From the NCBI GenBank assembly GCA_012031975.1, contig JAAUSA010000032.1:1-32726 (forward strand): DNA of 32,726 bases. Reading direction: 5' to 3'. The notes under the pieces are model-generated. The model did no database searches. It was given only the letters and a program-made list of their open reading frames with translations, and was not told where the DNA came from. The stretch comes from Alkalinema sp. RU_4_3. GTDB lineage: Bacteria > Cyanobacteriota > Cyanobacteriia > Leptolyngbyales > Leptolyngbyaceae. Positions 1 to 32,726 of the stretch are shown here, in pieces. The stretch's first letter is position 1, and every line of letters begins with the position of its first letter. The translations under genes and the position numbers were made by a program.

Positions 1-695
1 TGTGGTGGAGCGGATGTATTGGTTGTTTTTTGAGAAGGATTTGGATTTGGTGGAGATTAATCCTTTGGCGGTGAATGGGGCGGGGGCGGTGATGGCCTTG
101 GACGGCAAGATTACGGTGAATGATGGGGCTTTGGGTCGCCATGGGGATTTGGCGGGGCTGCTGCAGGCGGATGGGTTGGTGGCCACCAGGCCCATGCTGC
201 AGATGACGCTGGATGTCCAGGGACCGATCGGGATTTTGTGCAATGGTTCGGGGTTGACGATGGCGACGATGGATTTGGTCTATGGGGCTGGGGGGCTGCC
301 GAGTTGTTTTTTCAATATGGGGAGTGATACTCACTATGATTGGGATCCGGTGGTCTTCTGCGATCGCCTCAGACAGGGATTGACGGAGATTGCGGCCCAG
401 GGGGTGGTCAATGTGGTGCTGGTGAATGTGATGGCGGGGGCTGTGGGGGGGGGAGGCGATTGCTGAGGCGGTGCTAGCGGTGCTGAAGGGGGAGGCCTCC
501 AATGTGCGCAGTCTGACGGTGCAGGAGTCGGGGCCTTCTTCGGTGGTCTATCCGCTGATGCCTCAGATTGTACTGCGGGCGCTGGGGGCGGAGGGCTTGG
601 CGCTGTCGTCTCTGGCGAATCATCCCCATGTGATGGTAGTGGAGGGTTTAGAATCAGCGATCGAGCAGACGGTTAAGTTGACGGCGAGTTTATAG
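1..695 (+). CDS. sucC: Succinate-CoA ligase (ADP-forming) beta subunit, 5'-partial and frameshifted
   Basis: This is the C-terminal part of the TCA-cycle enzyme that interconverts succinyl-CoA and succinate with ATP formation. The visible start (EKDLDLVEINPL) belongs to the end of the ATP-grasp part. GILCNGSGLTMATMDLV matches the start of the C-terminal CoA-ligase domain, and the last frame ends in a typical SucC tail (NHPHVMVVEGLESAI). The upstream end lies outside the window. The frame breaks at a run of nine G (445-453): frame 2 stops at 464-466 and the rest continues in frame 3 from about 456 to 695. Eight G would restore VGGEAIAEAVLAV. The region normally reading ANFLDVGGG reads SCFFNMGSDTHY, a divergent form. 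sucD follows, giving the usual sucCD order. The family call is confident. Whether the break is real or an assembly error is open. Confidence 0.85.
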
Positions 696-1070
696 CTAGT
701 GGCTGTACAAATCCTGGCTGGATGAATGGTGCAGGCTAAGTTTTGTAATGCAGGTAGAGCTTAATGGTGCCTTAACTAACAGTTAAACTCTAGATAATCT
801 GTAATACTACCGAAGTTTTATCTGGGGCTAAGGTTCATGGAGTAGTGGTGGTGAAAATACCCTGGTTGGGAAGAGTTGCAAAACTCTATGATGGAGAGCC
901 TTCCGAGGTTTTCTGGGGCTGGGATGTTTGGATACCCCTGGGGGATATCCCCTGGTTTTGCGCTTCGAACAGCCCCTTGCGGCCCTAGGGTGTACCCTTC
1001 TATATTCCTAGTATTCAGGCTTCTCATTGTGTCGCACTTTTCAGGCTACCCGCTCGATCGTTCTAACTGT
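696..1070 (+). other. sucC-sucD intergenic region (375 bp)
   Basis: This gap is long for a sucCD pair. The sucD frame stays open back to 876, but the predicted residues there are unlike SucD, so the stretch is probably non-coding leader. It holds an AT-rich patch around 770-810 that could include a promoter, and a 12-bp perfect palindrome GGGGATATCCCC at 941-952. No RNA family was recognised. Confidence 0.4.
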
Positions 1071-1934
1071 ATGAATTTAACAACTGCATCGCAGGTGATG
1101 ATCCAGGGCGTTATGGAACCTCTGGGTCAGAATTTTGCACCAAGAATGAAGGATTATGGCAGCAATATTGTGGCGGGTATTGCGCCCGGCTATGGTGGAG
1201 CGCTTCTGGGGGATATTCCGCTGTTCGATATGGTGGAGCAGGTGGTGGCGGCTGTGGGTACGATCGATGTTTCGGTGATCTGTACCCACCCCTATGGGGT
1301 GTTGGATGCGGCTTTAGAGGCGATGCATAGTGGGGTGCGGCAGTTGGTGCTGGTGACGCAGGGGGTGCCGCCTCTGGATATGGTGGAATTGATCCGGCGG
1401 GCGGAGGTGACGGAGACGCTGGTGCTGGGGCCGAATAGTCCGGGGTTGATCATGCCGGGTAAGTTATTGTTGGGGGTCCATCCGCCGGGGCATTATGCGC
1501 CGGGGCGTCTGGGGCTGATTACGCGGAATGGGCCTTTGACCTATGAGATTGCCCATGCTTTGACACACGAGGGGTTGGGGCAGTCTATTTGTGTGAGTAT
1601 TGGGTCCGATGCGGTGCTGGGTTCGACGTTTCAGCAGTGGTTGCAGATTTTGGATGAGGATGAGGGGACGGATGTGATTGTGCTGGCGGGGGAGATTGGG
1701 GGGGACAATGAAGAGGCGGCGGCGCAGTATATTTTGGAGGCGATCGACAAGCCTGTAATTGCCTATATTGCGGGGCATCGGGCGCCGAAGGATCGCCGTT
1801 TGGGCCATGCGGGGGCGATTATTGCGTCGCAGTTGACGGATTTGGGGGTTGATTTGGGGACGGCGGAAAGTAAGGTGGCGGCTTTTAAGCGGGCGGGGGG
1901 TGCCGGTGGCGCGGAAGCCTTGGGAGATTGGTAA
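1071..1934 (+). CDS. sucD: Succinate-CoA ligase alpha subunit
   Basis: SucD carries the CoA-binding Rossmann domain and the active-site histidine that is phosphorylated during succinyl-CoA/succinate interconversion. The 287-residue product begins MNLTTASQVMIQGVMEP. It contains the N-terminal CoA-binding stretch (IVAGIAPGYGG), the NSPG turn (LGPNSPGLIMPG) and the phosphohistidine loop LGHAGAIIAS near the C-terminus. Length fits the family (about 290). The start at 1071 was chosen because family similarity begins there, although the frame is open for 65 further codons upstream. It follows sucC on the same strand after 375 bp. The gene uses mainly G- and T-ending codons (GCG, GGG, TTG, GAT), like its neighbours up to about 11.2 kb. 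Confidence 0.92.
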   Translation: MNLTTASQVMIQGVMEPLGQNFAPRMKDYGSNIVAGIAPGYGGALLGDIPLFDMVEQVVAAVGTIDVSVICTHPYGVLDAALEAMHSGVRQLVLVTQGVPPLDMVELIRRAEVTETLVLGPNSPGLIMPGKLLLGVHPPGHYAPGRLGLITRNGPLTYEIAHALTHEGLGQSICVSIGSDAVLGSTFQQWLQILDEDEGTDVIVLAGEIGGDNEEAAAQYILEAIDKPVIAYIAGHRAPKDRRLGHAGAIIASQLTDLGVDLGTAESKVAAFKRAGGAGGAEALGDW

Positions 1935-2016
1935 GTTGGTGCGGCGGGCGCTGAAGGGGGGGATGCGGCGATCGGCTTAGGGGTTTGGGAGATGGCTGGT
2001 TTGATGCAGAGATAGC

Positions 2017-2035
2017 GGGCGCGGGATGCGCGCCC
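2017..2035. terminator. GC-rich hairpin between convergent genes
   Basis: GGGCGCG (2017-2023) pairs perfectly with CGCGCCC (2029-2035) around a 5-nt loop. It sits between the convergent ends of sucD and the next gene. There is no T tract, so it could be a weak bidirectional terminator or a copy of a dispersed GC-rich cyanobacterial repeat. Confidence 0.4.
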
Positions 2036-2051
2036 CTACCAGGCATGGGTT

Positions 2052-2591
2052 TTATTTCTTTTTGGAGGTGGTTTTGGAGGTGGTGGAGGTGGCTTCGGGT
2101 TCGGGGGGGGATTCGGGGTCGGGGGATTTGAGGGCTTCGTCGATGACTTGGCGGGCGGTGGAGGCCTGTTCGCGGGCGGCGCGGTAGCGGAGGTTGGCTT
2201 GGGCGTAGTTTTTGAGGATTTTGAAGCCGTCTTTGAGTTCGAGGAGTTCTTCTTCGCTGATGATTTCGTCGGTGAAGAGGATGTCGATTTTTTCGCGGAT
2301 TTCTAGGGCTTCTTCGCGGGATTCCTGGGCCTTGAGTTTGAGGGTGGCGAGGCCGCTGAGGATCTGGACGGCTTGGTTGAGGGCGTCTTCGCTGCCGACG
2401 ACTAGGGTGCCGGGTTCTTTGATCTCGATGAATTGCTGGGGGCCGAAGCCGTCGGCGAGATCGCTGGGCACTTCGCCTTCTTCGATCATTTCAATTAGCT
2501 GGGCCATGGCGTTTTCTCGGGCTTTGGCGGAGTCTTTGCCGGAGACGGTGATTGAGATTTCGGGGTTTTGGGGGAAGGTGTATTGGACCAT
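2052..2591 (-). CDS. Conserved hypothetical protein with Lys/Ser-rich tail
   Basis: A 179-residue soluble protein of unknown function. The N-terminal 70 residues look like a small alpha/beta domain (MVQYTFPQNPEISITVSG, then a charged helix with IEMIEEGEVPSDL). The middle is strongly helical and charged (about residues 85-155, possible coiled coil). The C-terminus is low complexity, rich in Pro, Glu, Ser, Thr and Lys and ending in KKK. There is no signal peptide or membrane segment. It converges with sucD and is divergent from the SirB1-type gene at 2706. Codon use is normal and the frame is intact, so the gene looks real. No family name could be assigned. Confidence 0.7.
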   Translation of the reverse strand: MVQYTFPQNPEISITVSGKDSAKARENAMAQLIEMIEEGEVPSDLADGFGPQQFIEIKEPGTLVVGSEDALNQAVQILSGLATLKLKAQESREEALEIREKIDILFTDEIISEEELLELKDGFKILKNYAQANLRYRAAREQASTARQVIDEALKSPDPESPPEPEATSTTSKTTSKKK

Positions 2592-2705
2592 GGTGCGCGT
2601 CAGTCGTTGAATTTGTACTGTGAATGGTACAGGGTAATGGGCAATGCGATCGATCGCACTGTGGATTCTTGGTAGAATTAGACTCGATTCTGGGGTTGAG
2701 GTGTT

Positions 2706-3524
2706 ATGCAGCTTTCTTTGCCGAGACAGCGGTTTATGCAGGCGGTGCGGGGGGAGGATGGGGCGATCGATCTGGAGATGGCGGCGCTCTATATTGCCCA
2801 GGAGGTCTACCCGGAGATTGATCCGCTGGAGTATGTGGGGAGGCTCGATCGGATGGCGGAGGCGCTGCGGCCCCGGTTGCCGGAGTCGATGTATCCTTTG
2901 CGGGTGCTGAAGGTGATTAATGAGTTTTTGTATGGGGAGTTGGGCTTTAGGGGGAATCGTGAGCAGTATTATGATCCGCGTAATAGTTTTTTAAATCAGG
3001 TTTTGGATCGCCGTTTGGGGATTCCGATTACTTTGTCGCTGGTGTATTTGGGGTTGGCAAGGCGCTTGGGCTTTTTGATGGAGGGGGTGAGTTTTCCGGG
3101 GCATTTTTTGATTCGACCTGTGTACGAGGAGATGACGGTGTTTGTGGATGCGTTTGATGGGGGGGAGATTTTGTTTGAGCAGGATTGTCAGCGGAAGTTG
3201 GGGGAGATGTTTGGGGGGCAGTTGCCGATGCGGGAGGCGTTTTTTGAGGCGGCGGGGAATCGGCATTTTTTGGCGCGGATGTTGACGAATTTAAAGGCGA
3301 ATTATATTCATATTGAGGATTTCGATCGGGCCTACGGGGCCATTGAGCGAATTTTAATTTTGTTTCCGGATGCGCCGTTGGAGTTGCGCGATCGGGGCTT
3401 ACTTAATTATCGGTTGAATCGTTGGATTGAGGCGCGGCAGGATTTGGGGCGGTATTTGGAGGTGAAGCCGACGGCGGGGGATAGGAGTGCGATCGAGGCG
3501 ATTTTGAGTCGGATGGTGATGTAG
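2706..3524 (+). CDS. SirB1 family protein (transglutaminase-like fold with TPR-like tail)
   Basis: The 272-residue product matches the SirB1/UPF0162 family, a transglutaminase-like core followed by tetratricopeptide-like helices. The key stretch is ...NSFLNQVLDRRLGIPITLSLVYLGLARRLG...GVSFPGHFLIR, around residues 95-140. The C-terminal helices LTNLKANYIHIEDFDRAYGA and LELRDRGLLNYRLNRWIEA resemble TPR repeats. The canonical catalytic Cys is replaced in this family (SLVYL), so enzymatic activity is doubtful. The biochemical role is not established. The start is supported by GAGG at 2697-2700, five bases upstream. The gene is probably transcribed alone, and the hairpin repeat at 3541 follows it. 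Confidence 0.85.
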   Translation: MQLSLPRQRFMQAVRGEDGAIDLEMAALYIAQEVYPEIDPLEYVGRLDRMAEALRPRLPESMYPLRVLKVINEFLYGELGFRGNREQYYDPRNSFLNQVLDRRLGIPITLSLVYLGLARRLGFLMEGVSFPGHFLIRPVYEEMTVFVDAFDGGEILFEQDCQRKLGEMFGGQLPMREAFFEAAGNRHFLARMLTNLKANYIHIEDFDRAYGAIERILILFPDAPLELRDRGLLNYRLNRWIEARQDLGRYLEVKPTAGDRSAIEAILSRMVM

Positions 3525-3540
3525 TTGATCACCTACATAG

Positions 3541-3649
3541 GCCGTGAAATGAATTTCACGGCTAAGAGCGAAAGCCCGAAGCGGGCTACAACAGATCGCT
3601 ATTCTAGCCCCTGGGGCTTTCGCTCTTAGCCCCGAGCTTAAGCTCGGGG
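3541..3649. repeat. Composite palindromic repeat element (three adjoining stem-loops)
   Basis: A 109-bp block made almost wholly of inverted repeats. Stem A is GCCGTGAAAT/ATTTCACGGC (3541-3550/3553-3562). Stem B is a 17-bp perfect inverted repeat (3561-3577/3614-3630), with two smaller hairpins nested in its arms (3573-3587 and 3606-3618). Stem C is the 20-bp perfect palindrome CCCCGAGCTTAAGCTCGGGG (3630-3649). The arms of stem B carry the linker GCTCTTAGC, which abuts a palindrome on each side. The same linker-plus-palindrome design recurs at 11321-11348. It is likely a dispersed cyanobacterial palindromic repeat. It may also terminate transcription of the SirB1-type gene. Confidence 0.75.
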
Positions 3650-3728
3650 TCTGGGATGAGGGTTGGGTGGCGCGATCGCTCTACGGCAGTCTATCCTAAA
3701 GGGAGTAAAGGTTTGGAGTTAGTGACCG

Positions 3729-4365
3729 ATGGTTACTTTACAGGCGAAAAATTTAACCTTGGATGAAGTGAGTCGCTACCTTAAGTTGCAGCGGAGTCTG
3801 GGGCGGCAGACCTATGGGGAACTTCTACCATTAGAGCCTGTGACGGAATTTGAGGGCCAGGAGATTGAGCAAATTCGGCTGGATTTTCAGGCCTATTGGC
3901 AGGCCGGGCGGGTGCTGGAGAGCCAGATTCAGTTATTGGTACTGGGGCCTTTGCTGCGCCTGGCGGGTTTTTATCGTGCGCCGATTAATTTGACTGTGGA
4001 GCAGCGATCGCGGATGTTGAGCTTGTAGATGAGGATGTGACGATTACGGGACGATTGGATTTGTTGGCGGCGGGGCGGGGCGGGGATAGACCGTTTTGGA
4101 TTTTGGTGGTGGAGTCGAAGAATAGTCAGTTGGAGGCACTCAATGGGTTGCCCCAGTTATTGACCTATGCAGCGGAGGGGCTGAAGCTGAGGAGTCGGTT
4201 TGGGGGCTGACGACGAATGGGATTAGCTATTATTTTGTGCGACTGTGCCCTGGGGAGGTGCTTCAGTATCAGTTGTTGCCCGAGCTGAATTTGTTTGATG
4301 CGGATCGATCGTTGCAGTTGTTGCAGGTGTTGAAGGCGATCTGTAAGATAGAACCCACAGCTTAA
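3729..4365 (+). pseudogene. Restriction-endonuclease-like protein, broken by two frameshifts
   Basis: Three overlapping reading frames together make one protein: frame 3 from 3729 to about 4005 (MVTLQAKNLTLDEVSRYLKL...), frame 2 from about 4007 to 4210 (DVTITGRLDLLA...FWILVVESKNSQLEA) and frame 1 from about 4190 to 4365 (VWGLTTNGISYYFVRL). The middle part shows the D-x(n)-E-x-K spacing of the PD-(D/E)XK nuclease fold (GRLDLL ... VVESK). It therefore resembles the type I restriction R-subunit N-terminal-like proteins common in cyanobacteria. Both breaks are equivalent to one missing base. The first lies next to a HIP1 octamer at 4004-4011. No methylase partner is present. The nuclease call is moderate. 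The frame interruption is directly visible. Confidence 0.6.
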
Positions 4366-4380
4366 CTAAGGCCTAACGCC

Positions 4381-4899
4381 ATGAACCCCACAACTCCAAG
4401 GGCTAATCCCCTAGTCATGTTGGCCCTAGCCCTTTTGCTGGCCTTCCTTTGGGTGATCGCGAACCCCACTGCTGCCTTTGCCCTCGCTCCGGCGATCAAC
4501 TATACCAGCACCGACCTGACTGAACGGGATTTTTCCCACCAGGATTTGGAACAGGCTGTCTTTGTCGCAGCTGAAATGCGCAAGGCAAACCTTGAAGGGG
4601 CCAACCTGCGTAACTCGATGCTCACTAAGGCTAATCTGCTGGGTGCAAATCTCCGGGATGCGGATCTGTCGGGCTCGCTGCTCGATCGCGTCACCTTCTA
4701 CAAAGCTGATCTGACCAACGCGATCCTTTCCGAAGCGACCCTGACTAATACCATGCTCGATGAGGCGGTGATTACGGGGGCCGATTTTACGGATGCTTTG
4801 ATGGATCGCTACGTGGTCAAAAAACTCTGCGAACGCGCCACGGGCACCAACCCCACCACTGGTGTCGATACCCGCTATAGTCTCGGATGTGATGGCTAG
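4381..4899 (+). CDS. Pentapeptide repeat protein, exported (probable thylakoid lumen)
   Basis: The 172-residue precursor begins with a signal peptide: a hydrophobic stretch at about residues 11-33 ending TAAFALA, with cleavage probable after the last Ala. The mature part holds a pentapeptide-repeat right-handed beta-helix, A(D/N)LXX-type repeats over about residues 50-140 (LEGANLRNSMLTKANLLGAN). It ends in a conserved Cys-containing tail (KKLCERATGTNP ... SLGCDG). This architecture is typical of cyanobacterial and chloroplast lumenal pentapeptide proteins. Their function is unknown. Codon use is C-rich (GCC, CTG, ACC), unlike the G/T-ending usage of nearby genes. It converges with the next gene, with only 3 bp between the two stop codons. 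Confidence 0.85.
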   Translation: MNPTTPRANPLVMLALALLLAFLWVIANPTAAFALAPAINYTSTDLTERDFSHQDLEQAVFVAAEMRKANLEGANLRNSMLTKANLLGANLRDADLSGSLLDRVTFYKADLTNAILSEATLTNTMLDEAVITGADFTDALMDRYVVKKLCERATGTNPTTGVDTRYSLGCDG

Positions 4900-4902
4900 A
4901 CC

Positions 4903-5130
4903 CTACACTTCATCTTTCAAAAATGCCTGGCGATCGAGCCAAATCTCGCCATGGTCGGGCACCCAAGCGATCCAATGCTCGGTATCTAATTGACAAATTA
5001 AAAGTGCTCGATCGTAACTATATTCCGACGGCAAATCCCGCAGTTTTACCCACAGGTCCGGCTGGGGCTGAAATGCCTCCAGCGTCACCCGCTCTAAATT
5101 CTGTCTTGCAAGGCGTGTAGCGATCGCCAT
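4903..5130 (-). CDS. Small conserved hypothetical protein
   Basis: A 75-residue acidic protein with the core LLICQLDTEHWIAWVPDHGEIWLDRQAF. It has no signal peptide or transmembrane segment. The tryptophan-rich beta pattern suggests a small beta-sheet domain, but no family was recognised. Its stop lies 3 bp from the stop of the pentapeptide protein. The complete, well-composed frame and the mixed-hydrophobicity pattern support a real gene. A HIP1 octamer overlaps the first codons (5120-5127). Confidence 0.6.
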   Translation of the reverse strand: MAIATRLARQNLERVTLEAFQPQPDLWVKLRDLPSEYSYDRALLICQLDTEHWIAWVPDHGEIWLDRQAFLKDEV

Positions 5131-5200
5131 AGGTCAACTCCTCCATTGGAGATTCTGCTTTCTGTAGTCTATGCTACAAAATTTTTGAGGCGATCGGCCT

Positions 5201-5240
5201 GCTTTGATACAGAACGTTTGGCTTCGATACAGAACGTTAG
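5201..5240. repeat. 20-bp tandem direct repeat, two copies
   Basis: GCTTTGATACAGAACGTTTG (5201-5220) is followed directly by GCTTCGATACAGAACGTTAG (5221-5240), 18 of 20 positions identical. The second copy contains the stop codon of dusA (5237-5239 on the minus strand). The function is unknown. Confidence 0.7.
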
Positions 5241-6259
5241 ACTTCCTGGAGGTTTGCTTCAACGGTGGCTTCGATTCTGGCGACCTGAGATAGGGCTTCC
5301 TGGACTAGGGCGACGCCTGCACCGGGTTTAGAGGCCCCTTCGGTGAGGATGCGTTTCCATTGGCGGCTGCCGGGTTGGCCGGCGAACAGTTGCAGCATGT
5401 GGCGGGTGATCGTGTGGAGTTTGGTACCGCGATGTTGGGTCCATTCTTCTATGTAGGGATACATGGACTCGACGACCTCATGGCGGGTCAAGGGCTCGTT
5501 GGGGCTGCGGTAGAAGTCGTGATCGGCTTCGCTAAACAGGTAGGGATTGTCATAGGCGGCGCGGCCAATCATCACGGCATCCACTTCTAGCAATTGTGGT
5601 TTCGCTTGTTCTAGTGTTAGAAAACCACCGTTAATCTCAATCCAAATCTGTGAATATTCGCGTTTCAGTCGGTGTACATCTTCGTACCGCAAAGGTGGAA
5701 TGTCACGGTTTTCCTTGGGACTAAGACCCTGCAGCCAAGCTTTTCGGGCGTGGACGGAGAAGCGATCGCACCCTGCCGCTGCAACGGTGGTGACAAACTT
5801 CGCCATTGACTCATAGCTATCCTGTTCGTCTACGCCAATGCGATGCTTTACTGTCACGGGAATTCGAGTTGCAGCTTTCATGGCGCTAATGCAATCGGCG
5901 ACGCGATCGGGATCGAGCATCAGACAGGCCCCAAAGTTGCCATCCTGTACCCGACTGCTAGGACAGCCGACGTTGAGATTGATCTCGTTATAGCCCAAGG
6001 ATTCCGCCAGTCTGGCGCAGTTGGCCAGCTCCGTTGGATTGTCTCCACCGACCTGTAGTACGATCGGCCCTTCCTCGGGCGAAAACCCCAGGAGTTTTTC
6101 CAGGTCCCCAAACTTAATGGCCTGGGCGGTCACCATTTCTGTGTACAGCAGGGTTTGCCGGGAGATCTGCCGCATGAAGTAGCGGAAATGGCGATCGGTG
6201 CGATCCATCATGGGAGCGACACTGAGGGGATAGTTGGGGAGGTTGGGGTTGGGGACCAT
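5237..6259 (-). CDS. dusA: tRNA-dihydrouridine synthase A
   Basis: This FMN enzyme reduces uridines in the D-loop of tRNA (DusA acts on U20/U20a). The 340-residue TIM-barrel protein has the FMN-binding start LSVAPMMDRTDRHFRYFMR and the substrate and catalytic segment NLNVGCPSSRVQDGNFGACLM, with catalytic Cys99. It also has the basic RNA-binding motif KHRIG and the FMN phosphate loop (INGGF ... VMIGRAAYDNPYLF). The residues MDRTD and CPSSRVQ are characteristic of the DusA subgroup. It starts 3 bp after the end of the hydrolase-fold gene on the same strand, so the two are probably co-transcribed, with dusA second. Confidence 0.95.
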   Translation of the reverse strand: MVPNPNLPNYPLSVAPMMDRTDRHFRYFMRQISRQTLLYTEMVTAQAIKFGDLEKLLGFSPEEGPIVLQVGGDNPTELANCARLAESLGYNEINLNVGCPSSRVQDGNFGACLMLDPDRVADCISAMKAATRIPVTVKHRIGVDEQDSYESMAKFVTTVAAAGCDRFSVHARKAWLQGLSPKENRDIPPLRYEDVHRLKREYSQIWIEINGGFLTLEQAKPQLLEVDAVMIGRAAYDNPYLFSEADHDFYRSPNEPLTRHEVVESMYPYIEEWTQHRGTKLHTITRHMLQLFAGQPGSRQWKRILTEGASKPGAGVALVQEALSQVARIEATVEANLQEV

Positions 6260-6262
6260 GGG

Positions 6263-7228
6263 CTAGCTGCTTGAGCGGGAGAGGTATTTGTCGAGAAAGG
6301 GGACGATCGCCTGGGCGAGTCGTTCAGGATACTCTTCATGGAGTCCGAGGGATCCGGGGAGGCGTACACTCTGTACGGAACTGAAGTGGGCGACGATTTC
6401 GGCTTCTTGGCGGGATTTGGGGGGCATATGTTCCCCGAGGACCATGAGGGTCGGCAAGGGCAGGGGCTGGAACAATCCTAACCAATCTTCTCGCCGTTGC
6501 ATGGGATCGAGTCCCCCGGTAACAAAGGCCACCGAGGCAAACCTTGCCCCAGGCTGTCTGGAGAGGTTTTGTTTGGCTTGTAGGAATCGATCGCTGAGGT
6601 TGGCTGTGTTGGCGAAGACGTGGCGGCGGTACATGAAGCGCAGGAGGCCTTGGGTGGTGTTGAGCCAGTAGAGGAACTGCCCGATCACAGGTAGGCTGAC
6701 CAGCTTCTGAATGGTTTTGAACTTCGATCGATGTTTGTCGCCCATCATAGTTGGTAAGGGGCCGCGCCAGGTGGGCGCTACCAAAACGACCCATTTCCAG
6801 ATTAAGGGTTGTTCCTGGGCGAGTTGCATGACGTAGCCTGCGGCATGGCCTGGGGCGACGACGACGACGGGGTTTTGAAACATTTCCTGGACGAAGGTGC
6901 GCAGGAAGGCTCGGTAGTATTTGGGCAGGTAGGTGAGGGGTGGGCGATCGCTGTCGCCGAAGCCGAGCCAGTCGAGGGTCCAGACTTGGTAGCGGTTGGA
7001 GAGTTCTCGGGCAAGGCCGCGCATTTCTTTGCGGGAGGAGACTGTGCTGAAGGAGGGCAGTAGGAGGATGGGTTCACCTTCTCCTGTGACTTCGTAGGCG
7101 ATGTTGTGGGTTTGACCTTCCCATTGCCAGGGGTAGGTTTGGTGGGGTGGTGGGGCGGTGGGGGCGTCTGGGAGTTCCAGGAGGATGGGATCGATCTGTT
7201 GGTCTTGGGTTAGTGCGATCTCGTCCAT
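6263..7228 (-). CDS. Alpha/beta-hydrolase-fold protein lacking the catalytic serine
   Basis: The 321-residue product has the alpha/beta-hydrolase outline: an oxyanion-side strand (EPILLLPSFSTVSSR), the DWLGFGDSDRP motif (residues 86-96), a nucleophile-elbow strand, a cap region and a late histidine segment LGLHEEYPERLAQ (His297). The elbow, normally G-x-S-x-G, reads GHAAG (residues 127-131), so the nucleophile position is Ala129. The usual acid position after the sixth strand reads GEHMPPKS with no Asp. The frame is intact, so this is not damage. It may be a non-catalytic or divergent member. It is first in a probable operon with dusA and divergent from the gene at 7404. The substrate is unknown. 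Confidence 0.8.
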   Translation of the reverse strand: MDEIALTQDQQIDPILLELPDAPTAPPPHQTYPWQWEGQTHNIAYEVTGEGEPILLLPSFSTVSSRKEMRGLARELSNRYQVWTLDWLGFGDSDRPPLTYLPKYYRAFLRTFVQEMFQNPVVVVAPGHAAGYVMQLAQEQPLIWKWVVLVAPTWRGPLPTMMGDKHRSKFKTIQKLVSLPVIGQFLYWLNTTQGLLRFMYRRHVFANTANLSDRFLQAKQNLSRQPGARFASVAFVTGGLDPMQRREDWLGLFQPLPLPTLMVLGEHMPPKSRQEAEIVAHFSSVQSVRLPGSLGLHEEYPERLAQAIVPFLDKYLSRSSS

Positions 7229-7403
7229 GAAAGTTCACCCTGGGTGTGTGTCTGCCGCAGATGAAAGTTTATCGAAAGCTTGGTCCTTTGCGCAAAGTTT
7301 TAGTTTTAGTTCATACCTTGAGGGGGCGATCGCCTGTGGGTTCCTTGGCGATTTTGCTAAGATACGGGAGGTGTTCTTTATTTGCTGAATGGAGAGAAAA
7401 GCG

Positions 7404-7808
7404 ATGGATTGCAAAACAGCGACGAAGGTTTATGCGTATGGTGATCCTTTGGCCAATATTCAGGGGCTGTTTCCGGAGACTTGGGCGTTTCTGGAGCAGC
7501 AGGTGAAGGATTATGTGGCCGGGAAGGCGGATAAGTTTGACAGCGATGTGCGGGCGATCGTTGGGGAGACGGGCTTTAGGTTTCGGATGACGCACCGGGA
7601 CGATCGAGATAAGCTGACGAATGATCTGTCGGAGCTGTTGGGGGATATTACGTCGCGGTTGCTGTTGGAGAAGCATTTTGGGGTGATGGCGGGGGAGCCG
7701 CTGTACTTTAGTACGATCTGCTGTTCTAGCCATTTGACGGCGGATCGAGAGCTGACGCTTGAGGAGGTTTTGCCGTTGCAGCGGGCGGCGGTGAGTTTGC
7801 AGGATTAA
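7404..7808 (+). CDS. Conserved hypothetical protein
   Basis: A 134-residue soluble protein beginning MDCKTATKVYAYGDPLANIQ. The predicted fold is mainly helical, with a C-terminal segment FSTICCSSHLTADRELTLEEV holding a Cys-Cys pair. It has no membrane segment and no family was recognised. The ATG at 7404 was preferred over 7389 because GGAGAG lies about 8 bases upstream of it. It is transcribed divergently from the hydrolase-fold gene (175-bp gap) and followed by a terminator-like hairpin, so it is probably monocistronic. Confidence 0.6.
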   Translation: MDCKTATKVYAYGDPLANIQGLFPETWAFLEQQVKDYVAGKADKFDSDVRAIVGETGFRFRMTHRDDRDKLTNDLSELLGDITSRLLLEKHFGVMAGEPLYFSTICCSSHLTADRELTLEEVLPLQRAAVSLQD

Positions 7809-7828
7809 TTTATTCCTTAAACCTCAGT

Positions 7829-7865
7829 CCTGGGATAGAGTTTTTTCGATGGGCTCTATCCTAGG
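7829..7865 (+). terminator. Intrinsic terminator-like hairpin
   Basis: CCTGGGATAGAG (7829-7840) pairs with CTCTATCCTAGG (7854-7865), 12 bp with one G-T wobble, followed by TTAGTTTCTTT. It lies 20 bp after the stop of the gene at 7404. Confidence 0.65.
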
Positions 7866-8037
7866 TTAGTTTCTTTACTGGGGTAAATCTATGCCCTCCA
7901 TAGGTCAGCTATCTGAGATATAAAGTGATAAGCTTCGATCTCGGGATGTTTTGTGAATTGCTCGGGTTGTCTGCTCGGGACTGTCAAGGCGCATCCATCG
8001 GGTGTACACCGTAACTCTAAACATCTTTATTAAATCT

Positions 8038-8726
8038 ATGTCGCCTGCGGATCTTTCTCCTGTTGATCAGCCTGTTTTGATGAATGCGCCGCTGGATGTG
8101 CCTTCGGCTATTTTGCATCGGCGATCGATTAAGTCGTTTCAGACGCGATCGGTGCCGCCGGAGTTGGTGCGGCGGCTGGTGGAGTTGGCTATTGCGGCTC
8201 CGAGTAGTTATAACTTGCAGGATTGGCGGATTGTGCTGATCCAGGATGAGATGCAGAAGGTGGCGCTCGCCGAGGCTTGTTTTGGGCAGCAGCAGCCGAT
8301 TCAGGCGCCGATGACGTTTATTTTTGCGGCGGATCCGAATTCTTGGAAGGGGGATATTACGCCGATCTATGAGCAGGGGATCAGGACGGGGGCTTGGACG
8401 GAGGAGACGGTGGAGTATTTTAAGTCGGCGATTCCGAAGTTTCAGGCGAGTCTGGGGGGGAGGAGTCGGGAGTATGCGGTCAAAGATGCGATGATTGCGG
8501 CGACGCATATGGTGTTGGCGGCGGAGAGTTTGGGGTTGAGTACTTGTTTTATGAATGGGTGGAGTGAGGAGAAGGTGAAGGGGTGATTGGGTCGGATGAT
8601 CCGGATTTGGCGATCGCGGTGATTGTGCCGATTGGCTATGAGGCGGAGTCGCGGGGGAATCCGGGGCGGTTGCCGTTTGAATATAATGTGTTTGTCGATC
8701 GGTTGGATAATCCCTATCGGGGCTAA
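8038..8726 (+). CDS. Nitroreductase family protein, frameshifted near the 3' end
   Basis: These are FMN-dependent NAD(P)H oxidoreductases that reduce nitro- or quinone-type substrates. The N-terminal flavin-binding signature is clear: SAILHRRSIKSFQ, then LAIAAPSSYNLQDWRIVLI. A second conserved block is AATHMVLAAESLGLSTCFMNGW. The first frame ends at 8584-8586 after EEKVKG. The family C-terminus (GSDDPDLAIAVIVPIGYEA ... FVDRLDNPYRG) continues in the next frame to 8726. One extra G in the GGGG run at 8580-8583 would join them. The start is uncertain: ATG 8038 or ATG 8080 (MNAPLDVPSAIL) are both plausible. It is followed closely by the dienelactone hydrolase gene, possibly one transcript. Confidence 0.8.
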
Positions 8727-8737
8727 GGTGTGTGGTT

Positions 8738-9571
8738 ATGAAACGACGGAATTTGATTTTGGGGGCTTCGGGGTTGGTGGCGGCGACGGCTGCTGGGAGT
8801 TTGGCAGAGGTTAAGGTTCCGGTGGGGTTGCCGAAGAAGATGCCTGGGGTTTTGGAGTTGCCGGGGAAGATGGTGATGCTGGGTAAGGATTTGATGGGTT
8901 ATTTGAGTTTGCCTATGGGTAAAACTTCTTCGCCTGCGGTGTTGGTGCTGATGGAGGCGTTTGGGTTGAATGCGAATATTAAGGGGGTTTGCGATCGTCT
9001 TGCTAAGGCGGGTTATGCGGCGTTGGCTCCGGATCTCTACCATGGGGAGACGTTTGCTTATTCGGATGCTCCGAAGGCGATCGAGAAGTTGAAGACGATT
9101 AAGGATGAGCAGGTTGTTAAGGAGCTGGAGTTGGGGTTGAAGTTTTTGGCTGGGGAGAAGATGGTGGATCAGGGTAAGAAGGTGGGGGTGACGGGGTTTT
9201 GTATGGGGGGGCGGTTGGTGTTTTTGGCGGCGGCGGCTTTTCCGAAGCAAATTGGTGCTGGGGTTGCTTTTTATGGTGGGGGGATTGCGGCGGATCGGAT
9301 CCGTTTGGGCGGCCCAGTTTGTTGAATCGGATTCCTGAGATTGGGGCTCCGGTGATGTTTATGTATGGGGCGGAGGATGCTTATATTGTGGCGGAGGAGC
9401 ATGGGCGGGTGGCTTTGGCGATGTCTAAGGCGAAGAAGTCCTATAGTTTGAATGTTTTGCGGGGGCGGGCATGGGTTTATGAGCGATCGGCGGGATAGTT
9501 ATAATCAGCCTGCGGCGGATGAGGCTTGGGGAATGACGTTGGCGTTCTTTGGGCGGCATTTGGGAGGGTGA
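8738..9571 (+). CDS. Dienelactone hydrolase family protein, two frameshifts
   Basis: This alpha/beta hydrolase with a Cys-Asp-His triad hydrolyses dienelactones or related esters. The nucleophile motif GFCMGG (Cys155) is in the first frame (8738-9325). The Asp segment APVMFMYGAEDAYI is in a second frame (about 9300-9465). The His segment GHGFMSDRRDSYNQPAADEA is in a third (about 9465-9571). So all three catalytic residues exist but in different frames. The first break equals one missing base near 9300. The second equals one extra G in the run at 9460-9465. The N-terminus KRRNLILGASGLVAATAAG resembles a twin-arginine signal peptide, suggesting export. The start ATG is 8738, 11 bp after the nitroreductase stop. 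This is either a pseudogene or has sequence errors. Confidence 0.75.
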
Positions 9572-9639
9572 GGGTTGGGTTTTGGGTTGGGGTTTTGGGA
9601 ACTTTTTGAGGGTGGGGTGGGTCTCTGTAGGTTTGTGGT

Positions 9640-11255
9640 TTGGTTGCCCCCTTATTGATTTTTTTATGCGTTTTGCTTCTGTGGGTCTGTCGGTGGGAGT
9701 GGTGCGATCGCGTCTCTTTTTGCGAGGCTGGATTGGCGGCGGAGAAGTTGACGCTGAAGTTTGGGCCGTTTGAGCAGACGGTTTCGGTGAATGATGTGGA
9801 GTCCTATGCGAAGACGGGGAAGGTTCCGGATTCGATGGGGGTGTATAAGCCGTTTCTCAGTGAGAGTGTGCGGAAGTCGCTGAATGCGAAGTTGGATATT
9901 GATCCGAAGTTAGGGAGTAAGGTTGTTGATGATTTGATGCGGTCTCCCATGGCGAAGCAGGCGTTGGCGACGCTTTTGCCTGCGGTGCCGGGGTTGAGTA
10001 CGGAGACGTTGCAGGCGGGGTTGACGATCGCGGCGAAGCAGTTTAATGGGTTGGATGCGGTGCGGGTGATTCGAGCTATTCCGCAGGATACGATTACGGT
10101 GGATGTGTCAGAGGCAATTGGGATTGCTTCTAAGGTGAATTTTAGCTATTTCAAGACGCAGGCGATGGGCTCTATTCTGCAGCGGGGGCTGACGGTGGAG
10201 GGGGCGAAGTTTACGTCAGATTTTGATGCGGCGGATAAGGGGGCTTTGCCTGTGGAGGTTGAGTCACGGGTGTTGGTGGATGAGAAGCGCGATCGACGTT
10301 TACCTGTCGATATCTACACGCCGAATACTCAGCTTGCAAATATGCTTAAGGTCGATCGCCCTTTGGTGGTGATTAGTCCGGGGTATGAGGCGAGTAAGAA
10401 TTTTCTGGCCTATTTGGGGGAGCATCTGGCGAGTCACGGCTTTACGGTGGTGGCGCTGGAGCATCCGTCGTCTGTGGTGAAGGGGCAGATTCAGTTGGAT
10501 GCGCTGGTGCCGGCTGATGAGGTGGTGAATCGTCCGAAGGATATTAGTTTTGTGCTGGATAGTTTGGCAACGCGGGATAAGCAACTGTTTAATACTGAGC
10601 AGGTGATGGTGATTGGCCATTCCTTTGGGGGCTATACGGCGCTGGCGCTGGCGGGGGCGGAGCTAAGGCTCGATGAGTTGCGTAAGTTCTGTGATACGTC
10701 TACGGTGCTCGATCGCGTTCCGGCGGACTGGTTGCAATGTTCGGCGACGAAGCTGAAGGAGAGTACGTTGAGTTTGCGTGATCGGCGGGTGAAGCAGGTG
10801 ATGGCGCTGAATCCGGCGATTGGCAATATTTTTGGGAAGGCGGGGTTATCTAAAGTTGAGACGCCGACGATGATTTTTAGTAGTAGTGAGGATGCTTTGA
10901 CGCCTGCGTTGTCGCAGCAGTTGCAGCCGTTTTGCAGTTGCCGATGCCGAAGTATTTGATGACGGCGATCGGGGGGACGCATTTGAGTGTGAGTGATCCG
11001 AGGAGTTTTAATCGGACCTTGGCGGATAGTACGTTGGTCAAGGAGAAGCGGGGGGCGGAGATGGATGGGTTGCGATCGGCGTTGCGGGGGGTGACGCTGG
11101 CCTATGCGTCTCAGATGACGACGCAGGGGAAGGTCTATTTGCCGTTTTTGTCGGCGGGGTATGTGCAGGGGCGATCGACTGGGGCGGTGGGGTTGCGGTT
11201 GAATCAGAGTTTGCCGGGGTCGGTGACGAAGTTTTTGGAGTTGGCGGCGAGGTAG
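9640..11255 (+). CDS. DUF1400-containing alpha/beta hydrolase, frameshifted
   Basis: This cyanobacterial architecture combines an N-terminal DUF1400 helical domain (AEKLTLKFGPFEQTVSVNDV, then segments to about residue 175) with a C-terminal alpha/beta hydrolase related to PAF-acetylhydrolase/dienelactone hydrolases. The oxyanion segment is VVISPGYEASKNFLAYLGEH. The nucleophile elbow is GHSFGG (Ser328 counted from 9640), and the Asp segment is PTMIFSSSEDALTPA. The His segment (LMTAIGGTHLSVSDP) lies in another frame, 10932-11255, after a break equal to one missing base near 10925. The real start is uncertain: a hydrophobic leader is spread over two frames around 9640-9740 (MRFASVGLSVG at 9666), suggesting another indel there. 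The protein is probably exported. Confidence 0.78.
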
Positions 11256-11299
11256 GAGGAGGAGGCCCTCACCCTCAAATACCTACCATTCAGGGATTT

Positions 11300-11348
11300 A
11301 ACCCGTTTCAACGGGTTTGAGCTGTTAGCCTGGGATTTTAATCCCAGG
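11300..11348. repeat. Palindromic repeat element (two stem-loops with GCTGTTAGC linker)
   Basis: AACCCGTT (11300-11307) pairs with AACGGGTT (11310-11317). The linker GCTGTTAGC (11321-11329) follows, then CCTGGGATT (11329-11337) pairs with AATCCCAGG (11340-11348). The order hairpin, linker, hairpin and the linker sequence match the element at 3541-3649, while the stems differ in sequence. It lies between the DUF1400 hydrolase and the reverse-transcriptase remnant, where the 5' half of the RT gene would be expected. Confidence 0.7.
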
Positions 11349-11800
11349 TGGGCCATGCGATCGTCGGTTAGCACCCGAATTGAATTCGCCAGCAGTAGCA
11401 GGATTGGGGCTAGGGGTAGTTCCTCTGGGCGACTCGACTTGCGCTCTTCTCAGACGATCGCGCTCAGCTAGCCGAAGCCCGCCACCAGCTCGAATCCTAC
11501 CTAGCCCAGCTCTATCTCAAAATCCATCCGGTCAAAAGCCAACTATTTGAAACGCGGCTGGGGGCTAATTTTGTCGGCTTTCGGGTGATGCCCGATCGGA
11601 TTCGTGTCCGCAATGACAATCTTCGCCGTTCGCGGCTGCGGCTGGCCCAGCGGCTGGTGGAGCATCGGCAGGGCAAGATCGATCGCGTCAGTCTCGATCG
11701 GGGCTTTGAAAGCTGGATGGCCCATCTTCAGCATGGGGATACTTGGCGGTTGCGATCGCAGATCGGCATTATCTGGGACCAACGATTAGCAAAGCTATAA
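11349..11800 (+). pseudogene. DGR-type reverse transcriptase, C-terminal remnant
   Basis: The readable part (open from 11420, stop at 11798-11800) encodes the end of a DGR/group II-like reverse transcriptase. It runs LALFSDDRAQLAEARHQLESYL, then LKIHPVKSQLFETR, then the thumb-boundary motif ANFVGFRVMPDR, a basic helix RRSRLRLAQRL and the tail SWMAHLQHGDTWRLRSQI. Full-length RTs of this type have about 300-400 residues. Here about 120 remain, so the palm motifs upstream are absent. Just before LALF, the DNA at 11429-11446 can be read as DDLALF only by removing one base and adding another, so the YxDD box looks degraded. The template repeat begins 26 bp after the stop. Identity as an RT is well supported by the C-terminal motifs. 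DGR membership rests on the adjacent TR/VR pair. Confidence 0.75.
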
Positions 11801-11826
11801 TCAAACCCATGGGGCAGGCAGCATAA

Positions 11827-11948
11827 GCGGGGCGGTTCCTGGATCAACAATCCTAGGAATTGCCGCTCCGCCTACCGCAACAACAACTCGCCCGCCGATG
11901 CCAACAACAACATCGGTTTTCGAGTTGTGTGCGTCTCCCCCAGCACTC
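11827..11948 (+). repeat. DGR template repeat (TR)
   Basis: This 122-bp segment aligns without gaps to the variable repeat at 12896-13017 (offset 1069). It is rich in AAC/AAT codons when read in the target frame ([20 protein letters not shown]), as expected of DGR templates in which adenines mark mutable sites. Twenty positions differ between the copies. Sixteen are adenines in the TR, out of 26 adenines in the repeat. The rest are C11833, C11875, C11884 and C11944. The last 33 bases are identical except C11944, which lies in the part that would correspond to IMH*. It is non-coding in its own right and lies between the RT remnant and the target gene, all on the plus strand. Confidence 0.93.
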
Positions 11949-12161
11949 TTCTGCACCAGATCTTGACGGATGGGAATTCGTTGGGCGTGTCAAGAGAAGA
12001 GTCCAGACCTGCTCCGGCGATCGCTGGGTGATACAGGACAACTTAGGCGCTTGCTTAGGTTCGCCGTTGTTGCTCAGGATCCGAATACAAACCGCGACTT
12101 CAATAGCCTAGTAGAGCGATCGAACCGCTGGTTGAAGTCGCATCAAACTATTGCTTCTTCT

Positions 12162-13025
12162 ATGCCTACTCTGACCTTCAAGCCACATTCTGCCAAGATT
12201 CAGTACTTCACCGAAGATCTGGGCAAGAAGCTCTTGGGTAAGCACACCAGCCTTGACATGGTTTTCATTCCTGGTGGCAGGTTCACTATGGGATCGCCTG
12301 AGGGTGAACTAGAGAGGTTAGAGAGGGAAGGTCCCCAACACCTAGTCACTGTCCCCGAGTTTTTCATGGGACAGACTCCTGTGACTCAAGCTCAGTGGCG
12401 GCAAGTGGCGGGGTGGCCGCAGGTGGGGCGATCGCTCAAAGCAAATCCTTCTAACTTCAAAGGTGACGATTTGCCTGTTGAGCAGGTCTCCTGGTTCGCC
12501 GCTGAAGAGTTCTGTCTGCGGCTTAGTAAAAGCACAGGTAGGCGTTATCGATTGCCTTCTGAGGCTGAATGGGAATATGCCTGTCGGGCGGGGACGAATA
12601 CGCCTTTTCACTTTGGGGAGACGATCGATGCTGAGTATGCCAATTATCAGGCTGTAGATGAGAAGTTTGGTGAAACAGTTTATCCTGGCATTTATGGTTC
12701 AGGTAGGTTTGGTAACTATCGGCAAAAGACCACTCCTGTCAAAGAATTTCCGCCGAATAAATTTGGCCTGTATGACATGCATGGCAATGTTTGGGAGTGG
12801 TGCGAGGACCATTGGCATGGTGATTATAAAAGTGCGCCGATCGATGGTAAATCTTGGGTGGATAAAACGGCTGAAACCAAAGCTAGTAGGGTGTTGCGGG
12901 GTGGTTCCTGGCTCTTCGCTCCTAGGTTTTGCCGCTCCGCCTCTCGCATCAAGCTCTCGCCCGCCGATGCCTACAGCTCCTTCGGTTTTCGAGTTGTGTG
13001 CGTCTCCCCCAGGACTCAGCCCTAG
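12162..13025 (+). CDS. DGR target: formylglycine-generating-enzyme (SUMF1)-fold variable protein
   Basis: The 287-residue protein is almost entirely one FGE-sulfatase/SUMF1 (C-type-lectin-like) domain. Its motifs in order are MVFIPGGRFTMGSPEGE, PVTQAQWRQV, LPVEQVSWFAAEEFC, RLPSEAEWEYACRAG, FGLYDMHGNVWEWCEDHW, RVLRGGSW and [14 protein letters not shown]. The last 43 residues are encoded by the variable repeat, so the ligand-facing C-terminal loop is the diversified surface, as in other DGR targets. The start at 12162 puts the domain near the N-terminus. The frame is open 64 codons further upstream to 11970 ([19 protein letters not shown] ... LVERSNRWLKSH), which may be leftover coding sequence of a longer N-terminus. 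It is not expected to be a sulfatase-activating enzyme. A ligand-binding role is inferred from known DGRs. Confidence 0.9.
   Translation: MPTLTFKPHSAKIQYFTEDLGKKLLGKHTSLDMVFIPGGRFTMGSPEGELERLEREGPQHLVTVPEFFMGQTPVTQAQWRQVAGWPQVGRSLKANPSNFKGDDLPVEQVSWFAAEEFCLRLSKSTGRRYRLPSEAEWEYACRAGTNTPFHFGETIDAEYANYQAVDEKFGETVYPGIYGSGRFGNYRQKTTPVKEFPPNKFGLYDMHGNVWEWCEDHWHGDYKSAPIDGKSWVDKTAETKASRVLRGGSWLFAPRFCRSASRIKLSPADAYSSFGFRVVCVSPRTQP
12896..13017 (+). repeat. DGR variable repeat (VR)
   Basis: The variable repeat is the last 122 bp of matching sequence in the target gene, ending 8 bp before the end of its stop codon. Relative to the template, 16 adenines are replaced (9 by T, 5 by C, 2 by G). Twelve codons change amino acid: I-N-N, N, Y, N-N-N, N-N-N, I in the template become L-F-A, F, S, I-K-L, Y-S-S, F here. 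Framework codons between them ([20 protein letters not shown]) are untouched. The 3' part, GAGTTGTGTGCGTCTCCCCC, is GC-rich and identical in both copies, the position of the IMH element. Confidence 0.93.
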
Positions 13026-13298
13026 CCCTCTGCTCTTTTGCCCTCTTGCCCTTTGCGCTATCGAAAGACAGATAGTTCACGTTTCGCGCCAAGCGCGATC
13101 GATTTTCTTACAAAATTTCTGACCACCCAATGACTCCGGTCCCCCCAGGATTGGGGGCTAGGGGGCCAGCCAGCCAATGCGGAGTAGTACAAATTTTCAG
13201 CCCTAGGGAAGATGTCGATCGATGCTCGATTGCGCCAAAATAGCACTTATGTATTGAATGAAGGTGCATCTAGGCAAACCCTAGAACCGATCGCATCC
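13018..13298 (+). other. Region after the VR without a gene
   Basis: The first part (13018-13054) is a pyrimidine-rich tract with repeated GCCCT units directly beside the VR. At 13142-13157 CCCCC and GGGGG form a short GC hairpin, followed by a G-rich stretch. DGRs often carry a hairpin just past the VR, but this one lies about 125 bp away, so a role is unproven. No credible coding sequence was seen. Confidence 0.4.
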
Positions 13299-14116
13299 AT
13301 GGAAACAGATTCCCTCTTTTACCGCCTATTCGAGGAAAAACCAAAACTCCTCTTTGAACTTCTCGGCGAAAAACCGCCTAGGACCACCTATAGTTTCGGT
13401 GCCCATGAGTTGAAGCAGACCAGTCTCCGGACGGATGGTGTGTTGAAACCGCGATCGGCAAAGCGTCCTATTTTCTTCCTAGAAGCCCAAGGTTATCCCG
13501 ATCGCCACAAAAATTCTACGCTAGCTTCTTCGCCAAAATCTTCCTCTATCTTCGGGAGTATGCCCCACCCAATGACTGGCGAGCCGTAGTGCTGTTCACC
13601 AGAAAATCCTTCGATCCAGGTCCATCAATCCACTATCGGGAATTCTTCGAGAGCGGTCGATTGCGGCGGATTTACCTTGATGAGCTACCGATCGAGATGG
13701 GTGACCTTTCTCCTGAGATGGCGGCACTCCAGTTAATTGGGATGGGTGATAATGATGCGATCGATCGTGGCCGCATCCTCCTGGACCGTAATGACCAGAT
13801 CGCTGCGGATGTCACAGAGCATAAAAGAATCTTAGAATTAGTAGTGACGGTCTTTGTCCACAAATTTTCAAAGCTCAGTCGAGAGGAGATAATGAGTATG
13901 CTAGGCATTACTAGAGAGCTACGGAACAGCCGCTTCTTCCAAGACTTCAAGGAAGAAGGCCGAGAAGAAGGGCGGCAAGAAGGGCGAGAAGAAGGGCGAG
14001 AAGAACTCCTGTTAAACGTGGTCCCGATGTTGCTCCAAAACGGGATGTCTGTCGAAGCGATCGCCTCAAGCCTCAAGGTCTCAGTGGCCCAGGTCCAACA
14101 GGCGATCCCGTCATAA
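13299..14116 (+). CDS. DUF2887 / Rpn-like putative nuclease, frameshifted
   Basis: This is a cyanobacterial DUF2887 protein of the Rpn/PD-(D/E)XK group related to recombination-promoting nucleases. It begins METDSLFYRLFEEKPKLLFELLG. The nuclease core follows (TDGVLKPRSAKRPIFFLEAQGYPDRH, with D ... E-x-Q), then LPIEMGDLSPEMAALQLIGM and a basic/acidic helix containing repeated EEGR units (about 13949-14007). It ends in a small helix-turn-helix-like tail (GMSVEAIASSLKVSVAQVQQ). The frame breaks at a run of five A near 13510. Six A would give DRHKKFYASFFAKIF and join both parts. The break therefore looks like a homopolymer indel. The gene is adjacent to the DGR but is a common dispersed family, so association is not implied. 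Confidence 0.8.
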
Positions 14117-14124
14117 ACCCGCAA

Positions 14125-14162
14125 AAAGAGCGATCGCCCAGTTACCAAGACGATCGCTCTTT
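14125..14162 (-). terminator. Bidirectional terminator built from HIP1-like arms
   Basis: AAAGAGCGATCG (14125-14136) and CGATCGCTCTTT (14151-14162) form a perfect 12-bp stem with a 14-nt loop between the convergent DUF2887 gene and rplI. On the minus strand the stem ends in a run of five T, a good intrinsic terminator for rplI. The left arm contains a full HIP1 octamer. Confidence 0.8.
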
Positions 14163-14183
14163 AACTTTGATGGAAGCTACGGG

Positions 14184-14642
14184 TTAGGAAGCAACCACTT
14201 CGAATTCGATGTTGACGATCACTTCGGGGTGAAGTTCGATCGTGGCGGTGTATTCGCCCAGACGCTTGATGTCTTCCACGGTGATGTCACGCTTATCGAC
14301 TTCCACATTCGCCAAGGACTTGAGCGCTTCGGCCAAGTCTTGGGTGGTGATGGTACCGAAGATCGCATCCTTGTCGCCTGCTTGCTTGGCGATCGAGAGC
14401 TTGCCGACCGCCGTGATGGCTGCCGCTTGGGTCTCGGCTCCGGCCTTGAGTTCAGCTAGGCGCTGACGTTCGAGTTCCTTGCGGCGCTCGACCTGCTTGA
14501 GGATGCCGGGGTTGACCTGCATGCCGATGCCCTGGGGCACGAGGTAGTTGCGCGCATAACCGGGGGCCACTTGCACCAGGTCACCCATCTTGCCGAGCTT
14601 TCTGACGTCCTTCGTGAGGACCAATTGAACTGGTTTTGCCAT
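14184..14642 (-). CDS. rplI: 50S ribosomal protein bL9
   Basis: bL9 binds 23S rRNA at the base of the L1 stalk. The 152-residue product has the N-terminal RNA-binding domain (VQLVLTKDVRKLGKMGDLVQVAPGYARNYLVPQG) with the diagnostic G-x-x-G ... Y-x-R-N-x-L pattern. A long connecting helix follows (ILKQVERRKELERQRLAELKAGAET), then the C-terminal domain ending IELHPEVIVNIEFEVVAS. Length is normal (about 150). The gene stands alone, away from rpsF/rpsR or dnaB, and ends at a strong hairpin. Confidence 0.97.
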   Translation of the reverse strand: MAKPVQLVLTKDVRKLGKMGDLVQVAPGYARNYLVPQGIGMQVNPGILKQVERRKELERQRLAELKAGAETQAAAITAVGKLSIAKQAGDKDAIFGTITTQDLAEALKSLANVEVDKRDITVEDIKRLGEYTATIELHPEVIVNIEFEVVAS

Positions 14643-14744
14643 GATTAAAATTCTTCAAGTCTCTTCTATTGCTGGTGCCTTGCCCTTGGGTTCGAGCGCT
14701 CCGCCGAGTTAAACATAATACAGGAAAAGTAGGCATAGGGAAAG

Positions 14745-15800
14745 TTATTGGCTAAATGTGCGATCGAACTGCTTCACCATCAAGCGTTGAACCGCGACGA
14801 TCGCTGGGTTTACTTCGGTGTAGCGGCGATCGGGGTCCTGGACATAGCGGTGGTATTCACTTTCGATCATCTCGATGTCCTGGCGCAGGAACTTCATGAA
14901 GAGCTGTTCGCGGATTAGGGGTTCTAGCCAGGGGCGGACGGTGCGCTGGAGCCAGGTGGGAACGCGCACCTTGAGGAACAGGAGGCTGAAGGAGCGGCTC
15001 TGGTCCGGGGCGATCGGCTGGCGCATCAGGTAGAGGAAGGAGATGCCTTCGAGGGAGTTGATGTAGTTGGGGTATTGGTATTGGACAGAGATGGTGCGGG
15101 TGGTGGTGTTGCTGCTGGTTTCGCTGAGGCCGAGGAATGTGGTCAGGGGGCCTTGGTAGGAGACTTGGTAGTCGGCGAGCACGGTGTCGTCGGTTTCTTG
15201 GAGTTTGGTCAAGATGGGATCGAACCAGCCCTGGAGGTTTTCATGGAGGTAGCCGTGGAAGACATCCATGGTGTTCTCGTTGCAGATCGTATAGTGGGCC
15301 TTGAATTCGGCTCCGACGGCTACGGGTAGCCAGTTGGGATCGCTGTATTGAGGGATGTCGATCAGCGGCGTGGTTTCGGCTAGCTTGGGATCGCCGGGGA
15401 AGAGGAAGATGATGCCGTACTTTTCTTGGACGGGGAAGGTGCGGGCGCAGGCGCGGGGGAGTTTTTGACCCTTGGGGAAGTAGGGGATCTCGACGCATTG
15501 GCCCTGCTCGAAGGCCCAGCCGTGGTAGGGACAGACGATCGCGTCACCTTTGACTTTGCCCTTGTGGAGGGCGACGCCCTTGTGGGGGCAGATGTCTTCG
15601 ACGGCGAGTACGGTTCCTTGGGTGTCGCGGTAGAGGGCGATCTCCTGCTGCCAGAGTTGGGTGGGTAGGATTTTGCCTGGGGGGAGGTCCTTGGCCCAGG
15701 CGACGGCGTACCAATGGTTGGGGTTGATGCCGATGGTGCGGATGCGGGTTTGGACCTGATGGCCTTGGCTGAGAAGTGCAACGCTGTTTTGGGTGTCCAT
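14745..15800 (-). CDS. Rieske [2Fe-2S] non-heme iron oxygenase
   Basis: The 351-residue protein has an N-terminal Rieske domain (CPHKG with Cys71/His73 and CPYHGW with Cys90/His93) and a mononuclear iron site NENTMDVFHGYLHE (Asp179, His182, His186). It is thus an oxygenase alpha-subunit-like enzyme. It resembles the cyanobacterial/plastid group that includes PaO- and Tic55-like proteins, but no C-terminal membrane helices or CxxC motif are obvious, so the substrate cannot be named. The start is uncertain: the frame is open to 15932. ATG 15800 (MDTQNSVALL) was preferred because the domain begins soon after and the divergent gene occupies the upstream part. ATG 15878 is an alternative. The neighbour at 15942 is divergent. 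Confidence 0.85.
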   Translation of the reverse strand: MDTQNSVALLSQGHQVQTRIRTIGINPNHWYAVAWAKDLPPGKILPTQLWQQEIALYRDTQGTVLAVEDICPHKGVALHKGKVKGDAIVCPYHGWAFEQGQCVEIPYFPKGQKLPRACARTFPVQEKYGIIFLFPGDPKLAETTPLIDIPQYSDPNWLPVAVGAEFKAHYTICNENTMDVFHGYLHENLQGWFDPILTKLQETDDTVLADYQVSYQGPLTTFLGLSETSSNTTTRTISVQYQYPNYINSLEGISFLYLMRQPIAPDQSRSFSLLFLKVRVPTWLQRTVRPWLEPLIREQLFMKFLRQDIEMIESEYHRYVQDPDRRYTEVNPAIVAVQRLMVKQFDRTFSQ

Positions 15801-15941
15801 GGATTTGAATAGTTGGAGGACGGGGTTGATATTCCCTTCTAACTTAATATTGCCGGGATTGACCTTATGCATACGCATCAATTGAGTCCGGGGCCAGTTT
15901 ACTGTAGGTTGGGGGAGCAACCTGTAACCCATCTGGCATCT

Positions 15942-16445
15942 ATGTCTGACCTAAGAAACCTGTCCGAATCCAGCATCGCCCCCCACCATGAATCGACTCT
16001 CCAACGGGTGCGTCAGATTGGCCATCTGCTTGACAACGCCTTCGTGATTCCGGGGACAAACCGCCGGATTGGCATTGATCCCCTGCTGGGTTTACTGCCA
16101 GGGGGCGGCGATCTCGCCGGGGTAGCGCTGTCTGCCTATATTGTGTTCGAGGCGGCCCGCTTTGGGGTGCCGAAGTCTTCGGTGTTGCGCATGGTGGTGA
16201 ACTTGATCGCCGATGCCCTCTTGGGTACCTTGCCTCTGCTGGGAGACTTGTTAGACTTTACTTGGAAGGCGAATAGTATGAACCTGGCGCTGCTGGAGTC
16301 CCACATTACTGCCGGAACCTTGCAGCGCAAAGCCGATCGCAACTTTATGCTGTTTTTGACGATCGTGCTGTTGGCGATCGTGGCTTTTGTGGGGACACTG
16401 ATTACATTGATTGCGGCGGCGCTGTGGAAGCTATTGATGGGTTAG
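15942..16445 (+). CDS. DUF4112 domain-containing membrane protein
   Basis: The 167-residue protein matches DUF4112: RVRQIGHLLDNAFVIPGTNRRIGIDPLLGLLPGGGDLAG, followed by hydrophobic helices (VALSAYIVFEAARFG and NLIADALLGTLPLLGDLLDF), then KANSMNLALLESHI. A strong C-terminal transmembrane segment lies at about residues 135-160. Its biochemical function is unknown. The ATG at 15942 was chosen because residues upstream of it (open to 15867) do not look like the family. It is 6 bp from the DnaJ-like gene, indicating a two-gene operon. Confidence 0.88.
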   Translation: MSDLRNLSESSIAPHHESTLQRVRQIGHLLDNAFVIPGTNRRIGIDPLLGLLPGGGDLAGVALSAYIVFEAARFGVPKSSVLRMVVNLIADALLGTLPLLGDLLDFTWKANSMNLALLESHITAGTLQRKADRNFMLFLTIVLLAIVAFVGTLITLIAAALWKLLMG

Positions 16446-16451
16446 AGGGGC

Positions 16452-16937
16452 ATGGCGGTCAAACTGAGTATTCACGATTCCTATACGGTGCTGGATTTGG
16501 CTCCGGGCTGCTCTATCGACGAGCTGAAGTTGGCCTACAAGGATATGGTGCAGGTTTGGCATCCCGATCGCTTTACCCATAATCCCCGCCTGGGCCAGAA
16601 GGCTGAGGACAAGCTGAAGCAGATTAATCTGGCCTATGAGACGCTTGAGGCGGCGATCGCCCAGCGTCAGGCCATGGAGCTGGCCCGGAATGTGGCGAAG
16701 GATGTGGAGCAGCGCGTTGCGAGGAAGACGGCCCAGACGCGGTTTGATCCGATCCCGGCCAACCAGACGGCAAAACTGCGGCTGGGCTTTGCGCTCTGGA
16801 CTTTGGTGCTGGTGGCCTCGCCCTGGCTGGTGTTTTTGTTTTTCTATTGGGTGACGCAGAATCCGGTGCTGGTGGGTGGGGCGGCGATGATTGCCGGGGT
16901 TTATTTCCTCCTAAGGTTTTTATCTGAGCGGGGATAG
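16452..16937 (+). CDS. J-domain protein with C-terminal membrane segments
   Basis: The 161-residue product starts with a J domain (YTVLDLAPGCSIDELKLAYKDMVQVWHPDRF, HPD at residues 37-39), which should stimulate an Hsp70/DnaK partner. No Gly/Phe region or zinc fingers follow. Two hydrophobic segments at about residues 112-158 (LWTLVLVASPWLVFLFFYWV and GGAAMIAGVYFLLRFL) anchor it in a membrane. It is therefore a type III (DnaJ-C-like) co-chaperone. It follows the DUF4112 gene by 6 bp, suggesting joint expression at the membrane. Confidence 0.88.
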   Translation: MAVKLSIHDSYTVLDLAPGCSIDELKLAYKDMVQVWHPDRFTHNPRLGQKAEDKLKQINLAYETLEAAIAQRQAMELARNVAKDVEQRVARKTAQTRFDPIPANQTAKLRLGFALWTLVLVASPWLVFLFFYWVTQNPVLVGGAAMIAGVYFLLRFLSERG

Positions 16938-17050
16938 GGGATTTGGCCCATTGGATACAGGGGAACCCAGGTGATCCCGGAGCCAAAGTAGGGTATATTG
17001 AGCGTCCAGAATCGATCGAGTCTTCGGCTGTCCATTTAGAGGGTTGATCC

Positions 17051-17989
17051 ATGGCATTTGTGATCGCAACCACCAATATGAAAGGTGGCGTCGGCAAAAC
17101 GACGATGACTGTCAATTTGGCGGCGACCCTCGCGCGGAATTTGAATCAGCGGGTGCTGATCATGGATCTCGATACGCAGATTAGTGCGACGTTGAGTTTG
17201 ATGGCTCCGGGGGAATATGCCAAGCTGCGCAATGAGAAGCGGACGCTGAGGTATTTGGTGCATCGGGCGATCGTGGGCGATCCGGAGCTATTTAACCAGG
17301 TGCGGGACGGGGTGCGGGGCTATGTGTGCAATGTGCCGAATTTGAGCATTTTGCCGGGGGATATCGATCTCTATGATGAGTATCTGGTGTCGGAGATGCT
17401 GCACCGGAGGGCGATGAGTCAGGGGAATGATGCGAATTTTGAGCAGGTCTGGAATACCTTTGAGAAGACGCTGGTGCGGAGCATTATTAAGACGATCGAG
17501 AATGAGTACGATGTGATTATTCTGGACTGTGCGCCGGGGTATAACTTGGTGACGCGCAGTGCGTTGCTGGCGAGTAATTTCTATCTGATTCCGGCGCGGC
17601 CTGAGCCTTTGTCGCTGATTGGGATTCAGCTATTGGAGCGGCGAATTGCCCGGTTGCAGGATGCCCATAAGGATGATCCGAATGTGAAGGTGGAGATGCT
17701 GGGGATTGCGTTTTCGCTGTCTGGGAATATGTTGACGGGGCGCTATTACAACCAGGTGATGGGTCGTCTCAATAGCGATTTCAATGAGTCGAAGTTGTTT
17801 AAGACGCGGATTCCGATGGATGTGAATGTGTCGAAGGCGGTGGATAACTATATGCCTGTGGTGTTGAGTAATCCGGGTTGTGCGGGGGGGAAGGCGTTTG
17901 CGCAGTTGGGGCAGGAGTTTATGCAAAAAATTAATACGTTGGCGCGGGTGAATGAGCCAGTGTCGAAGTTTTCGTTGTCGAATCTATAA
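17051..17989 (+). CDS. ParA family ATPase (orphan)
   Basis: A 312-residue ParA/MinD-type ATPase. It has the deviant Walker A KGGVGKTT (Lys11 signature, Lys16), the Walker A' segment VLIMDLDTQISATLSL and the Walker B segment YDVIILDCAPGYNLVTRSAL. Such proteins position chromosomes, plasmids or large cell structures by binding DNA or membrane in the ATP state. No parB-like gene or clustered centromere-like repeats lie nearby, so its cargo is unknown. It could serve chromosome segregation or carboxysome/cluster positioning. A possible -10 element (TATATT) lies near 16996. The gene converges with fabI over a strong hairpin. Confidence 0.88.
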   Translation: MAFVIATTNMKGGVGKTTMTVNLAATLARNLNQRVLIMDLDTQISATLSLMAPGEYAKLRNEKRTLRYLVHRAIVGDPELFNQVRDGVRGYVCNVPNLSILPGDIDLYDEYLVSEMLHRRAMSQGNDANFEQVWNTFEKTLVRSIIKTIENEYDVIILDCAPGYNLVTRSALLASNFYLIPARPEPLSLIGIQLLERRIARLQDAHKDDPNVKVEMLGIAFSLSGNMLTGRYYNQVMGRLNSDFNESKLFKTRIPMDVNVSKAVDNYMPVVLSNPGCAGGKAFAQLGQEFMQKINTLARVNEPVSKFSLSNL

Positions 17990-18000
17990 AGTAGGAAGTA

Positions 18001-18035
18001 GGAACGCGGAACGCTGAAAAAGTTTTCCGCGTTCC
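18001..18035. terminator. Bidirectional hairpin between parA-like gene and fabI
   Basis: GGAACGCGGAA (18001-18011) pairs perfectly with TTCCGCGTTCC (18025-18035) with a 13-nt loop. It lies 12 bp after the ParA-type stop and 10 bp before the fabI stop, so it can serve both convergent genes. Confidence 0.65.
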
Positions 18036-18045
18036 GCCTTCCGCC

Positions 18046-18837
18046 TTACTCCTTCGTTCCCGTCATCCCCATGATTTCGTAGCCTGCGTCTACGTAGATG
18101 ATCTGGCCAGTGATGCCGCTGGATAGATCGCTGCACAGAAATGCCGCTGTGTTGCCGACTTCGGTTTGGGTGACGGTGCGCTTGAGGGGGGCGACGGCTT
18201 CGACGTGGTGGATCATGTCGAGGATGCCGCCGATCGCCGAAGACGCTAGCGTACGGATGGGTCCAGCGGAGATGCCGTTGACGCGGATGCCTTTTTCGCC
18301 CAGTTCCGAGGCCAGGTAGCGGACGTTCATTTCGAGGGCGGCTTTGGCGACGCCCATGACGTTGTAGTTGGGGATCACTTTGACGCCGCCGAGGTAGGTC
18401 ATGGTGATGATGCTGCCGCCGTCGGTCATCAGTTCCTTGGCGGCTTTGGCCATGGGCAGCAGGGAGTAGCTGCTGATGTCGAGGGCCATTTTGAAGCCGT
18501 CACGGCTGGTTTTGCTGAAGTCTCCGGTTAGATCTTCGCGGCTGGCAAAGGCGAGACAATGGACCAAGATGTCCAGCTTGCCCCACTTTTCCTTGACGGC
18601 ATCGAAGGCTCCGGCCATTTGGGCGTCGTCCTGGACGTTCATGGGCAGAAATAGGCTGGGGCTCAGGGAGGCGGTGAGTTCCGAAACCTTCTTCTCCATT
18701 TTGCCCGTCTCGTCGGGTAGGTAGGTGACGCCAATGTTTGCGCCTGCTTGGTGGAGCTGTTGGGCGATGCCCCAGGCGATCGATTTGTTGTTGGCAATCC
18801 CCGTCACGAGGGCATTCTTTCCGGTCAGATCTAACAT
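18046..18837 (-). CDS. fabI: Enoyl-[acyl-carrier-protein] reductase (NADH)
   Basis: FabI carries out the last reduction of each fatty-acid elongation cycle. The 263-residue SDR protein shows the FabI-type cofactor motif (NALVTGIANNKSIAWGIA), the conserved HCLAFASREDL segment and MTYLGGVKVIPNYNVMGVAK, with catalytic Tyr158 and Lys165. It ends GQIIYVDAGYEIMGM. Length is normal. A purine-rich GAGAGAG lies just upstream of the ATG. It is divergent from ntcA with about 250 bp between them. Confidence 0.97.
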   Translation of the reverse strand: MLDLTGKNALVTGIANNKSIAWGIAQQLHQAGANIGVTYLPDETGKMEKKVSELTASLSPSLFLPMNVQDDAQMAGAFDAVKEKWGKLDILVHCLAFASREDLTGDFSKTSRDGFKMALDISSYSLLPMAKAAKELMTDGGSIITMTYLGGVKVIPNYNVMGVAKAALEMNVRYLASELGEKGIRVNGISAGPIRTLASSAIGGILDMIHHVEAVAPLKRTVTQTEVGNTAAFLCSDLSSGITGQIIYVDAGYEIMGMTGTKE

Positions 18838-19089
18838 GTGGATTCTCTCTCCTCAATGGGCTGCCCGCATCTAGCCTGGGCATCTAAGAGAATACTCAAA
18901 GATGGCACCTCACGGAAGAGGAAGGGTCAAACTGTATAGTCAGGCACAAAAAATAGTTGATCAGTACGATTTAGTATAGGCAGTGAACAATTACACCAAG
19001 CTTAAATTCGACGTTTTGAACTCAAAACCCTAGTTTAATAACCTGTGTAACACCCATCGGACGTGACCGTTGACCGGATAACTAGCAAG

Positions 19090-19764
19090 ATGATTTCTAC
19101 TCCAGCCGACCAGTCATTAGCCGCCGTTTTTCGCCAGCTTGGCGGTGCTTTATACCCGCCGACGATCGATACCTTCGATCGCGGTAAGACGATTTTCTTC
19201 CCCGGCGATCCCGCTGAACGGGTGTATTTCCTGTCGAAGGGGGCGGTGAAGCTCTCGCGGGTATACGAGGCCGGAGAGGAGATTACCGTGGCACTGCTGC
19301 GGGAGAACAGTGTGTTCGGGGTGCTTTCGTTGATTACGGGACAGAAGGCCGATCGCTTCTACCATGCGGTGGCCTTTACTTCAGTGGAGCTGCTGTCGGT
19401 GCCGATCGAGCAGGTCGAAAAATCCCTAAAGGAGAATCCGGACCTCTCGATGCTGATGCTGAAGGGGCTGTCGGCCAGGATTCTGCAGACGGAGATGATG
19501 ATTGAGACCCTGGCCCATCGGGATATGGGGTCGCGCTTGGTGAGTTTTCTGCTGATTCTCTGCCGGGATTTTGGGCAGCCGACCCAGGATGGGGTGATGA
19601 TCGATCTGAAGCTGTCCCACCAGGCAATTGCTGAGGCGATCGGGTCCACAAGGGTGACGGTGACTCGGCTGCTCGGAGACCTGCGCGATCAGGGGATGAT
19701 TTCGATTACGAAGAAGAAAATCACCGTGCATAATCCAGTCACCCTCAGTCAGCAGTTTGCGTAA
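19090..19764 (+). CDS. ntcA: Global nitrogen regulator NtcA (Crp/Fnr family)
   Basis: NtcA is the cyanobacterial regulator that activates nitrogen-assimilation genes in response to 2-oxoglutarate, together with PipX. The 224-residue product has the cNMP-type sensor barrel ([38 protein letters not shown]), the long dimer helix and the [23 protein letters not shown], which are nearly invariant in NtcA. The ATG at 19090 gives the family's usual length and start (...[10 protein letters not shown]). A GTG at 19063 would add nine residues. NtcA usually regulates itself, but no perfect GTA-N8-TAC site was found upstream. Confidence 0.97.
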
Positions 19765-19869
19765 TAGCGATCCAAAACTTCGATGCCACTGGCCTGCTCA
19801 CTCGGTTTACACTGGGTGGGCGCTCGGTGTTTGGTGGCTGAGGGTTGTATTTGGGTTTGTGGGGATGGG

Positions 19870-21291
19870 ATGTCCAGCGGCTACATTTTGATATTGGCGG
19901 TATTGATCTTGGGGGGTGTGATCGCGACCTTGGGCGATCGCATAGGCACCCGTGTGGGCAAGGCTCGGTTGAGCTTGTTCAATCTACGCCCGAAGAAAAC
20001 TGCTGTGCTGGTGACGATTTTGACGGGGCTGGTGATTTCGGCTTCCACCATTGGGGTGATGCTGCTGGCGAGTCGGGAGTTTCGGGACATGCTGCTGAAT
20101 TTTGATGTGATTCAGCGGCGGTTGAATCGGACGAAGCGGGACCTGGAATCCACCCGTGAAGGGCTGGAAAAAACCAACAGCGACAAGACCCAGGTGGAGC
20201 AGGAGCTGGCTAAGACAAGGCGCGATCGCCGTGATGCCCAGAAGCAATTGGCAAAGATTAATGAGTCGCTGAAGACGGCGGTCGATCGCCAGCGTGTCAC
20301 CGAGGAGCAGCGAAACTTGGTGCTGCGGCAGCGCGATGCGATCAATGGCCAACTGGGAAGGGTCTCCACCCAGGCCGAAACCCTCAGAACGGAAATTAGT
20401 CGGCTGTCCGGGGAGCAGTCGGCCCTCTTAGCCCAGCGCAATGCGATCGCGGCACAGATTGCCGATCGGGATGCAGAAATTACCAAGCGGACGGAGCTGA
20501 TTGCCCGTCGGGATCGGGAGCTGGCCGATCGTAACCAGGTGATTGCCAGTAGCGAACTACGCCTGAAGGAACTAGAGCAGCAGCAGCTGGGTCTCCAGGG
20601 GGACCTGGCAAGGCTGACCAAGGCGGCCCAGGAGAACCAAGAGCTGCTGCGGCTGGGTACGGCGGCCATTCTGCGGGGCCAAACGCTGACGGCAGCGGCG
20701 GTCAAGATAGAGGACCCGACCCAGGTGACCCGCGTGGTGGATAGTATTCTGCGGGAGGCCAATCGGACGGCGGTGACTCGGTTAAATCCGGTGGCTAGTA
20801 ATCCGGATAATCAGATTATCCAAATTCCCCAGCAGGAGATCGAGGCCCTGGTGAATCGGATCAAAGATGGCCAAGCCTACGCGATTCGCATCCGGGCCAA
20901 TGCCAACTATATTTTGGGCGAGACGCGCGGGGTGGCCGTGTTTATCGATGTGGCCCGCAATGTTCAGATCTTCGATCGGGGCGAAATCCTGGCCGCGAAG
21001 GTCCTCGACATCCCGGCCAATCTCTCCTCCGACCAAATTCAAACCTGGCTCAATCAGCTGATTGCCTCGGCCAATTCCCGTGCCCTGAACAAGGGGTTGC
21101 TGGTGGATAGTGAGGTGAATATTCGCGCCCAGGCGATCGTCGAAGTCATGAATCAACTGAAGCAATACAACCAGCCCATCGAAGTGCGGGCTATCGCCAG
21201 TGAGGACACCCTCAGTGCTGGCCCCCTGCGTCTAGAATTCGTCATTGTCCAAAACGGCAGCGCCGTCCTCCAAACCCAATCACCATCATGA
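19870..21291 (+). CDS. DUF3084 coiled-coil membrane protein
   Basis: The 473-residue product begins with two transmembrane helices (SGYILILAVLILGGVIATLG and AVLVTILTGLVISASTIGVM) separated by the conserved GTRVGKARLSLFNLRPKKT loop. A long coiled coil follows (about residues 80-270, rich in E, K, R, Q with repeated RDREL/RDAI units), then a C-terminal globular domain. That domain has VVDSILREANRTAVTRL and GVAVFIDVARNVQIFDRGE. This is the standard layout of the cyanobacterial DUF3084 family, whose function is unknown. The start at 19870 was chosen because the preceding 29 codons do not resemble the family. Its last 4 bp (ATGA) overlap the next gene, implying translational coupling. Confidence 0.9.
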   Translation: MSSGYILILAVLILGGVIATLGDRIGTRVGKARLSLFNLRPKKTAVLVTILTGLVISASTIGVMLLASREFRDMLLNFDVIQRRLNRTKRDLESTREGLEKTNSDKTQVEQELAKTRRDRRDAQKQLAKINESLKTAVDRQRVTEEQRNLVLRQRDAINGQLGRVSTQAETLRTEISRLSGEQSALLAQRNAIAAQIADRDAEITKRTELIARRDRELADRNQVIASSELRLKELEQQQLGLQGDLARLTKAAQENQELLRLGTAAILRGQTLTAAAVKIEDPTQVTRVVDSILREANRTAVTRLNPVASNPDNQIIQIPQQEIEALVNRIKDGQAYAIRIRANANYILGETRGVAVFIDVARNVQIFDRGEILAAKVLDIPANLSSDQIQTWLNQLIASANSRALNKGLLVDSEVNIRAQAIVEVMNQLKQYNQPIEVRAIASEDTLSAGPLRLEFVIVQNGSAVLQTQSPS

Positions 21292-21701
21292 TCTACCTCG
21301 GCTTCGATCCAGGTCAGCAGAAATGTGGGGTGGCGGTGATGGATGACGATCGCCAGCTCTACCACCATGCCGTGGTTTCGACCGAAGATTCTCTCTCGGA
21401 AATCCTGATGTTGTGCGATCGCTACAAAGTCGAACACCTAATCATGGGGGACCAAACCGCCGCTAAAACCTGGTATGACAGGCTAAAAACGACGTTTCCG
21501 CAGTTGCCGCTGACCTTGGTGGATGAGCGCAACAGTAGCCTGGAGGCCAGGGAGCGCTATTGGGAGATGTATCCGCCGCGCGGGCTCGATCGGCTGATTC
21601 CAAAGGGCCTGCGGCAGCCGGAGGGACCGATCGATGGGATTGTGGCGATCCTGCTGATTGAACGGTATTGGCAGGGGCAGATTAGTCGGCGGCGGTTTTA
21701 G
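21288..21701 (+). CDS. YqgF/RuvX-like RNase H-fold nuclease
   Basis: The 137-residue protein has the RNase H-like fold of the YqgF/RuvC superfamily. A first-strand aspartate lies in IYLGFDPGQQKCGVAVMD, VEHLIMGD is near the middle, and VDERNSSLEARERYW carries the D-E-x-x-S/T-x-x-A signature. A late acidic residue lies in PIDGIVAILLIERYW. It is a cyanobacterial side branch of the pre-16S rRNA processing/resolvase-like family, so substrate (rRNA or branched DNA) is uncertain. It overlaps the DUF3084 gene by 4 bp and is likely in the same operon. Confidence 0.85.
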   Translation: MIYLGFDPGQQKCGVAVMDDDRQLYHHAVVSTEDSLSEILMLCDRYKVEHLIMGDQTAAKTWYDRLKTTFPQLPLTLVDERNSSLEARERYWEMYPPRGLDRLIPKGLRQPEGPIDGIVAILLIERYWQGQISRRRF

Positions 21702-21702
21702 C

Positions 21703-21966
21703 TTACAACTCCGCTCGAATCGTAAAAGAATAGTCGCCCCCCGGTTCTAATTGGTAATCACTGGCTTCTAGAAAACGGCCCAGGGGTTCGCGAATCAGTG
21801 CCCGGCCCAGGGAAGGCTCCACCACCAGATCGCCCCCGCGAAAATTCCATTCAAACCGCCATTCATACTGGTTCGCCCTGATTTCGCCTTCGATCTGACC
21901 CGCCTGCCAGGACTGACGGGTGATGCGGACATGGGCCGTGGTGGTTGGGAGGCGTCGTTTTGCCAT
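21703..21966 (-). CDS. DUF3146 family protein
   Basis: The 87-residue protein matches the cyanobacterial DUF3146 family: TTAHVRITRQSWQAGQIEGE, YEWRFEWNFRGGDLVVEPS, LGRALIREPLGRFLE and the end YQLEPGGDYSFTIRAEL. It is a small, probably beta-rich soluble protein of unknown function. It lies 9 bp after pth on the same strand, so probably in the tatA-pth-DUF3146 transcript. Its stop is 1 bp from the convergent YqgF-like stop. Confidence 0.88.
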   Translation of the reverse strand: MAKRRLPTTTAHVRITRQSWQAGQIEGEIRANQYEWRFEWNFRGGDLVVEPSLGRALIREPLGRFLEASDYQLEPGGDYSFTIRAEL

Positions 21967-21975
21967 AACTAACTG

Positions 21976-22605
21976 CTAACCAACCACCCGATTGTTGTAA
22001 AGATTCATCGATTTTTCCACACCATCCTTGGCCGCAATCTCGATCGCCCCCACCGCCCAATGGACAACTTCCTCGATCGCCCCCTTCTCTGACGGGGCAA
22101 AACTCCCCAACACATGGGAAATCGCGTCCCCTTCCTTGCTGCCAATGCCCAGGCGCAGGCGGGGAAAATTCTGGGTGCCGAGGTGGGCTATAGCCGATTT
22201 CATCCCGTTCTGCCCCCCAGCGGAGCCAGACAGGCGCAGACGCAATCGACCCACGGGCAGGGCCATGTCGTCATAGACCACCAGCACGGCCTGGGGATCG
22301 ATTTTATACCAGTCAAGGACGGCGCGAATAGACTGGCCGGAATTGTTCATGTAGGTGGTGGGTTTCAGCAGCCGGAGTTTTGTCCCGCCCGCCATGCCTT
22401 CGCCGAAATGGCCCTGGAATTTCTTGTTCTCCGCCATAGGAATCTGACAGGCCTTAGCCAGGGCATCCAAAACCACGAAGCCAATGTTGTGGCGGGTGCC
22501 GTCGTATTTGGCGCCGGGATTGCCGAGGCCGACGATCAGTTGGGGTCTAGGTGGTGGTGGCGGACTTTTTGGGGGCTTGTCGGGATTGGGGTTGGATTGC
22601 GTCAT
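21976..22605 (-). CDS. pth: Peptidyl-tRNA hydrolase
   Basis: Pth recycles tRNA by cleaving peptidyl-tRNA released from stalled ribosomes. The 209-residue protein has the signature LIVGLGNPGAKYDGTRHNIGF with the catalytic His of TRHN, and the second signature KPTTYMNNSGQSI. The third is VYDDMALPVGRLRLRLSGSAGGQNGMKS, followed by FPRLRLGIG. The first 21 residues are a proline-rich extension (PPKSPPPPPRP) not usual in Pth. A shorter true start is not evident. It follows tatA by 13 bp. Confidence 0.96.
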   Translation of the reverse strand: MTQSNPNPDKPPKSPPPPPRPQLIVGLGNPGAKYDGTRHNIGFVVLDALAKACQIPMAENKKFQGHFGEGMAGGTKLRLLKPTTYMNNSGQSIRAVLDWYKIDPQAVLVVYDDMALPVGRLRLRLSGSAGGQNGMKSAIAHLGTQNFPRLRLGIGSKEGDAISHVLGSFAPSEKGAIEEVVHWAVGAIEIAAKDGVEKSMNLYNNRVVG

Positions 22606-22618
22606 GGGCGATCGATAA

Positions 22619-22909
22619 TCAGGCTTGTTCGGAGGGCTCTTCGGCCAGGGTTGCTTCCTGGATTTTGTCGGCGGCCTTGATCTGGGCGGGCGGTTCTATG
22701 ACGGCCTGCATGGGTTTGCTGGCGGTTTCCTCGATCTGGTCCGCTGCCTTCTTGAATTCGTTCTGAAACTCACTAGAAGCCTCTTGAAACCCCTTCACGG
22801 TCTTCCCGAGGGTCTTACCAATCTCCGGCAGCTTCTTCGGTCCAAACACGAGCAGCGCCAGGCCGAAGATCAACAACATCTCTGGTAGGCCAATTCCAAA
22901 TACGTTCAT
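22619..22909 (-). CDS. tatA: Sec-independent translocase subunit TatA/E
   Basis: A 96-residue component of the twin-arginine translocon, which moves folded proteins across the thylakoid and plasma membranes. It has the short N-terminal membrane helix (FGIGLPEMLLIFGLALLVFG), the FGPKKLPEIGKTLGKT hinge and amphipathic helix, and an acidic C-terminal tail ending EEPSEQA. Size fits TatA/E. It is the first gene of a run with pth and DUF3146. Confidence 0.93.
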   Translation of the reverse strand: MNVFGIGLPEMLLIFGLALLVFGPKKLPEIGKTLGKTVKGFQEASSEFQNEFKKAADQIEETASKPMQAVIEPPAQIKAADKIQEATLAEEPSEQA

Positions 22910-22966
22910 ATCGATGGGGCTCCCGCTGCGTACATTTCTCGCAATTCTATCCTACTCGATTCGCAC

Positions 22967-22989
22967 AAAAAACCCCGGACAGGCCGGGG
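22967..22989 (-). terminator. Intrinsic terminator of psbH
   Basis: CCCCGG (22973-22978) and CCGGGG (22984-22989) form a GC stem with a 5-nt loop. On the minus strand it is followed directly by six T (22972-22967). It lies about 50 bp after the psbH stop. Confidence 0.9.
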
Positions 22990-23037
22990 TCGTTTAGAGC
23001 GATGGGGTCCTGGGGGACACCATCCGAAGTCTCAAAT

Positions 23038-23241
23038 CTAGTTGCCCAAGGAGCGCCAGTCCACGCTGAAGTCGGTCAGGACCAGCGAAGAGTTGTAAAT
23101 CTGCAAGATAATCAGCAGAAATACTAGAAACAGGACCATGAAAATACCCATCAGGGTGGTGGTTCCCCAGCCGGGCACGACCTTACCGTATTCCGCATTA
23201 AGAGGTCTTAGGATATCCCCTAACCGAGTCCGTTGTGCCAT
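23038..23241 (-). CDS. psbH: Photosystem II reaction center protein H
   Basis: PsbH is a single-helix subunit of photosystem II, near CP47, needed for stable assembly and quinone-side function. The 67-residue product is complete: stromal/cytosolic N-terminus ([24 protein letters not shown]), one membrane helix ([20 protein letters not shown]) and the short lumenal tail. Divergent psbN starts 90 bp away, the usual arrangement. A strong terminator follows. Confidence 0.97.
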
Positions 23242-23331
23242 ATCCGATATGCCTACCTATTTAGCTCGACAGATGTTGTTAATTCTGCGTAACATTATAG
23301 GGGTACGACCCTCATAAACCGAAGCAACTCC

Positions 23332-23463
23332 ATGGAACCTGCAATAGCTCTTAACATTTCCCTTTGTGTCGCGATCGTCGGATTGACTGGCTACGCCATC
23401 TACACGGCCTTTGGGCCTCCGGCGGCGGATCTCAACGACCCCTTTGAGGACCATGAAGATTAA
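23332..23463 (+). CDS. psbN: Photosystem II assembly protein PsbN
   Basis: A 43-residue protein: MEPAIALNISLCVAIVGLTG at the start and FGPPAADLNDPFEDHED at the end. It has one membrane helix followed by a conserved acidic tail. PsbN is not a stable PSII subunit but is needed for reaction-centre assembly and repair from photoinhibition. It is too short to stand out in a length-filtered gene search. Its position opposite psbH on the other strand supports the call, and a terminator follows 25 bp downstream. Confidence 0.95.
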   Translation: MEPAIALNISLCVAIVGLTGYAIYTAFGPPAADLNDPFEDHED

Positions 23464-23488
23464 GCATCTGTTTACATCTTACCCATAG

Positions 23489-23524
23489 AAAAGGGCGGCA
23501 TCTGGATCCAGGTGCCGCCCTTTT
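23489..23524. terminator. Strong bidirectional terminator between psbN and the fasciclin gene
   Basis: AAAAGGGCGGCA (23489-23500) pairs perfectly with TGCCGCCCTTTT (23513-23524), a 12-bp stem with a 12-nt loop. It can be extended by outer pairing of TACCCA with TGGGTA. A and T runs on both sides make it usable in both directions for the convergent genes. Confidence 0.85.
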
Positions 23525-23549
23525 GGGTATCTACTTTGTTGAACGAGCC

Positions 23550-24325
23550 CTAGCGATTGCTGCCGGGGATGCTTTGGGGTTTCTTGGGAATCACCTTCTT
23601 CACAGGTTTTGTCGCCGTAGGCTCGGTTGTATTCGGGGTAAGTTTTGCCGCCTCAGGGGGGAGCAAAACCTTGTCGATCGCATGGATCAACCCGTTGCTG
23701 GCGGGCACATCGGCGATCAGCACCTTGGAGCCGTTGATCATCACACTGTCGGGTTTGGTGACGACCATGAGGGATTGGCCCTCCACGGTTTTAATCTGGG
23801 TGGCCTTGCCCAGTTGGGCTGCGCTGGCCGATTCAGGCAGGACGTGGTAGGTCAGGAGCTTGACCAGTTGGGCCTTGTTCTCGGGGCGCAGAAGTTTCTC
23901 CAGGGTGCCCTTGGGGAGGGCCTCAAAGGCCGCATCCGTGGGGGCGAAGACCGTGAAGGGGCCTTTGCCGGAGAGGGTTTCGACGAGCCCTGCGGCCTTG
24001 ACTGCCTTCACGAGTGTTTTGAAGGAACTGTTGCCAGCGGCGACCTCAACGATGTTTTGCTTGGGTGCTTCGGCCTGTTTGTCATCGGGTTTGGGCATGT
24101 CGCCCTTGGGCATGTCGGTGGGCATCTCAGGGGTGGCACCTGGGAGGGGAGCCGTGCTGCCTGGGATGGTCGGTAGGGTTTCGGTACCTCAGGGACCGAA
24201 GGTGTGGTCCCCGGTGCAACGGGGGTTTTTGGCAGCGCAAAGGCGGCTTGACTTGATGCTACGAGACCCACCCCTGCAAGAGCTAGGACGTTCAGCAGCT
24301 TTGAGCGAGATAGAGAGCTCATCAT
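23550..24325 (-). CDS. Exported fasciclin-domain protein, frameshifted
   Basis: The N-terminal frame (from 24325) encodes a signal peptide (SKLLNVLALAGVGLVASSQAAFA) and a Pro/Thr-rich linker. The second frame (from about 24190 to 23550) carries on the Pro-rich linker (MPTDMPKGDMPKPDDKQ), then one FAS1 domain. FAS1 motifs are VEVAAGNSSFKTLVKAVKAAGLVETL, GPFTVFAPTDAAFEALP, LLTYHVLPE and NGLIHAIDKVLLP. A Lys/Pro-rich tail follows. The two frames join if one base is added near 24188. FAS1 proteins are cell-surface or periplasmic adhesion-type proteins with unknown cyanobacterial roles. It converges with psbN. Confidence 0.85.
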
Positions 24326-24629
24326 GCTTTAATTCCTCCAAAAGATTTTTTCATGTCGATCGCAAGACGAATGTTGCGAACCGTCACATCCTACCGAAGA
24401 AAGTCCGGCTTTTCAAATCTTAAATTGGGCTCAAAAGACTGCACAGAGCTACTTTTGATGTTCGTTCAACTCTTTCTAGACGTGTCATTCATCCTTAAGT
24501 TCCCGCAATCGTTAATAAATACAGAAACATCTGTCTGAGGGGATAGTTTTTGATTTGATTAATAGGAGGTTTGCCCGCTGGGGGGTTGAATATTCTAATG
24601 AATGGGCCGATCCGTGAATCTCAAAAATC
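24326..24629. other. Intergenic region upstream of the fasciclin gene
   Basis: AT-rich DNA with no credible gene. It should hold the minus-strand promoter and leader of the fasciclin gene (a purine-rich GGAGGAATTAAAGC-like stretch on the minus strand precedes the start). Its right end holds the terminator of the ComB-like gene. Confidence 0.4.
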
Positions 24630-24655
24630 GGGTGCCGGGGCTAACCCCAACACCC
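24630..24655 (-). terminator. Intrinsic terminator of the comB-like gene
   Basis: GGGTG-CC-GGGG (24630-24640) pairs with CCCC-AA-CACCC (24645-24655) around CTAA, with a 2x2 internal mismatch. On the minus strand it is followed by GATTTTT. It lies about 25 bp past the stop. Confidence 0.8.
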
Positions 24656-24679
24656 ATAGAAAATCCTTCGGCGCGATCG

Positions 24680-25420
24680 TTATCCTTCGTGCTTCACCAA
24701 CACACCAATTTCCCGCTGAATCGGCAAGGTATCCACCGTGTCGAGGGCCGCACAGTAGGCAATATCTTCAATGATGTTGAGACGCACCAGACGCTGGCCG
24801 TGGCTGGCGTGATGCATCAGGCCGACCAAGTTGTCCTTCCAGCCGTTGTAGAGGGCCACGGCCCCCACCAGCTCATCATTGCCCGCCAAATCAGCGAGCG
24901 AAACCCCCGTGCGATCGATGATTTCCTGGGCAATCGCCCCCGCGCAGACCGTATCTTCGAGGGCGTAGGCGCCTTCCCAGCCCGCACCGACGATCCAGAT
25001 GGTTTCGGGCTTTTGGGCCAGAAGATAGTCCACGACGGTTTTGCGATTGACCAGGGCGGCGGCGAGTACGGTGGGGGAGGCTTGGATTTTTTGGAGGGCG
25101 CGGGTGCCGTTGGTGGTGCTGATGAACAGGCGTTTGTCCCGCATCAGTTCGGCGGTGCAATCTAGGGGCGAATTCCCAAAATCAAAGCCTTCTACTTTGC
25201 TGCCACCCCGTTCCCCGGCCCGGAGGCGTTTGGCCTCGGGCCATAGTTCGCTTTCTCGATTCAACAGATTCAGATCGCTAAACACCTGCACAGCTTCCGC
25301 CCCGACCGACAGCGCCGTCGCAATGGTGGTCGTGGCTCGGAGGACATCGATGGCGATCGCGCAGGCAGCCGTATTCTGGTCTGGAGTCTCTTCGGGTGTG
25401 TGATAGACGGATATTTTCAT
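24680..25420 (-). CDS. 2-phosphosulfolactate phosphatase family protein (ComB-like)
   Basis: The 246-residue product matches the ComB family: [25 protein letters not shown], the [17 protein letters not shown] motif, [13 protein letters not shown] and [20 protein letters not shown]. Archaeal ComB hydrolyses 2-phosphosulfolactate in coenzyme M synthesis. Cyanobacteria do not make coenzyme M, so the actual substrate of this group is unknown. The ATG at 25420 is used because similarity begins there ([11 protein letters not shown]). The frame is open to 25600, but those residues do not resemble the family. Confidence 0.88.
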
Positions 25421-25619
25421 GGCGGGGAAAGGTTGGACAAACGGCGACGCGCACCGGATGAAAGGTCTGCAATAATCGCTAGAACGCGACAAAACCTGAA
25501 CGGGCTTGGATCCGCGCTTCAGCTTCAGCAAGTAACAAGCATAGGTCAAGACGGGCGCTTCTGTGACCCTAGGATTCCCATGGTTTGGCGTAGAAAACAC
25601 CCTATGGACTGGCCTGAGA

Positions 25620-26188
25620 TTAGCCTAAAATCCTCAGGCTGTGGTCACTACAGATCCAGGCAAGCGATCGATCCCAGGGATCGGTGGGTAGGCGATCGAT
25701 CACAAATTCCTCAAAAACGATCCCCACGGTCACAATATTCTGCCAGGTTGGATCAGCCAGCAGGCGATCGTAGTAGCCCCCCCGTAGCCCAGGCGAAACC
25801 CCTGGCGATCGGCCCCAACGCAGGGGATGAGCATGAGGGTGGGGCGATCGATGGTGGGATTGCCTAACGGCGGTTCAGGGATGTTAAAGGCGCCCTGGAT
25901 GAGGGGCTGCCCGAGCTGCCATGCATGCCAGTGCAAAGCTTCACCTTCGATGCGCGGAAACCCCCAGCGCACCTGGGGCATCAGCGCCATCAACGGCATC
26001 AAATCGGGCTCCTGCCGAATACTGAAGTAGCTCAAAACCACGGCATTCGGCGCTCTAAACCCCGGATGCTGCTGCAATTGCTGGCAGAGGGCCTGGCTTT
26101 TGGCGGCCTGGGCGGCGGGCGAGAGCGATCGCCGCGCTGTCAGCCAAGCCTTGCGCAGCTCGGCTTTGGACCGATTAAACGTCGCCAT
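25620..26188 (-). CDS. 5-formyltetrahydrofolate cyclo-ligase, frameshifted
   Basis: This enzyme makes 5,10-methenyl-THF from 5-formyl-THF with ATP. The N-terminal part has [17 protein letters not shown] and [14 protein letters not shown]. The folate/ATP loop [13 protein letters not shown] is followed by a frame change at seven C (25777-25783, G on the coding strand). Eight G would give [14 protein letters not shown] and then [21 protein letters not shown], the normal C-terminus ending at 25620. The uncorrected frame stops at 25730. It overlaps the end of secA by 14 bp on the same strand, so it is probably translated from the secA message. Confidence 0.88.
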
Positions 26189-28970
26189 CCTGCATCATGG
26201 GCTGGGGCTGGGGCTCGAACTGGAACAGGGAGTAAATCACGTCCCGACGCAGGTTGATCATCATCTCCAAGAACATCTCGAAGCCCTCGGTCTTGTATTC
26301 GATCAGCGGATCCTTCTGGCCGTAGCCGCGTAGGCCCACGGATTCCCGCAGGGCGTCCATGGACTGCAGGTGTTCCCGCCAGAGGGTGTCGATGCGGTTG
26401 AGAATGAAGAAGCGTTCGGCCTGGCGCATGAGGCCTGAGCTGACCTGCTCGATCTCGGCTTCTTTGAGGTCGTAGGCGATCCGTAGCTGCTCATGGAGGA
26501 AGGTCTTAATTTCACCCATGGACATATCGCTGAGTTCCTCGGGGGTGAGGTCATTGAGGAGGTAGACAAACTCCTGCACTTTGCCCACCAGCTTTGGTAA
26601 ATCCCATTCTTCAACAGGCAGTTCAGGGTCAATGTAGGCATTCACAATGTCGTCCATGGTGCGTTCGCCGTACTCGATCACCTGTTCCTTGAGGTCCTGG
26701 CCCTGGAGCACGCGCGATCGCTCCGCATAGATGGCCCGGCGCTGCTTGTTCATCACTTCGTCGTACTCGAAGACCTGTTTGCGGATGTCGTAGTAGTAGA
26801 CCTCGACCTTCTTCTGGGCGCCTTCAAGGGACCGGGTCAGCATGGAGGACTCGATCGGCATGTCGTCTTCGACCCGCAGGGCATTCATCATGCCAGCGAC
26901 GCGATCGCCCCCAAAGATTCGGAGAAGATTATCTTCCAAACTCAGGAAGAACTTCGTGGTGCCGGGGTCACCCTGGCGGCCTGCTCGTCCGCGCAACTGG
27001 TTGTCGATGCGGCGGGATTCATGGCGTTCGGTGCCGATCACATGGAGGCCGCCCAGGCCCACCACTTCGTCGTGCTCGGCGCCCGTGACGCTTTCGTAGG
27101 TGCTTTTGATGGCCCGGTAGGCTTCCCGGAGTTTTAGAATCGCTGGGTCTTCGGAGGGGGCTTTCTCGGAGGCGGTGGCGATCTTGTCCTCGGCTTCGAG
27201 TTCTGTCAGGCTGCGCTCGCCGTATTGGGTGACGGCGGTTTCGACGGCGTCTTTGAGGAGATGCTCGATGGTTTCAGGTAGGGCCGTGGGGAAGATTTCG
27301 GGACTAGCTTTCCAGGTTTTCTTGGGTTTAATGCCGCCGAAGCCCTGGGCATCTTCGCCGGGCATCACGGGTTGGATCGCAAAGTTGCCCTCGTCTTCGG
27401 GCGCCACCAGTTTCGGCATCAGGTATTCGCGAATTTTCAGACGGGCCATGTAGTCTGAGTTACCGCCGAGGATGATGTCGGTCCCGCGTCCGGCCATGTT
27501 GGTGGAGATGGTGACGGAGCCCTTACGGCCCGCCTGGGCGATGATTTCGGATTCGCGTTCGACGTATTCGGGTTTGGCATTCAGCAGGTTGTGGGGGACC
27601 TTGAGTTCGGCGAGTAGGCGAGAGAGCACCTCAGACTTCTCCACACTGGTGGTCCCGACCAGGACCGGGCGACCGAGTTCATGCATCTCGGCGCATTCTT
27701 CGGCAACGGCGTTCCATTTGCCGGGTTCGTTTTTGTAGACGGAGTCGGCCATGTCACTGCGGCGGTTGATCCGGTTGGTGGGAATGGTGGTGACTTCCAG
27801 GTTGTAGATTTTTTCGAGTTCGGCTTCTTCGGTTTTGGCCGTGCCTGTCATGCCGCCGAGTTTGGGGTAGAGGAGGAAGAAGTTCTGGTAGGTGATGGTG
27901 GCGAGGGTTTGGGTCTCGTTTTGGATTTCGACGCGTTCCTTGGCTTCGATCGCCTGGTGCAATCCATCGCTCCAGCGCCGACCGGGCATGACGCGGCCTG
28001 TGAATTCATCAACGATGATCACTTCGTCGTTGCGGACGATGTAGTTGACGTCTTTGATGAACAATTCCTTGGCTTTGATCGAGTTAAAAATGTAGTGAGC
28101 CCAGGGATCCTGGGGGTCGAAGAGGTCGGTGACGCCCAGCATCCGCTCGGCTTCAATAAAGCCCTCGTCGTTGAGCAGGATGTTGCGCTGTTTTTCATCG
28201 ACTTCGTAGTGGTCGTCGCGCCTTAGGGCACGGGCCACTTCGTCGGCGCCGAGGTATTTCTCGGTGGGGCGCTCGACTTGGCCGGAGATGATCAGGGGAG
28301 TGCGGGCTTCGTCAATTAGAACGGAATCGACTTCGTCAATGATGCAGAAATTGAAGGGACGCTGGACGACTTCATCGCTGGAGGTGGCCATGTTGTCGCG
28401 CAGGTAGTCGAAGCCCAGTTCGCTGTTGGTGGCGTAGGTGATGTCGCAGGCGTAGTTGCGGCGGCGCTCTTCGGGGGACATGTTCTGCTGGATCAGGCCC
28501 ACGGATAGGCCCAGGAAGCGGTGGACCTGGCCCATGATTTCGGCATCCCGGCGGGCTAGGTAATCGTTGACGGTGACGATATGGACGCCGCGTCCCTTGA
28601 GGGCATTCAAGTAGGCGGGCAGGGTGGAGACGAGGGTTTTGCCTTCTCCGGTTTTCATTTCGGCGATCTGGCCGTTGTGGAGCACCATGGCGCCGAGCAT
28701 TTGGACGTCGAAGTGGCGCAGGCCGAGTACCCGTTTGCCAGCTTCGCGAACGACGGCGAAGGCTTCGGGCAGGATGTCGTCAAGTATTTGGCGTTCTTCG
28801 TTGAGATTCTTCGCTTCATTGAGGCGGGCGCGGAACTCCTCGGTTTTGGCCACCAATGCTTCGTCGGAGAGGGGACTGATGTCCTCTTCAAGCAGGGCGA
28901 TCTCCTTGAGGGTGGGCTGATATTTCTTCAGTTTGCGTGCGTTGGGGTCACCCAGGAGTGCTTTTAGCAT
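26175..28970 (-). CDS. secA: Preprotein translocase ATPase SecA
   Basis: SecA drives post-translational export through SecYEG at the plasma and thylakoid membranes. The 931-residue protein is complete: Walker A in [34 protein letters not shown] (DEAD-type box), the preprotein cross-linking domain, the second helicase motif [16 protein letters not shown], and [30 protein letters not shown]. The helical scaffold and wing domains follow. It ends MMQDGDV without the C-terminal zinc-binding Cys motif of E. coli SecA, as is usual in cyanobacteria. A hairpin lies between it and the upstream cytochrome gene. Confidence 0.98.
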
Positions 28971-29085
28971 GGTGGTCTAGAGGAGTCCAAATATTGTTCA
29001 GAGGGCGTGGTGTTAGTGCTTTGCGGGGGGGTTGTCCAAACGTCTCACAAAGCATACCAATGTTAACATTTCGCCCTTCCCCCGC

Positions 29086-29113
29086 ACGGGTTTCCCAAGG
29101 TGGGGAAACCCGT
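29086..29113. terminator. Hairpin between cytochrome gene and secA
   Basis: ACGGGTTTCCC (29086-29096) and GGGAAACCCGT (29103-29113) form a perfect 11-bp stem with a 6-nt loop. It lies 21 bp after the cytochrome stop and about 115 bp before the secA start. There is no T tract, so it may be a weak terminator, a processing site or a secA leader structure. Confidence 0.55.
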
Positions 29114-29134
29114 AAGATGCCGACTAGGTTTGTT

Positions 29135-29638
29135 TCACTGGGGTTGTTCCACCAAACCATTGCGGAAGTCAAAGTCCTGGGCGGCGCTGTGGCATTGGAT
29201 GCAGCTTTCGAGTTTGAGGGGTTTGGGCATTGTTACGCCGGGGTGGAGGGCCTTGAAGTAGCGGGAACTGCTGAGGCGGAAGGGGATGTTTTCGTCTTCT
29301 TTGATGGGGCGGGAGTAGAGCTTGAGGTAGTTCCAGACGAGGCGGCGGTTGGGGTCCTTAAGGGGTTCGATCGCCACCCCATAATGCTGCGGATCCTGGA
29401 TCAGGGCCTGCCAGGTTTGGACGGGCATGACGGCGGGGGGTGGGGCGATGTGGCAGGTGGCGCAGGATTCGATGTAGGTGGTTTGGCCCAGGAGCTGGCT
29501 TTGGGGTACTAGATCTACGGTGGGGATGGTTTTTTGGGGCTCGATCGCCTTGGCTAGACCCATGCCGAGACAGAGGCCGAAGGACAGGAAGAGGGCGATC
29601 GCACGAAATATCCAGCGACGGGTCAACAATTTGGCCAT
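29135..29638 (-). CDS. Diheme cytochrome c, exported
   Basis: The 167-residue precursor begins with a signal peptide (LLTRRWIFRAIALFLSFGLCLGMGLAKA). Two covalent heme sites are present: CATCH in the first half and CIQCH near the C-terminus. Candidate axial Met residues (AVMPVQTW and GVTMPKPLK) lie after each. It is a periplasmic or lumenal electron carrier of the cyanobacterial diheme cytochrome family. Redox partners are unknown. The ATG at 29638 was chosen because the signal peptide starts right there. It is divergent from the GNAT gene (65-bp gap). Confidence 0.87.
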   Translation of the reverse strand: MAKLLTRRWIFRAIALFLSFGLCLGMGLAKAIEPQKTIPTVDLVPQSQLLGQTTYIESCATCHIAPPPAVMPVQTWQALIQDPQHYGVAIEPLKDPNRRLVWNYLKLYSRPIKEDENIPFRLSSSRYFKALHPGVTMPKPLKLESCIQCHSAAQDFDFRNGLVEQPQ

Positions 29639-29703
29639 GGGATCTTTACAATCTATTGAAGACAATCTACGAAGCATCAATTCTAGTCGTTTTTAGGAGA
29701 GCC

Positions 29704-30167
29704 ATGGATTGCAGCAATGTCCAGTTACGGATTGGCCAGAATGAAGTGGATTTGGATCAGCTTCAGGAATTGTTCAACCTGGCGGCCTTCTGGGCGAGCG
29801 ATCGGCGACGAAAGGATTTGCAGGTGGCGATCTGTAATAGTAATCCGGTGATTAGTGCTTGGGATGGCGATCGGATGATTGGGTTCGCGCGTGGGAATTC
29901 GGATGGGGTGTACCGGGCGACAATTTGGGATGTGGTGGTGCATCCGGATTACCAGGGGGCGGGTCTGGGCCGCAAGCTGGTGGAGACGATTTTGGCGGAC
30001 CCGATGGTGGCCCATGTGGAGCGGGTCTACCTGATGACGACGAACCAGCAGCGCTTCTACGAAAAATCGGCTTTCAAACCAACAGCAGTACGACAATGGT
30101 GTTGAATTACCAGGCGATCGAGCAAATGCCTATGGCTGCTGCGATTGAGCGGGGTTTGTCCACCTAG
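29704..30167 (+). CDS. GNAT family N-acetyltransferase, frameshifted at the end
   Basis: The product has the GNAT fold: an N-terminal strand and helix (DLDQLQELFNLAAFW), MIGFARGNSDGVYRATIWDVVVHPDYQGAGLGRKLVE with the acetyl-CoA loop Q-x-x-G-L-G, and VYLMTTNQQRFYEK. The frame breaks in a run of five A (30062-30066). Six A would give FYEKIGFQTNSSTTMVLNYQ, the standard C-terminal signature, ending at 30167 instead of 30105. The start at 29704 has AGGAGA six bases upstream. It resembles the GNAT proteins close to plant serotonin/melatonin-type acetyltransferases in cyanobacteria, but substrate is not certain. It overlaps the stop of the convergent Uma2 gene by 4 bp. Confidence 0.85.
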
Positions 30168-30712
30168 AGCAGTTGGATTATATCGATCGTCACGTCCGGG
30201 AAGGCGAGCATGCTGATGGTGCCGGAGGTCAGGGTTTGGACGGACTGGTAGTCGTCGGTTTGGGGATCGCGGTGGACGATGACTTGGCGATCTTTGAGGT
30301 TGACGATCCAGTATTCCAGGATGCCTGCTTTGGCGTAGATTTTGCGCTTGAGTTTTTTGTCCTTGGCTAGGCTGGCATAGGAATATTCCACTAGGAGATA
30401 AATATTGTCCGGGTAGGGGTGCCGTTTGGAATAGACAATATCTAGTGGTTCAACGACGGCGACATCGGGCTCTGGTTCAGATGCATATTCCGGCAAGGTG
30501 ATGGGCTTGCCGTCGCGCAGTTCAGCTCTTCCCTCTAAGGCTTTTCTGAGGAGATTGGCTGCTGTTGTATTGAAATAGGCATGGTCTGGTCCTTCCGAGG
30601 GTATCTCGACAATCTCTCCGTTTAGTAACTCAACTCGTGCATCATCTAGCACCCCGCTCTCGATCATCTGGTGGTATTGCTCTAGTGTCCATTTGGCAAG
30701 TGTGACGGTCAT
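30164..30712 (-). CDS. Uma2 family (DUF820) putative endonuclease
   Basis: The 182-residue protein matches the Uma2/DUF820 family, which has a PD-(D/E)XK nuclease fold and is greatly expanded in cyanobacteria. Visible motifs are ARVELLNGEIVEIPSEGPDH, EPEPDVAVVEP, IYLLVEYSYASLAKDKKLKRKIYAKAGILEYWIVN and VTIDIIQLL. The catalytic D (PDVAVV) and E-x-(S/K) (LVEYS) are recognisable, with Y-S replacing the more common V-S/I-K. Function is unknown. Such genes are often linked to mobile DNA. ATG 30712 was preferred over 30721. It is divergent from hisB (95-bp gap). Confidence 0.88.
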   Translation of the reverse strand: MTVTLAKWTLEQYHQMIESGVLDDARVELLNGEIVEIPSEGPDHAYFNTTAANLLRKALEGRAELRDGKPITLPEYASEPEPDVAVVEPLDIVYSKRHPYPDNIYLLVEYSYASLAKDKKLKRKIYAKAGILEYWIVNLKDRQVIVHRDPQTDDYQSVQTLTSGTISMLAFPDVTIDIIQLL

Positions 30713-30807
30713 AGGGTTCACCCGTTGGCAACGATGGCTGGCTCTATCTTAGCAATCGGTTCCGCCAGCAGTGATAATGGAGTCTCTTTTGATTCTTCGC
30801 AGTAGCT

Positions 30808-31440
30808 ATGCAAACCACTGACCGCCCCTCTATTCCCGATACCTTCCCCCAGGGCCGCCGCGCCACGGTCCACCGCAAAACTGGCGAAACCGATGTGACG
30901 GTGACAATCGGTCTCGATGGCACGGGCAAGTGCAATGTGGCGACGGGGATTCCCTTTCTCGATCACATGCTCCACCAAATCGCTTCCCATGGTCTGTTCG
31001 ATCTGGATATTCAGGCAACCGGGGACATCCATATTGACGATCACCATACCAATGAGGATGTGGGGATTACGCTGGGGATGGCCTTGGCTAAGGCGATGGG
31101 CGATCGCAAGGGGATTGTCCGCTTCGGCCATTTCTTGGCACCCCTGGATGAAGCCTTGGTGCAGGTCTGCCTAGATTTTTCGGGGCGGCCCCATCTGGCC
31201 TACGGGTTGGAGATTCCCACACAGCGGGTGGGCACCTATGATACGCAGTTGGTGCGCGAGTTTTTTGTGGCGATCGTCAACCATGCCCAACTAACGCTGC
31301 ATATTCGACAGCTTGATGGGATTAACTCCCACCATATTATTGAGGCGACTTTTAAGGCCTTCGCGCGATCGATGCGGATGGCGACGGAGGTCGATCCAAG
31401 ACGCGCCCATGAGATTCCGAGTTCGAAGGGGGTGCTGTAG
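30808..31440 (+). CDS. hisB: Imidazoleglycerol-phosphate dehydratase
   Basis: HisB carries out the dehydration of imidazole glycerol phosphate in histidine synthesis. The 210-residue single-domain protein has both metal-binding signatures: [18 protein letters not shown] and [18 protein letters not shown], plus [15 protein letters not shown]. No phosphatase fusion is present, as expected outside enterobacteria. The stop directly abuts the stop of the convergent gene (31440/31441), with no space for a terminator. Confidence 0.97.
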
Positions 31441-31905
31441 TTAGAGGGCGTCTTTGAGGGCTTGGATGCGATCGCGTTCGATCTCTAGTTCTCGGCGCTC
31501 GCGCTTGAGGCTTTCTTCGAGTTCTTGGATCTGCTCGCGGCGGGCTTCCATTTCTAGGGCGCGGCGATCGAGTTCCTGGCTCTGGAGGGTGAGGGACTGG
31601 CGCCATTGCTCGGCGCGTTCGGTCTCTTTCTCTAGGAACGCCGGGGTAATCCCGTTGCCCAGATAGCGCTGCACCAGGTCAACCACCCAGGGCTGGGCAT
31701 CTTTGACGGTGACCACTTGATGATCGTCGGAAATATCGGCCAGGACTAACTGGGAGGGCCTGAAGTGGCCGCTCTGATCGGGGGGTAGCAGAACCTCGCC
31801 CGTCAGGACGGTCCAGGCATCCTCACTGCCTTGGGCGGCCAAGAGGAGCAGTTCCGGCTGGTCGGAGAGGTTGCGGTGTTGAATTTGCGCCAGGTGCAAC
31901 ATCAT
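31441..31905 (-). CDS. Conserved hypothetical protein with C-terminal coiled coil
   Basis: The 154-residue protein has an N-terminal globular part (LLLLAAQGSEDAWTVLTGEVLLPP, then LVLADISDDHQVVTVKDAQPWVVDLVQRYLG). A long charged coiled coil follows from about residue 95 to the end (EKETERAEQWRQ, then LEESLKRERRELEIERDRI). It has no membrane segment. No named family was recognised, although the layout is common among cyanobacterial hypotheticals. It has a long upstream region with a direct repeat and a possible operator. Confidence 0.7.
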   Translation of the reverse strand: MMLHLAQIQHRNLSDQPELLLLAAQGSEDAWTVLTGEVLLPPDQSGHFRPSQLVLADISDDHQVVTVKDAQPWVVDLVQRYLGNGITPAFLEKETERAEQWRQSLTLQSQELDRRALEMEARREQIQELEESLKRERRELEIERDRIQALKDAL

Positions 31906-32223
31906 TGTTGTCGAGTTCTCGCGAAGGGATTCAAAGGGAGTGACTGAGGGGGGTAGATTCAGGGGGTGGATTCAAAGGACGTGATTGAGATGTGTGATAG
32001 GTGTGAACCATATCACTGACATCCTACACCAGGCTTCAATAAGAAACAGTGTAGGTTTACTGACTAAATGACGTTGTCTCTGTAAAGCTCGAAAAACCTA
32101 TCCGTAGGAATACGTACTAGGGTAGAGATTCCCTCAAATTTAGCGGAAAATCTTTACCCTGGATCGGCCTTAATTCTCTTTCCAAACAAAAACAGCTATT
32201 CCATCACAAGTTCTAGGCTTGTT
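31906..32223. other. Intergenic region with direct repeats and inverted repeats
   Basis: The 318-bp gap lies between valS (ending at 32224) and the coiled-coil gene, both on the minus strand. It contains a 22-bp direct repeat (31927-31948 and 31968-31989, 19 of 22 identical, core GGATTCAAAGG). It also contains GTGATA-N11-TATCAC at 31994-32016, a possible operator, and a 12-bp stem AGGGTAGAGATT/AATCTTTACCCT (32119-32130/32149-32160, one wobble pair). No gene was seen. Confidence 0.5.
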
Positions 32224-32726
32224 TTATAGCAGGGTGAGTCGGGATTGGAGGATTTCCATTTGTTTTTGGCATTCGGCGAGGGTTTCGCGGGCGCCTTGGA
32301 CGACTTCGGGGGGAGCTTTGTCTACGAACTTGGCGTTGCTCAGGCGGCTCGATAGGCCGTTGGCATCCCCTTCGATTTTTTTGTAGTCCTTTTCGATTTT
32401 GGCGCGCAGGGCTTCGATGTCTACGAGGCCCGCCAGGGGAATCAGGACCTGTACGGTCCCAACGACCCCGGCAAACATCTGACCTGAAGGGGTTTCTGCC
32501 GTGGAGACGCTCGCTTCAGAGGCCTCGGTTTGGTCCGTGGTGATGGCGCGCATTAGGCGGGTGCCCATGATGTCGTTTTTGAGTTGGCTGGCCTGGGCGA
32601 AGGTGCGGCGGCGATCGCCTTCGCGCCAGAGGTTGCCTTTGACGTAGAAGAAGCTGTAGCCCAGGCGACGAGTTCCATCAGGACGGGCAGCAGGGGCACA
32701 TGGTGGACGGTGTTGAGTATGGCCAG
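32224..32726 (-). CDS. valS: Valyl-tRNA synthetase, 3' part with CAAD membrane domain, frameshifted
   Basis: The last 75 residues are the ValRS coiled-coil tRNA-binding arm (VLIPLAGLVDIEALRAKIEK, then LSNAKFVDKAPPEVVQGARE). The part before it is not a standard ValRS: LAILNTVHHVPLLPVLMELV, then LGYSFFYVKGNLWREGDRRR. This pattern (hydrophobic helix, VPLL...LMELVGLGY, then a charged helix) is the CAAD domain that cyanobacteria insert in some aminoacyl-tRNA synthetases to anchor them to thylakoids. The CAAD reading changes frame near 32664-32668. One extra G would give ELVGLGYS. The 5' part lies beyond the window edge. Confidence 0.82.
   Translation of the reverse strand, partial: GHTQHRPPCAPAARPDGTRRLGYSFFYVKGNLWREGDRRRTFAQASQLKNDIMGTRLMRAITTDQTEASEASVSTAETPSGQMFAGVVGTVQVLIPLAGLVDIEALRAKIEKDYKKIEGDANGLSSRLSNAKFVDKAPPEVVQGARETLAECQKQMEILQSRLTLL

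What the first reader, a model, noticed from the sequence alone, without database searches (positions are those of the whole stretch)
11349..11800. The DGR reverse transcriptase is only a C-terminal fragment
Only about 120 codons remain, starting around the YxDD region, which itself looks damaged (11429-11446 needs two compensating indels to read DDLALF). The N-terminal palm motifs have no space, because the DUF1400 hydrolase and a hairpin repeat lie directly upstream. The TR and VR are nevertheless well preserved, including an intact target frame. Either inactivation is recent, or another RT in the genome works on this TR.
Basis: partly seen in the sequence, partly recalled or inferred. Interest (0 to 1): 0.75.

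Follow-up and report, generated by a model that had tools for sequence, protein, structure and literature searches.

The report
Hypermutation cassette lost its reverse transcriptase
One of four copies of a protein-diversifying system in this cyanobacterium has lost the front two thirds of its copying enzyme next to a dispersed repeat, yet keeps the RNA template and target gene; related bacteria often carry such enzyme-less templates, and in some of them the template still looks in use, probably served by an enzyme encoded elsewhere.

Summary
Confirmed. At window 11420-11797 only the last ~120 codons of a DGR reverse transcriptase (RT) remain. Palm motifs and YVDD are gone. A dispersed repeat (47 genome hits) ends ~30 nt upstream, and Avd is also missing. 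TR (11827-11948), VR (12896-13017) and the FGE-type target frame are intact.

It holds four TRs: C72 (complete RT, Avd, two VRs), C171 (Avd, RT split by one indel), C111 (RT core deleted) and the window. So a possible trans RT exists. But the window VR differs from its TR at 3 non-adenine sites, against 0 in all four VRs of C72 and C171, so recent rewriting here is unlikely. Most likely this is a recently orphaned, now quiet copy.

Beyond the window, a structured RNA element lies 3' of the TR (24 pairs, 21 covarying); the window keeps it. A covariance model found 126 such TRs in 83 cyanobacterial genomes; about half lack a nearby RT. Several RT-less TRs feed their VR with adenine-only changes while an RT lies elsewhere, which favours trans action there.

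RT-less DGR loci beside repeats are already published, so the locus is a new member of a known kind.

The parts
9640..11255 (+). DUF1400 alpha/beta hydrolase gene upstream, split over two frames (9640-10959 and 10932-11255)
   Evidence: PF07176 8e-25; ORF list
11272..11395 (+). dispersed, palindrome-bearing (MITE-like) repeat directly upstream of the RT remnant
   Evidence: 47 hits in the genome, copies aligned
11396..11425 (+). junction segment without RT homology, part of it similar to a short GGGGCTAGGGG repeat
11420..11800 (+). C-terminal remnant of a DGR reverse transcriptase (126 open codons plus stop), RT homology from about 11426
11426..11449 (+). damaged catalytic YVDD site (4-nt insertion relative to the C171 RT)
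   Evidence: DNA alignment, protein alignment
11827..11948 (+). template repeat (TR)
   Evidence: direct repeat D1; A-biased mismatches
11945..12040 (+). structured RNA element 3' of the TR, starting with the TR's ACTCTTC end
   Evidence: covariance model R1, 58.9 bits, E 7.2e-12; structure support
12162..13025 (+). target gene, FGE-sulfatase-type variable protein, intact frame, likely 287 aa
   Evidence: PF03781 2.3e-59
12896..13017 (+). variable repeat (VR) at the 3' end of the target gene, IMH at its end

Best explanation
This is an orphaned diversity-generating retroelement cassette. A rearrangement beside a dispersed MITE-like repeat removed avd and the first two thirds of the RT gene, including YVDD, so the locus cannot make an active RT. 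What remains is an RT 3' remnant, a TR with its structured 3' RNA, and an intact target gene whose VR was written from this TR in the past by adenine mutagenesis. Since then TR and VR have drifted at a few non-adenine sites, so the cassette is probably quiet now. The same genome has one complete Avd-RT cassette (C72) and one broken by a single indel (C171). Because the TR RNA is conserved, trans use is possible in principle. Shown: the truncation, the adjacent repeat, the other RTs, the A-biased TR/VR differences, the RNA element and the drift. Inferred: deletion mediated by the repeat, present inactivity, and possible rescue in trans.
For: Fragment covers RT profile 239-360 only; YVDD lost. 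Repeat with 47 genome hits next to the break. A second repeat-flanked RT deletion on C111: RT start directly after repeat copies, an N-terminal piece (residues 2-70), then a C-terminal piece just before the TR. No TR of C72, C171 or C111 explains the window VR (14, 13 and 20 non-A mismatches, against 3 for its own TR). Drift: 3 non-A mismatches, against 0 in C72 and C171 and at least 3 in only 2 of 49 RT-complete loci. Little decay of the remnant: 24 of 25 invariant columns after YVDD kept. TR RNA element kept, but the lowest-scoring of the four in the genome.
Against: RT-less TRs elsewhere show zero non-A drift and look active in trans, so the same could hold here at a low rate. One of the three non-A sites is near the 5' edge of the TR and may lie outside the copied tract. 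The genome is a 362-contig draft with several frameshifted genes nearby, so small errors are possible. No other genome of the same genus was held, so no sister strain dates the loss.
Confidence: 0.72

Rival explanations
1. The cassette is still active: the Avd-RT of C72 (or C171, if its indel is an error) recognises the window TR RNA through its 3' element and rewrites the window VR in trans.
For: Complete RT and Avd on C72. The window TR keeps the conserved RNA element. RT-less TRs in other genomes keep the fold (94.6% of cells paired, 21 of 24 pairs covarying) and several have VRs with adenine-only changes that fit only the RT-less TR while an RT lies elsewhere.
Against: 3 non-adenine TR/VR mismatches, against 0 in the cassettes with their own RT in this genome; the window ranks 11th of 12 among loci with an RT elsewhere; its RNA element scores lowest of the four in the genome.
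Confidence: 0.22
2. Assembly artefact: the real locus has a complete RT upstream and the assembler joined the wrong DNA at the repeat.
For: 362-contig draft; repeat copies often lie at contig ends; several split genes nearby.
Against: Repeat and RT remnant are separated only by ~30 nt without RT homology, so a misjoin inside the repeat would still leave the RT broken at that point. No unplaced RT N-terminus that could belong here was found: the only loose one is C111's own. Avd is missing too.
Confidence: 0.05
3. The 126-aa remnant is a functional protein of its own, for example an RNA-binding RT thumb domain that helps a trans RT.
For: Open frame of 126 codons; 24 of 25 invariant RT positions downstream of YVDD kept.
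Against: Remnants elsewhere differ in extent: C111 keeps an N-terminal piece and only the last codons, partial RTs in other genomes keep other parts, and many RT-less TRs have no remnant at all. Recent loss explains the open frame equally well.
Confidence: 0.03

Closest known systems
Thiohalocapsa PB-PSB1 incomplete DGR loci (PMC10907252)
   Same: Multi-DGR genome; MITE-like repeat arrays replaced the RT gene at DGR 4 and 5; [quoted passage not shown]
   Different: Here the locus keeps its own TR with a 3' RNA element and an RT 3' remnant, and its TR/VR pair has drifted; PB-PSB1 DGR 4 and 5 targets match the TR of DGR 2
Cyanobacterial DGRs with remote variable proteins (PMC7517822)
   Same: C-type-lectin-fold targets, targets dispersed in the genome, one case (all3226) with remnant TR-VR homology and no RT nearby
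   Different: Here an RT remnant, a complete RT elsewhere in the genome and the TR RNA structure are documented
Bordetella phage BPP-1 DGR (the reference DGR; from own knowledge, not compared by a tool here)
   Same: TR/VR adenine mutagenesis, IMH/IMH* difference, RT plus Avd, RNA flanking the TR needed
   Different: Cellular FGE-type target; RT lies before the TR in the complete cassettes here; the window locus lacks the RT core and Avd

Membership tests
Diversity-generating retroelement (complete, autonomous) | Reverse transcriptase with palm motifs and YxDD | tested here: not met
   Only profile 239-360 of 364 remains and YVDD is destroyed
Diversity-generating retroelement (complete, autonomous) | Accessory protein Avd at the locus | tested here: not met
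   Avd found on C72 and C171 (NF033474 7.2e-36 and 4.9e-39); the PF05635 search, which did reach those two weakly, has no hit on the window contig, and the upstream space is DUF1400 plus repeat
DGR-derived TR/VR cassette | TR and VR near-repeats differing mainly at TR adenines | tested here: met
   16/25 A and 3/88 non-A changed, p 1.4e-10
DGR-derived TR/VR cassette | VR at the 3' end of a target with FGE / C-type-lectin-type domain | tested here: met
   PF03781 2.3e-59; VR 12896-13017, target stop at 13025
DGR-derived TR/VR cassette | IMH/IMH* difference at the repeat 3' end | tested here: met
   TR AGCACTC against VR AGGACTC, as in the other loci
DGR-derived TR/VR cassette | Structured RNA flanking the TR | tested here: met
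   Covariance model hit 58.9 bits at 11945-12040
[quoted passage not shown]
   3 non-A mismatches besides the IMH difference
Active DGR target | Adenine-biased VR diversity in a population | not testable with these tools
   No reads or sister strains held

The most novel reading that the evidence does not exclude
In cyanobacteria, structured TR RNAs form a distributed system: one or a few Avd-RT complexes serve several RT-less target-TR modules in trans, recognising a common 3' RNA element, and the window locus is such a module or on its way to becoming one. The element (24 pairs, 21 covarying) had no Rfam match in the window and marks about as many RT-less as RT-bearing TRs.
Probability: 0.3. 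Interest if true: 0.72.

Novelty: new member of a known kind. Interest (0 to 1): 0.5.

Why it matters
The locus is a clean example of how a hypermutation cassette can decay: RT and Avd are lost beside a dispersed repeat while the template RNA and the target remain. The comparison it prompted gives a covariance model that finds DGR templates without their RT, and shows that RT-less templates are about as common as RT-bearing ones among 291 sampled cyanobacterial genomes. Some of these RT-less pairs show adenine-only change with an RT elsewhere in the genome, so whether one DGR RT serves many templates in trans becomes directly testable.

Tried and rejected
Rfam at gathering threshold on the window: no hit. 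Alternative templates for the window VR (TRs of C72, C171, C111): rejected, 13-20 non-A mismatches. A free RT N-terminus elsewhere that could belong to this locus: only C111's own. Sister strains: none of the same genus among the searched relatives; the GTDB scan gave RT relatives at 50-62% identity, none close, and it may leave out records of the window's own or a very near genome. A pattern using the literal ACTCTTC/GAAGAGT stem missed many TRs because the outer stem itself covaries; the covariance model replaced it. PF05635 is a poor Avd detector here (17.5 and 13.4 bits on the true Avd genes, below its cut-off); NF033474 and PF22296 settled it. The Handa 2025 paper on DGR RNA, cited in PMC12691664, is not in the library, so the element was not compared with the BPP-1 RNA structure.

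Full report
Observation. The window is one whole contig (C244, 32,726 bases) of a 5.25-Mb draft genome in 362 contigs; the RT relatives found in named genomes are mostly cyanobacterial. The only RT-like frame at the locus is 11420-11797. It matches DGR RTs from profile position 239 to 360 of 364 and is 62% identical to an RT on contig C171 of the same genome. DNA homology to that RT starts at 11426, at the YVDD segment, which carries a 4-nt insertion; the frame reads LWATRLALF where relatives read LRYVDDFALF. So motifs before YVDD are absent and YVDD itself is destroyed. Downstream of YVDD the fragment keeps 24 of 25 columns that are invariant in 13 other RTs.

What took the place of the RT. 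Positions 11272-11395 are a dispersed, palindrome-bearing repeat with 47 hits in the genome. About 30 nt without RT homology, part of it similar to another short repeat, separate it from the RT remnant. Upstream lies a DUF1400 hydrolase. C171 and C72 carry an avd gene just before their RT (NF033474 4.9e-39 and 7.2e-36); the window does not. Contig C111 shows a second, different loss: repeat copies, then an RT start and N-terminal piece, then a jump to the last RT codons, then a TR (the C-terminal piece was read by eye). Four repeat hits fall in about 36 kb around the DGR loci where 0.32 are expected (a rough estimate, because repeats also favour contig ends).

TR, VR and target. TR 11827-11948 and VR 12896-13017 differ at 16 of 25 adenines and 3 of 88 other sites. 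The target, most likely 12162-13025 (287 aa), is an FGE-sulfatase-type protein, one of about ten such genes in the assembly.

The other DGRs of this genome. DNA and covariance searches find four TRs: C72 (80.4 bits), C111 (69.4), C171 (68.0) and the window (58.9). C72 has a complete 351-aa RT, Avd and two VRs; C171 has Avd, an RT split by a single-base indel, and two VRs. Each VR of C72, C171 and the window fits only its own TR. C72 and C171 pairs show 0 non-A mismatches in all four VRs; the window shows 3. Targets on C181 (two) and C305 share non-A positions with each other but with no TR in the assembly. C261 and C258 also hold targets for which no TR was found.

A structured TR RNA. Downstream of the TR, starting with the TR's own 3' end (ACTCTTC) and closing with GAAGAGT, lies a conserved element. 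In 38 sequences from other genomes the consensus has 24 pairs, 13 with changes on both sides. The model built from these, without any sequence of this genome, finds the window element with E 7e-12. Nothing in the window reached an Rfam gathering score.

How common are RT-less TRs? In 291 cyanobacterial genomes, drawn evenly from the class, the model finds 126 TR elements in 83 genomes. Combined with an RT profile search of the same genomes, 56 have a full RT within 5 kb, 14 a partial one and 56 none detected; the last count includes C111, whose remnant is short, and a few TRs near contig ends. A deeper search of 31 of the genomes without a full RT found no full-length DGR RT, only fragments and what look like other RT types. 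The RT-less elements, with the window and C111 included, keep the fold: 94.6% of cells paired and 21 of 24 pairs with changes on both sides, against 97.1% and 21 of 24 in RT-bearing loci; sliding the partners drops pairing to 34-49%. The alignments are fitted to the model, so the percentages lean upward in both groups.

Are RT-less TRs used? I counted non-A mismatches between each TR and its best local VR. RT complete in place, 49 loci: 0 in 40, 1 in 6, 2 in one, then 8 and 9. RT absent or broken here but present elsewhere, 12 loci: 0 in 6, 1 in 3, then 2, 3 (the window) and 12. No full RT found anywhere, 10 loci: 0 in 5, 1 in 2, 2 in 2, 6 in one. Zero mismatches are somewhat rarer without a local RT (11 of 21 against 40 of 49, p 0.018, window left out). 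In G124, G040, G278 and G226 the RT-less VRs fit only their own RT-less TR (0 non-A) and not the TR beside the RT (16 or more mismatches). The simplest reading there is a distant RT copying the RT-less TR in trans; RT loss too recent for drift is the alternative.

Verdict on the window. The RT is truly broken, and a misjoin inside the repeat would not undo that, since the RT homology stops within about 30 nt of it. The loss is recent enough that the remnant, TR, VR and target frame are well preserved, but old enough for three non-A substitutions. Among the 12 loci with an RT elsewhere the window ranks 11th. I therefore favour a quiet, orphaned cassette over active trans use, without excluding the latter.

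Known versus new. Incomplete DGR loci with MITE-like repeats in place of the RT, and trans diversification judged by non-adenine identity, are described for Thiohalocapsa PB-PSB1 (PMC10907252). Remote targets and a TR-VR remnant without RT are described for cyanobacteria (PMC7517822). High TR-RNA expression and a predicted structural role of its flanks are discussed in PMC12691664. The window is a new member of that kind. What I did not find in the paper searches is the covariation-supported TR 3' element and a survey of RT-less TRs; most subscription papers are not in the library, so this is no proof of novelty.

Noticed in passing
L044 (contig C111) 1247-1996: Second DGR with its RT core deleted: repeat copies, RT N-terminal piece (about 1449-1650), RT C-terminal codons, TR 1783-1913 and the RNA element 1907-1996; no VR or target on this 3.3-kb contig.
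   Followed up: yes
L043 (contig C171) 1712-2762: DGR RT split by a single-base indel, with Avd and two VRs that match the TR at every non-adenine site; could be a sequencing error or a recent break.
   Followed up: partly
L042 (contig C72) 2728-3387: An ORF that looks like a Uma2-type (DUF820-like) protein sits between the complete DGR RT and its TR; family not checked by a search.
   Followed up: no
L045 (contig C181) 3189-3314 and 4762-4887; L047 (contig C305) 45-170: Three FGE targets with VRs that share non-adenine positions but fit no TR in the assembly; their template is missing or unassembled. Two copies of the dispersed repeat lie between the two C181 VRs.
   Followed up: partly
L274 (genome G296) around 5480-6096; also L250 (G039) and L282 (G208): TR elements in genomes of one or two contigs in which no DGR RT was detected; in G296 the local VR has 0 non-adenine and 14 adenine changes. 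Unexplained: very recent RT loss, or an undetected RT.
   Followed up: partly
window 8732-9498, 9640-11255, 13212-14116: Three neighbouring genes (dienelactone hydrolase, DUF1400, DUF2887) are each split over two frames, so this part of the draft may carry indel errors or be decaying.
   Followed up: partly
L002, L005, L006 (contigs C110 and C161): Other RT genes (they look like group II intron maturases) that are interrupted: C110 is split over two frames, C161 lacks its middle part relative to the C100 copy.
   Followed up: no

Follow-up and report, generated by a model that had tools for sequence, protein, structure and literature searches.

A clade of diversity-generating retroelements (DGRs) with C-type-lectin targets has already been described in cyanobacteria (PMC7517822). 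The available text of that paper includes the Nostoc paralog all3226, which has remnant homology between a template repeat (TR) and a variable repeat (VR) and neither a reverse transcriptase (RT) nor an RT pseudogene nearby, and it proposes that the machinery is lost once a good variant has been selected. For Thiohalocapsa PB-PSB1, the accessible part of the report describes degenerate DGR loci and proposes diversification in trans (PMC10907252). Degenerate DGR loci are, in other words, already in the literature, and the locus presented here, which lies in a stretch of 32,726 nucleotides (the window) from a draft assembly of 362 contigs, adds one more such case.

The locus resembles the cyanobacterial clade of PMC7517822, as far as the available text describes it, in the type of target, in the logic of TR and VR, in the presence of an RT of that clade in the same genome and in the orphan targets found elsewhere. 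It differs from that clade in that a stub of the RT still stands between a dispersed repeat and the TR, that Avd was not detected, and that several cassettes in different states occur in one genome. With Thiohalocapsa PB-PSB1 it shares the coexistence of complete and degenerate loci and the consideration of activity in trans; however, the trans case in the part of PMC10907252 available to us consists of VRs that match the TR of another locus, whereas here the loci without an RT keep a TR of their own. The DGR of BPP-1 likewise has a TR, a VR, a structured RNA 3′ of the TR and a hairpin 3′ of the VR (PMC3240598 and PMC12875486, in the portions available). Unlike in BPP-1, the RT here is 5′ of the TR, and the hairpins have loops of mostly 3 nt and stand farther from the VR than those of the phages in the same portions, which are found at 4-34 bp and have 4-nt loops.

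Results

The locus is made up of the following features.

11272-11397, no strand assigned: dispersed repeat, about 120 bp long, that ends shortly before the RT stub (from match rows within the genome)
11426-11800, plus strand: C-terminal stub of a DGR RT, YVDD motif missing (from identity to the RTs of contigs C171 and C72 of the same genome, the reading frame and the motif)
11827-11948, plus strand: TR (from the gapless TR/VR comparison and the fit of the VR to four TRs)
11943-12091, plus strand: structured RNA element 3′ of the TR, with an enlarged terminal loop (from a covariance model match)
12162-13025, plus strand: target gene encoding an FGE/SUMF1-type C-type-lectin-like variable protein of 287 aa (from its domain and matches to relatives of solved structure; probable start)
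12896-13017, plus strand: VR (from the same comparison and fit as the TR)
12982-13012, plus strand: 3′ stretch of the VR identical to TR 11913-11943 (31 bases), followed by a boundary base that is C in the TR and G in the VR (from the list of differences)
13084-13098, no strand assigned: hairpin TCGCGC-CAA-GCGCGA 3′ of the VR (from a hairpin scan)

Direct comparison bears out the original prediction that TR and VR align without gaps over 122 bp with 20 differences, 16 of them at template adenines (nine A to T, five A to C and two A to G) and none at template G or T; the other four are at template C (two C to T, two C to G). The TR has 26 adenines in its 122 bases, and the probability that at least 16 of 20 differences would fall at A is 4.3e-10. 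Read in reverse, from VR to TR, none of the ten adenines of the VR is at a difference, and the direction is therefore from TR to VR. This one-directional bias agrees with the earlier exclusion of random divergence and gene conversion. In all, 14 codons and 13 residues differ on recounting, rather than the 12 residues first reported. Eleven of the residue changes arise through A; the AAC/AAT codons to which the adenines had been ascribed account for eight of these, the remaining three being in ATC, TAC and ATC. One N to K change is due to a C to G difference, and one S to R change is the C to G at position 118, the boundary base of the repeats, which is C or T in the TR and G in the VR in 26 of 30 pairs of the same cyanobacterial DGR family. 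To judge from the sequence, the identical stretch that precedes this base appears to be in the position of the region where mutagenic homing initiates.

Over 117 bases, the window VR has four non-A mismatches to the window TR, compared with 23, 19 (with eight gap columns) and 31 to the three other TRs of the genome. Those three were rejected as donors, and only the window TR fits. The same A-biased pattern recurs in 30 TR/VR pairs from 19 templates. We consider both the identification of the pair and its origin by adenine-mutagenic retrohoming to be well supported by these comparisons.

The target had been predicted to be a SUMF1-fold protein with the VR at its C-terminus, and this is upheld by a match to the FGE-sulfatase (SUMF1-like) domain PF03781 (201.3 bits, cut-off 23.3) in a gene whose 3′ end is the VR. 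The listed reading frame begins at 11970 and overlaps the RNA element; we infer that the ATG at 12162 is the likelier start. The closest solved relatives by sequence are PvdO (5hha, 6.3e-38), which is not known to be a DGR protein, and the Treponema denticola variable protein 1 (2y3c, E 5.4e-24), which is, like the window target, an FGE-type DGR variable protein but comes from a different phylum from the window host. The PF03781 domain, the VR at the C-terminus and the sequence match to 2y3c place the target among the DGR variable proteins of C-type-lectin fold. Its AlphaFold model has a mean pLDDT of 82.4.

A consensus for the RNA element was built from the stretch 3′ of the TR at 17 loci, with the window left out. 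In 16 of its 26 pairs, both partners are changed in one sequence or more. The covariance model without the window recovers the window copy at 65.3 bits (E 2.8e-13) over all 101 model positions, and at 54.9 bits under stricter filters, with no non-standard pair marked in the displayed part. The window copy is the second weakest of 26, the others scoring 79-106 bits except one at 44.8 in G006. Four copies are present in the genome of the window: those of C72, C171, C111 and the window itself. Rfam gave no credible match between 11000 and 13300, the two matches there being below gathering score. The element matches the BPP-1 spacer by position; the available part of PMC12875486 assigns to that spacer the recruitment of RT-Avd and the priming of cDNA, and by analogy the window element may recruit RT-Avd as well. 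In Nostoc punctiforme, the TR RNA is reported to be very highly expressed (PMC12691664, in the portion available). A literature search with incomplete coverage of DGR RNA work found no description of the element in cyanobacteria, and we do not claim the first. Four templates that have no RT nearby (L090, L099, L104 and L105) carry the same variant stem, in which ACTCC or ACTCTC with GGGAGT replaces ACTCTTC/GAAGAGT.

The RT of the window cassette is represented by a C-terminal stub only. It covers residues about 231-343 of related RTs, roughly the last third, in a frame that is open to the stop TAA at 11798-11800, and is 64% identical to the RT of C171 and 52% identical to that of C72. The stub begins where the YVDD motif would stand, and the motif is absent; no Pfam family matched the stub on its own. 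The order of stub, TR and VR is the same as that of RT, TR and VR in C72 and C171. Avd was sought in the window and in the DGR loci that were fetched, and the whole of the window gave no match at E 1e-3. Without RT and Avd in cis, the window locus is a degenerate DGR and not a complete one; the origin of the pair by DGR retrohoming, as originally proposed, holds, but the present cassette is incomplete. The stub retains an open frame of about 120 codons, and the RNA element also persists, which points either to a recent loss or to continued use of these parts.

The dispersed repeat ends about 30 bp 5′ of the stub. When 11240-11445 was compared with the genome, it returned 47 match rows, among them its match to itself; the weakest rows span only about 20-60 bp. 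Two other damaged DGR remnants, the RT of C111 and a scrap of Avd on C181, have copies at a distance of about 130-145 bp, and no copy was found in the sequence fetched for C72 and C171. This pattern, which was noticed after the fact, suggests that such repeats stand at the breakpoints of damaged DGR loci. The repeat itself has two palindromic parts, and several of its copies are at contig ends. Elsewhere in the window, three overlapping pairs of reading frames (8732-9325 with 9199-9498, 9640-10959 with 10932-11255, and 13212-13589 with 13589-14116) look like single genes split by frameshifts, through either sequencing errors or decay.

The hairpin 3′ of the VR was evaluated with a rule that asks for a short loop, a score of at least 11 and a distance of 100-260 bases from the RGG motif. 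Such hairpins were found for 20 of the 34 VRs, the window VR among them, for one of the 19 TRs and for 5% of 3000 random pieces. Their stems differ in sequence with pairing maintained, and in a few of the 20 the loop or the location is different. Under the same rule, no hairpin exists for at least eight VRs, including one VR of C72. The window hairpin lies within the range of positions of the DGR target-site hairpin or cruciform and is possibly its counterpart, or else the stem of a terminator. In BPP-1, a hairpin 3′ of the VR is needed for efficient homing, according to the accessible part of PMC3240598.

The same genome holds other DGR parts in several states. C72 carries a complete cassette in the order VR gene, Avd, RT, TR and second VR gene. 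Its Avd matches NF033474 at 122.7 bits (cut-off 80), its RT is a 351-codon frame with YVDD and GTG starts that is 59-64% identical to RTs on plasmids of Acaryochloris, Microcystis, Nostoc, Fischerella and Anabaena, and each of its VRs differs from the TR at ten of 117 bases, all at A. C171 has the same gene order and an Avd that is also above the NF033474 cut-off, with a frameshift in the RT that is possibly a sequencing error; its VRs have 16 and 12 differences, 14 and 10 of them at A, the other two in each being at the 3′ boundary. At 1443-2000 of C111 (L042), there is a TR with the RNA element and an RT that lacks residues about 73-322, and no VR matching this TR was found. For four VRs (two on C181, one on C305 and one on C261), neither DNA search nor the RNA model located a TR in the assembly. 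Those of C181 (L043; at 3313 and 4886) and C305 (L045; at 169) are on the minus strand and are related, with 15-19 differences per pair, and the Avd scrap of C181 is at 4183-4251. C258 has a further FGE gene, which ends in a similar, more distant motif. An ORF on C161 was considered as the missing N-terminal part of the RT, split across contigs, and was rejected, being only 25% identical to the C72 RT; it is presumably an intron-type RT.

The RNA model was run against 24 genomes, a set chosen from a kinship table rather than at random, and 14 of these yielded 26 copies between them. The element is present in 13 of the 42 genomes available for the window's family. The RT near the 26 copies is full length in ten, interrupted after about residue 16 in one, frameshifted in one (C171), cut by the contig end in one and a remnant in four (the window, C111, G014 and G040:C20); it was not found for nine, in fetched stretches of 4-19 kb, some of which stop at contig ends. 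Loss of the RT near the RNA element thus appears, from these sequences, to be frequent. In G027 (85% complete) and G044 (93%), the search for an RT yielded nothing; in G004, G005, G006 and G011, its yield was limited to RTs of 24-28% identity or other matches to RVT_1. At three of the nine loci for which no RT was found (L140 of G004, L137 of G005 and L139 of G006), the end of a target-like gene directly precedes the RNA element; the arrangement looks like the product of recombination between VR and TR with loss of the intervening DNA. At L096 of G025, Avd and a full-length RT are on the strand opposite to two VRs and the RNA element.

We counted non-A mismatches at core positions 6-97 of 107 (internal mismatches) as a guide to whether a pair is active. 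None was present in 14 of 16 pairs with a full-length RT, one of six with an RT remnant, three of five for which no RT was found and all three with a frameshifted or contig-cut RT. By Fisher's test, full length against remnant gives p = 0.004 and full length against absent p = 0.23, values that involve pairs from the same locus, which are not independent, and classes that were defined with the data already known. In the window pair, two non-A mismatches are internal and one is near the 5′ end, and the C72 pairs have none; since two internal ones are uncommon with an intact RT, we suggest that retrohoming has stopped at the window. The pairs for which no nearby RT was found are mostly clean, so a locus need not be silent for want of an RT beside it. 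G042:C4 has all ten of its differences over 130 bases at A, with the RT on another contig, and hence an RT-less pair can look freshly rewritten; a further RT-less pair of this appearance, G040:C13, also has a DGR RT on another contig.

Discussion

We suggest that the window holds a degenerate cyanobacterial DGR cassette whose target is most likely frozen in its last variant, and we consider this account probable. At the intact stage, an RT-Avd complex would have bound the RNA element 3′ of the TR, a role taken from BPP-1. Reverse transcription of the TR would then have introduced changes at adenines, and the resulting cDNA would have been substituted for the VR in the 3′ end of the target gene, altering a patch of the lectin-like protein that presumably binds a ligand. 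Later, the cassette would have lost Avd and the first two thirds of its RT, with the dispersed repeat at the break, although the order of these events may have been different. What remains is the TR, the RNA element, the VR, the hairpin and the target gene, probably silent at present.

The persistence of the RNA element, the boundary region and the hairpin would also be expected if the locus were a non-autonomous DGR, in which the TR RNA of the window is copied in trans by the RT-Avd of C72 (or of C171, should its frameshift be a sequencing error) through the shared 3′ RNA element, and the window VR is still being diversified. C72 does supply a complete Avd and RT, and the RT-less pairs G042:C4 and G040:C13 look freshly rewritten in genomes that have a DGR RT elsewhere. 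However, the non-A mismatches of the window pair set it apart from the pairs of C72, the very cassette that would serve it, and its RNA element is the second weakest of all copies; we therefore regard continued service in trans as unlikely. An assembly artefact, in which a misjoin at the dispersed repeat would hide an RT that is still whole in the cell, is a good deal more doubtful still. The assembly is fragmented, the split reading frames in the window suggest base errors, and a repeat with so many match rows, several copies of which are at contig ends, stands about 30 bp from the stub. Nevertheless, the genome yielded no other DGR RT fragment that could account for the missing part, and a join at the repeat would still leave the repeat adjoining the stub. 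Ordinary duplication or gene conversion of the gene end, with no retroelement involved, could draw on the four differences that are not at A, but it is contradicted by the one-directional bias, the RT stub, the RNA element and the recurrence of the same pattern in 30 pairs, and we give it practically no credence.

As a degenerate cassette, the window illustrates how the enzyme of a hypermutation system can be lost and its target persist, in a genome that also has a complete cassette, a frameshifted one and orphan parts. The covarying RNA element offers a way to find templates that have no RT gene, and it makes the notion that one RT serves several templates directly testable. A more speculative and rather improbable extension is that cyanobacteria carry satellite-like, non-autonomous DGRs, consisting of a TR, a structured RNA and a VR with no RT of their own, that are diversified in trans by the RT-Avd of a different cassette, which would recognise the RNA element they share, and that the window is one of them. 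If this were true, a single enzyme would act on several private and dissimilar templates by way of an RNA handle.
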